Source: Bacteroidota bacterium
GTDB taxonomy: Bacteria > Bacteroidota > Bacteroidia > Chitinophagales > LD1
Direction of reading: 5' to 3'
Assembly: GCA_026391075.1 (NCBI GenBank)
Contig: JAPLES010000082.1
Coordinates: forward strand, 1 to 56,085
DNA: 56,085 nt
Shown: positions 1 through 56,085 of the stretch, in pieces
Layout: every line of letters starts with the position of its first letter
Numbering within the stretch: position 1 is the stretch's first letter
The notes under the pieces: generated by a model
What the model was told of the DNA's origin: nothing
Databases searched by the model: none
The model's input: only the letters and a program-made list of their open reading frames with translations
Made by a program: the position numbers and the translations under genes

Positions 1-34
1 AAAGATTTCATTTCCGGTTTTACCTTCAGCAGAA

Positions 35-66
35 AGCGGTCCTTAAATGGGTCGCTTTTTTGTTTT
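35..66 (+). terminator. Rho-independent terminator
   Basis: An 8-bp stem (35-42 with 49-56, including two G:U pairs) closes a six-base loop and is followed by a T-run. It reads as the terminator of a plus-strand gene that lies before the window, facing the 3' end of the pseudouridine synthase gene. Confidence 0.6.
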
Positions 67-102
67 TTAGTAAACGATGAAGAGGTGAAATTGAAGTAGA
101 AG

Positions 103-1164
103 TTATTCCTCTACATTGGGGCTAATCCAATACTTCTTCCATTTGTCAACTACCGCTTTAAAATCGGGAGGAAGAGGCGATTCAAAAAACATTTCTTTTC
201 CGGTTACCGGATGAACAAAGCCAAGTGTAGCTGCATGTAATGCTTGACGAGGTAAAAGCTCAAAACAGTTTTCAATAAACTGTTTGTATTTTGAATACAC
301 TGTGCCTTTCAAAATTCGATTGCCACCGTAGCGTGCATCGTTAAATAAAGTGTGCCCTATGTATTTCATGTGTACACGAATTTGGTGCGTGCGACCCGTT
401 TCTAATTTGCATTCTACCAAGGTTACATAATTCAATCGTTCCACCACCGTATAATGTGTAATAGCATGTTTACCGAAATCGCCATCCGGAAAAACTTCAA
501 ACTGCATGCGCTCCCGCGAATGACGACCGATGTGACCTTCTACAGTTCCTTCATCATTTTCCATACTTCCCCAAACCAAAGCGAGATATTTTCTCTTCGT
601 AGTTCGTTGAAAAAACTGTTTGGCTAAATGCGAAAGTGCATGGTCGGTCTTTCCTAATACAATTAAACCACTCGTTCCTTTATCTAAACGATGCACCAAG
701 CCGGGGCGAAATTCTTCTTTTGATTTTGGCAGATTATTGAAATGCCAAAGCACTGCGTTAATCAGTGTTCCTCTATAATTGCCCAAGCCGGGATGCACCA
801 CCATTTCGGGTGCTTTATTGATGACGATTACATCATCATCTTCATACACAATGTCGAGCGGAATATTTTCAGCTACTAAATCGTAATTCTGTTCGTGCTT
901 AGGAAGTAAAAGAACAACTTCATCGAGCGGACGAATTTTATAATTCGATTTAACTGGCTTGCCGTTTACAGAAATATTACCAGCACCGGCTGCTGTTTGG
1001 ATTTTTGTGCGGCTTACGTTATTACCCAAATGCGCCTGAATAAATTTATCAATACGAATGGCGCTTTGTCCCTTGTCAACAGTAAACTTTACTTCTTCCA
1101 CTAATTCATCGCTGCCTTCGGTAGCAAGAATTAAATCATCGTCTTCTTCCATTTGTTTTTCCAT
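103..1164 (-). CDS. RluD-like ribosomal large-subunit pseudouridine synthase
   Basis: Converts specific uridines of 23S rRNA to pseudouridine (RluA/RluC/RluD family, cytoplasmic). An N-terminal S4 RNA-binding domain (roughly residues 25-90 of 353) is followed by the catalytic domain. The hallmark HRLDKGTSGL, with the catalytic Asp, is present, as is the conserved GRTHQIRVH segment. The first in-frame ATG is at 1191, but translation from 1164 (MEKQMEEDDD) gives a usual acidic N-terminus and drops nine atypical residues, so 1164 is preferred. The exact target uridine (RluD-type or another) cannot be told from this sequence. It is followed upstream, on the same strand, by the sugar isomerase gene, with an AT-rich repeat stretch between them. 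Confidence 0.93.
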   Translation of the reverse strand: MEKQMEEDDDLILATEGSDELVEEVKFTVDKGQSAIRIDKFIQAHLGNNVSRTKIQTAAGAGNISVNGKPVKSNYKIRPLDEVVLLLPKHEQNYDLVAENIPLDIVYEDDDVIVINKAPEMVVHPGLGNYRGTLINAVLWHFNNLPKSKEEFRPGLVHRLDKGTSGLIVLGKTDHALSHLAKQFFQRTTKRKYLALVWGSMENDEGTVEGHIGRHSRERMQFEVFPDGDFGKHAITHYTVVERLNYVTLVECKLETGRTHQIRVHMKYIGHTLFNDARYGGNRILKGTVYSKYKQFIENCFELLPRQALHAATLGFVHPVTGKEMFFESPLPPDFKAVVDKWKKYWISPNVEE

Positions 1165-1203
1165 AATTACGGTGATAGGTAACGAGTGCACGAACTGCGT
1201 TGC

Positions 1204-1236
1204 TATTTACTACTAACTATTTACTATTCTCTATTT
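1204..1236. repeat. ACTATTTACTA-type intergenic simple repeat
   Basis: A degenerate tandem of CTATTTACTA-like words fills the gap between two minus-strand genes and runs into the stop codon of the sugar isomerase. It is one of several low-complexity word families scattered in this window, mostly at gene ends. Confidence 0.5.
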
Positions 1237-2220
1237 GATGGAACTCATGTGCCCTTTCAACTTGTTAAGCACATCAATTTCGGTGGGGTCGTAACCTTGC
1301 AGTACACCCAAGTGGTAAGAAAGCCAATCACCAAAATGAATAAAGTAGAAATGCTTTTCGAAACTGGTGGAACCTTTAGCATGAATGTCGAAAACATTCT
1401 TTGAAATAGCTTCAATCACATCTTTCTTGAAAAGAATACGGTGTGTGTTTCGCTCATATTCATCATCGGCTCTAAACACGAGAACCGCAAGCGCATCATT
1501 TTCTTCGCGCCAACCCACTAACTCATTATGATTCATTTCAGGAATTACATTATACCAACAATGCAGTTTTGAATTTTCATTGATTTGCTGTTTGAGTCGA
1601 AGCAAGGTACTTTCGTATTTATCTTCGGCATACAGTACAATAATTTTTCGTGCAAGCTTTGCTGACAAAAATTCTGTGTCTTCCATTATTTTCTGTTGCT
1701 CCGCCTTCAACAATTCCACAACGTTAAGTACCGATGCTTTAAATGAATTGTTGATTAAACCGAAATGATTAGCAATAAAAAAAAGTTGGAGCGTAGAATA
1801 ACCCAGGCAAGTGCGAGGAGGAAAACCCGAAGGGATTTTAATGAGGTCAAGATTATTTTTCAGCGCCACTTCTTCTAGTTTGCCACCCGAAGTAACACAT
1901 ATTGGTCGCAACCCTTTTTTCAACGCCTGCTGTGCACAAGAAATAGTTTCTTCGGTATTACCTGAGTAAGAAGAAAGAATAAGCAAGGTTGAAGAATCAA
2001 CAAAACCAGGAAGGAAATAACTTTTGTTCACCACCACGGGCACTTTCAATTCTTCGCGAAAAAGTTCGGCCAATATATTTCCGCCAAAGCCCGAAGCACC
2101 TAAACCTGCTACCACCACATTCTTAATTGGCGTATCGAATTGCGTTTTGAAACTAGCCTGCTCTCCTATTTCGAGGGCTTTAATTAATTGTTCAGGAAAA
2201 TTTTTAATCAGTTCATACAT
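1231..2220 (-). CDS. Bifunctional phosphoglucose/phosphomannose isomerase (SIS domain)
   Basis: Interconverts glucose-6-phosphate or mannose-6-phosphate with fructose-6-phosphate. The 329 residues match the small PGI/PMI family. The first SIS domain has GLGASGFGGN near residue 40 and the phospho-sugar loop SSYSGNTEET near residue 83. The C-terminal half carries the EMNHNELVGW segment typical of the bacterial PGI_C domain, whose Glu and His are catalytic in this family. Length is normal. The C-terminus ends inside an AT-rich repeat, so its last residues may be variable. It is an isolated minus-strand gene with its own likely promoter just upstream. Family assignment is firm; which of the two activities dominates is inferred only. 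Confidence 0.88.
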   Translation of the reverse strand: MYELIKNFPEQLIKALEIGEQASFKTQFDTPIKNVVVAGLGASGFGGNILAELFREELKVPVVVNKSYFLPGFVDSSTLLILSSYSGNTEETISCAQQALKKGLRPICVTSGGKLEEVALKNNLDLIKIPSGFPPRTCLGYSTLQLFFIANHFGLINNSFKASVLNVVELLKAEQQKIMEDTEFLSAKLARKIIVLYAEDKYESTLLRLKQQINENSKLHCWYNVIPEMNHNELVGWREENDALAVLVFRADDEYERNTHRILFKKDVIEAISKNVFDIHAKGSTSFEKHFYFIHFGDWLSYHLGVLQGYDPTEIDVLNKLKGHMSSIK

Positions 2221-2228
2221 AAGGGCGG

Positions 2229-2236
2229 CAAATATA
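2229..2236 (-). promoter_or_regulatory. Bacteroidota -7 element TATATTTG
   Basis: On the minus strand TATATTTG matches the TAnnTTTG consensus exactly, and is followed by CCGCCC and then the isomerase ATG eight bases later. No clear TTTG -33 box is visible. The spacing implies a very short leader. Confidence 0.45.
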
Positions 2237-2285
2237 GAAGACCTTCAGAATTAAGATTGAAGAATTAAAAATTAAGAATGAAAAC

Positions 2286-3587
2286 TTACTCCACATGCAA
2301 AACCAATCCTTTGAGGTAAAGCCCTTCGGGATTGAAAATGCTAACAGGATGGTCGGCCGGTTGTGTTAGATGATGGAGCACACGAATGTTTCTGCCTGAC
2401 TCAATAGCTGCAGAAGTAACTGCACCAATAAACATTTCTTGATTTACCACTTGCGAACAAGAAAACGTAAAAACAATTCCACCTGGTTTTATTTTCTTAA
2501 AAGCCGCAGCATTTAGTCGCGTGTAAGCTTGTATAGCATGGTGGCGAGCCGATTGAGCCTTGGCAAACGCTGGCGGGTCAAGCACAATTAAGTCGTACTG
2601 ATTATTCGAAGCTTTTATAAAATCAAATACATCTGCAGTAAATGCTTCGTGGCTACCACTGGTATTATTTAGTGTTATGTTTTGGTTTGTCCAGTCAATG
2701 GCTTTTATGCTACTGTCAACCGAGTGGACGAGCGTGGCTCCAGCTTTTAAAGCGTACACAGAAAATCCTCCGGAGTAACAAAAAGTATTAAGCACTGTTT
2801 TGCCATTTGCATAACGTGCTAACAGGTTTCTGTTATCGCGTTGATCAATGAAGAATCCAGTTTTTTGTCCGAGTACCCAATCAACACCAAAACGATGACT
2901 GTTTTCTAAAACTATCTTTTCTGATTCGCTACCAAATAAATATCCATCAGTCGATTTCTGAATTTTGAATTCTGAATTCTGAATTTCTTCTTCGGTCTTC
3001 TGACCTTCCTTTCCGGTAGGCAGGCTTCGGTCTTCTAATTTTTCACGTTCAGCATCAAATTTATGATTTAGTGTGGTAGCACTTTTATCATACACGGCTA
3101 ACAATCGTTCTTTATATCCTTCTTTTAAAACCTGAACAAAATTTTCCTTTTCGGCATTCATTCCTTTGCTATGGCATTGGATAACCGCTGTGCCGTTATA
3201 CCAATCTACAATCAAGCCCGGCATACCATCACCTTCGGCATTTATTAAGCGATAAGCGTTTGTAGTTTTGCTTTCTGTTAATCCTAAACTTCTTCGCAAA
3301 GTAAAAGCGGTTTTAAATTTTTCGCGCCATAAATCTTCCAAGGAATTTACTTTTTTAAAACTGAAAATGCGAGCGCTCACACTACCAGTACCAAAATGCC
3401 CTATGCCAAGAAATTCACCGTCTTCAGAAAGTATTTCCACTATGTCACCTTGATCAGGATTGCCGTTTTTGCTTTTCACCGCCCCCGAAAATATCCAAGG
3501 ATGAAAACGTTTTACCGCATGGGTTTTTCCGCGATGGAGAATAAGGGCAGGATATTTTTGTTGATGTGCACCGGGAGTTTCGTTCAT
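2286..3587 (-). CDS. Class I rRNA large-subunit methyltransferase, RlmI-like
   Basis: SAM-dependent RNA cytosine-C5 methyltransferase of the RlmI (YccW) type, acting on 23S rRNA in that family. An N-terminal PUA-like domain (about residues 12-85 of 433) precedes a Rossmann methyltransferase with TVLNTFCYSGGFS (SAM loop) and VLDPPAFAK (motif IV). An open frame extends to 3767, but the added 60 residues are atypical and occupy the divergent promoter region; 3587 (MNETPGAHQQ) is chosen. The protein is longer than the roughly 400-residue norm. The excess is a repeat-derived linker at about residues 184-211, between the N-terminal part and the methyltransferase core, encoded by GAATTCTGAATT-type repeats and a CCGGTAGGCAGG element. 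Confidence 0.9.
   Translation of the reverse strand: MNETPGAHQQKYPALILHRGKTHAVKRFHPWIFSGAVKSKNGNPDQGDIVEILSEDGEFLGIGHFGTGSVSARIFSFKKVNSLEDLWREKFKTAFTLRRSLGLTESKTTNAYRLINAEGDGMPGLIVDWYNGTAVIQCHSKGMNAEKENFVQVLKEGYKERLLAVYDKSATTLNHKFDAEREKLEDRSLPTGKEGQKTEEEIQNSEFKIQKSTDGYLFGSESEKIVLENSHRFGVDWVLGQKTGFFIDQRDNRNLLARYANGKTVLNTFCYSGGFSVYALKAGATLVHSVDSSIKAIDWTNQNITLNNTSGSHEAFTADVFDFIKASNNQYDLIVLDPPAFAKAQSARHHAIQAYTRLNAAAFKKIKPGGIVFTFSCSQVVNQEMFIGAVTSAAIESGRNIRVLHHLTQPADHPVSIFNPEGLYLKGLVLHVE
2956..3036. repeat. In-frame composite repeat inside the RlmI-like gene
   Basis: 2956-2985 is a tandem of TTCTGAATT words. 2990-3001 and 3025-3036 are identical 12-mers (CTTCGGTCTTCT) flanking a 23-bp segment that ends in CCGGTAGGCAGG. 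The reading frame stays open through all of it and encodes a polar linker rich in E, K and Q. Confidence 0.75.
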
Positions 3588-3765
3588 GTTCGTATGGTTG
3601 CGTTTTTTAAGAGCGCGATAAAAATATTGAAATGCTCCATACTGCAAATTGTGTTTTGCAAATGCATACAAAAAAACTGAACGTTCATAAACGGGTTGAA
3701 AACTTATATCCAAAAATGCCTTGCCGAAATTCAGTAGGCTTACTTTTATGCATAAATAATAACCC

Positions 3766-4116
3766 ATGAACTATATTCAACGCATATCAGACTGTATGGA
3801 AAAGGAAGCAGAAAATGTTGCTTTCCTCTCTTACTTTACAACTGCTAAACTGGAGCAGAAACTTTTATTGGTGCGTAATCAAATTGAAATAGCCACTCGT
3901 CATGAACAACGCGATGCGCTTTCGCTTTTACAACTTTGGGGGAAACAAATTACTGATGCGCAAGAATTAAAAAAGTTGTTGAAGCCAGAGGAGAATCCTT
4001 TACTCGATATGAATATGGAATTGCCAGAAATAATGGCCTTTGAATTACTTCAAAACAGACAGGAGCTATTGAAAAACAAACTGCTCAAAGAGGAAATGGT
4101 AAAAGAGAAATTTTAA
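3766..4116 (+). CDS. Hypothetical helical cytoplasmic protein
   Basis: A 116-residue protein with no signal peptide or membrane segment. It is rich in Leu, Glu, Lys and Gln and looks almost entirely alpha-helical, with likely coiled-coil segments (residues 25-70 and 85-115). I do not recognise the family. It is transcribed divergently from the RlmI-like gene across 178 bp and ends at a strong bidirectional hairpin, so it is probably monocistronic. Codon use resembles its neighbours and the start (ATG after AACCC) is the only reasonable one. No function is proposed. Confidence 0.7.
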   Translation: MNYIQRISDCMEKEAENVAFLSYFTTAKLEQKLLLVRNQIEIATRHEQRDALSLLQLWGKQITDAQELKKLLKPEENPLLDMNMELPEIMAFELLQNRQELLKNKLLKEEMVKEKF

Positions 4117-4149
4117 GATTTTTGAAATGCTTTTTATGGTATACAAAAA

Positions 4150-4181
4150 AGACCGCCTCAAAATTGAATTTGAGACGGTCT
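4150..4181. terminator. Bidirectional terminator
   Basis: A near-perfect 13-bp stem (4150-4162 with 4169-4181, one mismatch) carries A-rich and T-rich flanks. It lies between convergent genes ending at 4116 and 4206 and can serve both. Confidence 0.85.
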
Positions 4182-4205
4182 TTCGTTTTAGAAAAAGTGT
4201 GCTGT

Positions 4206-4742
4206 TTATTTTAAATCTGAAGCCACTGCTATGGTAATGTTTTCAACCGTTCCTCTTATTCCTAAACTAGGCGTATAATCTTCAGAAGTGCGAACTCCTT
4301 CTACCTGACATTTGAAGTCGGCCGAAATGGTCATACTTTTATGATCTGCACTCCATACAGCTTTCTTAATCGTAAGTTCTGTTGATTGCGGATTGCTGTA
4401 GAATTTTTCTTTGTTGAATTCGAAGCTTACTTTGCTACCGGCAGCCAAACCAATAACCCCATCTTTTACAGAAAACTCCACACCAATTTTTTGCGGATTG
4501 TAGTTACCACTCTTATCTTTTACATCGTTTCCGTATAAAATAACTTCGGCTGTTGAACCATCTTTAATAGATGCTTCGTACTTGTGGTCTTTGTGCGCGT
4601 CAAAAGCAAATCCATCAATGCGTGCTGCAAATGGACCTCCATTTAATGCGGGTTCAAGAGGTTTGCGAGTTTCAATTCCTTTGAACGAACTTGCCATAAT
4701 AATCACTGAGAACATGCTCAATGTAAAAAACAACTTTTTCAT
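4206..4742 (-). CDS. Secreted hypothetical protein, paralogue of the 43826-44383 product
   Basis: A 178-residue exported protein. Residues 1-20 are a signal peptide (MKKLFFTLSMFSVIIMASSF), with no lipobox. The mature part looks beta-rich. The layout is shared with the product at 43826-44383: a short acidic or basic lead, a V/FFATVDG or FAARIDG motif, a segment of the form LxIxxxxWxxDxKxxxxSADxxC, and a closing LxxxGxxxNIxI strand with a conserved Cys. Family unknown to me; a periplasmic or surface role is inferred from the signal peptide only. Both paralogues lie close to a DUF3276 gene. Confidence 0.75.
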   Translation of the reverse strand: MKKLFFTLSMFSVIIMASSFKGIETRKPLEPALNGGPFAARIDGFAFDAHKDHKYEASIKDGSTAEVILYGNDVKDKSGNYNPQKIGVEFSVKDGVIGLAAGSKVSFEFNKEKFYSNPQSTELTIKKAVWSADHKSMTISADFKCQVEGVRTSEDYTPSLGIRGTVENITIAVASDLK

Positions 4743-4951
4743 GGTATTTTAATTTAGTTACATCTTCTTACGCACAAGTTGAGTAAAAGGTTCATAGGCT
4801 CGAAAAAATCTTTCCTTCAACCCAAATGAATTATAAAACGCAACTTGTAATTATTAGGGAGCGAATTCGGAACTTTCGAATAATTATTGCGTAAGAATTA
4901 GCAAGAGCTTTCATTAAGCTTGATTATTTACCACCAAAAAAAGAATTTGAT

Positions 4952-5134
4952 ATGGCCACACAGGAAGCAAAAGATTATTATTATCAAAAAGGTCGTCAGG
5001 ATTTTATGATTGGCTTTTATGAACAACCTTTCCCAAGCCCAATGCTTATGGAACTAGATGAATTTGAAATGAATTGTAACAAATCGTATAAAAACGGTTA
5101 TGGCGATTCGCAGGACGAGCTTAAAAGAAGATAA
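4952..5134 (+). CDS. Small conserved-looking hypothetical protein (60 aa)
   Basis: A 60-residue soluble protein, rich in Tyr, Lys and Glu (YYYQKGRQDF near the start, YKNGYGDSQDELKRR at the end). It has its own terminator directly downstream and a 209-bp upstream region that could hold a promoter, which argues for a real expressed gene. The YxxGxxD pattern occurs at both ends (YYQKGRQD, YKNGYGD). Function unknown. Confidence 0.6.
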   Translation: MATQEAKDYYYQKGRQDFMIGFYEQPFPSPMLMELDEFEMNCNKSYKNGYGDSQDELKRR

Positions 5135-5146
5135 GAACACTGAATA

Positions 5147-5180
5147 AAAAAATACCGCTTTTACAGAGCGGTATTTTTTT
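5147..5180. terminator. Rho-independent terminator
   Basis: A 9-bp stem (AATACCGCT 5151-5159 with 5167-5175) is flanked by an A-run and a run of T, directly after the 60-residue gene. It can also serve the minus-strand gene ending at 5210. Confidence 0.88.
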
Positions 5181-5209
5181 TGCCTATTACTCAACACCAG
5201 CCGTAAAAA

Positions 5210-5959
5210 TTATTTAATCACGAACGTTTTCAAAATCTTTTTGGTAAAGTCAACGTATTCCTGGCGGTCTTCTTCGTACGGGAACATACGCCACTCTAAT
5301 AAATCTTCGGGGAAAGTAGTTTCGTAGTTGTAGTGGAAATAATTGATTTGCACAAATGAAGTAGTGTTAGGTATATTTCCATTCACTACCATTAGCGTAG
5401 TAAAGTTTGATTGCAGTTTCTCAATATCGTTGATGTAGTAAATCACTCCGTCTTTCCCTTGCGCGGTTTTAAATTGTTCGGTGGCAAAAACTGATACATT
5501 TACTTTCTCTGTAATTTCTTTTGGGTCAGCGGTCATGCCCGCTTCTTTATAATAAGCCAGCATGTGTTTTTTTACATCGGCTAAAATCATTTGCTTTTTC
5601 TCCTCAAAAGTTTTTTTGATAGTGTTCATGTTAATGGTTAATCCCTGCACTAATTTTTTTGAAGACAGCGGAAATGTAGAAACCAACGGATCGAAATCAG
5701 TTTTCTGTAATTTATATTCAATTATAGATTGCAAACCTTTCTCCTTCCAAAGTGGATTGATAACAATAGAGAGATTATCTTCCATCAACTTGTTGGCGTT
5801 AGTATCGGGCGCTGCTTCGGGCTGTGCAATTAGCATATCGGGAAGTTCTTTTAAAACTTCGCTAACTGTTTTCTTCGGCTTTGTCTCTTCTTTTTTTTGC
5901 GCGTGTAAAAAAGATGTGGCAAAAACAGAAATGAATAAAAAAACCGTAATTGATTTCAT
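5210..5959 (-). CDS. Secreted hypothetical protein
   Basis: A 249-residue protein with a clear signal peptide (residues 1-20, cleavage after SFLHAQ) and a Lys/Glu-rich spacer. The rest is a mixed alpha/beta globular region with no lipobox, no sorting domain and no membrane segment. It mentions no motif I can tie to an enzyme. The tail is aromatic and acidic (EWRMFPYEEDRQEYVDF). It lies downstream of the DUF3276 gene on the same strand, but a terminator (5979-6007) separates them, so it is probably transcribed alone. Confidence 0.75.
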   Translation of the reverse strand: MKSITVFLFISVFATSFLHAQKKEETKPKKTVSEVLKELPDMLIAQPEAAPDTNANKLMEDNLSIVINPLWKEKGLQSIIEYKLQKTDFDPLVSTFPLSSKKLVQGLTINMNTIKKTFEEKKQMILADVKKHMLAYYKEAGMTADPKEITEKVNVSVFATEQFKTAQGKDGVIYYINDIEKLQSNFTTLMVVNGNIPNTTSFVQINYFHYNYETTFPEDLLEWRMFPYEEDRQEYVDFTKKILKTFVIK

Positions 5960-5978
5960 AGAAATTATTTAATGCATT

Positions 5979-6007
5979 AAAAAAGCCACTGACGAATCAA
6001 TGGCTTT
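5979..6007 (-). terminator. Rho-independent terminator of the DUF3276 gene
   Basis: On the minus strand AAAGCCA (6007-6001) pairs with TGGCTTT (5988-5982) and is followed by further T residues. It sits 22 bp after the stop of the DUF3276 gene. Confidence 0.75.
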
Positions 6008-6029
6008 GGTTTTATTTTTCTGAGTCGTT

Positions 6030-6470
6030 CTAGTTCCAGTCTACCTGCTCATCATCGGTTATGTCGGGAGTGGTATTAGGAGTAATGTTTTCACTTAGTT
6101 TGTTGGCATCGGTATTAACAGGAGCAGCCGGCTTAATCGAGTGATTATTTTCCGAATGATTTGATTCAGAAGTATCGTTTGCTCTGGTTTGGCGCTCAGC
6201 ATCGTAATCGTAATCGGGCAGCAATTCGGTCTTAATATAATCAACCGTTTCGTTCAATGCTTCGAGAAACTTCTTGAAATCTTCTTTATATAAAAATATT
6301 TTGTGACTGTCGTAACCTTCGCCTTCAAACTTTTTTTTGCTTTCGGTAATCGTCAAGAAGTAATCGCCCTGTTTGGTGCTTCTTATATCAAAGAAATAAG
6401 TTCTTCTTTTTCCTGCTCTCAGTTTCTTGCTGAAAAACCCACTGTATTTTCCGTCCTTGTTATTTTCCAC
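6030..6470 (-). CDS. DUF3276 (PUR-alpha-like) nucleic-acid-binding protein
   Basis: A 146-residue protein whose first 85 residues form a PUR/DUF3276 domain: a basic start (KKLRAGKRRTYFFDIR), a beta strand DYFLTITESKK, and a helix with YKEDFKKFLEALNETVDYIK. Members of this fold (PurA, Borrelia BpuR) bind single-stranded DNA or RNA; a regulatory or RNA-binding role is inferred. The last 60 residues are low-complexity, rich in Asn, Thr and Asp, and end in an acidic tail like many Bacteroidota single-strand-binding proteins. A second member is at 43513-43836. Confidence 0.85.
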   Translation of the reverse strand: MENNKDGKYSGFFSKKLRAGKRRTYFFDIRSTKQGDYFLTITESKKKFEGEGYDSHKIFLYKEDFKKFLEALNETVDYIKTELLPDYDYDAERQTRANDTSESNHSENNHSIKPAAPVNTDANKLSENITPNTTPDITDDEQVDWN

Positions 6471-6536
6471 AGTTCTTAATTTTTTACTGATTCTAAAAAT
6501 AGCTCTTCACAAAATCTTATATGCTAAATTATATTT

Positions 6537-8348
6537 TTAATTAACAAAGATTGTACCGTTAAGTTCAGTCTTCCCTTCGCGTTGTTCATTCAGTTGCTTC
6601 TCAAAAATTTCGGCATACAAACCCTTTGCTCTCAATAGTTCTTCATGCGTTCCCTGTTCGGCAATTTTGCCATCGTCCAGCACCAGTATATTATCAAAGT
6701 GTATTAGAGAGAATATACGGTGTGTAATAATAACGGCAGTTTTACCGCGCAGCACTTCATCTAAATTCTGCTGAATCTGCTTTTCGGTGGCAGTATCCAC
6801 AGCACTCAAACAATCGTCAAGCAAAAGAACATTCGGTTGCTTTATAAGAGCGCGGGCAATAGAAATACGTTGCTTTTGTCCGCCCGAAAGGGTAACGCCT
6901 CTTTCGCCCACAATAGTTTCGTAGCCCTGCGGAAAACTTTCAATCTCATTGGCAATAACTGCATAACCCGCAAAACGTGCAGCGTGTTCTTTAACAGCAT
7001 CTTTTACTCCGAAAGAAATATTTTCGGTAATGGTTTCTGAAAACAGAAACATATCCTGCGGCACAAAACCAATTTGTTTACGCAATGCGCCCGTATTGTA
7101 TTGACTTACTTCAGTGCCGTCCATCAAAATTTTTCCGGTGGTTACGTTATACATGCGCAAAATCAAATCGGCAATAGTTGATTTGCCTGAGCCCGTTCTG
7201 CCAATGATAGCCAAACGTTCTCCTGCTCTCACTTTAAACGAAACATCTTTCAACGCTTTAATTCCCGTGTCAGGGTAAGTGAACGAAACGTGCTCAAAAG
7301 TAATTTCACCTTTAATCTCTTTTTCCATTCCGCCTTCGGTGGTAATAGAAGGTTTGTAATCGAGAAACTCATTGATTCTTCGTTGCGAAATAATAGCGCG
7401 TTGAATCATAGAAACCGTAAAACCCAAAGAACTCACGGGCCACATCAGCATATTGGTATACATTAAAAACGCGGTGATATCACCCACGGTAACTCTTCCT
7501 GCCGATACTTCTTTGCCGCCTACATAAACCACAATGATGATACTACAGCCCACTAAAAATGTAATGATGGGAAAGTAGAGCGAATCGATACGCGCCAGTT
7601 TCAATTGCAGATTGCGATACTCTTGTGTTTCCTTTTCAAAAAAGCCAAGCATTTCTTTTTCGCGCGCGTATGCCTGCACCACACGAATACCCGAAAAAGT
7701 TTCCTGCGCATTGGTAGTGAGGTCTGAAAGTTTCGGCTGAATTTTTGCACTGTATCTTCCTATCAAACCATTGATGACATAAATGGTTATAGAAAGCAGC
7801 GGCAGCGGAATTAAAACTTTAAGCGTGAGTGATGGACTAATCAACATCATAGATGCCAGCGCAAATGTGATGGTGAAAAACAAATTGACCGAATACATAA
7901 TCGCAGGTCCAATATACATGCGCACCTTGCTCACATCTTCGGTAATGCGATTCATTAAATCGCCCGTATTGTTCTTTCTGTAAAAAGCTAAATCAAGTTT
8001 TTGATAATAGTCGTAGATTTCGTTTTTCATGTCGAACTCCACTAATCGCGAAACCACGATAATGCTTTGACGCATCATAAATGTAAAACCGCCTGCCAGC
8101 ATCGCCACCACTAAATAGCGCAGAAACAACCACAAAACATCGGTGCTTATTTTGTTTCGAACCACATCACTGAATTCGCTCGCGTTGTTCACACTTTTTA
8201 AATTACGAACAATGAGGTCAACCGCATTTTTGGTAATAATAGGATTGTAAACGCTCAGCGCATTAGCGCTGATAACAAAGGCAATGCCCGCTATAAAGCG
8301 CCATTTATAACGCGCAAAATATTTATTGAGATGTATGAGTTCTTTCAC
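6537..8348 (-). CDS. ABC exporter half-transporter (MsbA-like)
   Basis: A 603-residue fused permease-ATPase. Six membrane helices fill residues 15-310 (type IV exporter fold). The nucleotide-binding domain (about 345-580) has Walker A GRTGSGKST, a Q-loop IGFVPQDMF, signature LSGGQKQR, Walker B VLLLDDC and the H-loop IITHR. Walker B ends DDC where many members have DEA/DEP, so the catalytic Glu is replaced by Asp. This is seen in some heterodimeric exporters and could reduce ATPase activity. The substrate (lipid, peptide or drug) cannot be inferred. It works as a dimer in the inner membrane. It is transcribed divergently from leucine dehydrogenase. Confidence 0.93.
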   Translation of the reverse strand: MKELIHLNKYFARYKWRFIAGIAFVISANALSVYNPIITKNAVDLIVRNLKSVNNASEFSDVVRNKISTDVLWLFLRYLVVAMLAGGFTFMMRQSIIVVSRLVEFDMKNEIYDYYQKLDLAFYRKNNTGDLMNRITEDVSKVRMYIGPAIMYSVNLFFTITFALASMMLISPSLTLKVLIPLPLLSITIYVINGLIGRYSAKIQPKLSDLTTNAQETFSGIRVVQAYAREKEMLGFFEKETQEYRNLQLKLARIDSLYFPIITFLVGCSIIIVVYVGGKEVSAGRVTVGDITAFLMYTNMLMWPVSSLGFTVSMIQRAIISQRRINEFLDYKPSITTEGGMEKEIKGEITFEHVSFTYPDTGIKALKDVSFKVRAGERLAIIGRTGSGKSTIADLILRMYNVTTGKILMDGTEVSQYNTGALRKQIGFVPQDMFLFSETITENISFGVKDAVKEHAARFAGYAVIANEIESFPQGYETIVGERGVTLSGGQKQRISIARALIKQPNVLLLDDCLSAVDTATEKQIQQNLDEVLRGKTAVIITHRIFSLIHFDNILVLDDGKIAEQGTHEELLRAKGLYAEIFEKQLNEQREGKTELNGTIFVN

Positions 8349-8474
8349 AATTTTTCTTCTGAAAATAATTTATCAACGAAAACAATTCCTGCGACTTTTC
8401 TGCGTTTGGTAAAATCAAAATCCTTGTCAACTTTGCCGCGCTTTAAAACGGGGCGAAGCTAAAAAAATCAACTT

Positions 8475-9572
8475 ATGAGTGGGGAATCAAATGTTATGAA
8501 GAGCGTGGAAAGAAAAAATGCGCACGTGTTTGAAATGGTAGAGCCCATGGAACATGAACAGGTCATGTACTTCAACGATAAAGATACGGGGCTTAAAGGA
8601 ATCATTGCAGTTCACAATACGGTTCTCGGTCCTTCGCTGGGTGGTTGCCGCATTTGGAACTATGATAACGAAAGCGATGCGTTGTGGGATGTGCTGCGCC
8701 TTTCGCGCGGCATGACTTTCAAATCGAGTATCAGCGGAATAAATTTAGGAGGTGGCAAAGCAGTTATCATCGGTAATCCGAAAGTGAAACGCGATGAAGC
8801 GTTCTGGCGAAGATTCGGAAAATTTGTAGACAGCTTAAACGGAAAATATATTACAGCGGAAGATGTGGGTACGAGTACCGAAGTGATGAGCATAGTAATG
8901 CAGGAAACCAAACACGTTACCGGCAAACCTGTTTCGGCAGGTGGCACAGGCGACCCTTCGCCATTTACTGCTTACGGAGTTTTTCTTGGTTTAAAAGCGA
9001 GCGTAAAAGAATTAACAGGTAGTGATTCTTTGGCAGGTAAACGCGTGGCAGTTCAGGGAGTTGGGCATGTGGGACATAGTTTGGTGGGGCATTTAACTGA
9101 CGCGGGAGCCAAAGTTTTCATTACTGATATCAATCAAACTAATTTACAAAACACCGCTAAAGAATTCAACGCAACGGTAGTAGGCACTCACGAAATTTAT
9201 GATTTAGATGTTGATGTTTATTCACCTTGCGCACTTGGTGCCACTGTAAATTCCGATACTATTTCCACGCTTCGCTGTTCCATTATTGCTGGCGCAGCAA
9301 ACAATCAATTAGCCGATGAAAATTTGCACGGGCGAATGCTATTGGATAAAGGGATTATCTATGCGCCAGATTTTTTGATTAACGCTGGAGGTGTTATCAA
9401 TTGCTATCGCGAAGTTCATTCCTTGGGAGAAACTGAATCGAATGTATTGATTGAAAATATTTACAACCGCACGCTCGAAATTTTCAAAAAATCAAAAGAA
9501 GAAAATATTCCTACACAAGAAGCAGCTATACGAATAGCGGCTGATAGAATTGCAAAAGCGAAGTTGAATTAA
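8475..9572 (+). CDS. Leucine dehydrogenase (Glu/Leu/Phe/Val dehydrogenase family)
   Basis: NAD-dependent oxidative deamination of branched-chain amino acids to 2-oxoacids and ammonia. The catalytic domain has GGCRIWNYD, RGMTFKSS and the GGGKAVI lysine motif. The Rossmann domain carries GVGHVGHSL near residue 197. At 365 residues it matches leucine or valine dehydrogenases and not the longer glutamate enzymes. ATG 8475 is used; ATG 8496 (MKSVERKN) is an alternative seven codons later. The product oxoacids could feed the E1 dehydrogenase encoded at 28988, although the genes are not linked. Confidence 0.92.
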   Translation: MSGESNVMKSVERKNAHVFEMVEPMEHEQVMYFNDKDTGLKGIIAVHNTVLGPSLGGCRIWNYDNESDALWDVLRLSRGMTFKSSISGINLGGGKAVIIGNPKVKRDEAFWRRFGKFVDSLNGKYITAEDVGTSTEVMSIVMQETKHVTGKPVSAGGTGDPSPFTAYGVFLGLKASVKELTGSDSLAGKRVAVQGVGHVGHSLVGHLTDAGAKVFITDINQTNLQNTAKEFNATVVGTHEIYDLDVDVYSPCALGATVNSDTISTLRCSIIAGAANNQLADENLHGRMLLDKGIIYAPDFLINAGGVINCYREVHSLGETESNVLIENIYNRTLEIFKKSKEENIPTQEAAIRIAADRIAKAKLN

Positions 9573-9616
9573 GAGAAGGTTAATCGTATCAATCATAGTT
9601 CTTTAAAAAACTGTTC

Positions 9617-10558
9617 ATGCTCGGAAGAAGAAATTTGCGGATTAAGGTAATGCAGATATTGTATGCGTGGGAAATGGACCACGATATTCCGCTCACCAAA
9701 CTCGAGACGCATTTGAGCGAACAGGTTCAAAAGTCGGTACAACTTTACCTTACTAATCTGCTTTACCTGGTAGAGGTTTGCAACTACTCTATGGTTGACA
9801 AAGCCAAGAGACTTGCCAAGTATATTCAAACAGAAGAAGACAATATTGCCAGCACCACCATTGCTGCCAATTCCATTATTCAGTATTTGCAAAACAATGA
9901 TGCCTTTCTTGCGCTCGTAAAAAAAGAAGGCATTCGCAATCACATTGCAACAGATGTGGTGAAAAAACTTTTCAATGAACTTTCTTCTAAACCTAAATAC
10001 AAAGAGTATTCGGCTTTGGCGCAACCTACGCTCGAACAGGACAAAGAAATTATCAGCTTCATTCTCAAAAAAATATTTCAGAGCGAAAAAGATTTAGAAC
10101 ATCATCTCGAAGAAATTTTCATCAACTACGATGATGATTATACATTGCTTGTTCACGTTACCGGAAAATACATTGACACCTTTAGTGCCGATAAAGCCGA
10201 CAACTTTTTTCAGGGATTAGACCAATGGGAAGAAGAAAAAAAGTTTGCGATTCAACTGCTTATTAAAACTATTCAGAACAACGAAGAACTAACCGCCATT
10301 ATTGAACCGAATTTGAAAAACTGGGAAATGGATCGTGTGGCAGTGCTCGATTTGATATTGATGAAATTAGCCGTAAGCGAGTTGAAATACTTCCCTACCA
10401 TTCCTGTAAAAGTTTCTATCAACGAATATATCGACATCTCTAAACTTTACAGCACTCCTAAAAGCAAAGACTTTGTAAATGGTGTACTCGACAAAGTAAA
10501 AAACGGTTTGTTCGAACAAGGCGGCATCAAAAAACACGGAAGAGGATTGATGGAATAA
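9617..10558 (+). CDS. nusB: Transcription antitermination factor NusB
   Basis: RNA-binding factor of the rRNA antitermination complex, acting with NusE (S10) on boxA RNA. The start, MLGRRNLRIKVMQILYAWE, is the typical Bacteroidota NusB N-terminus. The canonical domain is at the C-terminus (about residues 175-305), with WEMDRVAVLDLILMKLAVSEL and the SINEYIDISKLYSTPKSKDFVNGVLD signature. The 313 residues greatly exceed the 140 of E. coli NusB; the extra N-terminal helical region is usual in this phylum. It stands alone, 44 bp after leucine dehydrogenase. Confidence 0.93.
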   Translation: MLGRRNLRIKVMQILYAWEMDHDIPLTKLETHLSEQVQKSVQLYLTNLLYLVEVCNYSMVDKAKRLAKYIQTEEDNIASTTIAANSIIQYLQNNDAFLALVKKEGIRNHIATDVVKKLFNELSSKPKYKEYSALAQPTLEQDKEIISFILKKIFQSEKDLEHHLEEIFINYDDDYTLLVHVTGKYIDTFSADKADNFFQGLDQWEEEKKFAIQLLIKTIQNNEELTAIIEPNLKNWEMDRVAVLDLILMKLAVSELKYFPTIPVKVSINEYIDISKLYSTPKSKDFVNGVLDKVKNGLFEQGGIKKHGRGLME

Positions 10559-10576
10559 TTGCAGACGCTAGATGTT

Positions 10577-10657
10577 AGATTTTAGACGATAGACAACAGC
10601 CGCACTTTGTAAGTCAAATCCTCAGGTCTAACATCTGTTGTCTAATATCTAAAATCT
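10577..10657. repeat. Inverted repeat of TTAGATTTTAGAC family between convergent genes
   Basis: A 23-bp arm at 10577-10599 and its inverse at 10635-10657 agree at 20 positions, so transcripts from either side could fold into a long hairpin. The right arm lies inside the phosphatase gene and encodes its last residues. It probably acts as a transcription end for both genes. Confidence 0.75.
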
Positions 10658-11096
10658 TATCCGTTGCTTTATCCAGCATTTCATAAACTTCTTCATAATG
10701 CTTTTCGCTGAGTCCCCATGGGTCGGGAACGGCTTGGTTCATATCCTGATTTACTTCGTTCATGATTAAATGCACCTTCGAAATTTCCTGTTCGCTCTTC
10801 GCCATGTCGGTTACATCTTTATAGTTGCTGCTATCCATTACATAGATAATATCAAAGTGCTCTAAATCTTTTCTGCGCAACGGGCGACTGCGTTGATACG
10901 TAATATCAATGTCGTGTTCCTTCATCACTTTGATTGATTTTTCGTTCGGCAATTCACCTTCGTGCCAATCGCTTGTACCTGCAGAATCAATTTCCCAATC
11001 TAAATTTTTGAGCTCAGCTTTATGTTTCAGCAAACCATGTGCAATAGGAGAACGACAAATGTTTCCGAGACAAACGAACAGAATTTTTAAAGGCAT
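10614..11096 (-). CDS. Low-molecular-weight protein-tyrosine phosphatase
   Basis: Removes phosphate from phosphotyrosine or small phosphoesters via a cysteinyl intermediate. The P-loop CLGNICRS is at residues 9-16 (nucleophile Cys9, Arg15), and the general acid Asp is in VPDPWG (Asp125). All catalytic residues are present and the length (160) is normal. The last 14 residues (KILDIRQQMLDLRI) are encoded by a TTAGATTTTAGAC-type repeat, so the tail is probably repeat-derived and not ancestral. The gene is the second of a minus-strand pair 13 bp after the VOC gene. Role in the cell is not evident. Confidence 0.92.
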   Translation of the reverse strand: MPLKILFVCLGNICRSPIAHGLLKHKAELKNLDWEIDSAGTSDWHEGELPNEKSIKVMKEHDIDITYQRSRPLRRKDLEHFDIIYVMDSSNYKDVTDMAKSEQEISKVHLIMNEVNQDMNQAVPDPWGLSEKHYEEVYEMLDKATDKILDIRQQMLDLRI

Positions 11097-11109
11097 AATT
11101 TCTTGGCAC

Positions 11110-11475
11110 TTATTTATTAGAGTGAAGTGCCATGCGGTTTCCTTCGCTGTCGAGGAACAAAGCCATGTAACCGTAGTCAGGAGAAATCTGGCGTTTAGCT
11201 AACAACACTTTCCCTCCTGCTGCTTCCATTTTTGAAAGCACCTCATTCAAATCAGGATTCGCATTCAAATAAATCAACGAACCATCTGCAGAAGGTTTGT
11301 AATCAGGTCCGGCACAAATTGCACCGCTTACTTTGCCTTCGTCATACGGAAAGAAAGCCATCTTCACTTCCATATTCATAGTTTGCATAGTGAACCCGAA
11401 AATGGTTTCATAAAACTTTTGAGCGCGGTCAAAATCGCTTGCAGCAATTTCAAACCAATTGAGCATGTTCTTCAT
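11110..11475 (-). CDS. VOC-superfamily (glyoxalase/bleomycin-resistance fold) protein
   Basis: A 121-residue two-motif VOC domain: WFEIAASDFDRAQKFYETIFG at the start, and the second half GYMALFLDSEGNRMALHS at the end. The family uses metal-assisted chemistry or simply binds ligands. The usual metal-binding His near the start is replaced here (WFEI), so enzymatic activity is doubtful. It is co-transcribed with the LMW phosphatase 13 bp downstream. No specific substrate is suggested. Confidence 0.85.
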   Translation of the reverse strand: MKNMLNWFEIAASDFDRAQKFYETIFGFTMQTMNMEVKMAFFPYDEGKVSGAICAGPDYKPSADGSLIYLNANPDLNEVLSKMEAAGGKVLLAKRQISPDYGYMALFLDSEGNRMALHSNK

Positions 11476-11555
11476 ATTGTAAATTTTGATGCAAATTAAA
11501 AATCATTTTACTGAACCAAACATTCTTGTTTACTTCGTTCCCTAAACTCGCAACC

Positions 11556-11891
11556 ATGCCACAATTCATTTTACTCATCCGCGAAGACCTCAGACGTTAT
11601 CCTATTCCCAAAGAAGAACTTGAAGCAATTATTGCTGCGCACATGAAATGGGCGCGTGACCTCACTGCCCGAGGTATTTTTAAAGATGGCAATGGCATTC
11701 AAAGCGATGGTCGCCTCATTGAACTCATCAACGGAGATTTAGTTGTGCAGCCCGTGCGCGATGTGCGTCAGGGTGTGGGTGGTTACTACATTATTGAAGC
11801 CGAAGATTTACAAGCGGCTGTTGAGATTGCAAAGGAATGTCCTACGTATAAGGATGGCGATTTGATTGAAGTAAGACCTTTAGGAGCATAA
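11556..11891 (+). CDS. YCII-related domain protein
   Basis: A 111-residue protein of the YCII/DGPF ferredoxin-like fold, with MPQFILLIRED at the start, the central HMKWARDLTARG helix and the closing VEIAKECPTYKDGDLIEVRPL, all typical of the family. An open frame starts earlier at 11526, but ATG 11556 fits the family start. It overlaps the mnmE start (TAATG), which implies translational coupling. No catalytic role is established for these proteins. Confidence 0.85.
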   Translation: MPQFILLIREDLRRYPIPKEELEAIIAAHMKWARDLTARGIFKDGNGIQSDGRLIELINGDLVVQPVRDVRQGVGGYYIIEAEDLQAAVEIAKECPTYKDGDLIEVRPLGA

Positions 11892-13276
11892 TGGATAACA
11901 AGACAATCGTGGCTCTCGCCACACCACAAGGAGTTGGAGCTATTGGTGTTATTCGTTTATCGGGAACCGAAGCCGTTCAAATTACAGCGAAAATTTTTAG
12001 AGGAAAGAATTTAGAGAAACAGAAATCGCATACGGTTCATTACGGTCATGTTGTGGATGGCGAAAAAGTAATTGACGAAGTAATGGTTGCGCTTTTCCGC
12101 GCGCCAAAAAGTTTTACTACCGAAGATGTGGTGGAAATTTCCTGTCACGGTTCTCCGTTTATTGCAGAACAGATTATTCAATTGCTGATACAAAACGGAG
12201 CGCGTTCAGCAAAACCGGGTGAGTTTACATTACGCGCTTTTATCAATGGTAGAATTGATTTATCACAAGCCGAAGCAGTAGCGGATTTAATTGCGAGCGA
12301 CTCAGCCGCTTCACTCGATTTAGCATTGAAACAAATGCGCGGTGGATTTTCAAACGACATAAAAATTCTTCGTACTGAACTCGTCAACTTCGCTTCGCTC
12401 ATTGAACTTGAACTGGATTTTGGGGAAGAGGATGTAGAATTTGCCGACCGCAAAAAACTGATAGAATTGATTGATGCCATTCAATCAAAACTAAAGCCAC
12501 TGATAGAATCCTTCAAACTGGGTAACGTAATCAAGAATGGAGTAAACACAGTAATTGCAGGCAAACCCAATGCCGGCAAATCAACTTTACTCAATGCTTT
12601 ACTCAACGAAGAGCGCGCAATTGTTTCTGAAATTCCCGGCACCACACGCGACACGATTGAAGAAGTGCTGAACATCAATGGCATTCAATTCCGATTCATT
12701 GATACCGCTGGAATAAGAATTACCGAAGATGTAATTGAAAAATTGGGTGTGGCAAAAACAATGGAGAAGTTGAAGCAAAGCTCTGTTTACATTTATCTGT
12801 TTGATGTTAACTCCACTACACCCGAAGAACTGGTAAAAGAAATTCACGAACTCGAATTACTTGGCTTCAGCGGAATTATTGTTGGCAATAAAATTGACAA
12901 AGCTAGTTGGAAAGCAACTGCTCCGTTTTATGCTGTATTAAACTCGCAACTTGCAACCCGTAACTTGCAACTCCTGTTTATTTCATCGCAAACGCAATAC
13001 AATATTCCGTTGTTGAAAGAAAAATTATTTCAACTCGCCACTTCCAATCTTCAACCAGATTCAACAGTAGTAACCAACGCTAGACACTACGAAGCTCTTT
13101 TAAAAGCAAACGAAGCATTGAACGAAGTAATGGTTGGAATTGAAAATCAAAACACAGGTGACCTAGTTGCGTTAGACATCAAACGCGCTTTAGAATATCT
13201 CGGACAAATCTCGGGTGAGGTTACAAACGAAGAAATTCTTGGTACCATTTTTTCGAAATTTTGTATCGGGAAATAG
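11891..13276 (+). CDS. mnmE: tRNA modification GTPase MnmE
   Basis: With MnmG installs the 5-carboxymethylaminomethyl group on wobble U34 of tRNAs. Domain order is normal: an N-terminal tetrahydrofolate-binding domain (1-120), a helical domain, the G domain with GKPNAGKST (about 223-231), DTAG (about 273) and NKID (about 332), and the C-terminal FCIGK with the catalytic Cys. The start overlaps the YCII gene stop. After NKID two segments of CTTGCAAC-type repeat are in frame (residues 351-362 and 381-389, reading NSQLATRNLQL and QLATSNLQP). They flank the G5 region (FISSQTQ), so the G domain tolerates them. Function is probably intact. Confidence 0.95.
   Translation: MDNKTIVALATPQGVGAIGVIRLSGTEAVQITAKIFRGKNLEKQKSHTVHYGHVVDGEKVIDEVMVALFRAPKSFTTEDVVEISCHGSPFIAEQIIQLLIQNGARSAKPGEFTLRAFINGRIDLSQAEAVADLIASDSAASLDLALKQMRGGFSNDIKILRTELVNFASLIELELDFGEEDVEFADRKKLIELIDAIQSKLKPLIESFKLGNVIKNGVNTVIAGKPNAGKSTLLNALLNEERAIVSEIPGTTRDTIEEVLNINGIQFRFIDTAGIRITEDVIEKLGVAKTMEKLKQSSVYIYLFDVNSTTPEELVKEIHELELLGFSGIIVGNKIDKASWKATAPFYAVLNSQLATRNLQLLFISSQTQYNIPLLKEKLFQLATSNLQPDSTVVTNARHYEALLKANEALNEVMVGIENQNTGDLVALDIKRALEYLGQISGEVTNEEILGTIFSKFCIGK
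12941..13056 (+). repeat. Two in-frame CTTGCAAC-type repeats in mnmE
   Basis: 12941-12976 is a tandem of AACTCGCAACTTGCAACC-like words and 13031-13056 is a second, degenerate copy. Both keep the frame, and both are absent from the usual MnmE G domain as I know it. Confidence 0.65.
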
Positions 13277-13358
13277 GGTTGCCTTGTTAAAATTGTTGCG
13301 AGAATATTTAAAGTTCAATTTTAGAAAACCTTTTAGTTTAGCTTAAAATATAACTGCG

Positions 13359-13913
13359 ATGAAAAATTTTATTTGCTTATTGATTGTAGGTTTGTCTGTT
13401 TGTAAGAATGTAGCTCTTTCTCAAACTGTAACACCAAGCGATACTTTAAAGGGCTTCTGGGGAATTAACTTTGGCAAGACAAAGGAACTGGCAACTAAAA
13501 TCCTATCTACAAAGAGTGTCACTATCACCGAAAAAGTCAATGGCAATATAACCAGCCTAAATATTACTAACGCAGTATTTTCAAATAGAAAAGTATTGCT
13601 GCTCACAATGAAATTTGTGAATAATAAATTTTTTGAAGCCACTCTAAACTATGATACAGAACGACCGAATATGCGTGGAGACTTTGAATCAATTGCAAAT
13701 ATTTTAGATGAAAAATATTTTAAGGGAAATAGATTTGCTGATTTTAAATATCCCTACTCCGAACATGATGAACACGAAGAAACTGCTTTGAATATGGGTT
13801 ATGGCAAACTTGAATCTTTTTGGACTTTTGCTAACAAGAACGCCATTGCTTTAGAAACTAAATTTTTCGAAACCTTTTCTGTTATTGTCCTAACTTATCA
13901 AGATGTTGACTAG
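13359..13913 (+). CDS. Secreted hypothetical protein
   Basis: A 184-residue protein with a signal peptide (1-21, ending in VALSQ). The mature part begins with SDTLKGFWGINFGKTKEL, an arrangement seen in small Bacteroidota exported proteins of unknown role, then alternates strands and charged turns. No lipobox, sorting domain or catalytic motif. It is somewhat richer in A+T than mnmE before it. It probably has its own promoter in the 82 bp upstream. Not recognised. Confidence 0.7.
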   Translation: MKNFICLLIVGLSVCKNVALSQTVTPSDTLKGFWGINFGKTKELATKILSTKSVTITEKVNGNITSLNITNAVFSNRKVLLLTMKFVNNKFFEATLNYDTERPNMRGDFESIANILDEKYFKGNRFADFKYPYSEHDEHEETALNMGYGKLESFWTFANKNAIALETKFFETFSVIVLTYQDVD

Positions 13914-13980
13914 TACGATGAAGCACATAAAGAAACAGTTAAAACAAGTGACTATTAATTGTAATTTAGTATCCCGCAAC

Positions 13981-14811
13981 TCAAAACTCTTCACTCAACT
14001 CCGCGCCCAATTTCATTAAATCCTCTTTTGTTTCAAAAGGAATCATTCGTTTCAAACCGAGTAAGTTTTCTTTCGATACTGGAAAAGGCAAATGCAATAA
14101 TTCGACTAAGCCAATAGCCATATCAGCAACAAAATACGGAACAGAAATAAACAGCGGAGTTCTTCCGCTTTGTTTTGCAGCGCGTGAAAAAATTTCTTTT
14201 AGCGTATAAGTTCTGTGCGATGCCAGACAATAGATTCCGGTTGTTTTCTTTTCAATGCAAGAAGCAATCGTCTTCACTACATCGCTTACCAAAACAATTT
14301 GTTCGGGTTGATTGCCTCCGCCAATCATTGGAATGATTCGTGATTTTGCTACTATAGATTTAATACGACTGTAAAGTCCTTCGGCACCAATCACCAATCC
14401 CAACTTCAAAATCAAAACTTTGCTTTTATCTAATTTCTGTTCGAGTTCATACTTGTGTTTCCCGTATTCTGAAAGTGCAGTTTCATGAGCCGAAAGAGTT
14501 GAGAAGAAAATAAACTGAACGTTATTCTTTATACAAGCTTCACTCAAAACAAGCGCTTGTTGCACATTCTTTCTCGAAGAATCATTTCCTTTTTCGTAAA
14601 GAACAAAAGCTGTATGAATCAAAACATCAAGTTTCGAAACATCAGGAACAGTGGAAGCATCGTTCAAATCAAAATGAACAAATGAGGTGTTCGGTTGAAG
14701 CATTTCGGGTTTTCTGCGTTGGTATAACACCACCTCATTTCCTTGCGAAACAAAATACTTCACCAGCTCACTGCCTATAAAACCATTCGAACCTGTAATA
14801 CCTACACGCAT
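13981..14811 (-). CDS. NAD(P)-dependent epimerase/dehydratase (extended SDR)
   Basis: A 276-residue nucleotide-sugar-type SDR. The Rossmann GSNGFIGSELV is at residues 7-17. The active site has FFSTLSAHE and YGKHKYELEQ, giving the usual YxxxK (Tyr-Lys). The rest is consistent with the NAD-dependent epimerase family, although the substrate is unknown. It diverges from the glycosyltransferase operon at 14874, suggesting that it may belong to the same glycan or lipid pathway. Confidence 0.85.
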   Translation of the reverse strand: MRVGITGSNGFIGSELVKYFVSQGNEVVLYQRRKPEMLQPNTSFVHFDLNDASTVPDVSKLDVLIHTAFVLYEKGNDSSRKNVQQALVLSEACIKNNVQFIFFSTLSAHETALSEYGKHKYELEQKLDKSKVLILKLGLVIGAEGLYSRIKSIVAKSRIIPMIGGGNQPEQIVLVSDVVKTIASCIEKKTTGIYCLASHRTYTLKEIFSRAAKQSGRTPLFISVPYFVADMAIGLVELLHLPFPVSKENLLGLKRMIPFETKEDLMKLGAELSEEF

Positions 14812-14873
14812 TTGTGGTTAATTATTTTACCTGCAGCAAAGAAAGTATTTTCAAGAATTCTATTTTTAGCGCA

Positions 14874-15584
14874 ATGAATCAAACTATTCGCGTAGCTGTT
14901 ATCATTCCCGCTTATAACGAAGAAGCAAGTATTGCTTCGGTGGTTAGTGCTGTGCATGCGGCAAGCAGCGATAGTATACAACTCACTCCTGTGGTGGTGA
15001 ATGATTGTTCTAAAGATTCCACTAAAGAAATTATCGGCTCATTGAATTGCGTGGCGCTCAATCTCCCCATCAATCTCGGCATTGGTGGTGCGGTGCAAAC
15101 CGGAATTAAATATGCTTTTGATAATGGTTTTGATTTTTGTGTGCAGATAGACGGTGACGGTCAGCACCCGCCACAATTTATTCCCGTGCTCGAAAAAGAA
15201 TTAGTCGCTAATAATTGGGATGTGGCTATTGGTTCGCGTTATATTGAGAAGGAAGGTTTTCAATCAACGTTCATGCGCAGAACAGGCATTCAGTATTTTC
15301 AGTTTCTGCTTAAACTTATCACTAGCGAAAATGTAACCGACTCTACTTCGGGTATGCGCATGATGAATCGTAAAACAATGAAACTGCTCTATGCTTATTA
15401 CCCCGATGAATATCCCGAACCTGAAGCCTTGATTATTTACAATCGCAACGGTTTGAAGTTTGGCGAAGTTCCTGTGCAGATGAATGAGCGCATGGGCGGA
15501 CAATCATCTATTCAAGGATTTGGCGCTGTGTATTATATGTTCAAAGTAACCATTGCAATAATTTTCACTTACCTAAGACAATAA
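14874..15584 (+). CDS. Family 2 glycosyltransferase, DPM1-like
   Basis: A 236-residue GT-A enzyme. It has VAVIIPAYNEE at the start, CVQIDGDGQHPP (DxD-like metal and nucleotide-sugar binding) near residue 88, and a C-terminal hydrophobic segment. This resembles dolichyl/polyprenyl-phosphate sugar transferases, which load a sugar onto a lipid carrier at the inner membrane. ATG 14874 is chosen because the longer frame from 14814 adds 20 residues in the divergent promoter region. It is the first of four tightly packed genes; the DUF2304 gene follows two bases later, a pairing common for this GT type. Confidence 0.88.
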   Translation: MNQTIRVAVIIPAYNEEASIASVVSAVHAASSDSIQLTPVVVNDCSKDSTKEIIGSLNCVALNLPINLGIGGAVQTGIKYAFDNGFDFCVQIDGDGQHPPQFIPVLEKELVANNWDVAIGSRYIEKEGFQSTFMRRTGIQYFQFLLKLITSENVTDSTSGMRMMNRKTMKLLYAYYPDEYPEPEALIIYNRNGLKFGEVPVQMNERMGGQSSIQGFGAVYYMFKVTIAIIFTYLRQ

Positions 15585-15586
15585 GC

Positions 15587-15934
15587 ATGGAACGCATTCA
15601 AATCATTGCCATTATCGGAAGTCTTTGTTTTCTGGGCTATGTGATGTGGCAAATCAAAAAAGGAAAGCTGCGCGAGGAATACGCGTTCATCTGGATTCTC
15701 TCCACCTTTGTTTTGATTGTGCTTTCGGTATGGCGCAACGCACTTGAAATACTGGCGCACACCTTTGGTGTAATTGCTCCGCCTAATTTACTTTTTGCAG
15801 GAGCTTTGTTTGCGGTGCTTATCTATTTACTTCATCTGTCGCTCACCGTTTCAAAACTGCAATACGAAAACAAAACGTTGGCGCAGGAACTTGCCTTACT
15901 CAAACAGAAGATTGACAAGAAAGAAAAAGCATGA
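15587..15934 (+). CDS. DUF2304 small membrane protein
   Basis: A 115-residue protein with three hydrophobic helices (about 5-22, 35-55, 68-90) and a C-terminal coiled-coil tail rich in Lys/Glu. The WQIKKGKLREEYAFIW loop is the DUF2304 signature. These proteins almost always follow a DPM1-like glycosyltransferase and probably anchor or assist it. Its end overlaps the next start by four bases (ATGA), so the genes are translationally coupled. Confidence 0.88.
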   Translation: MERIQIIAIIGSLCFLGYVMWQIKKGKLREEYAFIWILSTFVLIVLSVWRNALEILAHTFGVIAPPNLLFAGALFAVLIYLLHLSLTVSKLQYENKTLAQELALLKQKIDKKEKA

Positions 15935-16326
15935 GTGAGTTTTCGATTAGCCGCCAGGAGATGAACTGCTACACGAATTATTTACTCGGTAAAAATGCCG
16001 ATGAACAATCGCTTACTTTATTTGAGCGCGCTATAAAACAAGAAGCTACTATTTTAAATGACGAGGAAGAAAAGCTGCTTCGTTTCATGGTGAAAAATTT
16101 ATGGAGTGTTACTTTGCTCGATGCGGCTTTCGGAATGTTTTTACATAAACACAAGTTGCGCAAGCGAATGATTATTGCTTTCGCTATTCTGGAAACCAAT
16201 CCGCTCTACTTTGACTTTTTTCAACCGAAACAATTTTCTGTTTTTTATTTTTTCAGTTTAAGCGTTCGCGCATTTTTTCAATTGCTGAAAGCATTGGCGG
16301 GAAGCATCATTCTACTTTTCTCTTAA
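15931..16326 (+). CDS. Unknown small protein with C-terminal membrane segment
   Basis: A 131-residue protein. The first 90 residues are helical and charged (LGKNADEQSLTLFERAIKQE, EEKLLRFMVKNLW), and the last 40 contain one or two hydrophobic helices (FYFFSLSVRAFFQLLKALAGSIILLFS). I do not recognise it. It is embedded between DUF2304 (4-bp overlap) and the GMC oxidoreductase (next base), so it is almost certainly part of the same pathway. Its cytoplasmic helical part could scaffold the membrane enzymes; this is inference. Confidence 0.8.
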   Translation: MSEFSISRQEMNCYTNYLLGKNADEQSLTLFERAIKQEATILNDEEEKLLRFMVKNLWSVTLLDAAFGMFLHKHKLRKRMIIAFAILETNPLYFDFFQPKQFSVFYFFSLSVRAFFQLLKALAGSIILLFS

Positions 16327-17940
16327 ATGGAAACAGCCGACTACATCATTATTGGTTCGGGATGCACGGGAGCAATGGCTGCACAAACGCTGGTGGAGAA
16401 GGGCGTGCAGGTGCTTATGCTCGATGGAGGAATTACCGATTCTAAATATGCAAGCACAATTCCTGACGATGATTTTTTAAGTGTTCGCAAAAACGAAAAT
16501 GCACAACACGAATTTTTTATAGGAAAAGATTTTGAAGGCATTCCGTTTGGCGATGTGAAAACGGGAGAGCACTTAACACCTCCGCGCAAATTCATGATTG
16601 AAGAAGTCAATCGGTGGATGCCGATGCTGTCAAAAAATTTCTCTCCGTTGGAATCGCTTTCTCTCGGTGGATTAGGAAACGGATGGGGTTTGGGTTGTTG
16701 CGTTTTTTCGAATGAAGAATTAAAAGCAGCGGGTTTAGATACCGCCCGTATGAACTCCGCGTATCAAACCATAGCAAATCGAATCGGCATTAGCGGAACA
16801 AAAGACGATGCAGCACACTACACTGCTTCTTCCCTAAATAACTTAATGCCGTCTATTCATTTCGATTCAAACGGAAAAAATCTTTTTGAGAATTATTCGA
16901 AGAAGAAACAGAAACTGAACAAGCAGGGTTTTTATATGGGCCGTCCTTCTTTGGCTTTGCTTACTCAGGAAAAAGAATCGCGCAAAGCATATCAATATAA
17001 AGACCTCGACTTTTATTGCGACCAGGACAAGAGCGCGTATCGTCCTACGTTTACGGTGGAGGAGTTGAAGAAGAAAAACAATTTCAGTTATCGCGGTGGC
17101 TTGGTGGTTATGAAGTTTGAAGAGGCCGATGGTTTTGTAACAGTTGAATGCAAAGCCATTTACACCAACGAAACCATTTCATTCCGTTGCAAAAAATTGA
17201 TTTTGGCTGCGAGTTGTTTGAGCACTGCACGCATAGTGCTGCGTTCGTTTAATGCGTATGATGTAAAGCTTCCCGTTATTTCAAACCCTTATAGTTATCT
17301 GCCCGCTATTCAACCTTACCTTCTGGGTAAAGATTCCGATGAACGCAAAATAGGTTTCGCGCAGCTTTCTCTTTTTCACGATCCGCAGAAAAATAATTTG
17401 GATGTGGCTATGGGTTCTGTTTACAGTTACCGCTCGCTGATGGCGTTTCATATTTTGAAAGAAACACCAATGGGTGTGAAAGACGCTTACCGCTTTCTGC
17501 AATGGATGATGCCTGCTTTTACTATTGTTGGTTTGTTTCATCCGGAGCGCGGCAGCGAACAGAAATATCTTTCACTTAAAAAAGATGCAGCACAAGTAAG
17601 TGGCGATTCGCTTTCAGTAAATTACGAACAGAATAATGCTGAGCAACAAAAAATAAATGAGAACGAGCGACTGTTCTCTAGCGCGCTTCGACAGCTCAAT
17701 TGTTTTGTGCTTAAGAAAATAAACCCCGGCAATGGTTCTGGCATTCACTATGCAGGCACTTTGCCTTTTGCCGAAACCAATGCGCGATTCACTATTCATA
17801 GCAATGGTTTATTGGGTGACACCAAAAATGTTTTTGTTGCAGATGGTTCAGGAATAAAATACCTGCCGGGTAAAGGGCTCACGCTTTCGCTGATGGCAAA
17901 TGCGCATAATGTGGCGGATAGTGCTTTAGTAAATCATTAG
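16327..17940 (+). CDS. GMC-type FAD-dependent oxidoreductase
   Basis: A 537-residue flavoenzyme. The N-terminal dinucleotide fold reads IIGSGCTGAMAA (residues 9-20). A GGLGNGWGLG segment near 118 is where GMC enzymes bind the FAD. The C-terminal GMC_oxred_C part has GSGIHYAGTLPF (His probably catalytic) and VADGSGIKYLPGKGLTLSLMANA. This places it among GMC alcohol or sugar oxidoreductases. Its position at the end of a glycosyltransferase operon suggests it oxidises a lipid- or sugar-linked intermediate. The start abuts the previous stop without a gap. Confidence 0.86.
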   Translation: METADYIIIGSGCTGAMAAQTLVEKGVQVLMLDGGITDSKYASTIPDDDFLSVRKNENAQHEFFIGKDFEGIPFGDVKTGEHLTPPRKFMIEEVNRWMPMLSKNFSPLESLSLGGLGNGWGLGCCVFSNEELKAAGLDTARMNSAYQTIANRIGISGTKDDAAHYTASSLNNLMPSIHFDSNGKNLFENYSKKKQKLNKQGFYMGRPSLALLTQEKESRKAYQYKDLDFYCDQDKSAYRPTFTVEELKKKNNFSYRGGLVVMKFEEADGFVTVECKAIYTNETISFRCKKLILAASCLSTARIVLRSFNAYDVKLPVISNPYSYLPAIQPYLLGKDSDERKIGFAQLSLFHDPQKNNLDVAMGSVYSYRSLMAFHILKETPMGVKDAYRFLQWMMPAFTIVGLFHPERGSEQKYLSLKKDAAQVSGDSLSVNYEQNNAEQQKINENERLFSSALRQLNCFVLKKINPGNGSGIHYAGTLPFAETNARFTIHSNGLLGDTKNVFVADGSGIKYLPGKGLTLSLMANAHNVADSALVNH

Positions 17941-17954
17941 ATTCAGAAATCATT

Positions 17955-18026
17955 ACACAAAGACACAAAGACGCGAATTGTAAAACCTATCTATGGTTTT
18001 TCTTCGTGGCTTTGCGCCTTAGTGTT
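17955..18026. repeat. CACAAAGACACAAAG-type inverted intergenic repeat
   Basis: 17955-17975 (ACACAAAGACACAAAGACGCG) faces 18002-18026, which read in reverse gives AACACTAAGGCGCAAAGCCACGAAG. Between them AAAACC/GGTTTT (17982-17987, 17995-18000) forms a small hairpin with a T-run. The whole region lies between convergent genes and can act as a terminator. Confidence 0.7.
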
Positions 18027-18040
18027 AATTGAATTTTGAA

Positions 18041-18697
18041 TTAATTACTAAAAACGTAGCGGAGGATATTCGCGCCCATCTTTAACGCTTTCTCACGCAC
18101 CTCAGTTGGGTCTTTGTGCACGCTCTGGTCTTCCCATCCATCGCCTAAATCACATTCATAAGTATAAAGCGCTACCAATCTTCCTTCATGGAATAATCCA
18201 AAAGCCTGTGGAGGTGTGCCATCGTGTTCATGAATTTTAGGAAGACCGTTTGCGAAATCAAACTTTTGATGAAACACAGGATGCGAAAACGGAAGTTCAA
18301 TTAGTTTGCTGCCGGGGAAAAGCTTTTCGAGTTGAACGCGAATGAATTTATCCATGCCGTAATTATCATCGGCATGAAGAAAACCACCACCAATTAAATA
18401 TGCCCGCAGATTATCTAATTCCTGTTCGTTGAACACTACATTGCCGTGACCCGTCATATGTACAAAAGGATAGTTGAACAAATCGGCACTGCCTACTTCC
18501 ACCGTTGGAATATCGGTTTCAATATTCATGTTCAAATTCTGATTGCAGTATTTGGCAAGATTGGGCAAAGAAGTAGGATTAGCATACCAGTCGCCACCGC
18601 CATTGTATTTGAGCAGGGCAATCTTTAATGGTTTATCAACGGGAGTAAACGAGGAAGCGAGAACAAAAAAGGAGAAAAGAAAAATTATTTTTTTCAT
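18041..18697 (-). CDS. Secreted DUF4159 protein
   Basis: A 218-residue protein. The signal peptide is at residues 1-18 (FSFFVLASSF). The mature part has the DUF4159 pattern: ALLKYNGGGDWYANPTSLPN, FVHMTGHGNVVF, GGGFLHADDNYG, LPFSHPVFH and YTYECDLGDGWED. Conserved His, Asp and Gly residues suggest a glutamine-amidotransferase-like or small-molecule-binding fold, but no activity is known. It is followed by the RsmE gene upstream on the same strand with a 15-bp gap, so the two are likely co-transcribed. Confidence 0.88.
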   Translation of the reverse strand: MKKIIFLFSFFVLASSFTPVDKPLKIALLKYNGGGDWYANPTSLPNLAKYCNQNLNMNIETDIPTVEVGSADLFNYPFVHMTGHGNVVFNEQELDNLRAYLIGGGFLHADDNYGMDKFIRVQLEKLFPGSKLIELPFSHPVFHQKFDFANGLPKIHEHDGTPPQAFGLFHEGRLVALYTYECDLGDGWEDQSVHKDPTEVREKALKMGANILRYVFSN

Positions 18698-18712
18698 TGA
18701 AAAGCTAAACTA

Positions 18713-19417
18713 TTATTCGTTCGCCAAATTAAAAACCGAAGCGGCAAATATACCAGCGGTTTCTAAACGCAAGCGGCTCTTACCGAGCGATACCGTTTCA
18801 AATTCATGCTTTGCTGCCAACAAAACTTCTTCTTTATTAAAATCACCTTCGGGGCCAATCATTATTACAGCATCAAAGTTTCCTTGGTAAGCATTTTTTA
18901 AATGAACAGCTTTTTCATCGCAGTAGGCAATGTATTTCTGCGCGGTGTTTTTTTGTCGCGCCAAAAACTCTTCCACCTTGAGCACGGGGTTAAGCACGGG
19001 TAGCGTTAGTTTTAAACTTTGTTTGCAGGCGCCAAGTAAAATTTTCTCAATTCTATCGGCACGCAGTTCTTTGCGCTCGCTGTGTTTGCACAGCAGCGGG
19101 GTAATTTCATTTACACCAATCTCCGTTGCTTTTTCGACAAACCATTCGAAGCGCTCGATATTTTTTGGCGGAGCAATAGCGATATGAAGTTTAGGTTTAT
19201 TACTCTCATCCTTTTGCCTGAGGCGCACCACATGCACCATTACTTCATTTTTGCTGATGCTTTGAATGCGCGCATCAAACAAATTTCCGCGGCCGTCAAA
19301 AACAAAAAGCTCTTCTCCTTCGCGCTTGCGCAATACGTTAGCTATGTGGCGCGACTCGGTTTCGTCAAGAGCGCTATATTCATCAAGGTTAGCGAGGGGG
19401 CAGTAGAAGATGTTCAT
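18713..19417 (-). CDS. rsmE: 16S rRNA m3U1498 methyltransferase RsmE
   Basis: SPOUT-class SAM-dependent methyltransferase for the N3 of U1498 in 16S rRNA. The N-terminal PUA-like domain (residues 1-70) includes ESRHIANVLRKREGEEL. The trefoil-knot domain has FEWFVEKATEIGV, IGPEGDF and LGKSRLRLETA, all canonical. At 234 residues its length is normal and no oddity is seen. It is upstream of, and likely co-transcribed with, the DUF4159 gene. Confidence 0.95.
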   Translation of the reverse strand: MNIFYCPLANLDEYSALDETESRHIANVLRKREGEELFVFDGRGNLFDARIQSISKNEVMVHVVRLRQKDESNKPKLHIAIAPPKNIERFEWFVEKATEIGVNEITPLLCKHSERKELRADRIEKILLGACKQSLKLTLPVLNPVLKVEEFLARQKNTAQKYIAYCDEKAVHLKNAYQGNFDAVIMIGPEGDFNKEEVLLAAKHEFETVSLGKSRLRLETAGIFAASVFNLANE

Positions 19418-19421
19418 GAAG

Positions 19422-19429
19422 CGAAATTA
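19422..19429 (-). promoter_or_regulatory. -7 element TAATTTCG before rsmE
   Basis: On the minus strand TAATTTCG (consensus TAnnTTTG with one change) is followed by CTTC and the ATG. It overlaps the end of the PorE-like gene. Spacing suggests a leader of very few bases. Confidence 0.4.
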
Positions 19430-19431
19430 TT

Positions 19432-21588
19432 TTAATCAAACTTCACTACCTTAAATTCTGTTCTGCGGTTTACTGAATGTTCGGCATCAGAGCATTCTAC
19501 TTTATCTGTGCAACTATTTTTTAATTTTTCTTCCCCAAAACCTATAGCTATCAAATGCGTTTTGTCAACACCATTTGAAGCCAAATATTCTACACAGGCG
19601 TTGGCGCGAAAAGCAGATAACATATAGTTGTATTTTGCTTTCCCACGGCTGTCGGTGTAGGAACTCATTTCCACTTCAAGAGCAGTATTGCTTTTCATTA
19701 TCCCTGCCACTTTATCCAATTCTTTTTTAGCCGCTCCATTGAGTTCCCAACTGTTGTAATCAAAATAAATACTAGGCAAATCAAAAGACAAGGTACTAAT
19801 GGTATAGGTAAGCATTACATTTTCGTTCAACGGCTTAGCCTCAGCAGAATCCGCAGTAGAAATTGTTTTTACAAACTTATCGAAAGAGCCATCTTCAGTA
19901 GTTAATGGTTTTGTCACTTTCAAATCGTATTCATGATCTGTGTACAAATCAAATTTAGTCTTGCCATTTACATCACTTTTTTGCTCCATAGCTTCGCCTG
20001 TTTGTTTGTCAATTACAAATACAGTTGCTCCTTGCAATTTGTTCCCATCTTGCTGTGAAACATCAACTATTAAATCAATTCCTCCTTTTGGCTCAAGTAA
20101 AATTATTTCGCTTTCGTTTTTTGATGAACTTACATTGATAGTGTTTTTAGATTTTCCATAGCCGTTTTTATCGGCTTCTATTTGATAGATGCTACCTGCA
20201 TTCATATTGAAACAGAAATCGCCTTTCAAATTTGTTTTGCCCTTGATGGAATCACCAGTTGACGAAATAGCAACCAAATTTACATCGGGCACTCCCGCTT
20301 TAGTTTTGGCATCTACCACTGTTCCGCAAATGCTTTCTGCTTTCTTAACGAACTTGTAAATATCATCATCACCTAAACCACCGGGGCGGTTAGAAACGAT
20401 AAAACCATTCTTGCCTGTTTCATCACTGACATAACCAAAATCATCTTGAGCTGTATTAAGAGGAGCCCCTACATTTTGAACGTTACTAAATTTATTGCCC
20501 GATGCATTTGCCGAATAAATATCCAAGCCGCCTAACCCAACACGCGAATCACTTGCAAAGTAGAGGCTACCGTCATAACCAATTGAAGGAAACATTTCTC
20601 TACCTGGGGTATTTATTTCTTTTCCTAAGTTCACAGGATTCTCCCATGTAGTTCCGTTTTTTACAGAAACATAAACATCCGTTTCACCAAAACCATTTGG
20701 CATATCGCTGATGAAATAAAGTCTATTGCCATCCTTTGAAAGTGCCGGATGCGCAGCATTGTAATCGGCACTGTTGAACGGCAGCGATTGAATATTTGTC
20801 CATCCTTTTTTCTCTGTCCAATCAGCATGATACAAACCAAGTCTGCGAATGTGGTCAGCGCCTTTCTTCTTGTAATTAGTACGCGTGAAAAACATTTCTT
20901 TCCCATCGGCACTGAAAGTAGCGGGACCTTCATTCAATCTGCGATTGATTCTTCTTTTCAGCTTTTCAGCAGGCAATACATCGCCCGGTGTGCCGGGTTT
21001 TATTCCATACAAATCATAATAACCTCTACCGCTCCAGAGGTCAGAAATTTTTATGCCGCTTCCTTCGCCACGATTCGAAGCGTAAATCATTCCTCCAATC
21101 CAATAGGCCGGGCCAATATCGGAAGCATTTGAATTTTCTGGGATATTGCTGATTTCGTACGTTTTCAAATCAGTTAACAACGGCTTTACATCCTCAGCAA
21201 ATTTTTTGAATTCAATGGCACGCGAATCTAAAGGGGAAGCAAGAGCAAAATTTTTATACACTTTTCCTGCTTCGTCATACTTACCATTGATACGAAGCAT
21301 TTGCCCCAAATAAAATTTATTAATTGGAGCCGAATTCGGATTTGCCACTATTGATTTGTAAACCGCCTCTGCACTTACATAATCTTCTTCCATCATCAAC
21401 GCCATCCCCAATTTCTGCATAGCAGCAGTGTCATTGGCATTAAGGTCAGCCGCTTTTTTGTAACTGGCTGCAGCTTTCTCAAAGCGGAAATTGCTCATTT
21501 GGTGGTCGCCTTGCTCAATAAATTCTTGCGCATACAGCGAAAGACTAAGGCAAGTTAAAATGAGCAGAACCGAAAATATATTCTTCAT
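19432..21588 (-). CDS. PorE-like TPR/beta-propeller/OmpA-family outer-membrane protein
   Basis: A 718-residue exported protein. The order is: signal peptide (1-21), TPR-like helices (about 25-130), a PD40/WD40-like propeller (about 160-420), a CarboxypepD_reg-type module with SICGTVVDAKTKAGVPDV (about 425-495), a second beta module, and an OmpA-like C-terminal domain (about 610-718, IYFDYNSWELNGAAKKEL, SVNRRTEFKV). This four-domain layout is the one reported for PorE of the type IX secretion system, which binds peptidoglycan via the OmpA domain. It is 26 bp downstream of a PorP-family gene, as is usual for PorP/SprF-OmpA pairs. PorE itself or a paralogue cannot be separated here. Confidence 0.85.
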   Translation of the reverse strand: MKNIFSVLLILTCLSLSLYAQEFIEQGDHQMSNFRFEKAAASYKKAADLNANDTAAMQKLGMALMMEEDYVSAEAVYKSIVANPNSAPINKFYLGQMLRINGKYDEAGKVYKNFALASPLDSRAIEFKKFAEDVKPLLTDLKTYEISNIPENSNASDIGPAYWIGGMIYASNRGEGSGIKISDLWSGRGYYDLYGIKPGTPGDVLPAEKLKRRINRRLNEGPATFSADGKEMFFTRTNYKKKGADHIRRLGLYHADWTEKKGWTNIQSLPFNSADYNAAHPALSKDGNRLYFISDMPNGFGETDVYVSVKNGTTWENPVNLGKEINTPGREMFPSIGYDGSLYFASDSRVGLGGLDIYSANASGNKFSNVQNVGAPLNTAQDDFGYVSDETGKNGFIVSNRPGGLGDDDIYKFVKKAESICGTVVDAKTKAGVPDVNLVAISSTGDSIKGKTNLKGDFCFNMNAGSIYQIEADKNGYGKSKNTINVSSSKNESEIILLEPKGGIDLIVDVSQQDGNKLQGATVFVIDKQTGEAMEQKSDVNGKTKFDLYTDHEYDLKVTKPLTTEDGSFDKFVKTISTADSAEAKPLNENVMLTYTISTLSFDLPSIYFDYNSWELNGAAKKELDKVAGIMKSNTALEVEMSSYTDSRGKAKYNYMLSAFRANACVEYLASNGVDKTHLIAIGFGEEKLKNSCTDKVECSDAEHSVNRRTEFKVVKFD

Positions 21589-21614
21589 AAAATGTTTTAG
21601 GAAATAAGTTTCTC

Positions 21615-22565
21615 TCAGAAATATTTCACCTGTCGTGGACTTACAATTTTTGCTTTGCTGAAATCGAAATCGAAACTTGCCATTACTTCGTGAGTACCCG
21701 ATGTATATTTATTGAGCGATGAAACCGTAAGGTCGTAGCAATACCCAATGCGTAGTTGCTTAGTTACGTTTGCCGCCAGCATAAAGCTGTAAGAATCGTT
21801 CAAACGATAACCCGCACCGAGCCAGATTCTGTCAACGAAAATAAAAGCCACATTGAAATCGAAAGTGATAGGCGCATGAACAGGCACATATTTCATAAGC
21901 ACCGAAGGAACAAACTTCACTTTTTTACCAATGCTAAAAACATATCCACCCGTAAAAAGTAAATGATAATACTGTCGTGCAACGTTGGTAGAAAGTGAAA
22001 AAGCAGAATTGCCACCGTTTAGTTTGTTAGCCAGAATATGCGGTAGCGAAACGCCTACGAAAAATTTATCGCTGTAAGCATAAATACCAAACCCAACGTT
22101 AGGCACCCATCTATTAATATCGTTTCCGGCAAAGTTCGGGTCGTTAGGTTCGGCAGTAGCCACATCATTCAAATTACTTCTATAGTTGGTAACCCCTGCT
22201 GAAATGCCGATGCATAGACGCACTTTTTTTTTCTTGCCAATAGGAATGCGATAAGCAAAATCGGCATTGACCGAATGTGTTTGCATAACACCAATGCGGT
22301 CGTAACTGTAAATCATGCCCACACCAATTTTATCATTTTTTAAAGGAGAGTGAATAGCAAACGAACCCGATTGCGGCATGCCGGGCATTTTCACCCATTG
22401 CGCGCGGTAAATTGCCATGGTGTTCATCACATCGTGACTGCCAGCATAAGCAGGATTGATATACAACCCGTTGAAACGATACATACTGTACTCAGCATCC
22501 TGCTGTGCAAAGGAAAAACCAATGAAGGTGAAAGTGAAGAAGATAGAAAGTAAAAATTTCCTCAT
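21615..22565 (-). CDS. PorP/SprF-family type IX secretion membrane protein
   Basis: A 316-residue outer-membrane beta-barrel with a signal peptide (1-20). The family signature is near the start: QDAEYSMYRFNGLYINPAYAGS, followed by YRAQWVKMPG and amphipathic strands to the C-terminus. PorP/SprF proteins either attach the PorK/N/L/M machine or serve as partner for one surface cargo. It heads an operon with the PorE-like gene. Confidence 0.92.
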   Translation of the reverse strand: MRKFLLSIFFTFTFIGFSFAQQDAEYSMYRFNGLYINPAYAGSHDVMNTMAIYRAQWVKMPGMPQSGSFAIHSPLKNDKIGVGMIYSYDRIGVMQTHSVNADFAYRIPIGKKKKVRLCIGISAGVTNYRSNLNDVATAEPNDPNFAGNDINRWVPNVGFGIYAYSDKFFVGVSLPHILANKLNGGNSAFSLSTNVARQYYHLLFTGGYVFSIGKKVKFVPSVLMKYVPVHAPITFDFNVAFIFVDRIWLGAGYRLNDSYSFMLAANVTKQLRIGYCYDLTVSSLNKYTSGTHEVMASFDFDFSKAKIVSPRQVKYF

Positions 22566-22584
22566 ACTGCTATTTGAAACCGAA

Positions 22585-22592
22585 CAAAGATA
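22585..22592 (-). promoter_or_regulatory. -7 element TATCTTTG before the PorP-like gene
   Basis: The minus-strand TATCTTTG is an exact TAnnTTTG match, 19 bp before the ATG. No convincing TTTG -33 box is present at the expected distance. Confidence 0.45.
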
Positions 22593-22655
22593 AACGCAGA
22601 AAATTGAGAGCGAAAAAAATTATCGACAACGCGCGCCTAAATCGTTTTAAGTGGA

Positions 22656-22687
22656 TTGCGAAAGAGTTGTTCAGAAACTTATTTTTG
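22656..22687 (+). promoter_or_regulatory. Promoter candidate for hisS
   Basis: TTG (22656-22658), then 21 bases, then TATTTTTG (22680-22687), an exact TAnnTTTG match. The ATG of hisS follows four bases later, so transcription from this site would start at or next to the start codon. Confidence 0.4.
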
Positions 22688-22691
22688 AGCC

Positions 22692-24047
22692 ATGAGTGAA
22701 GTGAGAAAAATAAAACCTTCTTTAAGTAAAGGCACCCGCGATTTTTTGCCGAGCGAAGTAGCCAAGCGCAATTATATTTTCAACACAATTAAGAGCGTGT
22801 TGCGCAAATATGGTTTTGAAGAAATTGAAACACCTGCCATTGAAAAGTTAGAAACCCTCACCGGAAAATATGGTGAAGAAGGTGATAAATTGTTGTTTAA
22901 AATTTTGAATAGCGGAGACTATTTAAGTGAAATAAGAAGTAAGAAAACTGAAATAGCGAGTTTAACATCACAGGAAATTACTCCCATGATTTCGGAAAAA
23001 GGTTTGCGCTATGATTTAACGGTTCCACTGGCGCGGTATGTGGTGCAACATCAGGATGATTTAGCTTTCCCTTTTAAACGATTTCATATTGGACCTGTTT
23101 GGAGAGCTGATAGACCGCAGAAAGGACGCTATCAGGAATTTTATCAGTGCGATGCCGATGTAATTGGAAGTAACTCACTGTTGAATGAAGTAGAGTTGAC
23201 AAAAATTTATTTGGAGGTTTATGAAAAACTTGGAATACAAGTTTCTTTACGAATGAATAGCCGAAAAATTCTTGAAGCGTTGGCTGAGTATGCTTCTTGC
23301 AAGGAGTTACTTACTGAGATTACGGTAGTCATTGACAAGCTTGATAAAATTGGAATCGAAGGAGTGAAAAACGAATTGAGCAAACTGAATCTTTCAGCGG
23401 AACAGCAGCAAAAAATTTCTTCGCTGCTTCAAACAAAATCTTTAGAAGAACTAACTGCTGTTTTCGAAAATATTGAAATAGGCAAAAAAGGAATTGAGGA
23501 ATTGAATTTTGTTTTCAAAAACACGACAGCGCAAAATTTAGTTTTTGATATTACACTGGCCAGAGGGTTGAACTATTACACGGGCGTTATTTGGGAAGTC
23601 GTATTTTCTCAATCTACCATAGGCTCGCTGGGCGGTGGCGGTCGTTATGATAATTTGACTGAAATGTTTGGTGGGCAGAATATGAGTGGAGTGGGTATTT
23701 CATTCGGCATTGAGCGCATATACGATGTCCTTGAAGAGCTACAACTCTTTCCTGAAAATATTACACAGGGAGTAAAAGTATTGTTCGTGCCGCGCGAAGA
23801 ATCAGTTGAAGAATTTACCTTTCAACAGGTTCAGATGTTGCGCGATGCAGGAATACCTGCCGAAATTTTTCTGGGCAATGTAAAGAAGCAGAAGCAATTC
23901 AATTATGTAGAGCAAAAGCACATTGCTTACATAGTAGAAATTGGCGGTAACGAAGTTGAATCGGGCAGGTTCCGGTTGCGCAATTCTCAAACCCGCGACA
24001 CGGAACAAGACCTCACCATAAGCGATATAATCAGTCGCCTGTCCTAG
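22692..24047 (+). CDS. hisS: Histidyl-tRNA synthetase
   Basis: Class II aminoacyl-tRNA synthetase charging tRNA-His. Motif 1 region GTRDFLPSEVAKRNYIF is at the start, motif 2 RYDLTVPLARYV and FHIGPVWRADRPQKGRYQEFYQCD about residue 100-150, and the histidine-binding ARGLNYYTGV plus motif 3 GVGISFGIERI later. The C-terminal anticodon-binding domain occupies about 355-451. Length (451) is normal. It diverges from the PorP-like gene. Confidence 0.96.
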   Translation: MSEVRKIKPSLSKGTRDFLPSEVAKRNYIFNTIKSVLRKYGFEEIETPAIEKLETLTGKYGEEGDKLLFKILNSGDYLSEIRSKKTEIASLTSQEITPMISEKGLRYDLTVPLARYVVQHQDDLAFPFKRFHIGPVWRADRPQKGRYQEFYQCDADVIGSNSLLNEVELTKIYLEVYEKLGIQVSLRMNSRKILEALAEYASCKELLTEITVVIDKLDKIGIEGVKNELSKLNLSAEQQQKISSLLQTKSLEELTAVFENIEIGKKGIEELNFVFKNTTAQNLVFDITLARGLNYYTGVIWEVVFSQSTIGSLGGGGRYDNLTEMFGGQNMSGVGISFGIERIYDVLEELQLFPENITQGVKVLFVPREESVEEFTFQQVQMLRDAGIPAEIFLGNVKKQKQFNYVEQKHIAYIVEIGGNEVESGRFRLRNSQTRDTEQDLTISDIISRLS

Positions 24048-24214
24048 AATAATAAGACTGTTAATAAACTATTCTGCAAGATTCTGCGTCTTGGTATAAA
24101 GATTGTTTAAACAAAGACTTGACTTTGGTTCGTCATCCATTTAAATTGCGTTGCATTTTGATCCGAACCACCAGTCGAAACGTAATTTACTAATTGGCAT
24201 TTTTCATCCTGAAC

Positions 24215-25441
24215 ATGAAAAAAATCGGACTTTTATTCTTACTGCTTTCCTTTTTTTCTACCAGCACTTTTGCTAATGTAGGTAAGAAACAAATTCGTTT
24301 GCGCATTCTTGATACGCTCAGCACCGTGTATGACGAAACCAATATTTACCTCGATTTAGGTTCAACATCTGCTTACAGTTATCCTGAAGACGGACAAAAA
24401 ATAGTTGACACTTCTTCAGGAGCTCCTTACATTTATTCTTTCACTTCGAATAACATTCCATGCTTTTCAAACAGCTATGGAAATTTCACTAATCCAGTTT
24501 CCATTCCAATTGGTTTTAGAGTAGGAAGTAGCGGAACTTTCCGTTTTATGACAACGTTCTTAGATAATTTTGATGCTACAAGTATCGTACAATTAGAAGA
24601 TAAAACACTTGGTGTGTTTCACGATTTACGACAAGGCGATTTTGAACTTGCTTTTGCACAAGCCCAAACAGACGATAATCGTTTTGTACTTCATGTTTCG
24701 TATCCGGCAATAATTTCAACCGCAGATGCAGATTGTAACAACACAAACGCAATCATCACCATTACTCAGGATACCAGCATTGTATGGTCGCTTTGCGCTT
24801 TGTATGATGACAGTTTGAATCTACTCAATTCGTTTAGCAACATCAATGGTGTTTTTAATTTCGCTTCGCTAACAGAAGGAAATTACAATCTCGTTTTTGC
24901 ATTTGGAGTTTATACTACTATTTTTCCCGTGTCTGTGAACGGGCATCAGATTGTAGTGGATGCAATGGCTTCTAAATATTACGCAGCTGTGGATGAGAGC
25001 ATACATTTTTCTGTTCTTGCTTCTCATGCCAACCATTTTGTTTGGGATTTTGGCGATGGAACTTTAATTACCGGTGTTGCTAATACTGATAATTATTATC
25101 CCACTGCCGGTGAGTATCTGGTAACTATTACCTGTTCAAATAATTACGGTTGTTCAGCAATGGATACTTTCAGTGTATTTATTGCAGCATCAACCGGAGT
25201 ACCTACACTAAGCGATAATGCTATTTCCATAAATGCAAAAGGCAAAAGCATTACCATTTTAAACAGAAGCCAGGAAGAGTTGACTTTTCAACTTTTCAAT
25301 ACAGCAGGAAGTTTGCTGGATAGCAGAATGATTACAACTCCAACTTCTGATATCAATTTACCTTCCCTAACATCCGGTTTGTATATCCTGCAATTGAAAA
25401 GCACCAACGGAAATTTGACGAAGAAAATTTTCTTTAATTAA
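24215..25441 (+). CDS. T9SS-sorted protein with PKD domain
   Basis: A 408-residue secreted protein. It has a signal peptide (1-20), a beta-rich N-terminal region, a PKD domain (about 260-325, FVWDFGDGTLITG), and a C-terminal type A sorting domain. The tail reads FQLFNTAGSLLDSRM then LPSLTSGLYILQLKSTNG and KIFFN, the T9SS pattern that is cleaved on export. The start at 24215 (MKKIGLLFLL) is chosen over an in-frame TTG seven codons before. Cargo function is unknown; a surface or extracellular role is inferred. It could use the T9SS components encoded by 19432-22565. Confidence 0.88.
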   Translation: MKKIGLLFLLLSFFSTSTFANVGKKQIRLRILDTLSTVYDETNIYLDLGSTSAYSYPEDGQKIVDTSSGAPYIYSFTSNNIPCFSNSYGNFTNPVSIPIGFRVGSSGTFRFMTTFLDNFDATSIVQLEDKTLGVFHDLRQGDFELAFAQAQTDDNRFVLHVSYPAIISTADADCNNTNAIITITQDTSIVWSLCALYDDSLNLLNSFSNINGVFNFASLTEGNYNLVFAFGVYTTIFPVSVNGHQIVVDAMASKYYAAVDESIHFSVLASHANHFVWDFGDGTLITGVANTDNYYPTAGEYLVTITCSNNYGCSAMDTFSVFIAASTGVPTLSDNAISINAKGKSITILNRSQEELTFQLFNTAGSLLDSRMITTPTSDINLPSLTSGLYILQLKSTNGNLTKKIFFN

Positions 25442-25766
25442 ATTGCGATACTTAGTCACCGTTATTTTTCCCAAACTTCATGTACCTAATGAAATATCTG
25501 TTGTTCCTTAACATCTAGTATCCCAATTGGTAAAAATATCTCTTGTTGTGAAGCCAAAAGGACCCTTTATAAAAAAATTGCTGGCTATTGTTAACCCTGA
25601 AATACATGATTAAATTTTTATGCTCGCCAATAAAGGCTAAAGATTCACTTCAGCTCTTCGCTCACCTTGTTTTGCCTCCACTATTGGGTGCTTAAATACT
25701 ATTTGCATATTTCAATAAAAAAGTAGTTTTGATTTTGAAATTATTAAACCCTTAAAAAACCCTTCG
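25442..25766. other. Intergenic region, 325 bp
   Basis: AT-rich, with no plausible gene. Apart from the promoter candidate at 25702-25731 I see no terminator hairpin, tRNA or repeat family here. Confidence 0.6.
25702..25731 (+). promoter_or_regulatory. Bacteroidota promoter, TTTG-N18-TAGTTTTG
   Basis: The -33 box TTTG (25702-25705) and the -7 box TAGTTTTG (25724-25731) both match the sigma-ABfr consensus with an 18-bp spacer. It lies 35 bp before the ATG of the FG-GAP protein gene. Confidence 0.6.
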
Positions 25767-28700
25767 ATGAAAAAGTTATTTACTCCGGTTTTCTTTTTCT
25801 GTTCTTTATTACTTACCGCTCAAAATCCATTCGCTTTTACCAACGCTAATTCAAAATTTGCTACAGCTGCTTTCCATAGTGGAAATTGCGTAAGCGTTGT
25901 AGATATGAATGGCGATGGTATGGACGACATGGCACGACTTAGTCAAGGCGATGATGTTTATTATACCATTCAACGCACCAACCAAACCTTCAACAATATT
26001 CATGCAGTAGCTACTGGATTAGGTGGTGCATGGGGAATGGTAGTGGCCGATGTAGACAACAACGGAGTGCGTGATGTAGCGATTGGTTCAGGCAGCCAGA
26101 CACGTGTAGTTACTGGTAACACTTCCTTAACCACTTTTGCAATCACCGGTAACTTACCTAGACCTTCTACTTTCTTTCCACAGAACATGAATTTTGCCGA
26201 TGTAGATAATGACGGCATGGTAGATTTATTTGTTTGTAATGATGATGCTGCCGGAGTGTTTTGGAAAAACGTAGCCGGTTCCTATCCTGCTACAACAAAT
26301 TTTTTCAGCGTAAATAATCCGGGCACCGATAACAGTGGAAACTATGGAAGCATTTGGACAGATATTGATAACGATGGTGACATTGATTTTTACATTGCAC
26401 ATTGCCGTCAGGGAACACCTTCAGGCGATGCGCGCAGATTAGACCAGCTTTTTATTAATGACGGAGCAGGCAATTACACTTTAGATGCTGCCAACGCGCG
26501 TGGTCTAAGAAACACCGCCATGACCTGGACTGCAAGTTTTGACGATATTGATAACGATGGAGATTTAGATTGTGTGCTCACTGAAACTGATAAAGCAAGC
26601 GAACTTTTTTTGAATGATGGCAACGGTTATTTTACCGATGTTACTGCAGGAAGCGGTTTCGTAGTTGACATTACACCTTACCAATCTAAAATGGAGGACT
26701 TGGATAATGATGGCTTTGTTGACATTATTATTTCGGGCGATGATTCAAGAATTTTTCACAACAACCACGACCATACCTTCACATTGGTAAATAACTTGTT
26801 TAATAGCAACAACATGCTTTCGTTTGCCACTGGCGATTTGAACCACGATGGTAAAATTGATTTGTATTCTTCTTACGGTACCGTTTATAACAATCCTACA
26901 AATATTGATGATGTACTTTGGCTTAACACCAGCAACAACGGCAATCACTTTGTAACTTTCAATCTCCAAGGAACAGTAAGTAATCGCGATGCGCTGGGTG
27001 CACGCGTTGAAATTTATGGTGCTTGGGGAAAACAAATTCGTGAAGTGCGCGCTGGCGAAAGCTACGGAACTACTAATTCATTCCAGTGCCATTTCGGTTT
27101 AGGAACGGCAACTACTATTGATTCAGTGGTTGTTCGTTGGCCAAAAGGATTGGTTACGCATATAGCAAACCCTGCTGCCGACCAGTTCATTACTGTTATT
27201 GAAGGTCAGTGTTATTCTGCTGATAACGTGATTGCTTACAACGGTCCATCGGCACTTTGCGTGGGTCAATCCGTAACCTTAACAGCCCCGGTTGGTCATC
27301 AGTATCTTTGGAGCACGGGTGACACTACACAAACTTTAACCGTGTCTACAACAGGGGAGTTCAACGTTAAATTGATTGATGGAAGCGGATGTTCAAGTCT
27401 TTCAAAAACAGTAACCATTCTTTCTCAACCCGATGAAACACCTACTATTTCAGCAGCGGCAGCCACTGTATTCTGCGAAGGTGATAGCGTGTTGTTACAG
27501 GGTTCAACTGCCGCAAGCTATTTGTGGAGCAACGGAGCAACATCACAAAATATTTATGCGAAAGATGCTGGAACATACACCCTCACCATTCAGGGAACGT
27601 GTGCACCGTTTACTTCATCAGGAATTACACTTGCACCAATCGCTTCGCACGTTACCACAGTTACAGGAGCAGCTACTTGCGAAGGTAGTGGCGCCACGTT
27701 GAATTTGAGCAGCGTTGCATCGGGAACTTCTTTTTGGTATGATGCTGCAACTAACGGTACACTTGTAAATACAGGAGCTTCATACACTACATCAGCTATC
27801 ACCACATCAACTACTTACTACATAGAATCGCACGATACTTTGTTCGGTCTTTCGGGTCATGTAGGTCCTGCTGATAATTCTATTGGCGGTGGTTCTTCTT
27901 ACACTGGAGAATACACACAAATTTTTGATGTATTAAAAGCTTGTGTATTAAAAAGCGTAACTGTGTTTTCTGATTCGGTGGGAGTGCGTGTTATTCAATT
28001 GCGCGATAATGGTGGAAACGTATTGCAAACAACAACAGTGAATATTCTTTCAGGAACGTACAGCATTCCTTTGAATTTTAATCTTACACCGGGCACCAAC
28101 TATCGTTTAGGTTGGTTAGCAGGAAGCAAACCACATTTATATCGTAACAGTTCAGGTGCTAATTATCCTTACACACTCAACAATTTAGTTACTGTAACAG
28201 GAAACACTGCAAGCGATCCTGCGCGTTGGTATTGTTATTACAACTGGTTAGTTGAAGAGGAGCCTATTACTTGTTCTTCAACAAGAACTCCGGTTACAGC
28301 TAACGTTAATCCAAATCCAATTGTAAGTTTAAGCGGCTTAAATGCTTCTTATTTAAACACCGATGCAATAGTTACAGTTACAGGAACTCCATCAGGCGGA
28401 ACTTTCAGCGGAACCGGTGTTAGCGGAACTACTTTTGACCCTTCAGTTGCAGGAGTTGGCGGGCCTTACACCGTTTCATATTCTTATACCGATGGCAACG
28501 GATGCAGTGCTATTACTTCATTCGATGTTACCGTTGCTCAAGATACTACAGCTGTAGGTTTTGTAAAACTCGAAGGCATTTCAGGAGTAAATGTTTATCC
28601 AAACCCGAACAGCGGATCATTTGCAATTACTTTCAAAACTGTAGGCAATGTAAAAGTTGATATCAGTTTGACGAATGAAATTGGTCAGAAAATTTTCGAA

Positions 28701-28829
28701 GAGAAAAATCTTTTAGTTTCTAATTCATTTGTAAAACCATTGCACATGGAACAAGTGGCTAAAGGAATTTACCAACTCAACATTACTTCGGGCAAGCAGA
28801 AGAATACCTACAAAGTAATTATTCAGTAA
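25767..28829 (+). CDS. T9SS-sorted FG-GAP/ASPIC-UnbV surface protein
   Basis: A 1020-residue secreted protein. A signal peptide (1-18) is followed by FG-GAP/VCBS beta-propeller repeats (about 45-390) with DxDNDGxxD calcium loops such as DVDNDGMVD and DIDNDGDID. Then come an ASPIC/UnbV domain (about 405-465, LGARVEIYGAWGKQ to VVVRWPKG), Ig-like segments (about 490-700, WSTGDTTQTL, an Ig_7-like WYDAATNGT) and a type A T9SS sorting domain (VNVYPNPNSGSF to VIIQ). Its role is probably adhesion or scaffolding at the cell surface; calcium binding is inferred from the loops. It is monocistronic, with its own promoter and terminator. Confidence 0.9.
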   Translation: MKKLFTPVFFFCSLLLTAQNPFAFTNANSKFATAAFHSGNCVSVVDMNGDGMDDMARLSQGDDVYYTIQRTNQTFNNIHAVATGLGGAWGMVVADVDNNGVRDVAIGSGSQTRVVTGNTSLTTFAITGNLPRPSTFFPQNMNFADVDNDGMVDLFVCNDDAAGVFWKNVAGSYPATTNFFSVNNPGTDNSGNYGSIWTDIDNDGDIDFYIAHCRQGTPSGDARRLDQLFINDGAGNYTLDAANARGLRNTAMTWTASFDDIDNDGDLDCVLTETDKASELFLNDGNGYFTDVTAGSGFVVDITPYQSKMEDLDNDGFVDIIISGDDSRIFHNNHDHTFTLVNNLFNSNNMLSFATGDLNHDGKIDLYSSYGTVYNNPTNIDDVLWLNTSNNGNHFVTFNLQGTVSNRDALGARVEIYGAWGKQIREVRAGESYGTTNSFQCHFGLGTATTIDSVVVRWPKGLVTHIANPAADQFITVIEGQCYSADNVIAYNGPSALCVGQSVTLTAPVGHQYLWSTGDTTQTLTVSTTGEFNVKLIDGSGCSSLSKTVTILSQPDETPTISAAAATVFCEGDSVLLQGSTAASYLWSNGATSQNIYAKDAGTYTLTIQGTCAPFTSSGITLAPIASHVTTVTGAATCEGSGATLNLSSVASGTSFWYDAATNGTLVNTGASYTTSAITTSTTYYIESHDTLFGLSGHVGPADNSIGGGSSYTGEYTQIFDVLKACVLKSVTVFSDSVGVRVIQLRDNGGNVLQTTTVNILSGTYSIPLNFNLTPGTNYRLGWLAGSKPHLYRNSSGANYPYTLNNLVTVTGNTASDPARWYCYYNWLVEEEPITCSSTRTPVTANVNPNPIVSLSGLNASYLNTDAIVTVTGTPSGGTFSGTGVSGTTFDPSVAGVGGPYTVSYSYTDGNGCSAITSFDVTVAQDTTAVGFVKLEGISGVNVYPNPNSGSFAITFKTVGNVKVDISLTNEIGQKIFEEKNLLVSNSFVKPLHMEQVAKGIYQLNITSGKQKNTYKVIIQ

Positions 28830-28849
28830 GCCAAACGCATTAATCTTAT

Positions 28850-28880
28850 AAAGGCAGAAGAGTTTTCTTCTGCCTTTTTT
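28850..28880 (+). terminator. Rho-independent terminator
   Basis: A perfect 12-bp stem (28850-28861 with 28866-28877), loop GTTT, then a T-run, 20 bp after the FG-GAP gene. Confidence 0.9.
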
Positions 28881-28961
28881 ATTTGGCGTCAGTTTCATCT
28901 TTGCATAATTGTATGCTGTATTTCCCTCGTCCTTCGTCCCTCGCTCTCGTCCCTTAAATTT

Positions 28962-28969
28962 TATATTCG
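28962..28969 (+). promoter_or_regulatory. -7 element TATATTCG before the E1 gene
   Basis: TATATTCG (TAnnTTTG with one change) followed by CC, 18 bp before the ATG of the E1 dehydrogenase. The -33 box is not clear. Confidence 0.35.
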
Positions 28970-28987
28970 CCAAATCAATTTCAATGT

Positions 28988-31408
28988 ATGTCAGTACACA
29001 CCACGACAAAAACTGCAAACACCAAACTAAGTTTCGAAGATTTTAAAAACGAAGTGCTGAATGATTTTCGTGTGGTTGTTATTTCGCGCGAAACAAGTTT
29101 GCTTGGACGTAAAGAAGTACTCACTGGCAAAGCCAAGTTCGGCATTTTTGGTGACGGAAAAGAGTTAGCACAAATTGCTTTGGCAAAATCATTCGAACAT
29201 GGCGACTGGCGCAGTGGCTATTACCGCGACCAAACCTGGATGATGGCTCTTGGTGAATTAAGCGTTGAACAATTCTTCGCGCAGCTTTACTCAAACCCCG
29301 ACCAGAAAGAAGAGCCGATGAGCGCGGGCAGACAAATGAACGGTCACTACGCCACACGTACACAAGACGAAAACGGAAACTGGCTCGACCAAACTCAACG
29401 TTACAATTCATCGGCCGATGGTTCACCTACTGCTGCACAAATGCCGCGCTCGCTTGGGCTTGCGCTTGCATCAAAACTTTACCGCGCGAATAATGAGTTA
29501 AAGGATTACACTATTTTCAGTAATAAAGGCAACGAAGTTTCTTTTGTTTCTATTGGTGATGCTAGTACAAGCGAAGGTTTGTTTTGGGAAACACTGAACG
29601 CTGCGGGTGTGCAGCGCGTGCCTCTTGCTATTTCTGTTTGGGATGATGGCTATGGAATTTCTGTTCCAAAAAAATATCAGACTACTAAAGAAAGTATCAG
29701 TGAAATCACGAAAGGTTTTCAAGTTGATGAGCAAGGTCGAGGCTTTGATATTTACGTATGTGAAGGTTGGAATTATCCAAAGCTAATAGATACTTACAAG
29801 CGCGGAATTGAGAAAATTCGTACCACACATATTCCCGCCCTGTTTCACATTATTGAAGTAACACAGCCGCAGGGGCACTCTACTTCGGGTTCGCATGAGC
29901 GTTACAAAACAGCTGCGCGCATGCAGTGGGAAAAAGATTTCGACTGCATTAAAAAAATGAGTGAGTGGATAATTGAAAACAAAATTGCTACTCAGGAAGA
30001 ACTCACCGTAATTCAAACCGAAGCTCGTCAACATGTTTTGGGAAGTAAAGTAGTAGCATGGAAAAAATTCAGTCATCCACTGAAGGAAGAAATTAATGAG
30101 TTGATTGATTTACTCAACGCGTTAAGCGATGAATCTGGACACACTGAATTTATTCAATCATCCATTTCAAATCTTCAATCTGCCATTGACCCTGTTCGTA
30201 AAGACATTATTAAAACGGGCAAGAAAATTATTCGACAATTCAGAGGCGAAATTTTTTCATCGCTCAATGAATTAAAGAGTTGGCTAAAAATGTTTCAGGA
30301 AAAATATCAGCAAACCTATTCATCGCATCTACATAGCGAAACGAATATGAACGCGTTGAAAGTGCAAGTAGTACCTGCTGAATATTCTGACGATTCAAAA
30401 ACACTAAACGGGTTCGAAATTCTGAACAATGCTTTTGATGCCATCTTTACTAAGTATCCTAACGCAGTTGCCTTTGGTGAAGATGTAGGAAAGATTGGCG
30501 ATGTGAATCAGGGTTTCGTTGGAATTCAGGAAAAATATGGTGAGAACAGAATTTTTGACACCGGTATACGCGAGGCAACAATTATGGGACAGGGAATTGG
30601 TCTTGCCTTACGCGGCTTTCGCCCTATTGCCGAAATTCAATACCTCGATTATTTACTCTATGGCTTGCAAACCTTGAGTGATGATTTGGCTTGTTTGCAA
30701 TATCGCACTAAAGGAATTCAGAAAGCTCCACTTATTGTGCGCACGCGCGGTCATCGCCTCGAAGGCATTTGGCATACCGGTTCGCCAATGGGTATGATTA
30801 TTAATTCGTTGCGCGGTTTGTATGTATGTGTGCCTCGCAATATGGTGCAGGCAGCGGGCATGTATAACACGCTACTGCAAAGCGATGAACCGGCTTTGGT
30901 GATTGAATGCCTGAACTGTTACCGTTTAAAAGAAAAATTGCCCGATAATATTTCTGAGTTTACAGTGCCGCTCGGTGTGCCCGAAATTTTAAAACAAGGC
31001 GATGATGTTACGCTGGTTACTTATGGAAGTTGTGTGCGCATTGCCGAAGAAGCCATGGTGCAATTAGAAGAAGCAGGAATTTCGGTAGAGTTGATTGATG
31101 TGCAAACGCTTCTGCCTTTCGATATTAACCACACTATCATTGAATCAATAAAGAAAACTAACCGCATTGTTTTCTTAGATGAAGATGTCCCGGGTGGCGC
31201 ATCGGCTTATATGTTCCAGAAAGTTTTTGAAGAGCAACAGGCTTTCCGCTGGTTAGATAGCGAACCGAAAACAATTACTGCAAAACCTCACCGTACGGCT
31301 TATGGAACTGATGGCGATTATTTCGGCAAACCAAACGCTGAAGAAATTTTCGAAATTATTTATGGCATGATGAACGAGGCTGACCCAGGTGCTTATCCTA
31401 AACTATAA
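28988..31408 (+). CDS. Fused alpha-beta 2-oxoacid dehydrogenase E1 component
   Basis: An 806-residue thiamine-pyrophosphate enzyme joining E1-alpha (about 20-350) and E1-beta (about 470-806) in one chain. It decarboxylates a 2-oxoacid and passes the acyl group to lipoyl-E2. The alpha half has GDASTSEGLFWETLN and WDDGYGISVP, the TPP motif region, with DD where most enzymes have NN. The beta half has FGEDVGKIGDVNQG, the RTRGHRLEG and SPMGM segments, and a transketolase-C domain near 680-800. Branched-chain or pyruvate specificity is not decided. An in-frame repeat (SSISNLQSAID, residues 390-400) lies in the linker between the halves. E2/E3 are not in this window. Confidence 0.9.
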   Translation: MSVHTTTKTANTKLSFEDFKNEVLNDFRVVVISRETSLLGRKEVLTGKAKFGIFGDGKELAQIALAKSFEHGDWRSGYYRDQTWMMALGELSVEQFFAQLYSNPDQKEEPMSAGRQMNGHYATRTQDENGNWLDQTQRYNSSADGSPTAAQMPRSLGLALASKLYRANNELKDYTIFSNKGNEVSFVSIGDASTSEGLFWETLNAAGVQRVPLAISVWDDGYGISVPKKYQTTKESISEITKGFQVDEQGRGFDIYVCEGWNYPKLIDTYKRGIEKIRTTHIPALFHIIEVTQPQGHSTSGSHERYKTAARMQWEKDFDCIKKMSEWIIENKIATQEELTVIQTEARQHVLGSKVVAWKKFSHPLKEEINELIDLLNALSDESGHTEFIQSSISNLQSAIDPVRKDIIKTGKKIIRQFRGEIFSSLNELKSWLKMFQEKYQQTYSSHLHSETNMNALKVQVVPAEYSDDSKTLNGFEILNNAFDAIFTKYPNAVAFGEDVGKIGDVNQGFVGIQEKYGENRIFDTGIREATIMGQGIGLALRGFRPIAEIQYLDYLLYGLQTLSDDLACLQYRTKGIQKAPLIVRTRGHRLEGIWHTGSPMGMIINSLRGLYVCVPRNMVQAAGMYNTLLQSDEPALVIECLNCYRLKEKLPDNISEFTVPLGVPEILKQGDDVTLVTYGSCVRIAEEAMVQLEEAGISVELIDVQTLLPFDINHTIIESIKKTNRIVFLDEDVPGGASAYMFQKVFEEQQAFRWLDSEPKTITAKPHRTAYGTDGDYFGKPNAEEIFEIIYGMMNEADPGAYPKL
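30155..30184 (+). repeat. In-frame CAATC/TTCAAATC repeat in the E1 linker
   Basis: A tandem of TCAATC/TTCAAATC-like words encodes the segment SSISNLQSA between the alpha and beta halves. It resembles the other in-frame repeats in mnmE. Confidence 0.5.
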
Positions 31409-31412
31409 TCGC

Positions 31413-32252
31413 CTATATCTTCAACCTCTTAATCCTCAACGCTACGCTAATTGTCAAATGGTCGCTGGGGTAATAAGTGCCGTTGTTATCTGTATGCAAA
31501 GTGTAACTATCTTTTATAAAATGTTTGCTAAAAAAAATGTAGTCAATGCGAGAACATTTTTTACTGCTCACTTCAAATCCACAATCGGTGTAGTCAGGTG
31601 CATTGGCGGAATAAGCATCGGAGAAATTAATTTTATGATTTTCACTTATCATTTCAGTATAACCTTCGCTATCGGGTTTAAAATTAAAATCGCCTGCTAC
31701 TATGACCGGTTTATCATCGGCAATGGAATCAATCATGTAGCGTAGTAAGGATGCGCTTTTTGTGCGCGCTATATTTCCACGATGATCGAAGTGTGTGTTG
31801 AACACGTAAATCTCATCATAGGTTTGTTTGTCTTTCAGTTTTACCCAACTGCAAATACGGGTAATGGCCGCATCCCAACTTTTGCTGCCGGGCAAATTAG
31901 GTGTTTCGCTCAACCAAAAATTTCCGCCTGTTATGATTTCATATTTCTCCCGCTTATAAAAAATTGCACTGTGTTCTCCTGCATGTTTGCCGTTATTTCT
32001 TCCAACGCCAAACACATCGTAAGCGGGTAACATTTTAATTAAGTCTTTGCGCTGATTTTCTAAAACTTCCTGGGTACTGAGAATATCGGGACTCATTTTC
32101 AACACCACATTTGCGAGTGATTGTTTGCGCTTGTTCCATTTGTTTACACCATCAGCCGCATGTGAGTTACGAATGTTGTATGTCATTACGTTGATTTGTG
32201 CATCAACATAAAAAGAGAGAAAAAAGAAAAGAAAAAAAAATATGTTTCTCAT
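31413..32252 (-). CDS. Secreted endonuclease/exonuclease/phosphatase family protein
   Basis: A 279-residue EEP-fold hydrolase with an N-terminal signal peptide (MRNIFFFLFFFLSFYVDAQ). The catalytic motifs are MTYNIRNSH, STQEVLENQ (Glu for metal), VFNTHFDHRG (His), VAGDFNFKPDS (Asp/Asn) and YPSDHLTISV (final His). All are intact. Substrates of the fold range from nucleic acids to phospholipid head groups, so it is annotated by fold only. The first ATG in frame is at 32294, but 32252 gives the signal peptide. The C-terminal residues run close to the convergent E1 gene end. Confidence 0.9.
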   Translation of the reverse strand: MRNIFFFLFFFLSFYVDAQINVMTYNIRNSHAADGVNKWNKRKQSLANVVLKMSPDILSTQEVLENQRKDLIKMLPAYDVFGVGRNNGKHAGEHSAIFYKREKYEIITGGNFWLSETPNLPGSKSWDAAITRICSWVKLKDKQTYDEIYVFNTHFDHRGNIARTKSASLLRYMIDSIADDKPVIVAGDFNFKPDSEGYTEMISENHKINFSDAYSANAPDYTDCGFEVSSKKCSRIDYIFFSKHFIKDSYTLHTDNNGTYYPSDHLTISVALRIKRLKI

Positions 32253-32275
32253 GATGAGCACAAAATTATTTCTAA

Positions 32276-32755
32276 TCAAGCCGATGGGTACCACGCTTGC
32301 TTAGTTCCCATTTCGGGTTTGCCACTTACTTTAATCAACTTGAAAAGTTCCATGCGGTATGCAGCAAGCCAACGAACCGGACCTTGGATAATTCCCATGC
32401 CAAGCGGCATTTTTTCTTTCCAAAACAATTCCACTTCAACGTTTAACAAATCTTCATCCGAAATTTTTTCGAAATAAATTATTTTTTGTTGGTCATCCAT
32501 GCGTTCAGAAAAATTCTGGAGTGTAACACTCTTGTTTTGTTCTCCTGTTTTTTGCTAATCTTCTTTGGTCATTCCGCCTTCATAATATTGCATCATTACA
32601 GAACCGATAGTGCTGAGATACTGCATCACTTCTAAAATGCTGCGTGTTTTTTCGCCCGAACGAAAATCCAGTTTCGTTTCGTCAATGAAAGGAACTAATT
32701 GTTTGGCTAATTGAATTTCGCGTTCAATAGAATGCAGTAAATGTTGCTTATACAT
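32276..32755 (-). pseudogene. DinB-like protein split by an in-frame amber codon
   Basis: The N-terminal part (66 residues, 32755-32558) starts MYKQHLLHSIEREIQL and ends KED before a TAG at 32557-32555. The frame continues without another stop for 18 codons and then through a 74-residue C-terminal part (MPLGMGIIQGPVRWLAAYRMELF) to the stop at 32276. Together, about 158 residues, the two parts match the length and helical order of small DinB-like proteins. The break may be a nonsense mutation, a sequencing error or stop-codon read-through. Alternatively the 74-residue part could be expressed from its own ATG at 32500. No catalytic residues are known. Confidence 0.7.
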
Positions 32756-32770
32756 GCGCTAAGATTTTGT

Positions 32771-34069
32771 TTACTTATTACTCCAGGTCTTTTTCTTATC
32801 TCCGCTCCACGAATTGCTTGAAGCAGGTTTGTGCCCTGCTGGTTTGTGTGAAGATGATTTGTGTGAAGAATTGCTGTTGCGAGAAAAAGAACGATTGTCT
32901 TTTTTGGGCATGCTCACTGCCATTTCCGTTGCACTCATAGGATAAGGATGTTCGGTCACCAATGGAATTGGTTTGCCAATCAATTTGAGAATGTCTTTCA
33001 ACTCACCTTTTTCTTCGGCATCGCAAAAAGAAATTGCAATTCCGCTTGCTCCTGCTCTGCCTGTTCTGCCAATGCGGTGCACGTAGGTTTCAGGTACATT
33101 CGGTAACTCGAAATTGATAACGTGCGAAAGGTCATCAATATCAATTCCGCGTGCTGCAATATCTGTAGCTACAAGCACCCGTGTGTTTCCTGCTTTAAAA
33201 TCTTTGAGCGCGTTTTGTCGGGCATTCTGCGATTTGTTTCCGTGAATAGCCAAGGCTTTAAACCCTACCTTCACTAATTCTTTCACAATTTTATCGGCAC
33301 CGTGTTTGGTTCGTGTAAACACTAATGCCCGGTCCATTGATTTATCTTTCAGCAAATGAATGAGCAAGTTTTTTTTATCGCCTTTCGAAACATAATAAAG
33401 CGATTGTTTAATGGCATCCACAGTTGTAGCTTGTGGCGTAACCGATACTTCCACCGGTTCAAATAAAATTGTGTTGGCCAGTTTTAAAATTTCAGGAGCC
33501 ATTGTAGCCGAGAAAAAAAGTGTTTGTCTCTTTGCAGGAAGTTTTGCAATAACTCTTTTTACATCGTTAATGAAACCCATGTCGAGCATTCTATCGGCTT
33601 CATCCAGCACAAATATTTTGATGTGCTGTAAATGCACAAAACGTTGATTCATTAAATCGAGCAAGCGACCCGGAGTTGCAATCAAAATATCTACGCCTCT
33701 TTTCAATGCCTCGGTTTGCGCATGTTGCGATACGCCACCAAAAACTACGGTGTGTCGCAAGCCGGTGTTTCTTCCATACGCTGTAAAACTTTCTGCAATT
33801 TGAATAGCCAACTCACGTGTAGGCGTAAGAATAAGAGACTTGATTTCCTTTGGTCCCGGAGAGTTTGCAGCTTCGGCAGTTAGCAATTGCAAAATAGGAA
33901 TAGCAAATGCAGCCGTTTTTCCGGTGCCTGTTTGCGCGCATCCAAGTAAGTCTCTGTGTTTCAGAATTACCGGAATAGATTGTTCCTGAATTGGTGTTGG
34001 CTTAGTGTATCCTTCTGTTTTGAGAGCGTTAAGGATGGGCTCTATGAGGTGTAATTTCTCGAACGACAT
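32771..34069 (-). CDS. DEAD-box RNA helicase, RhlE-like
   Basis: A 432-residue ATP-dependent RNA helicase. Motifs in order are Q-motif GYTKPTPIQEQSIP, AQTGTGKTA (I), PTRELA (Ia), DEAD in FVLDEADRMLD (II), SAT (III), ATDIAARGIDI (V) and HRIGRTGRAG (VI). The C-terminus is a Ser/His/Lys-rich flexible tail (about 395-432), as in RhlE/CsdA-type helicases, probably for RNA contact. It takes part in ribosome assembly or RNA decay; which one is not determined. It is followed by the split DinB gene on the same strand. Confidence 0.95.
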   Translation of the reverse strand: MSFEKLHLIEPILNALKTEGYTKPTPIQEQSIPVILKHRDLLGCAQTGTGKTAAFAIPILQLLTAEAANSPGPKEIKSLILTPTRELAIQIAESFTAYGRNTGLRHTVVFGGVSQHAQTEALKRGVDILIATPGRLLDLMNQRFVHLQHIKIFVLDEADRMLDMGFINDVKRVIAKLPAKRQTLFFSATMAPEILKLANTILFEPVEVSVTPQATTVDAIKQSLYYVSKGDKKNLLIHLLKDKSMDRALVFTRTKHGADKIVKELVKVGFKALAIHGNKSQNARQNALKDFKAGNTRVLVATDIAARGIDIDDLSHVINFELPNVPETYVHRIGRTGRAGASGIAISFCDAEEKGELKDILKLIGKPIPLVTEHPYPMSATEMAVSMPKKDNRSFSRNSNSSHKSSSHKPAGHKPASSNSWSGDKKKTWSNK

Positions 34070-34101
34070 TCAATTGTTTAAGCGCGCAAGATAGCAAAGA
34101 G

Positions 34102-34204
34102 AGATTGATAAATGATTATTGGTGATTGATTAGTAAAATGCAGACACTTAAGAAACGAAAGTTGGTTTTTAAATTCTGCATTCCGAATTCCGAATTCTGC
34201 ATTC
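34102..34204. repeat. Intergenic composite repeat (ATTGATAA and GAATTC families)
   Basis: 34102-34121 is identical over 20 bp to 52971-52990. A TTCTGCATTC direct repeat (34174-34183 and 34195-34204) brackets CGAATTC words; the last copy overlaps the stop codon of the DUF4249 gene. No gene fits here. Confidence 0.75.
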
Positions 34205-35108
34205 ATTTCACCTGCACATACATGCTATTAATTGCAGAACTCATAAAAATTCCGTAACCGTTATTGATGTTATTGTAAACATGTACCGGCTCAGCACCAT
34301 AACCTGCATGTTGATAGAGTTCGAGCGTACGGTAATATTCGTAATGCGCTTTGGAAACATGCTGCAATTCAACCACCGCATTAACCTGTTCTGCAAAAGC
34401 TGAATCAACACCAAAAAAATGGATTTTAATTTCTTTATCCGTGCCGTTAAAATTTTTATCGCTGAACAAAAGAAAGTATCCGTTATCGCGCACCGTATCG
34501 CTCACATCAGAAATCAATTCAGGTTTTGCCCCATAAGCAAAATCGCTCGTCTGCCAAATGGAATCAATCAATAATTTTTGTATTCCCCATTGCCAAAGGA
34601 TGATGCGATAATAATCTTCGGTAGCACCATCATCATGAAGTTGAAAACGAAACTGCACATCGCTGTTGGTAGTGTAATTGCCATACGATTCGAGTGCGTA
34701 ATAATTTATTTGAGGTAAATTAAGCAGCACATCTTCGGCAGTAACAATGCCGTAAACAGGATGCGTAATTTTTACACCGTATTTATTTCCGGGAGTTGGG
34801 AAAAAATCTGTTTTATAAGAACCAAACGTGTTGCCCGTATCGGTAGGCACAAAGGGCAACACTGCAATCAAAGAATCATTTTCAAATAACTCCACGCGTG
34901 CATCGGTAATGGGTTTTAAAGAAGTGTTGCCGGAAAGCGAGCTGCTCTCGGTAACATACACAGTAAAAACACGGTAATTATCAAAGTTGCAATTCACCGT
35001 CATGCGCTTAGCATCGGTTTGTTCTTTCACCACAAAATCTTTTTCGCACGATGAAATATTCATCGTCAATAGCAATACAAAAAATAGTTGTAGCAAGAAC
35101 TTCATCAC
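34203..35108 (-). CDS. DUF4249 lipoprotein
   Basis: A 301-residue lipoprotein. The signal ends at the lipobox SSC, with Cys21, so the mature protein is probably anchored at the outer membrane. The mature part is beta-rich and has the DUF4249 pattern: an early VNCNFDNYRVFTVYVTESSSL strand pair, ITDARVELFEND, and GNKYGVKITHPVYG. DUF4249 lipoproteins are coded next to TonB-dependent receptors, and may form a lid or substrate-binding partner. The start overlaps the receptor stop by four bases, so they form one operon. Confidence 0.88.
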   Translation of the reverse strand: MMKFLLQLFFVLLLTMNISSCEKDFVVKEQTDAKRMTVNCNFDNYRVFTVYVTESSSLSGNTSLKPITDARVELFENDSLIAVLPFVPTDTGNTFGSYKTDFFPTPGNKYGVKITHPVYGIVTAEDVLLNLPQINYYALESYGNYTTNSDVQFRFQLHDDGATEDYYRIILWQWGIQKLLIDSIWQTSDFAYGAKPELISDVSDTVRDNGYFLLFSDKNFNGTDKEIKIHFFGVDSAFAEQVNAVVELQHVSKAHYEYYRTLELYQHAGYGAEPVHVYNNINNGYGIFMSSAINSMYVQVK

Positions 35109-37543
35109 GAAAATTTTATGGTATAAGAAAGTGAAGGCAAAACAGGAAACAAACTCAACTGTTTGAACGTGGTGCTTCGAGTTCCATCTGCATTGGTTCT
35201 TACATCGCTGTAAACCGAGAACTGATTGAAGCGATTGTACACATTGTAAATACTGAAGTTAAACGCGTGTTCTAAATTTTTTACGCGCTTGCGATACGTG
35301 AACGAAATATCCAAGTGATGATAAGCAGGTAGGCGATAATTATTTTTGCCGGTGTAAACAGAAATATTTTCGGAGTAACCGTTTGCACCATAGCCTTGCG
35401 AAACCAAATAATCGTGATACCATACACTTGGGTATGATTGATAATTCTGCAATGGCAACGTATACATATTTCCGCTGCCATACACCCAGGCCGCGCCCAG
35501 CTCAAAATGTTTACCTAGCAAAACCACTACCTGCGCTGCAAAATTATGACGCCTGTCGTACTTGTAAGGAAACCAATTGCCTTGGTTGAGTTCCGAAAAT
35601 TTTCTTTCACTCCATGCAAGCGTATAAGCTATAGAACCTGTCACCCGTCCGCTGCTTCGCGCAACATAAAATTCAACACCATAGCTTTTTCCTTTACCGC
35701 CAGTAATGATTTGTTCTTCCCATGGTTTGTAAACCGAAGCCTTTGTAGCGCCTTCTTTATATTCAACAACATTATTGATAACTCTATAGAATGCATCTAT
35801 GCTCCATTCAAAATTCAAAGGCAGTTTCTGCATCATTCCACCCGAAAAATTCCAACCGCCTTCGGGTTTTGCATTAGCTGTGGCAGGCACCCAATAATCA
35901 TTTAAAATATTAGAAGATGCTGTGGCAAGCAAATGCAAATTTTGTGATAAGCCCGAAGCCGAAGCGCGCAAATAAAATTTTGCCGCAGGATTATAAACCA
36001 CATTCAAGCGCGGTAAAAAACTGACAAAAGTTTTTTGCTGCACGTTGTAGACGCGTAAATGAAATCCCCCATTAATCAACCAGTTTTCATTCGGATGATA
36101 TTCATCTTCGGCATACACAAATGCATCGAGCGATTTTACAGGAGAACTTTTTAATTCAAATTCGGTTTTGCCAAAGCTTGTGTTATCGTCACTTGATTTG
36201 CCTTTGCCGGTTTCAAAATTTACGCCTGTAATTCCCGCACCAAACAAAAAAGTTTGCAAGTCTGTTCCATACTCCACATCGCTGCGCCAAGTATAATCAT
36301 TGATATAAGTTATGTTGGTTGAATTAAACTGCGAATGCCATTCGCTTATTTGTCCGTTGAAATTTACTTTCTCATTATAATTGTCAGCGTCTTTACTTTC
36401 AATTTTATAACGACTGAACGAAAAATGATGGCTCATTTTCCAATGTTCGTTAACTTGGTAAACTAAAGCTGTTGAAGCCACATAATTTGCCCAGCGCACA
36501 TTTTGTTTGAACAAATTATCTACTGAATAATTTTCGCCTTTCGAATGACCTTCTTTTGTAAACGAATAGAAATCGTTGTTTGTAAAAAAGTTGAATTGCC
36601 ATTGCAGTTTATCGGAAAAATGATGCACTACTTTTGCGTTTACATCGCCAAAGTAGTAGTAGATATTTCCATCGTAACCCGCTGCTTTGTATTGCTTTTT
36701 TGAAATAGGCGAAGAATACAAACCCGCATAACAACCACGTAGCGAAAGCGAGAAAGTGGTCTTCTTCTTTTTTGTAAACGGACCTTCTAAATGAAAACGT
36801 GAAGTAACTAAGCCGAAAGAAAAAGTTCCCTTTACCTTATTCGTGTTGCCTTCCTCCATTTTAATATCCATAACGGAACAGAGCCTTCCGCCAAAGCGCG
36901 CGGGATACCGGTCTTTGTATAAATCAATACGTTCAATTGCATCGCCATTAAACACCGAAATAAAACCATACACATGCGAAGGATTGTAAACTGGCGCGCC
37001 ATCTACCAACATTAAATTTTGGTCGGGACTGCCACCGCGCACAAAAATTCCGCGTGAACCCTCGCCACCGCTTTGCACCCCAGGTTGCATTTGCACTGCG
37101 CGCATGGGGTCGTTCTCTCCCATAAAAGCCGGAAGCGAATTGAAATTCTCTTTGCGCAGCATGATGGTTCCGTTGGCTTCATGCAATGCGTTGAGCAATT
37201 GTTTTTTATCAACTATGGTTACCTCTTGTAACTCCAAATTTGTGCGCAACTGCATTTCAATACTGGTATCGCGCGAAATAAAAATACTGATGTGTGCTGA
37301 ATTAAAACCGATATAGGAAAATGAAACTTCGTTCCACCCTTCCTTTAAACTCAACTGAAATTTACCTAGTGAATCGGAAAAAGTTCCCATTGAAAACTGC
37401 GAAACATATACACTCGCATTCGACATTGGGCTTAAATCATCGGCCATAATTTTTCCGGAAAGCGTAAACTGCTTTTGGGCAAACAGAAAACTGCAGTTCA
37501 TAAAAAGGAAAAAAGAGAAAAATAATTTTCGGATGAAAACCAT
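35105..37543 (-). CDS. TonB-dependent outer-membrane receptor with CarboxypepD_reg domain
   Basis: An 812-residue receptor. A signal peptide (1-22) is followed by a CarboxypepD_reg-like domain (about 25-105, LSGKIMADDLSPMSNASVYVS), a plug domain (about 130-230, with MRAVQMQPGVQSGGEGSRGIFVRGG and LMLVDGAPVYNPSHVYG), and a 22-strand barrel to the terminal aromatic-rich end. It imports an unknown ligand by TonB energy. A SusD partner is absent; the DUF4249 lipoprotein is its likely partner. Confidence 0.94.
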   Translation of the reverse strand: MVFIRKLFFSFFLFMNCSFLFAQKQFTLSGKIMADDLSPMSNASVYVSQFSMGTFSDSLGKFQLSLKEGWNEVSFSYIGFNSAHISIFISRDTSIEMQLRTNLELQEVTIVDKKQLLNALHEANGTIMLRKENFNSLPAFMGENDPMRAVQMQPGVQSGGEGSRGIFVRGGSPDQNLMLVDGAPVYNPSHVYGFISVFNGDAIERIDLYKDRYPARFGGRLCSVMDIKMEEGNTNKVKGTFSFGLVTSRFHLEGPFTKKKKTTFSLSLRGCYAGLYSSPISKKQYKAAGYDGNIYYYFGDVNAKVVHHFSDKLQWQFNFFTNNDFYSFTKEGHSKGENYSVDNLFKQNVRWANYVASTALVYQVNEHWKMSHHFSFSRYKIESKDADNYNEKVNFNGQISEWHSQFNSTNITYINDYTWRSDVEYGTDLQTFLFGAGITGVNFETGKGKSSDDNTSFGKTEFELKSSPVKSLDAFVYAEDEYHPNENWLINGGFHLRVYNVQQKTFVSFLPRLNVVYNPAAKFYLRASASGLSQNLHLLATASSNILNDYWVPATANAKPEGGWNFSGGMMQKLPLNFEWSIDAFYRVINNVVEYKEGATKASVYKPWEEQIITGGKGKSYGVEFYVARSSGRVTGSIAYTLAWSERKFSELNQGNWFPYKYDRRHNFAAQVVVLLGKHFELGAAWVYGSGNMYTLPLQNYQSYPSVWYHDYLVSQGYGANGYSENISVYTGKNNYRLPAYHHLDISFTYRKRVKNLEHAFNFSIYNVYNRFNQFSVYSDVRTNADGTRSTTFKQLSLFPVLPSLSYTIKFS

Positions 37544-37574
37544 CTCTCAAACTAAACTAAAATTATGGGTACAT

Positions 37575-37592
37575 AAAAAAAGCTTGCGCTTT
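37575..37592 (-). terminator. Short rho-independent terminator
   Basis: On the minus strand AAAGC-GCAA-GCTTT is followed by a run of T, 39 bp after the HdrB-like stop. The stem is only five base pairs, so it is a weak candidate. Confidence 0.45.
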
Positions 37593-37630
37593 AAAAGCCA
37601 AAAAATAAGCGATGGGATATGACAAAATTT

Positions 37631-38431
37631 TTAGAAACTTATTTTCTCTAAACCTTGACCTGCAGCAAGCAACTCGGCAATGTCAAACACTTTTACCTCC
37701 TGTTGTTTATCTTTCGATTTTACTCCATCGGTCAACATGGTGTTGCAGAAAGGACAAGCCGCTGCAACAATACTTGCTTCTGTTTCGAATGCTTCTTCGG
37801 TACGAGCTATATTGATTCTCTTCTTGCCGGGCTCGTCTTCTTTAAACATTTGAGCACCTCCTGCCCCGCAACACAAACCTTTGGTGCGGCAGCTTTTCAT
37901 TTCCACTAATTCGGCATCCAGTTCTTCGAGCACTTTGCGCGGTGCTTCGTAAATTTCATTGGCTCTTCCCAAGTAACACGAGTCGTGATAAGTGATTTTC
38001 TTTCCTTTGAACGAAGCAGCATCCGTAATTTTTATTCTTCCATCATCTATCAAATGTTGCAGATAAGTAGAGTGGTGAATTACTTCATAGTTACCACCAA
38101 GCGAAGGGTATTCGTTTTTCAAAATATTGAAGCAGTGCGGACAAGTGGTTACAATTTTCTTGACTCCGTAATTGTTCATTACTTCAACATTCTGCAACGC
38201 CAGCATTTGAAAAACAAATTCGTTGCCTGCACGTTTTGCCGGGTCACCCGTGCAACTTTCTTCGGTGCCAAGCACAGCAAATTTTATATTGAGGTGGTTA
38301 AGGATTTTCACAAACGAGCGCGTTACTTTTTGCGCGCGCTGATCAAAACTTCCTGCACATCCCACCCAAAAAAGAACTTCGGGGGTTTCATTGTTAGAGG
38401 CGTATTCTGCGTAAGTCTTAACTTGTAACAT
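37631..38431 (-). CDS. HdrB-like (CCG-domain) Fe-S protein
   Basis: A 266-residue cytoplasmic protein with two CCG domains. The first has FWVGCAGSFD, EESCTGDPAKR and TTCPHCFN; the second has DSCYLGRAN, LCCGAGGAQ and AACPFCNTML. Such domains bind a non-cubane 4Fe-4S cluster in HdrB, or an ordinary one in GlcF-type proteins. The partner is the HdrC-like membrane protein at 38857. The pair probably passes electrons between a soluble donor and the quinone pool; this is inference. The start codon directly abuts the repeat that closes the inserted four-helix-bundle cassette. Confidence 0.9.
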   Translation of the reverse strand: MLQVKTYAEYASNNETPEVLFWVGCAGSFDQRAQKVTRSFVKILNHLNIKFAVLGTEESCTGDPAKRAGNEFVFQMLALQNVEVMNNYGVKKIVTTCPHCFNILKNEYPSLGGNYEVIHHSTYLQHLIDDGRIKITDAASFKGKKITYHDSCYLGRANEIYEAPRKVLEELDAELVEMKSCRTKGLCCGAGGAQMFKEDEPGKKRINIARTEEAFETEASIVAAACPFCNTMLTDGVKSKDKQQEVKVFDIAELLAAGQGLEKISF

Positions 38432-38436
38432 TTATT

Positions 38437-38453
38437 ATTGATTGTTGATTATT
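38437..38453 (+). repeat. Left arm of 17-bp inverted repeat around the four-helix-bundle gene
   Basis: ATTGATTGTTGATTATT, perfect inverse of 38828-38844. It overlaps the last codons of the four-helix-bundle gene, starting six bases from the hdrB-like ATG. Confidence 0.85.
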
Positions 38454-38814
38454 GATTATTCCTAGTTCGCGTTTGAATGGTTTTTCTAGAGGCAAGAAAA
38501 ATACTGACTAACTGTTGCGCTTCCTTTCTCAATTCACTAACCTGTTTTTGCTTTAATAATTTTTCATCTACTTCAAATTCAATCCAGAAATCTGATTCGT
38601 CAGCTTCTTCTATAACTATACTCAACTTGGCTGTGAAAGCAGCTTTTGAATGAGCCAAACATACTGCCCGATAATTTGCGGCTACTGATGTAGAACATCG
38701 AATCAATTGTCCTGAAATATGTCTCCCCAATTTATTTTCGGGTAGAGTGCCTGCCGCTTTGATACAACGGTGAGCAAACTGTTTTGTTCTTCGTTTTAGT
38801 TCATTGCTATCCAT
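38449..38814 (-). CDS. Four-helix-bundle protein (S23/IVP family)
   Basis: A 121-residue protein of the four-helix-bundle family known from intervening sequences of bacterial 23S rRNA genes, and related to the accessory Avd protein of diversity-generating retroelements. Signs are the amphipathic helices, FAHRCIKAAGTLP, GRHISGQLIRCSTSVAANYRAVCLAHSK (the SGQLxRxxTSVxANYxEA-type core), and IVIEEADESDFWIE. It breaks the hdrC-hdrB gene pair and is bracketed by an inverted repeat. The last three residues (NNQ) are encoded by the left repeat. Function is not known; nucleic-acid binding is suspected. Confidence 0.88.
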   Translation of the reverse strand: MDSNELKRRTKQFAHRCIKAAGTLPENKLGRHISGQLIRCSTSVAANYRAVCLAHSKAAFTAKLSIVIEEADESDFWIEFEVDEKLLKQKQVSELRKEAQQLVSIFLASRKTIQTRTRNNQ

Positions 38815-38827
38815 TCTCCCGCATTTT

Positions 38828-38844
38828 AATAATCAACAATCAAT
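38828..38844 (-). repeat. Right arm of 17-bp inverted repeat around the four-helix-bundle gene
   Basis: AATAATCAACAATCAAT, perfect inverse of 38437-38453. It lies between the four-helix-bundle start (38814) and the stop of the hdrC-like gene (38857). Confidence 0.85.
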
Positions 38845-38856
38845 TATCAATCACTT

Positions 38857-40179
38857 TCACTCCTTCGCCCAATTCAATCTGTCCTGCTGACTAAACTGCC
38901 AAGGCGCACCATTGTTTTCCATGGCGGTAAACATTCCGTTCCACTCAGCCGGAGCGTTTGATTCTTCCATTATTAAGTTTCTGCGCAGTTGCACAATAAT
39001 GTCGAGCGGAGAAATCATTACCGGACATTCTTCCACACAGGCATTGCAGGTGGTGCATGCACGCAATTCTTCTACACTGATGTAATTGTTCTCAATCAAA
39101 CTCTTGCCATCATCTTTCCAAACGCCATTGTTTTCAGCCACAATACTTCCTACTTGTTCCAAGCGGTCGCGGGTGTCCATCATTATTTTTCGTGGAGAAA
39201 GAAGTTTGCCGGTTTGATTGGCCGGGCAAGCTGAAGTGCACCTTCCGCATTCGGTGCAGGTATAAGCATCCAACAAGTTTTTCCAACTCAAATCAAAAAC
39301 ATCTTTAGCTCCAAATTTTACCGGGGCAGCATTTGCATCAACAGGTGGTGGAGTAGCACTTGGATCCATCATCAACTTAATCTCCTTTGTTATTTCGGGC
39401 ATGTTGCTGATGTAGCCTTTCGGATTTAACCGAGCAAAATAAACATTGAAGAACGCGAGAATTATGTGCAGGTGTTTTGAATACGGCAGGTAAACAAGAA
39501 GTGCCAACACACCTACCATGTGACCCCACCAACCTAGACGTTCAACATAATGCAACGCGGTATAATCCCATCCGGAAAATAAATGCATGAGCATTCCACT
39601 CACTGCAAATCCATATTCACCGTGGTGCATAGCCATATCAGCTGTGTTCATACTGAAAATGCAGATGAGCAAATAAATTTCGGAAAGAAGAATGGTGGCC
39701 GCATCCTGAACCGGAAAACCTTTTAACTCAGGTTTGTTGAGGCGTGGCACTTTGATTAAAAATCTACGGCAAAGAAAAGCAACGGTGGCAATGAAAACGA
39801 AAATGGAAACTATTTCAATAAACGAAATAGTGGACACGTAAATGAAACGAAGTGCAGCAATATTTTCTACCGCATGAAAAATAATGCGGTGTGTACCAAG
39901 CACGCCATCGATAAAAATTTCAATCAATTCAATTTGTGTAACAATGAAACCGAAGTAAATAAAGAAGTGCAGTACAGCCGGAGTCATGTTCTTGAACATT
40001 TTCTTTTGTCCAAAGGCAACAAGCAGAACATTCTTGATACGCTCCGATTGATGATCGCTCAGATCTTCTTTTTTGCCGAGCATAATGTTTTTGTAAACTC
40101 TTCGATAACCCCGGTAAGCATAGAAAGCTGCCATGGTGGTGAAAGAGATAAAGAGAAAAATTTGAAAGTATGTTATCAT
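38857..40179 (-). CDS. HdrC/GlpC-like membrane Fe-S protein
   Basis: A 440-residue protein. Five to six membrane helices in residues 1-265 resemble a NarI-like quinone-interacting membrane domain. Two 4Fe-4S motifs follow: CTECGRCTSACP (308-319) and CTTCNACVEECP (375-386). It probably transfers electrons between the quinone pool and the HdrB-like protein. The start at 40179 (MITYFQIFLF) is used; an in-frame ATG at 40233 would add 18 non-hydrophobic residues over the promoter. The electron donor is not in the window; the acyl-CoA dehydrogenase at 53086 is not linked. Confidence 0.88.
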   Translation of the reverse strand: MITYFQIFLFISFTTMAAFYAYRGYRRVYKNIMLGKKEDLSDHQSERIKNVLLVAFGQKKMFKNMTPAVLHFFIYFGFIVTQIELIEIFIDGVLGTHRIIFHAVENIAALRFIYVSTISFIEIVSIFVFIATVAFLCRRFLIKVPRLNKPELKGFPVQDAATILLSEIYLLICIFSMNTADMAMHHGEYGFAVSGMLMHLFSGWDYTALHYVERLGWWGHMVGVLALLVYLPYSKHLHIILAFFNVYFARLNPKGYISNMPEITKEIKLMMDPSATPPPVDANAAPVKFGAKDVFDLSWKNLLDAYTCTECGRCTSACPANQTGKLLSPRKIMMDTRDRLEQVGSIVAENNGVWKDDGKSLIENNYISVEELRACTTCNACVEECPVMISPLDIIVQLRRNLIMEESNAPAEWNGMFTAMENNGAPWQFSQQDRLNWAKE

Positions 40180-40197
40180 AAAATTTTGTGAGCGGTA

Positions 40198-40205
40198 CGA
40201 AAATA
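40198..40205 (-). promoter_or_regulatory. -7 element TATTTTCG before the HdrC-like gene
   Basis: Minus-strand TATTTTCG (one change from TAnnTTTG) lies 18 bp before the ATG at 40179. No good -33 box is seen. Confidence 0.4.
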
Positions 40206-40296
40206 GAAAAGCCGTTGGAAGTTTTGAATACAAGCAACACCTAGCTCAAAAAAAACAAAAACCATTTTGAATAAAATATCTGTGCCATCAAACAAA

Positions 40297-40328
40297 AAAA
40301 GTCCTGCGCATTGCTGCACAGGACTTTT
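40297..40328 (-). terminator. Rho-independent terminator of the seven-repeat T9SS gene
   Basis: A 10-bp stem (40297-40306 with 40319-40328, AAAAGTCCTG/CAGGACTTTT) followed on the minus strand by T residues, 49 bp after the stop. Confidence 0.85.
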
Positions 40329-40376
40329 GTATTTCTATTCGAATCCTTTCCTTTCGGAAGGGAGGACGATTTGTTT

Positions 40377-41984
40377 TTACATCTTCACCAATCTTTTCTT
40401 CATATTGATATTGCCGGCTATTATTTCAGCTACATAAACACCATTTGGCATTTGGCTCATATCTATAGTTTTGTTTTGCACTTGGTTGATTTCGCTTACT
40501 AAACTTCCGTTAGCGTTGTAAATATTTACGCGGTCAATAGTTGAACCATTGGCTTCAATAAATAATTTATTTGAAGTTGGATTTGGATAAACATCCATTG
40601 CTATGCTATGGTTTGTTTCTTCAACTCCTGCAACAGTAGCTGCATCTAATTTCACCATCCAGTAATCAGAACTTCCGGCCGCTCCGTGGTGATTTGTTAC
40701 ATCGCCATCAAGCGAATAACTTCTTCCGGCTAGGGCATATCCTCCATCAGCAGTTTTTACAATAGCGTTACCCAAATCATGGCTACTTCCGCCAAAGGTT
40801 TTTGAATAATCTAAAGCACCATGCTGACGCAACTTAACTACCAAGAAATCATATAGACCATGGTTACCTGTTACATCACCATCGTTAGAGTTAGAGTAAC
40901 CTGCAATCATATAGCCACCATCTGCGCATTGAACAATAGATGAAGACTCATCGCCACCGCTGCCGCCTATAGATTTTTGCCATTCAAGAATTCCTGTGCG
41001 GTCCATTTTTACTGCCCAAAAATCGCGCTGACCGTGGTTTACAGTTACATCGCCATCAATAGAACTTGACTGACCTGTCATAGCATATCCACCATCGGTT
41101 GTTTGAATAATACAAGCTGCATTGTCGTAGTTGCTTCCACCAAATGTTTTTTCAAATTCCATTACCCCAACATCGCTTAGTTTTACTACCCAAGCATCTA
41201 CATTCCAAGTTATACCATGATGACTACTTACATCACCATCGGTAGAAGAAGTAGTTCCTGCAATGATGTATCCACCATCTGTAGATTGGGCAATTGAATA
41301 GCCTTCGTCAATATCGCTACCGCCCAAAGATTTTTGCCAATCAATTAAACCGTTGCTGTTTAATTTTACCATCCAACAATCGTTTTCGCCATGAGCTGCA
41401 GTAATGTCGCCATCACTAGAGCGCGAAAGACCTACAACAGCATATCCTCCATCGTTGGTTTGAATAATAGAGTAAGCCTGGTCAACACCCGATCCGCCTA
41501 AAGAACGTTGCCATTCTAAAGTTCCCGTGCTGCTTAATTTTACAATCCAATAATCGCTTTCGCCATTATTACCGGTTACATCACCGGTTTGCGAATCTGA
41601 ATTACCGGCAAGTATATAACCACCATCGGCAGTTTGCACGATAGCGTAAGCCAAATCGTTGCCTTCACCGCCAAGTGACTTTTGCCACTCCAGGTCGCCA
41701 GCACTATTACGCTTGGTTACCCAGTAGTCGCTTCCACCGTGGTTGCCGGTTACTTCGCCACTGGTTTCATCGCTGCTGCCTACAAGAGCATAGCCACCAT
41801 CGGTAGTTTGAATCATTGAATACGCATCATCGCTACCATTTCCACCCATAGCTTTTTGCCATTGTGTTGCAGGTACTTGCGCTGTTGCGGCAACTGTAGT
41901 TGCACAAGCCACTATAAAAGGTAGCAGTTTTTTGCTGAAGCCTTTTTCTGTTGCTTTGAAAAATTGTTTAAAATTCGTTTTCAT
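40377..41984 (-). CDS. T9SS-sorted protein with seven tandem GGYxxxG repeats
   Basis: A 535-residue secreted protein. The signal peptide is longer than usual (about residues 1-37, FVACATTVAATAQ). Seven repeats of about 57-62 residues follow (roughly 40-455), each of the form WQKSLGG, AYSIIQTxDGGYxxxG, DGDVTxNHG, SDYWVVKL. They suggest a beta-propeller of up to seven blades. A type A T9SS sorting domain ends the protein (MDVYPNPTSNKLF to KRLVKM). The start at 41984 is preferred to an in-frame ATG at 42122 that would precede the signal peptide by 46 polar residues. Surface role unknown. Confidence 0.9.
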   Translation of the reverse strand: MKTNFKQFFKATEKGFSKKLLPFIVACATTVAATAQVPATQWQKAMGGNGSDDAYSMIQTTDGGYALVGSSDETSGEVTGNHGGSDYWVTKRNSAGDLEWQKSLGGEGNDLAYAIVQTADGGYILAGNSDSQTGDVTGNNGESDYWIVKLSSTGTLEWQRSLGGSGVDQAYSIIQTNDGGYAVVGLSRSSDGDITAAHGENDCWMVKLNSNGLIDWQKSLGGSDIDEGYSIAQSTDGGYIIAGTTSSTDGDVSSHHGITWNVDAWVVKLSDVGVMEFEKTFGGSNYDNAACIIQTTDGGYAMTGQSSSIDGDVTVNHGQRDFWAVKMDRTGILEWQKSIGGSGGDESSSIVQCADGGYMIAGYSNSNDGDVTGNHGLYDFLVVKLRQHGALDYSKTFGGSSHDLGNAIVKTADGGYALAGRSYSLDGDVTNHHGAAGSSDYWMVKLDAATVAGVEETNHSIAMDVYPNPTSNKLFIEANGSTIDRVNIYNANGSLVSEINQVQNKTIDMSQMPNGVYVAEIIAGNINMKKRLVKM

Positions 41985-42284
41985 GATGTTTGTTTTTTGT
42001 TTACCTACTCGTGTTCCAGCTTTTCGGTTTCCGCTGTTTGTGCTTCTTATTCTGTTTTTTGCCGTTTCAAGTTTCGTTTCAACCTGCCTATTGAACAGGT
42101 AATAACTTGTTAGATAAAACACAATGCGTGTATTTTAAGAGAAGTGGTGCATTATGTAGTCGAAAACTTAAGAATTGAACAGGATAAGGAATCGCAATTG
42201 CACGATATAAGGTTCACGCACTAACAGAAGTTAGGACTCGTTACGAGCGGTTGTAAAAGCTAAACCGAAATTTTATAGACAGAT
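41985..42284. other. Intergenic region with palindromes, 300 bp
   Basis: No gene fits. It holds a perfect 11-base palindrome CTCGTTACGAG (42237-42247), a CGGTT/AACCG pair just after it (near 42248-42267), and an ACCTG/CAGGT hairpin near 42080-42100. Their roles are unclear; the last might affect expression of the T9SS gene that starts at 41984. Confidence 0.5.
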
Positions 42285-43451
42285 CTATTCGCTTAAAACC
42301 TTCACCTTCTTAGCCAAATCAATGGCCTTTTGTTTTAGGGTGTTTACATCGCTTCCAACTTCGTCATAAGTAAGAACAACGGCCATTCTTCGGTAAGGTC
42401 GGGTAGTAGGTTTTCCAAAAATGCGAATATCCGTTCGAGGGTCTTTGATAGCTTCTTCTATACCTATATAGGTCGGATTTTTTCCTTCCTTATCGGCAAG
42501 TATTACTGCGCTTGCACCTGCTTTAAGCAAAACAATTTCGGGAATAGGAAGACCAAGAACTGCACGCGCATGCAATTCAAACTCTGAAAGATTTTGTGTT
42601 CCCGCCAGCGTAACCATACCTGTATCGTGCGGTCGAGGCGAAAGCTCACTGAAATAAACGCCATCATCGGCTAAGAAAAATTCAACGCCCCATATTCCCG
42701 CACCCGTTAAAGAACGAGTAACCTGCGCGGCAATTTGCTTCGCCTCCTGCAAATGCACATGGCTCATAACACAAGGTTGCCAACTTTCCTGATAATCGCC
42801 ACGCTCTTGTCTGTGACCTATTGGTGGACAAAAAAGAGTTTCACCCTTCTTCTGCGTTACCGTAAGCAAAGTAATTTCGGTATGAAACTTTACGAATGCT
42901 TCTACAATTACTTCGGCAATATCACCGCGCTTTCCGCTTTGTGAATAGTTCCATGCTTTTTCAATTTCATCTTCGGTTTTAATAGTTGATTGTCCTTTGC
43001 CGCTCGAACTCATTAATGGTTTCACTACACATGGTATGCCCACTTCTTTCACCGCGGTTTTCAATTCGTTAAGTGTAGTGGCATAACGATAGTTGGCAGT
43101 TTTTAATCCCAGTTCTTTTGCTGCTAAATCGCGAATGGCTTTGCGGTTCATAGTAAAATTTGCCGCGCGGGCAGAAGGCACTACCTGGATTCCGTTTTTC
43201 TCGTAATCATAAAAACGTTCGGTGCGAATGGCTTCAATTTCAGGGACAATAATATCGGGTTGGTGTTTGGCAACGATGGCATCGAGTGCATTTCCATCAA
43301 GCATGTTGATGACTTCACGTTCATCGGCCACTTGTTGAGCCGGAGCATCATTATAAGAGTCAACAGCAATTACATATTGCCCCAATCGCTTAGCGGCAAT
43401 TACAAATTCCTTTCCCAGTTCTCCGCTGCCCAGCAGCATAATTTTTTTCAT
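42285..43451 (-). CDS. purT: Formate-dependent GAR transformylase PurT
   Basis: A 388-residue ATP-grasp enzyme that makes formyl-glycinamide ribonucleotide from formate, ATP and GAR in purine synthesis. Motifs are [10 protein letters not shown] (start), [39 protein letters not shown] (ATP-grasp), [11 protein letters not shown] and [14 protein letters not shown], all typical of PurT and not PurK. The length is right. It is monocistronic and diverges from the DUF3276 gene at 43513 by 61 bp. No other purine gene is near. Confidence 0.95.
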
Positions 43452-43512
43452 GTTCTGAATTTATAAGCTTGAATAAAAAATTATTACTTCGTGCTGCAAA
43501 ATAAAAAAGCAC

Positions 43513-43836
43513 ATGCAAGACGACAAAGTGTTGTTTACCGAAAAAGTTCCCGCAGGAAAAAGAACCTACTTTTTAGATGTAGTAGAAAACTTCAAAGGTC
43601 ACAAGTATTTAAAATTTACCGAAAGCCGCGCTAATGACGGACAATACATTCGTCAGAGCTTGCGAATTTTTCAAGAAGACTTTGACAAAATTTTTAATGC
43701 ACTCGATAGTGTGAAAGGATATTTGGATGCAAATCATGTTCCGGTAGAGCCTCCTGTTAGAGAAGAAAAGCGAGAAGAGAGAACCGAAAAACCAGAAGAG
43801 AAAAAAGATGAAGATTACGGAGATCTTAGTTTTTAG
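43513..43836 (+). CDS. DUF3276 (PUR-alpha-like) protein, second copy
   Basis: A 107-residue PUR-domain protein paralogous to the one at 6030-6470. Shared parts are AGKRTYFLDVV, KYLKFTESR and FQEDFDKIFNALDSVKGYL. The C-terminus is an acidic/basic Glu-Lys-Arg tail of about 30 residues (REEKREERTEKPEEKKDEDYGDLSF) and differs from the Asn/Thr-rich tail of the first copy. Nucleic-acid binding is inferred from the family. Its last 11 bases overlap the end of the convergent gene at 43826. Confidence 0.85.
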   Translation: MQDDKVLFTEKVPAGKRTYFLDVVENFKGHKYLKFTESRANDGQYIRQSLRIFQEDFDKIFNALDSVKGYLDANHVPVEPPVREEKREERTEKPEEKKDEDYGDLSF

Positions 43837-44383
43837 CCGTTAACCAACTAGGCACGGTAATACGAATATTGGTCATTCGCCCTTTCAAACTTACATCTTT
43901 CTTTCCATCCGAAGGATATCCCCAACTACGCAACTTGCAATCATAATCAGCCGAGAGGCGAAAATGTTTTTTGTCTACTTCCCAATCAAATTGAGTGATG
44001 TTCAATTTACTTTGCTCTTTAACAATGTAGTAGTTGGTGCTTTGATATTGCAATGCCACCGCAAAAAGCGAAGGCGTTCCCAATTTTTCGGGCTCATAAG
44101 AAATTTCAAACTGCACGCTCTCCGAAAACATTTTTCCATCGGGCAAATCGTAGTTGGAGCCATTAAAGGTAGTGCTGATAATAGTTCGAGGAGTGCTTCT
44201 GCCGTCCATTGAGCCGGCTTTGTTCATAGCCAAACCGCGAAACAATTGATCATCGCGAAGCTTAAACATCTTACCGTCAACGGTAGCGAAGAAGGTGCCC
44301 TTGTCTTTATCATCATCTTCAAAACCCGAACCCGGGAAAGAAGTGAAAGCAAAAAATAAAATAGCTACTGTAAGAAATTTCAT
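43826..44383 (-). CDS. Secreted hypothetical protein, paralogue of the 4206-4742 product
   Basis: A 185-residue exported protein with a signal peptide (residues 1-19, LFFAFTSFPGSG) and an acidic start to the mature part (FEDDDKDK). It shares with the 4206-4742 product the FFATVDGKMF start, the LNITQFDWEVDKKHFRLSADYDCKL pattern and the terminal SLKGRMTNIRITV strand, with one conserved Cys. A function is unknown. It is convergent with the second DUF3276 gene and overlaps it by 11 bases. Confidence 0.75.
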   Translation of the reverse strand: MKFLTVAILFFAFTSFPGSGFEDDDKDKGTFFATVDGKMFKLRDDQLFRGLAMNKAGSMDGRSTPRTIISTTFNGSNYDLPDGKMFSESVQFEISYEPEKLGTPSLFAVALQYQSTNYYIVKEQSKLNITQFDWEVDKKHFRLSADYDCKLRSWGYPSDGKKDVSLKGRMTNIRITVPSWLTAKN

Positions 44384-44391
44384 AGCGGTCG

Positions 44392-44399
44392 CGAATTTA
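44392..44399 (-). promoter_or_regulatory. Promoter candidate with -7 TAAATTCG
   Basis: Minus-strand TAAATTCG lies eight bases before the ATG at 44383 and has a TTG 19 bases upstream (TTG-N19-TAAATTCG). The leader would be very short. Confidence 0.45.
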
Positions 44400-44605
44400 G
44401 CCTAATACGCCAAAACATCAAGCTAAGCCTGACGATTGACGGTGTCAATATAAATGCAGACAACTCGTTTGTCAAGAGCATAGCAAATCCTTTTTCATTT
44501 CAGTTCGTTATTAAACCGTTTCAGTTTGCTAGGCTAACGGGTGGCTGCTAAATAATTGCGCGGCACGGTTTCTCTTGTTTCATTTGCCCCGCAAATAAAT
44601 TGAGT

Positions 44606-45724
44606 ATGAACAAGAAATTTTTTCTCGCCATTCCTGTAGCAGCCGTTGTCATTGTCGCTCTCGGTTTAGCCGCTTGCAACAAAACAAAAACCATCAAGCC
44701 CGAGCGCAAAGCCATTACCGAAGCCGTTTATGCTTCCGGCTTTTTAGTGCCGAAGAATGAATACAAAGTTTTTGCGCTCAGCGATGGATACATTGTTTCA
44801 AAAACCAAAGATGGTGGCGATAATGTAAAACGCGGAGAAGAGATTTACAAAATTCAGAATGATGCCAGCGGAGCGAAACTCGGAGCCAGCACTTCGGCTT
44901 ATGATTTAGCCAAGCTGAACGCGTCAGATAATTCTCCGGTGCTGCTCGATTTGAAAAACAAAATAAAGAGTGCCGAAGCCAAATTCAAAAACGACTCGCT
45001 CAATTTTGTTCGCTACAAAAACATGTTCGATGCACAGGCAGTAACCAAAGGTCAGTTCGACCAAATGGCGCTGGCTTATGATATTTCTTCGAACGATTTA
45101 AAATCACTGAACGAAAATTTTAGACGTACTAAAGACCAGTTGCAAGTGGAAATGAAAAACGCACAAAGCGTGGTATCAGCATCCAATCTCGACTTTGGAA
45201 ATTACTCCATCCGCAGCGTGATGGATGGAGTGGTTTATGAAACTTATAAAGATTTAGGCGAAGCAGTAAGAAGAACAGAATTGGTTGCCATTGTGGGTGA
45301 GAAGGGTGCAAAGCTTTTGGAACTGAGCGTTGACCAGCAGGATATTGATAAAGTAAAAATTGGTCAGCAAGTAATTGTGAAGATGGACGTGAGCGGAAGT
45401 AAAACTTACAGCGCAAAAGTGAGCAAGATTTACCCGAACATGAATCAACAAGACCAGAGTTTTAAAGTAGAAGCAGAGTTTTCAGAAAACTACGAAATGA
45501 ATTTTGTGCATACATCGGTTGAGGCGAACATCATTATTGCAAATAAAGACAATGCGCTCATTATTCCTAAAAATGTAATTCAGGCAAATGATGAAGTGGA
45601 AATAAAATCGCTTGGCATGAATACGAAAGTGAAAATCAAAAGGGGCTTAGAGAATCTGGAGTATGTAGAAATAGTAGAAGGTATTAAAGCAGAAGATGAA
45701 GTAGTGATTCCTAAACTGAAATAA
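44606..45724 (+). CDS. ABC efflux periplasmic adaptor lipoprotein (HlyD/MacA family)
   Basis: A 372-residue adaptor. The signal ends at a lipobox LAAC with Cys24, so it is a lipoprotein. A biotinyl-lipoyl-like segment is split by a helical hairpin (about 95-170), then beta-barrel domains. The segment SVMDGVVYETYKDLGEAV and the C-terminal IIPKNVIQ match MacA-type proteins. It connects the inner-membrane permease (next gene) with an outer-membrane channel. ATG 44606 is used; an in-frame TTG two codons earlier is unlikely. First gene of a five-gene operon. Confidence 0.9.
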   Translation: MNKKFFLAIPVAAVVIVALGLAACNKTKTIKPERKAITEAVYASGFLVPKNEYKVFALSDGYIVSKTKDGGDNVKRGEEIYKIQNDASGAKLGASTSAYDLAKLNASDNSPVLLDLKNKIKSAEAKFKNDSLNFVRYKNMFDAQAVTKGQFDQMALAYDISSNDLKSLNENFRRTKDQLQVEMKNAQSVVSASNLDFGNYSIRSVMDGVVYETYKDLGEAVRRTELVAIVGEKGAKLLELSVDQQDIDKVKIGQQVIVKMDVSGSKTYSAKVSKIYPNMNQQDQSFKVEAEFSENYEMNFVHTSVEANIIIANKDNALIIPKNVIQANDEVEIKSLGMNTKVKIKRGLENLEYVEIVEGIKAEDEVVIPKLK

Positions 45725-45736
45725 AACAGCGCAACC

Positions 45737-46996
45737 ATGTTATCCTCTGTAAATTTTGAAATAGCTAAAACGCATCTCCTAGCTAAGCCTCGGCAAACGC
45801 TCATCGCCATGTTGGGAGTTACCTTTGGTATAGGCATGTATATTCTCATGATTAGTTTCATGCAGGGCTTCAACGAATTTTTGGAGGACACACTTCTTTC
45901 TTCTACTCCCGATGTGCGCATTTACAACGACATTAAAACAGATTTCAGTCACTCCATTCTCGATGAAATTTCCGACACTGCAAAAGTGTTGAACGTAATT
46001 CATCATCCGAAACCCAAAGATATTACGCCCAACCTAAAAAGTTCGGCACGCATTATTGAAGATTTGAAAAGAGATGAGCGCGTGCTTGCTGTTTCTCCTC
46101 AATTGGCAACGCAGGTTTTTTACGTGAGCGGACTAGTACAAATAAACGGCACACTTAGCGGTGTAAACATTTTGGAAGAAGCACAACTCACCGGTTTGCA
46201 ACCGAAAATGAAAACCGGAAAAATTGAAAACCTGCTTACGATTGATAACGGTATTTTAATGGGCCACGGACTTGCGAACAAATTAAATGTGCATGTAGGC
46301 GATATGATTTCTCTTGCTACACCAAAGGGAACCGCCATGCGTTTTCGTATTGTGGGAACGTTTCAATTCGGTATAGGTTCGCTCGACAATATCAAAAGCT
46401 ATGTGAATCTTTCGAAGGTGCAGCAGCTTGTGGGCAAGGACAATCAGTATGTAACAGACATTGGTATTAAGTTAAAAAATTACGACAACGCCACCGATGT
46501 AGCAAAGGAATTCTCTGACCGCTACGGCTACAAAGCTGACGATTGGAAAACTACCAACGCTAGTGCCATGGTTTCTATTCTCATTCGCAACGTAATGACC
46601 TTCGTGGTTTCGTTCACGCTCCTCGTTGTTGCTGGTTTCGGTATCTACAATATCATGAGCATGACTATTCAAAACAAACTAAAAGACATTGCAATTTTAA
46701 AAGCAGAAGGATTTTCGAGCGGTGATATCCGTCAGATATTTTTGACTGAGAGTGTTACCATTGGAGTATTCGGTGCGCTTAGCGGTTTGGTACTTGGTTT
46801 TATTCTGAGTAGTGGTGTTTATAATCTTCCGTTCCCTAAAAATGATTTCATCAGCATCACGCATTTTCCTGTGGTATTTCATTTAAAGCATTACGCATTC
46901 GGTATGGGCTTCGGAATCATTACCACATTTATTGCGGGTTTAATGCCGAGTATAAAAGCGGGAAAGATTGACCCGGTCGCAATTCTTAGAGGATAA
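45737..46996 (+). CDS. FtsX-like ABC transporter permease (MacB type)
   Basis: A 419-residue inner-membrane permease. An N-terminal membrane helix (about 20-45) is followed by a periplasmic MacB_PCD domain (about 45-280) and three more helices (about 285-405) with the FtsX pattern FGIYNIMSMTIQNKLKDIAILKAEGFS and VAILRG at the end. It pairs with the ATPase encoded six bases later and the adaptor 12 bases before. Substrate unknown; candidates are peptides, antibiotics or lipoproteins. Confidence 0.92.
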   Translation: MLSSVNFEIAKTHLLAKPRQTLIAMLGVTFGIGMYILMISFMQGFNEFLEDTLLSSTPDVRIYNDIKTDFSHSILDEISDTAKVLNVIHHPKPKDITPNLKSSARIIEDLKRDERVLAVSPQLATQVFYVSGLVQINGTLSGVNILEEAQLTGLQPKMKTGKIENLLTIDNGILMGHGLANKLNVHVGDMISLATPKGTAMRFRIVGTFQFGIGSLDNIKSYVNLSKVQQLVGKDNQYVTDIGIKLKNYDNATDVAKEFSDRYGYKADDWKTTNASAMVSILIRNVMTFVVSFTLLVVAGFGIYNIMSMTIQNKLKDIAILKAEGFSSGDIRQIFLTESVTIGVFGALSGLVLGFILSSGVYNLPFPKNDFISITHFPVVFHLKHYAFGMGFGIITTFIAGLMPSIKAGKIDPVAILRG

Positions 46997-47002
46997 TAAT
47001 TA

Positions 47003-47692
47003 ATGAACATGAGCATCGTTTTATCAGCAAAAAATCTCAGCAAATCATTTTACGAGCCCGAAGAATTTCAGGTGCTCAAGAATGTTTCGTTTGATGTGCA
47101 GAAAGGAGAATTTGTTTCTATCGTTGGGAAAAGCGGTTGCGGAAAATCTACGTTGCTCTATTTGATTTCAACGCTCGATACCAAATACAAAGGCGAAATT
47201 TTTATGAACGAAAAGAAAGTCACAGGGCTTTCGCAAAATGAACTTGCGCGCTTTCGTAATGAGCATATAGGTTTCGTTTTTCAATTTCATTTTCTTCTTC
47301 CTGAATTTTCTGCACTCAAAAATGTTATGCTGCCTGCCGAAAAACTCGGTAAGTATTCGAAGAGCGAATGCGAAGACCGCGCTTATGAAAAACTGAAATG
47401 GCTCGACATGGATAAGTTTGCTCTTAAACTTTCCTCCAAACTTTCGGGCGGACAACAACAGCGCGTAGCCATTGCGCGTGCCCTCATAAATGACCCAACG
47501 ATTATGATGGGCGATGAACCAACGGGAAATCTGGATTCTGTAAATACCGAACTTGTTTTTGACATTTTGAAAGACTTATGCAAAAGCAAAGGACAAACGA
47601 TTATCTCGGTAACGCACGATACGGAGTTTGCAGAAAAGAGCGATAGAATTATTGAAATGAAGGACGGTGAAATTGTGAAGCATGAAAATTAA
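47003..47692 (+). CDS. ABC transporter ATP-binding protein (LolD/MacB type)
   Basis: A 229-residue ATPase for the FtsX-like permease. Walker A is GKSGCGKST (about 43-51), Q-loop [10 protein letters not shown], signature LSGGQQQR, Walker B TIMMGDEP, and the H-loop VTHD, all intact. The start MNMSIV at 47003 is kept; a second ATG two codons later is also possible. Its end overlaps the kinase start by 11 bases. Confidence 0.94.
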
Positions 47693-48689
47693 GGAGGAAA
47701 CAAAAATTGCCATTGGCATCATAGGTATTATCTATTTGGTATTCACCGTGGTGAAAACATTTTTCTTTCTTGACCAGAGTCTGGAGTTCCATTTCTTGAC
47801 CAGCGTGGTGGCACTATTTGCTATCGGTTTTTTTGGCTTCATCGTTCGCGGTATTGACATTTACCTCGATAAGATTTATCCCTTCGAACGCAATGTTATC
47901 AAACGGATAGCTATTCAGTTTTTAGTAACACTTACTGTGTTGTTGCTCATTCGCACAGTTCCCTACATTTTATTCTACGATAAATTTCCATTTCATCCAT
48001 CAAGTGAAATCTTAGTGGCAACTTATGCACTGAATATTTTCATGGTGCTTAGTGTTATCCTTTCCATTTTCGGCTATCACTTTTTTGTAAGGTGGAAACA
48101 GGAAAAAATTACTGCTGCAGAATTGGAAAAGGAAAAAGCCTTAGTGCAATACGACAATCTGAAAAATCAATTGAATCCGCATTTTCTTTTCAATGCGCTT
48201 TCATCGCTCAACTCATTAATTTTTGAAAACCCGCAATTGGCTTCTGATTTTTTACAGCAACTATCGAAAGTGTATCGCTATGTTTTAGAAAACAAAGAGA
48301 AGAGCACTGTGAGTTTGCAAACCGAAATAAATTTTGTGAATCATTACATCAAATTGTTGGAGACAAGATTTGACGGAGGGTTACAAGTGATCTTCGAAAT
48401 AAGTGATGCTGTGAAAGAGAAAATGATTGTGCCGGTTACTCTTCAGATTTTAATTGAGAACGCAGCAAAGCACAATACTACTTCTAAAGATTCTCCTTTG
48501 GTTATATGCATTAGAACAGCAGGCGATTACCTATCAGTAGAAAATAACTTGCAGAAGAAAAGTGCCATTGAAACATCTAACAAACATGGCTTGGAAAATT
48601 TGAAAAACCTCTATCGTTTTATTTCAGATAAAGATGTTTTGGTTGCTGAAACAACTCATTCTTTCAACGTTAAAATTCCATTGACATGA
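47682..48689 (+). CDS. LytS/YehU-type sensor histidine kinase
   Basis: A 335-residue membrane sensor. Four hydrophobic helices fill residues 8-145. The His_kinase domain has [15 protein letters not shown] with the phospho-acceptor His about residue 167, and the ATP-binding part has [10 protein letters not shown] (N box) and HGLENLKNL. There is no PAS or extracellular sensor domain, so the membrane part itself, or the adjacent transporter, may be the sensor. It phosphorylates the LytTR regulator encoded four bases overlapping. Confidence 0.92.
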
Positions 48690-49474
48690 AGGTAGTGATT
48701 ATAGAAGACGAACCGCTGATTGCAAAAAATCTTCAGCGCTTGCTTAAACAGATTGATACTGACGTTGAAGTTCTTGCTGTGCTTGATTCGGTTTTATCAT
48801 CGGTAAAATGGCTGCAAGAAAACGAACAGCCCGATTTGCTCTTTATGGATATTCAGTTAGCAGATGGTGTAAGCTTCGACATTTTTAATAAAACAAAAAT
48901 TGAAAGCCCTGTCATTTTTACCACAGCTTATAACGAATATGCAATTCGTGCTTTTAAAGTAAACAGTGTTGATTACCTGCTGAAGCCAATTGACAAAGAA
49001 CAACTGCAACTGGCTATTGAAAAATTCAAAAAATACCATGCCTACCGGCAGGCAGGTTTTGGTGTAAAGAACGATGCCGTAAGTGAACAGTTCAAATCGC
49101 TTTTAGAAAACCTGCAAAACAAAAACACCCCTAAATTCAAAGAGCGTTTTCTCGCACACTATAAGGGCGGCATTGTTCCTGTATCTGAAAACAAAACCGC
49201 TTACTTTATTAAAGACACTATCATTTACCTGGGCAATAACGAAAACGAAAAACTGGTGACCGACTACAGCACCATTGATGAAATTGAAGAAGTGATGAAT
49301 CCCTCCAATTTCTTTCGCGCTAACCGACAAATGATAATTCATATTGAACAGGTAGATACTTACAAAAAACATGACACGGGTAAAATTGAAGTACATTTAA
49401 AGTGCGATAAAAATCTTCGTGTAGATGTGAGTCGCGAAAAAGCAAATGAGTTTGTAAACTGGCTCGACAGGTAA
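48686..49474 (+). CDS. LytTR-family response regulator
   Basis: A 262-residue two-component regulator. The receiver domain (1-115) has IIEDEP, phospho-Asp55 in FMDIQLADG, TTAYNEYAIRAF and the LKP loop with Lys. The LytTR DNA-binding domain is at about 165-260 (FFRANRQMIIHIEQVD). In the linker, residues 118-124 (AYRQAGF) are encoded by a CCTACCGGCAGGCAGG element. It probably controls the transporter operon it belongs to, directly or at other promoters; this is inferred from linkage. Last gene of the five-gene operon. Confidence 0.93.
   Translation: MKVVIIEDEPLIAKNLQRLLKQIDTDVEVLAVLDSVLSSVKWLQENEQPDLLFMDIQLADGVSFDIFNKTKIESPVIFTTAYNEYAIRAFKVNSVDYLLKPIDKEQLQLAIEKFKKYHAYRQAGFGVKNDAVSEQFKSLLENLQNKNTPKFKERFLAHYKGGIVPVSENKTAYFIKDTIIYLGNNENEKLVTDYSTIDEIEEVMNPSNFFRANRQMIIHIEQVDTYKKHDTGKIEVHLKCDKNLRVDVSREKANEFVNWLDR
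49039..49057 (+). repeat. CCTACCGGCAGGCAGG element inside the LytTR regulator gene
   Basis: A GC-rich, near-palindromic word (GCCTACCGGCAGGCAGG) that contrasts with the AT-rich surroundings. A related copy, read on the minus strand, is in the RlmI-like gene near 3011-3024. The frame stays open. Confidence 0.6.
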
Positions 49475-49478
49475 CTGC

Positions 49479-49500
49479 GGTCTGCACCGAAGGTCAGACC
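49479..49500. other. GGTCTG/CAGACC hairpin after the LytTR gene
   Basis: A 6-bp stem with a 10-base loop (49479-49484 with 49495-49500) five bases after the stop. It is followed by an A-rich stretch but no clear T-run, so a terminator role is uncertain. It may instead be a member of the dispersed repeats. Confidence 0.4.
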
Positions 49501-49534
49501 CAAGAAAAATTTAAGCGTGCTAAGAGCAATAAAT

Positions 49535-49542
49535 TATCTTCG
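49535..49542 (+). promoter_or_regulatory. -7 element TATCTTCG before the HhH gene
   Basis: TATCTTCG (one change from TAnnTTTG) followed by CCCGC, eight bases before the ATG at 49551. The -33 box is not clear. Confidence 0.4.
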
Positions 49543-49550
49543 CCCGCATT

Positions 49551-49826
49551 ATGACAGCAGATGCTTATAAACAAGCCGTAAAGGACTTGATGGAAATTCC
49601 GGGAGTTGGTCGTTCAGTAGCCGATGATTTGATTCAAATGGGAATTACGAAAGTGGGTGATTTGAAAAACAAAGATGCTGAACGTTTGTACACCAAATCA
49701 AATCGTCAGGCAGGTTCTACACAGGACAGATGTTTGCTTTATACTTTTCGTTGTGCGGTGTATTTTGCCTCGAATGAAAAGCACGATGAAGAGAAATTGA
49801 AGTGGTGGAACTGGAAGGACAAGTAA
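49551..49826 (+). CDS. Cdd1-like helix-hairpin-helix protein
   Basis: A 91-residue protein of the Cdd1 (pathogenicity locus) family. A helix-hairpin-helix (LMEIPGVGRSVADDLIQMGI, residues 13-32) suggests non-specific DNA contact. The conserved C-terminal half has CLLYTFRCAVYFAS and an aromatic-rich end (KWWNWKD). No enzyme activity is known. It is followed 24 bases later by the DinB gene on the same strand, so they may be co-transcribed. Confidence 0.88.
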   Translation: MTADAYKQAVKDLMEIPGVGRSVADDLIQMGITKVGDLKNKDAERLYTKSNRQAGSTQDRCLLYTFRCAVYFASNEKHDEEKLKWWNWKDK

Positions 49827-49850
49827 ATGTGAAAATTCAGAAATTTGATA

Positions 49851-50411
49851 ATGGAAAACCAAATACAAAATACACTTACTGAACTTGATAAGGTAACGAC
49901 CGAAGCAAAATCTCTCTTCGGCAATCTCTCCTCTGAACAACTTAACTGGAAACCCTCTGCTGAAAAATGGAGCATTGCTCAGTGCCTCGACCATATAATT
50001 GTTTCTAACTCTACTTACTATCCGCAGTTTGACGAAGTGGCTTCGGGCAAACACAAAAACTCTTTTTACCAAAACATCAAATTCATTTCGAAATTTTTTG
50101 GTGATTATCTGATTAAAGAAACTGGTGCGGTTGTGGCAAAACCAATGCAAAGCCCCGCGGCATTCGTTCCATCACAAAGCGAAATTGCAGGAACAATAGT
50201 TTTAGATTTCGAAAAACATCAACAGAAATTTTCTGCTACTATTCAGCAATTGGAGAAAATTGATTTGGAGAAAATAATCATCTCCTCTCCCGCTTTGAAA
50301 ATTATTACTTATAGTTTATCTAATGTGCTTACCATTTTCGTAGGTCACGAGCAACGCCACTTAACGCAGGCGAAAAATGTATTGAAGCATGAAAGCTTCC
50401 CTAAAAAATAG
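49851..50411 (+). CDS. DinB-superfamily protein
   Basis: A 186-residue four-helix DinB_2-type protein. The first helix and hallmark NWKPSAEKWSIAQCLDHIIVSN carries a His (DHI), with another His pair toward the end (VGHEQRHLTQ), consistent with a metal-binding three-His site. ATG 49851 fits; a TTG two codons earlier is rejected. Proteins of the superfamily include metal-dependent thiol transferases, but the substrate is unknown. It is convergent with the rhodanese-thioredoxin gene, with five bases between stops. Confidence 0.88.
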   Translation: MENQIQNTLTELDKVTTEAKSLFGNLSSEQLNWKPSAEKWSIAQCLDHIIVSNSTYYPQFDEVASGKHKNSFYQNIKFISKFFGDYLIKETGAVVAKPMQSPAAFVPSQSEIAGTIVLDFEKHQQKFSATIQQLEKIDLEKIIISSPALKIITYSLSNVLTIFVGHEQRHLTQAKNVLKHESFPKK

Positions 50412-50416
50412 AATAA

Positions 50417-51139
50417 TTATTTGCTGAACTCTTTCAGTTTGGCTTCGAGGTCATCTTCCGCTACTACTCCCATATTGCGCCAAACTTCCTTGCCTTGTTT
50501 GTAAAGAATTAAAAGCGGAATAGCATTTACATTCATCGTATTAGCCACGATATTATTTTGGTCAACATCAATATCTAACAACGAAACCTGAGCAGAATAT
50601 TTTTTTACCAATTTTAAAACCGTTGGTTTTAAAACTTTGCAGGGACCACACCACACCGCATTGAAATCAACCAACACCAATTTATCACTTGTTTTAAGAT
50701 GATTGAGATAATCATCGAAAGTCATTCCTGTACTGCCATTGGTTTTTTCTCCATTCGCATTAACAACTGGCTTACCTTCTTTTAACCACGAATTAATTCC
50801 CGACTCCAGATTATACACTTGAGTAAAACCATTTGCCGAAGCCCAGTCCGCTGCTTTTTTACTTCTGCTTCCAGCAAGGCAATAGAAATAAACCGGACGC
50901 TTTTTATCCAACAGATTCATATTGGCTTCAAAATTAGCATCATTAATATTGTAGTTAATCGCTTTAGCAATATGCTTTTCGTTATACTCTTCGGGTGAAC
51001 GAACATCTACCATTTGCGAACCCGTTTGAGTAATTCCAACACTAAAATCGGTAACGCTAATATTTTTATAAGAACTCTGGCTATTGCAAGAAGTAAATGC
51101 AAAAAGCAGAAACAGAACTGCAGACAGAATATTTTTCAT
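50417..51139 (-). CDS. Rhodanese-thioredoxin fusion lipoprotein
   Basis: A 240-residue lipoprotein (lipobox FTSC, Cys18). A rhodanese domain (about 28-120) has the active Cys87 in CLAGSRSK. A thioredoxin domain (about 135-240) has WCGPC (Cys163, Cys166) and the cis-Pro in NAIPLLILY. It probably reduces or transfers sulfane sulfur in the periplasm. It is encoded three bases after the persulfide-dioxygenase-like gene, so the two form an operon for sulfide/persulfide handling. Confidence 0.92.
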   Translation of the reverse strand: MKNILSAVLFLLFAFTSCNSQSSYKNISVTDFSVGITQTGSQMVDVRSPEEYNEKHIAKAINYNINDANFEANMNLLDKKRPVYFYCLAGSRSKKAADWASANGFTQVYNLESGINSWLKEGKPVVNANGEKTNGSTGMTFDDYLNHLKTSDKLVLVDFNAVWCGPCKVLKPTVLKLVKKYSAQVSLLDIDVDQNNIVANTMNVNAIPLLILYKQGKEVWRNMGVVAEDDLEAKLKEFSK

Positions 51140-51142
51140 GGT

Positions 51143-52540
51143 TTATTTTATTTCAGTTATCAAATTTGTTTTAGGAATGCTTGTTTTTGCAATGGCTCCG
51201 TATCCACCCGCAACCTCGGTTATGTTATGGAAACCTCTTGCTTTTAAAATTGAAGCTGCCACCATGGAGCGATAACCACCGGCACAGTGAACAAAGTATT
51301 TTTTGTCTTTAAGTAGTTCATTCGTCCAGTCATTAATTGAATCAAGCGGTTTGTTTTCAGCTTCAACTACATGTTCGTTTTCAAATTCGTTTACGCGTCT
51401 CACATCAATCACATTTGTTTCGTTGTTGCATTGCGAACAAAATTCATCGGCAGAAACTGATGAAATAGTTTCCGTTGGTCTTCCCGATTTTTTCCATGCT
51501 TCAATTCCTCCGTTTAAATAACCGAGTGTGTTGTCGTAGCCCACGCGCGCCAATCGCATCACGCACTCTTCTTCTTTTCCGTCATCGCAAACGAGCAAAA
51601 TAGCTTGGTTCAAATCAGTGATCAAAGTTCCTACCCAAACTGCAAACAGTCCGTTCAAGCCAATGTTTACAGAACCCGGAACAAATCCTTTACAGAAAAT
51701 CTGTGCATCGCGTGTGTCGAGAATAAGCGCAGATGTTTTTTCTGCGGCAGTTTCGAATTCAACCGGAGAAAGCTTTCTTAAACCGTGTGAATAAACCTCA
51801 TCTAATTTCCCCGCGCCTTGCTTATTCATCATAGCGTTTTTAGAGAAGTATTGAGGTGCCGGAGCGATTCCTTCGGTGAGTTGTTTTACAAATTCTTCTT
51901 TCGAAGTATTTTGCAAAGCATAGTTCACTTGTTTCTGATGCCCCAGTGTATCGAAAGTTTCTTTGCTCATGTTTTTTCCGCAAGCAGAACCAGCCCCGTG
52001 AGCAGGATACACAATCACTTCATTAGGCAAAGGCATAATTTTATTTCGCAGCGAATCAAAAAGCATTCCCGCTAAATCTTCTTTAGTAACGTCAGCGGCA
52101 ATTGCCAAATCAGGACGACCAACATCGCCAATAAAAAGTGTATCGCCTGTAAAAATGCAATGCTCCTTTCCGTTTTCGTCAATCAATAAATAGGTTGAAG
52201 ATTCAGGAGTGTGGCCCGGGGTATGCAACACACGCAACTTTATTTTTCCTATCGCAAATTCTTCTCCGTCTTTTGCGCTGATACAGTCGAAATGACAATT
52301 GGCATTTGGTCCGTACACGATTTGGGCTCCCGTTTTTTGGGATAACTCTAAATGTCCCGAAACAAAATCGGCATGAAAGTGCGTTTCGAAAATGTATTTG
52401 ATTTTGACGTTATTCTTTTCCGCACGACTGATATAGGGTAATGTTTCGCGCAACGGGTCAATAATGGCGCATTCGCCATCACTTTCTATGTAATAGGCAG
52501 CCTCGGCTAAACATCCAGTATAAATCTGTTCAATCTTCAT
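51143..52540 (-). CDS. Metallo-beta-lactamase-fold persulfide dioxygenase-like protein with two rhodanese domains
   Basis: A 465-residue cytoplasmic protein. The MBL domain (1-245) has THFHADFVSGH (His54, His56, Asp58), HTPGHTPES, FTGDTLFIGDVGRPD and YPAHGAGSACG, close to ETHE1/Blh persulfide dioxygenases that oxidise glutathione persulfide to sulfite. The first rhodanese domain has Cys318 (VCDDGKE) and the second Cys419 (HCAGGYRS). This fused form is common in Bacteroidota. It is co-transcribed with the rhodanese-thioredoxin lipoprotein. Confidence 0.92.
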   Translation of the reverse strand: MKIEQIYTGCLAEAAYYIESDGECAIIDPLRETLPYISRAEKNNVKIKYIFETHFHADFVSGHLELSQKTGAQIVYGPNANCHFDCISAKDGEEFAIGKIKLRVLHTPGHTPESSTYLLIDENGKEHCIFTGDTLFIGDVGRPDLAIAADVTKEDLAGMLFDSLRNKIMPLPNEVIVYPAHGAGSACGKNMSKETFDTLGHQKQVNYALQNTSKEEFVKQLTEGIAPAPQYFSKNAMMNKQGAGKLDEVYSHGLRKLSPVEFETAAEKTSALILDTRDAQIFCKGFVPGSVNIGLNGLFAVWVGTLITDLNQAILLVCDDGKEEECVMRLARVGYDNTLGYLNGGIEAWKKSGRPTETISSVSADEFCSQCNNETNVIDVRRVNEFENEHVVEAENKPLDSINDWTNELLKDKKYFVHCAGGYRSMVAASILKARGFHNITEVAGGYGAIAKTSIPKTNLITEIK

Positions 52541-52632
52541 GCTGCGAAAATGCGTATTTATAATCGTAGAAAAAACTTTGACCCGTTGAAAAAAATCAGT
52601 TGTTCAGTTGCCGAAAAAACTTGTCTTTTTAT

Positions 52633-52663
52633 TTGAGTTATTAAAGTACACTTGTAAATTCGT
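52633..52663 (+). promoter_or_regulatory. Promoter TTTG-N19-TAAATTCG for clpS
   Basis: TTTG at 52633-52636, a 19-base spacer, then TAAATTCG at 52656-52663, 27 bp before the clpS ATG. It fits the Bacteroidota -33/-7 layout with one change. Confidence 0.55.
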
Positions 52664-52690
52664 TGCCACTTTCAAAAAAAATACTCACGT

Positions 52691-52972
52691 ATGAATTTTT
52701 CTTTTCAAACAGACCGCCAACAACAAATTGAATTAGAAGAGGAGATTGCATTAGAACATAAATTGATTTTGCATAACGACAACTTCAACACGTTTGAGTG
52801 GGTGATTGAAACCCTGGTGGATGTATGTAAACACAATCTTGTGCAGGCGGAACAATGTTCGCTTTTGATTCACAACAAAGGGAAATATGCTGTGCAACAC
52901 GGTCCTTTTGAGATGCTGAAACAGATGAAAGACGAAATTACTGAGCGGGGAATAAATGCCACTATTGAATAG
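52691..52972 (+). CDS. clpS: ATP-dependent Clp protease adaptor ClpS
   Basis: A 93-residue N-degron adaptor for ClpA/ClpC. The binding core HNDNFNTFEWVIETL carries the Asn/Asp residues that recognise N-terminal hydrophobic residues, and HNKGKYAVQHGPFEMLKQMKDEI is the typical second half. The N-terminus is a short flexible arm. The stop codon runs into the 20-bp repeat shared with 34102-34121. Confidence 0.92.
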   Translation: MNFSFQTDRQQQIELEEEIALEHKLILHNDNFNTFEWVIETLVDVCKHNLVQAEQCSLLIHNKGKYAVQHGPFEMLKQMKDEITERGINATIE

Positions 52973-53024
52973 ATTGATAAATGATTATTGATTGTTAAAC
53001 AACCAAAGACAATCAATCATAGTA
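52971..53024. repeat. ATTGATAA/ATTGATTGTT intergenic repeat with hairpin
   Basis: 52971-52990 is identical to 34102-34121. ATTGATTGT (52987-52995) pairs with ACAATCAAT (53009-53017). It is the same word family as the 17-bp inverted repeat around the four-helix-bundle gene, and probably serves as the clpS terminator. Confidence 0.75.
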
Positions 53025-53085
53025 AACCTACATCGACAACCTGCCCTTAAATTAGCAATCGTCATTAATAAATTATCAATTCAAA

Positions 53086-54381
53086 ATGGGACAATACTTT
53101 AACGAAGACCACGAAATGTTTCGCCAAACGGTGAGGGATTTTGTGCAGAAAGAAGTTGCTCCCTTCATTAATAAATGGGAGGAAGAAGAAAAAATTCCTC
53201 GCGAAATATTTTTACGCATGGGCGAACTTGGTTTGCTCGGTATTAACTTTCCGGAAGAATATGGTGGCACTAACAACGATTTTTGGCACACAGTAGTTTA
53301 TCTCGAAGAACTAGCTAACAATACCTGTGCAGGTTATGCAGGTGCGGTAAGTGTTCATCAATTCATGGCCACTAATCATATTCTTTTAGCAGGAAGTCCT
53401 GAACTGAAAGAAAAATATTTGCGTCCTTCTATTGAAGGAAAATTTGTTGGAGCAATTGCCATTAGCGAGCCGGGTGCAGGAAGCGATGTAGCTGCTCTAC
53501 GTTGCACTGCAAAACGCGAAGGCGATTACTACATTATCAACGGTAACAAAACTTTTATCACCAATGGTGTTTACGGAAACTTCGTAACCGTTGCTTGTAA
53601 AACAGACCCTGCTGCCGGTTTGGCCGGAGTGAGTTTAATCGTAGTTGACCAAGGCACACCGGGTTTTACCACTAACAAATTGAAGAAGATGGGTTGGAAA
53701 AGTTCTGACACCGGTGAATTGTTTTTTGACAATGTAAAAGTTCCTGTTTCGAATCTTGTGGGAAAAGAAGGACAAGGATTTTTCTACATCATGGAAAGTT
53801 TTCAGTTGGAAAGATTAGTGGCTGCCATTATGGGAGTAGCAGGTTGCGAAAGAGGAATTGATTACACGCTTAAATATATGCACGAGCGCAGTGTGTTTGG
53901 TAAGCCGATTGAAAAATATCAAGTGCTTCGCCATAAAATGGCAGATATGATTACCGAGGTGGAAATCACCAAGCGCTTTGTTTACTATTGTTGCGATTTA
54001 TTTTCGAAAGGAATTTTTGCAGTGAAAGAATGTAGTATGGCAAAGATGAAAGCTACTGAACTAGGCAAACGTGTTGCCGATGAATGTTTGCAGATGTTTG
54101 GTGGCTACGGCTATATGAGCGAGTATCCGATTGAACGCGGTTACCGCGATGCACGAGTGGGAACAATTGTAGGTGGCACTACCGAAATTATGAAGGAGAT
54201 AATTTCGAAAATTGTAATTGACGGAGCGAATTATGAAAGTGCTTATAAGAACATGAAGGCGCAATCAGCGGAAAACGCAGAATCTAAATCAGAAATCAGA
54301 AATCAGAAAATACAGGCGCGGCTGTTTCAACCGGAAACTCGAAACCCGCAACTGCAAACTCAAACAATATTTCTTCACTAA
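53086..54381 (+). CDS. Acyl-CoA dehydrogenase
   Basis: FAD-dependent alpha,beta-dehydrogenation of acyl-CoA (short/medium/branched-chain type). Motifs are AISEPGAGSDVAALRCTA (FAD/substrate loop), FITNGVYGNF, MMGVAG-type core segments and the C-terminal QMFGGYGYMSEYPIERGYRDARVGTIVGGTTEIMKE, where the family's conserved glycines and Arg are seen. The enzyme body ends about residue 395. The remaining 36 residues (SEIRNQK, PETRNPQLQTQT) are translated repeats, so the protein is longer (431) than the usual 380-390. The SCP2 gene follows 14 bp later, likely co-transcribed. Confidence 0.93.
   Translation: MGQYFNEDHEMFRQTVRDFVQKEVAPFINKWEEEEKIPREIFLRMGELGLLGINFPEEYGGTNNDFWHTVVYLEELANNTCAGYAGAVSVHQFMATNHILLAGSPELKEKYLRPSIEGKFVGAIAISEPGAGSDVAALRCTAKREGDYYIINGNKTFITNGVYGNFVTVACKTDPAAGLAGVSLIVVDQGTPGFTTNKLKKMGWKSSDTGELFFDNVKVPVSNLVGKEGQGFFYIMESFQLERLVAAIMGVAGCERGIDYTLKYMHERSVFGKPIEKYQVLRHKMADMITEVEITKRFVYYCCDLFSKGIFAVKECSMAKMKATELGKRVADECLQMFGGYGYMSEYPIERGYRDARVGTIVGGTTEIMKEIISKIVIDGANYESAYKNMKAQSAENAESKSEIRNQKIQARLFQPETRNPQLQTQTIFLH
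54286..54366 (+). repeat. In-frame repeats forming the acyl-CoA dehydrogenase tail
   Basis: 54286-54310 is a tandem of AAATCAG words and 54334-54366 a tandem of GAAACTCGAAACCCGCAACTGC-like words. Both are inside the reading frame and both belong to word families seen elsewhere in the window. Confidence 0.7.
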
Positions 54382-54395
54382 ACACAAATGGAAAA

Positions 54396-54734
54396 ATGGA
54401 ATCAGTTCCACAAACAGCAAAAGAGATTGTCTACTCTCTTCCAACGCGATTAAAACTTGACAAAGTAGACGATAGCACAAATTCAACTTTTCACTTTAAA
54501 CTCGATGGACCTACCGGTGGTGAGTTCACTGCAGTTATTAAAGACAAAGCCGTAACGGTAAGTGACGGATTAGTTGGCGAAGCAAGTTGCGTTATTACAG
54601 CAAAGGCTAGCGACTATGAAGATTTAGAATTAGGCAGAGGTAATCCGCAAATGATGTTTATGATGGGTAAAATAAAAGTTACCAATTTGGGAGAGGTAAT
54701 GAAGTTCATTACTTTTTTCCAACGATTGGCGTAA
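54396..54734 (+). CDS. SCP2 sterol-carrier-domain protein
   Basis: A 112-residue single-domain SCP2-like protein. The pattern FHFKLDGPTGGEFTAVIKD, VSDGLVGEASCVITAKASDYEDLELGRGNPQMMFMMGKIKV matches the family's lipid-binding fold. It probably binds fatty acyl or other lipids. It follows the acyl-CoA dehydrogenase on the same strand and ends at a terminator. A paralogue starts at 55811. Confidence 0.88.
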   Translation: MESVPQTAKEIVYSLPTRLKLDKVDDSTNSTFHFKLDGPTGGEFTAVIKDKAVTVSDGLVGEASCVITAKASDYEDLELGRGNPQMMFMMGKIKVTNLGEVMKFITFFQRLA

Positions 54735-54752
54735 GCATTTTTTATCCGCAGT

Positions 54753-54786
54753 AAAAAAGCATTCCGATAATCGGGATGCTTTTTTT
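54753..54786. terminator. Rho-independent terminator
   Basis: A 9-bp stem (54759-54767 with 54771-54779, one G:U) with A-run and T-run flanks, between convergent genes. Confidence 0.9.
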
Positions 54787-54809
54787 GTTTTAGCCCAAAG
54801 GGACAGCAA

Positions 54810-55688
54810 TTATTTTTTGCTCAGTTTAAATTTCTGTTTCAACGAGCCTTTTTCAAACAATACATTTTTGCCCGATGGAGTAGCATGTTGGTTTTCATCA
54901 CTAAAATCATCTATAGGTTGGTTGTTGGCCATTGCGTTATTAGTCATTGGATTGTTTGGATTCATACCTCCTGCGCGATTCTCTTCTCCAGCCATTCTTC
55001 CTCCGGCACTTCCGCTGCCCCAACCACTATTGCTTGAACCGCGCGCATCACTACTGCCTGGTGGTGCTTCAAGTGGATGAACTTCTACATTCAAACTGAG
55101 TTGTTCATTGTATTGAAGAACATTAGCATCAAACAATTCTTTGAACGGAATGGCAACTTCGTAAACGATTCCGTCTGTGCTGTCGACTCCAACAGCTATA
55201 TTAATTCCGCCATCGTTTATCCAGGGAAAAATTCCATTTTTTGTTTTGAAACCCGAAGAAGTGATGCTAGTAAGTTGAAGTTTGTAATTGTTTACAATAT
55301 TGGTAAAAGTGCCGAGCTTGTGCCAATTGTTATCGCGGTTCATTTTGTTTTCGCCATCCATCATTTGTCGTTTAGCAAAAACTATGGACGCATTTATTTT
55401 TTTATTTTTTCCTTTTGATGAAAGCGAAATTTCCCAACCTGCGCGCATCATCTTTCTTGCTTTGGTTTCGTCATTGGCTGTAAAACAGAAATAAAGATTA
55501 GTGCTATCGTTAGCAATGCTAAAGAGCAAGCCTGTAGAGCCATCGTACAGGTTAAAAGGCTTTTGCCATTCGCTGCTGATGCCGTCAATGCTTACCGTTT
55601 GGTTTTGCCATAATGCTTGTGAAACATCTTGCTGTGCAGCGGCTTGAAGCATGAGTATAAAAAGCGGAATGAGAATATTTTTCTTCAT
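54810..55688 (-). CDS. Secreted CBM9-like hypothetical protein
   Basis: A 292-residue exported protein with a signal peptide (1-18, ending AAAQ). The region of about 25-215 has a pattern of a CBM9-like/DOMON-type beta-sandwich: VSIDGISSEWQKPFN, STGLLFSIANDSTNLYFCF, VYEVAIPFKELF. A Gly/Asn/Ser-rich, low-complexity stretch (about 215-265, GSSNSGWGSGSAGG) precedes a basic end. Ligand unknown. It lies convergent with the SCP2 gene and divergent from its partial paralogue at 55811. Confidence 0.8.
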   Translation of the reverse strand: MKKNILIPLFILMLQAAAQQDVSQALWQNQTVSIDGISSEWQKPFNLYDGSTGLLFSIANDSTNLYFCFTANDETKARKMMRAGWEISLSSKGKNKKINASIVFAKRQMMDGENKMNRDNNWHKLGTFTNIVNNYKLQLTSITSSGFKTKNGIFPWINDGGINIAVGVDSTDGIVYEVAIPFKELFDANVLQYNEQLSLNVEVHPLEAPPGSSDARGSSNSGWGSGSAGGRMAGEENRAGGMNPNNPMTNNAMANNQPIDDFSDENQHATPSGKNVLFEKGSLKQKFKLSKK

Positions 55689-55810
55689 GCGGCAAATGGA
55701 ACAAATAGTTTAAATGAAAGAGAGATAAAGGAGACTTTTATTTCTTTTTCACTTTCGACAAATGCAAGCCGCTTTCTTTTTCAAGTTTCTTTTTTTCCTA
55801 ATTACGCGCT

Positions 55811-56085
55811 ATGAACATTACCGCGCAACAAATTCTTGAATCAATTCCAAATCGTTTTCGTGCCGAGAAGGCGCAGAACTATTCTGCTGTTTTTCATTTT
55901 GAAATTAGCGGAGATGAAAATCTTCAATACACCGTTACTATAGCCAATGAGAAATGCGATTTGCAGAAAGGGCTGAACGGCAAAGCCGATTGTGTGATTA
56001 AAACTAAAGCAAGTGCTTATGTAGATTTAGAAACCGGTAAGGCGAATCCGCAAATGGCGTTGATGCTCGGTAAAATAAAAGTGAG
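55811..56085 (+). CDS. SCP2 sterol-carrier-domain protein (partial, runs off the window)
   Basis: The frame is open from ATG 55811 to the window end, 91 codons, with the 3' end missing. It reads MNITAQQILESIPNRF, later VFHFEISGDENLQYTV, and KANPQMALMLGKIKV. This is a second SCP2-domain protein, similar in its core to the product at 54396 (compare GNPQMMFMMGKIKV). Lipid binding is inferred. The paralogues flank the CBM9-like gene. Confidence 0.82.
   Translation, partial: MNITAQQILESIPNRFRAEKAQNYSAVFHFEISGDENLQYTVTIANEKCDLQKGLNGKADCVIKTKASAYVDLETGKANPQMALMLGKIKV

Follow-up and report, generated by a model that had tools for sequence, protein, structure and literature searches.

Inverted heptamer arrays frame a four-helix-bundle gene at an hdrC-hdrB-like junction of a Bacteroidota bacterium: a probable representative of a widespread group of miniature mobile cassettes

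The window analyzed here, a stretch of 56,085 nucleotides, carries an hdrC-like and an hdrB-like gene with a gene for a four-helix-bundle protein of the S23/IVP family between them (Table 1). The original prediction placed a perfect 17-bp inverted repeat around this gene, and both parts of that statement hold: positions 38437-38453 (ATTGATTGTTGATTATT) are the exact reverse complement of 38828-38844, and the 121-aa open reading frame (ORF; 38449-38814, minus strand) matches PF05635 (9.6e-12, 45.5 bits, cut-off 33.8) and TIGR02436 (1.5e-19, 70.2 bits, cut-off 24). Likewise, a profile built from 18 relatives matched the solved S23 proteins 2gsc (7e-28) and 2rld (4.2e-26). The repeat pair extends to 38430-38453 and 38828-38851 (24 nt, 92%, 374 nt apart), and its arms are short TTGATNN arrays, the 3' one of which is in contact with the four-helix stop codon as well as with the hdrB-like start. 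On the minus strand, 38857 is the last position of the hdrC-like ORF and 38431 the first of the hdrB-like ORF, so that the cassette fills the junction, and the gene indeed sits exactly between the stop of one neighbor and the start of the other.

Table 1. Features of the cassette junction and gene-less arrays in the window
Feature	Position	Strand	Remarks
Short-loop pair of inverted arrays without a gene, L001 cassette word	10566..10660	.	between convergent ORFs
Weak gene-less array, word of the window cassette	34103..34135	.	
hdrB-like CCG-domain protein, downstream neighbor	37631..38431	-	ORF and profile matches
3' arm, TTGATNN word inverted	38430..38460	-	extends to the hdrB-like start codon
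Four-helix-bundle (S23 / 23S rRNA-IVP) gene, 121 aa	38449..38814	-	stop codon within the 3' arm
5' arm, period-7 word TTGATNN (coding strand)	38828..38851	-	inverted-repeat comparison
hdrC-like 4Fe-4S protein, upstream neighbor	38857..40233	-	ORF and profile matches; true start uncertain
Weak gene-less array/hairpin, word of the window cassette	52972..53018	.	between a presumably clpS-like and an acyl-CoA dehydrogenase-like ORF
Gene-less array, word of the L003 cassette	54286..54309	.	in the 3' end of an acyl-CoA dehydrogenase-like ORF

Between the arms of the window cassette the four-helix ORF is the only one of at least 60 aa, and no transposase or recombinase is encoded there. An S23p ORF bounded by complementary ends is the arrangement of the rRNA intervening sequences (IVS). 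Here, however, the unit is flanked by two protein genes and does not lie inside an rRNA gene, the Rfam matches of the window including no rRNA. The sole Rfam match is a DUF805b cis-regulatory RNA (42002-42037, minus strand, 37.7 bits), and a search of the window for tRNA and tmRNA found none. A defense-system or phage-family identity was rejected: PADLOC gave no match for the two proteins tried, and of three proteins compared with PHROG only L001 matched (PHROG 3206, Avd, 4.8e-5), the window protein giving none. Phage records matching the L009 protein numbered 2 of 50,697.

Twelve PF05635 matches occur in the genome, which comprises 3.6 Mb in 91 contigs; each is flanked by word arrays, and the word differs between copies. 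When upstream flanks were compared with the reverse complements of downstream flanks in a home-made local alignment, which provides all arm-matching scores given here, the own flank pair was best in both row and column for 12 of 12 genes, with an own-arm mean of 21.5, a swapped mean of 8.4 and a swapped maximum of 13. The weakest own pair (L006) scored 11, under that maximum, and did not rank first in the larger set. One repeat common to all four-helix genes of the genome is therefore rejected, since swapped arms do not match. Taken literally, the repeat of the window is unrelated to those of the other copies, the outcome that would have spoken against the original prediction; yet in each copy the own flanks match best. 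The window repeat is not a product of chance: 447,495 bases of this genome contained 18 inverted repeats scoring at least 18 and one first-order Markov reshuffle contained 0. Nine of these repeats had loops of more than 350 nt; eight were PF05635 cassettes and one was a different repeated element, two of the ten cassettes within this sample having fallen under the threshold.

This behavior is not confined to one genome. In the genus and order set (101 match rows, reduced to 97 cassettes by merging four split genes and to 95 by leaving one out and losing one with a short flank), the 95 copies from 18 genomes had an own-arm median of 16 versus 8.5 for swapped arms, and 48 own pairs ranked first alone in their row where about 1 was expected, copies within one genome family not being independent. 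For 10 of the 95, at least 19 swapped arms equaled or beat the own arm, so that some copies show no arms. In a phylum sample of 392 genomes the gene occurs in at least 300, with at least 10 to 11 copies in some, and the 30 top matches had an own-arm median of 13.5 versus 8.5, with 13 first alone.

Beyond the phylum, we followed one protein subfamily, SVAANYRAAC (alignment A2, seven proteins). The best 80 of 580 relatives were kept and gave 78 loci, L267 and L294 being left out for short flanks; among these best matches are loci from Acidobacteria, Planctomycetes, Verrucomicrobia, Chloroflexi, Proteobacteria, candidate phyla, a Fischerella cyanobacterium and others. The own-arm median was 21.0 versus 9.0 for swapped arms, and the own arm came first alone in 31 of 78 loci (about 1 expected), or in 30 of 66 when Bacteroidota, Chlorobi and Ignavibacteria were removed. 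Swapped arms match somewhat in this subfamily because its words share a core. Indeed, arms aligned across phyla with a mean of 8.35. Shuffled arms reached 5.60, reverse-strand alignments 5.49 and alignments with arms of the 30-locus phylum set 5.62; the score filters were passed by 69 of 78 subfamily arms and 14 of 30 phylum-set arms. Period 7 was found in 54 of the 69 subfamily arms, with words often sharing the core GATTNNN. At 25 loci selected for their ATT chains, the preceding base was G in 84% and the following base G or T in 98%, giving GATT[GT]NN, a comparison of core and spacer that favors the core since ATT chains defined it. Among cassettes of the genus and order set that lie at different junctions, pairs with proteins more than 60% identical had an arm match of 10.85, with 8 of 32 at 13 or more, whereas pairs 20 to 30% identical had 8.65, with 1 of 1562 at that level.

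The number of cores per arm deserves separate consideration. The aligned arms of the SVAANYRAAC subfamily have a median length of 32 nt (70 arms), which would accommodate five cores of four bases separated by four spacers of three. Exact ATT chains with a spacing of 7 in the 5' arm had two members or fewer in 36 of 69 loci; the other 33 comprised 6 with three, 5 with four, 20 with five, 1 with seven and 1 with eight. When any three-base core was accepted (n = 70), 28 subfamily arms had five, 19 had four and 14 had three. The genus and order set was less sharp (56 arms; 14 with three, 16 with four, 14 with five), and gene-less arrays peak at four cores (22 of 45), the number of units that the GGGNATC repeats of Xanthomonas are reported to favor (PMC4692102). 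S23 protein is a pentamer where solved, and for Xanthomonas a homopentameric S23p is described (PMC4990558; reference title in PMC10053308). Since five cores per arm are commonest in the subfamily, we propose one core per subunit simply as an attractive hypothesis, five being the mode and not the rule.

The original prediction suggested a comparison of the hdrC-hdrB junction in relatives. The hdrB-like gene is found in 17 of 18 same-genus genomes, and both neighbors are readable in 16, of which 5 have the cassette and 11 do not, the empty spacers measuring about 18 to 120 nt. The G004 spacer was not counted as a cassette remnant because it resembles another repeated intergenic element, the TTATCTGTGTAATCATTGCGAAGCATAA type seen in several inverted copies at 19230-19863 of L151. 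The five hdr-junction proteins form one clade (100/100). Between G000 and G024, the flanks of this junction are 91% identical on both sides and the gene 75%; in its words G000 is close to G005 and G008, and G024 to G009, in parallel with the gene tree. At the L003 junction, G000 and G004 are 94 to 95% identical in the flanks and 96% in the gene, and in 31 of 32 junction-orthologous pairs the identity of the gene lies within 0.10 of that of a flank. Inheritance at a junction is therefore mostly vertical.

Genome G011 has two cassettes on one contig, with proteins 92% identical and unrelated flanks. Their homology begins at the 5' array and spans the gene, such that the duplication includes the array. 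In one of the two, an additional 61-aa ORF (L047, 4075-4260) follows the four-helix gene and precedes the 3' array, and copy 1 is antisense to both neighbors. On neighbor assignments taken from the longest open frames, some of which are mis-assigned, 85 of the 97 cassettes have an assignment on both sides, and 71 of these run in the same direction as both neighbors. In the tree, junction groups other than hdr also tend to cluster, and one 11-row clade spans several different junctions.

Plasmids provided a second filled and empty pair. Our survey comprised 49 record rows, of which 15 were examined and 13 compared for arms; the own arm pair was best at 8 of the 13 loci, three of the 13 being the same Planktothrix cassette. 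On a Nostoc edaphicum plasmid a cassette with five TCCCTAC/G words in its 3' arm lies antisense between nrdB and nrdA, and in Calothrix NIES-4105 the annotated nrdB and nrdA are separated by 40 nt with the cassette absent, the flanks being 86 to 88% identical to those of Nostoc edaphicum. Thus, filled and empty sites bounded by terminal repeats, as in transposable elements, exist both at the hdr junction (5 of 16) and at nrdB-nrdA. Either insertion or precise loss could produce them; nrdB-nrdA shows no clear target-site duplication, and the hdr empty sites are too diverged to read for one. A plasmid pair from Calothrix brevissima was rejected as evidence of movement because the neighborhood is common on both sides. 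The Nostoc HK-01 plasmid copy has no arms above background, and the word of Chlorohelix p2 is common to Gloeocapsa and Planktothrix loci. Planktothrix cassettes at L344 (1220-1480 and 1835-2005) lie within nested arrays of GATTTAC, GATTGGG and GATTTTG words that run in both directions. Four plasmid cassettes lie inside annotated defense operons: L340 (csx2-cas1), L345 (drmD-mmeI), L346 (drmD-pglX) and L349 (cas6-cas4).

Some of these data might also be explained by site-specific homing, in which each protein lineage belongs to a single junction and returns to it in relatives by gene conversion or homing instead of transposing freely. The single clade of the five hdr copies, the clustering of other junction groups and the G000-G024 discordance of gene and flanks, in which the words agree with the gene tree, are consistent with this. 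However, the 11-row clade occupies several different junctions, the two proteins of 92% identity in G011 lie at separate sites, and most junction pairs look vertical, all of which makes homing unlikely as the general explanation.

The two arms of a cassette change together. At the 25 ATT-chain loci, spacer bases agree between the arms in 84% versus 37% if they were independent, and at orthologous junctions own arms beat species-swapped arms in 29 of 35 pairs (means of 17.2 and 14.3; pairs not independent). For instance, at a junction whose neighbors we take to be homogentisate dioxygenase-like and HPPD-like, the arms differ jointly, reading GTGTTAACG / CTTAACAC in G008 and GTGTTCAGG / CCTGAACAC in G011. 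Likewise, three Planktothrix plasmids have identical genes, and one of them differs in the number and kind of heptamers in both arrays.

Such coupling could reflect pairing in RNA. Possibly, the cassette is a resident regulatory module, that is, a normal operon gene whose arms pair as a stem in the RNA, thereby insulating or processing the message and allowing the protein to control its own transcript, and stay paired through selection on the RNA. The predominance of co-directional cassettes and the mostly vertical inheritance fit this idea, as does the cutting of rRNA IVS by RNase III (PMC4990558), and the predicted transcript fold does pair the arms (z -2.85; 0 of 100 shuffles as stable). 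On the other hand, G-U-compatible mismatches between arms are in no clear excess over A-C mismatches (58 versus 56 in 62 arms; 73 versus 54 in the cross-phylum set; pooled p 0.20). Pairing in RNA is therefore possible, selection for it is not evident, and RNA-stem selection as the sole cause is unsupported by these counts. Given also that antisense cassettes exist (nrdB-nrdA, G011 copy 1) and that 11 of 16 relatives lack the cassette at the hdr junction, we regard a resident regulatory module as improbable.

Word arrays also occur without the gene. The same 447 kb contained 34 arrays of period 6 to 10 (25 of period 7 and 6 of period 8; one near poly-A) and 0 in a shuffle, and 22 of the 31 arrays of period 7 or 8 have no PF05635 gene within 350 nt. 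Across 19 genomes (80 to 447 kb each), the density of gene-less arrays correlated with the number of PF05635 genes (Spearman 0.73, p 0.0004, relatedness uncorrected). Nine genomes with 0 or 1 gene had 0.45, 0, 0, 0, 0, 0, 3.75, 0 and 0 gene-less arrays per 100 kb, and ten with at least 10 to 12 genes had 4.9, 2, 1, 2, 4, 7.5, 0, 2.5, 1.25 and 1.25; the exceptions are the gene-poor G026, which has arrays, and the gene-rich G089, which has none in its sample. G002, of the same genus and without a PF05635 gene, had one array in 222 kb, and six zero-copy genomes together had 1 period-7/8 array in 682 kb. This set leaves out the zero-copy G031 and excludes other periods, e.g., 37 period-9 arrays in G158.

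Gene-less arrays resemble the cassette words of their own genome. The 21 de novo arrays of G000 (one near poly-A left out) had a mean best match of 13.38 to the 12 cassettes of that genome. Among 200 draws of 12 cassettes per comparison, order and phylum draws gave means of 10.91 and 10.04 and maxima of 12.07 and 10.76, reaching 13.38 in 0 of 200 each, and same-genus draws reached it in 9 of 200, so that gene-less arrays are not uniquely matched to their own cassettes. Two arrays in the window, near 34102 and 52971, had originally been taken for empty or decayed sites. They do carry the window word without a gene, with likeness scores of 15.0 (order relatives 12.2, phylum sample 9.7) and 17.5 (order relatives 12.8, phylum sample 10.1), both being weak and under the de novo array threshold. 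However, none of the 97 cassettes collected from 19 genomes sits at either junction, and we do not retain the empty-site reading; the acyl-CoA dehydrogenase matches in this junction comparison are paralogues of 31 to 33% identity. Heptamer arrays also run in frame within coding ORFs, at 2953-2985 (EEIQNSEFKIQKS in ORF 2286-3767) and 54286-54309 (KSEIRNQK). The notion that intergenic arrays are slippage hot spots in which the four-helix gene inserts or persists draws on the heptamer simple repeats ascribed to slippage in several bacteria (PMC4692102), on the frequency of gene-less arrays and on the Planktothrix plasmids of one species, whose words vary around an identical gene, but is very unlikely given that slippage alone yields no matched inverted partner 370 to 490 nt distant, that eight of nine long-loop pairs are PF05635 cassettes, that the word core tracks the protein subfamily across phyla and that arrays are scarce in zero-copy genomes.

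Among known systems, the rRNA IVS with S23p, described as parasitic elements excised by RNase III, come closest in that, in Leptospira and Coxiella as in our cassettes, an S23/IVP ORF lies within a unit with complementary ends (PMC4990558). The Coxiella IVS, 428 nt long, has a terminal stem of 28 bp and encodes S23p, which is preceded by a degenerate heptamer and two or three tandem ones, their number varying by strain; the passages of that paper available to us do not extend this arrangement beyond rRNA (PMC4990558). Unlike the rRNA IVS, the present cassettes occupy junctions of protein genes, are many per genome, vary in their words by copy and are accompanied by gene-less arrays. REP/RAYT systems and MITEs combine a gene-bearing unit framed by inverted repeats with many gene-less units per genome, and the genomes studied here similarly hold both. 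Unlike in those systems, however, the protein is a four-helix bundle with no known nuclease or transposase domain, and the arms are heptamer arrays with letters differing between cassettes. Avd of the diversity-generating retroelements belongs to a related fold family (PMC10053308), as reflected in the PHROG match of L001 and not of the window protein; unlike in those retroelements, none of the three ORFs of the hdr junction contains a reverse transcriptase domain. Finally, the intergenic repeats TAACTGA (PMC4679880) and GGGNATC (PMC4692102) share the period of 7, often lie between aligned ORFs and form 70 inverted pairs in Xanthomonas campestris, but as described there they are tied to no gene family, whereas the present arrays frame or accompany PF05635 genes. 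Within the literature covered (titles, abstract openings and passages, with subscription papers outside this scope), we found no link between PF05635 and inverted heptamer arms outside rRNA.

In conclusion, the feature is real and general: own arms match, the word core follows the protein subfamily across phyla and the word always points the same way relative to the gene. A junction either has or lacks the cassette as a unit that ends at the arms, and one was duplicated with its array. The original idea of a small mobile unit without a transposase gains support from the presence and absence at the hdr junction, the discordance of cassette and flanks between G000 and G024, the array-including duplication, the filled and empty nrdB-nrdA pair and the linkage of word and subfamily across phyla. 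Our preferred reading of the unit is a mobile cassette of the IVS type that lies in protein-gene junctions and ends at its arms, and we consider it probable, with some reserve, that it belongs to a widespread miniature mobile class made up of an S23-type four-helix gene and two inverted heptamer or octamer arms.

The arms are the probable ligand of the cassette protein. In other words, the protein may bind its own word array, with about one core per subunit, and might bring the ends together, either at the DNA level or, as for the rRNA IVS, in the transcript. Such pairing could allow a host enzyme, or an enzyme acting in trans, to copy or move the unit, of which the gene-less arrays may be non-autonomous derivatives. 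Both arms would be renewed together through slippage and arm-to-arm copying and would stay matched while the word drifts. Conceivably, a tight stop-start gap between co-directional genes makes insertion nearly harmless. On this reading, the cassette corresponds, at junctions of protein genes, to the intervening sequence of 23S rRNA.

A bolder version, which we hold only tentatively, would be a pan-bacterial transposable class in which a pentameric protein reads five-word arms, one core per subunit, with a lineage-specific code word, and which would be the source of many intergenic heptamer repeats (Bacteroidota, cyanobacteria, possibly Xanthomonas) and of the rRNA IVS. To our knowledge, no function is known for the S23/IVP proteins, whose fold is solved, and descriptions of intergenic heptamer repeats have so far named no agent; joining the two gives both a testable role. 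The own arms as predicted ligand, and five cores for five subunits, make a sharp prediction. A mobile class of this kind may also bear on the PF05635 genes noted in cas loci (PMC3936711; figure legend in PMC10910872), and the rRNA intervening sequences would be one insertion context of a general element.
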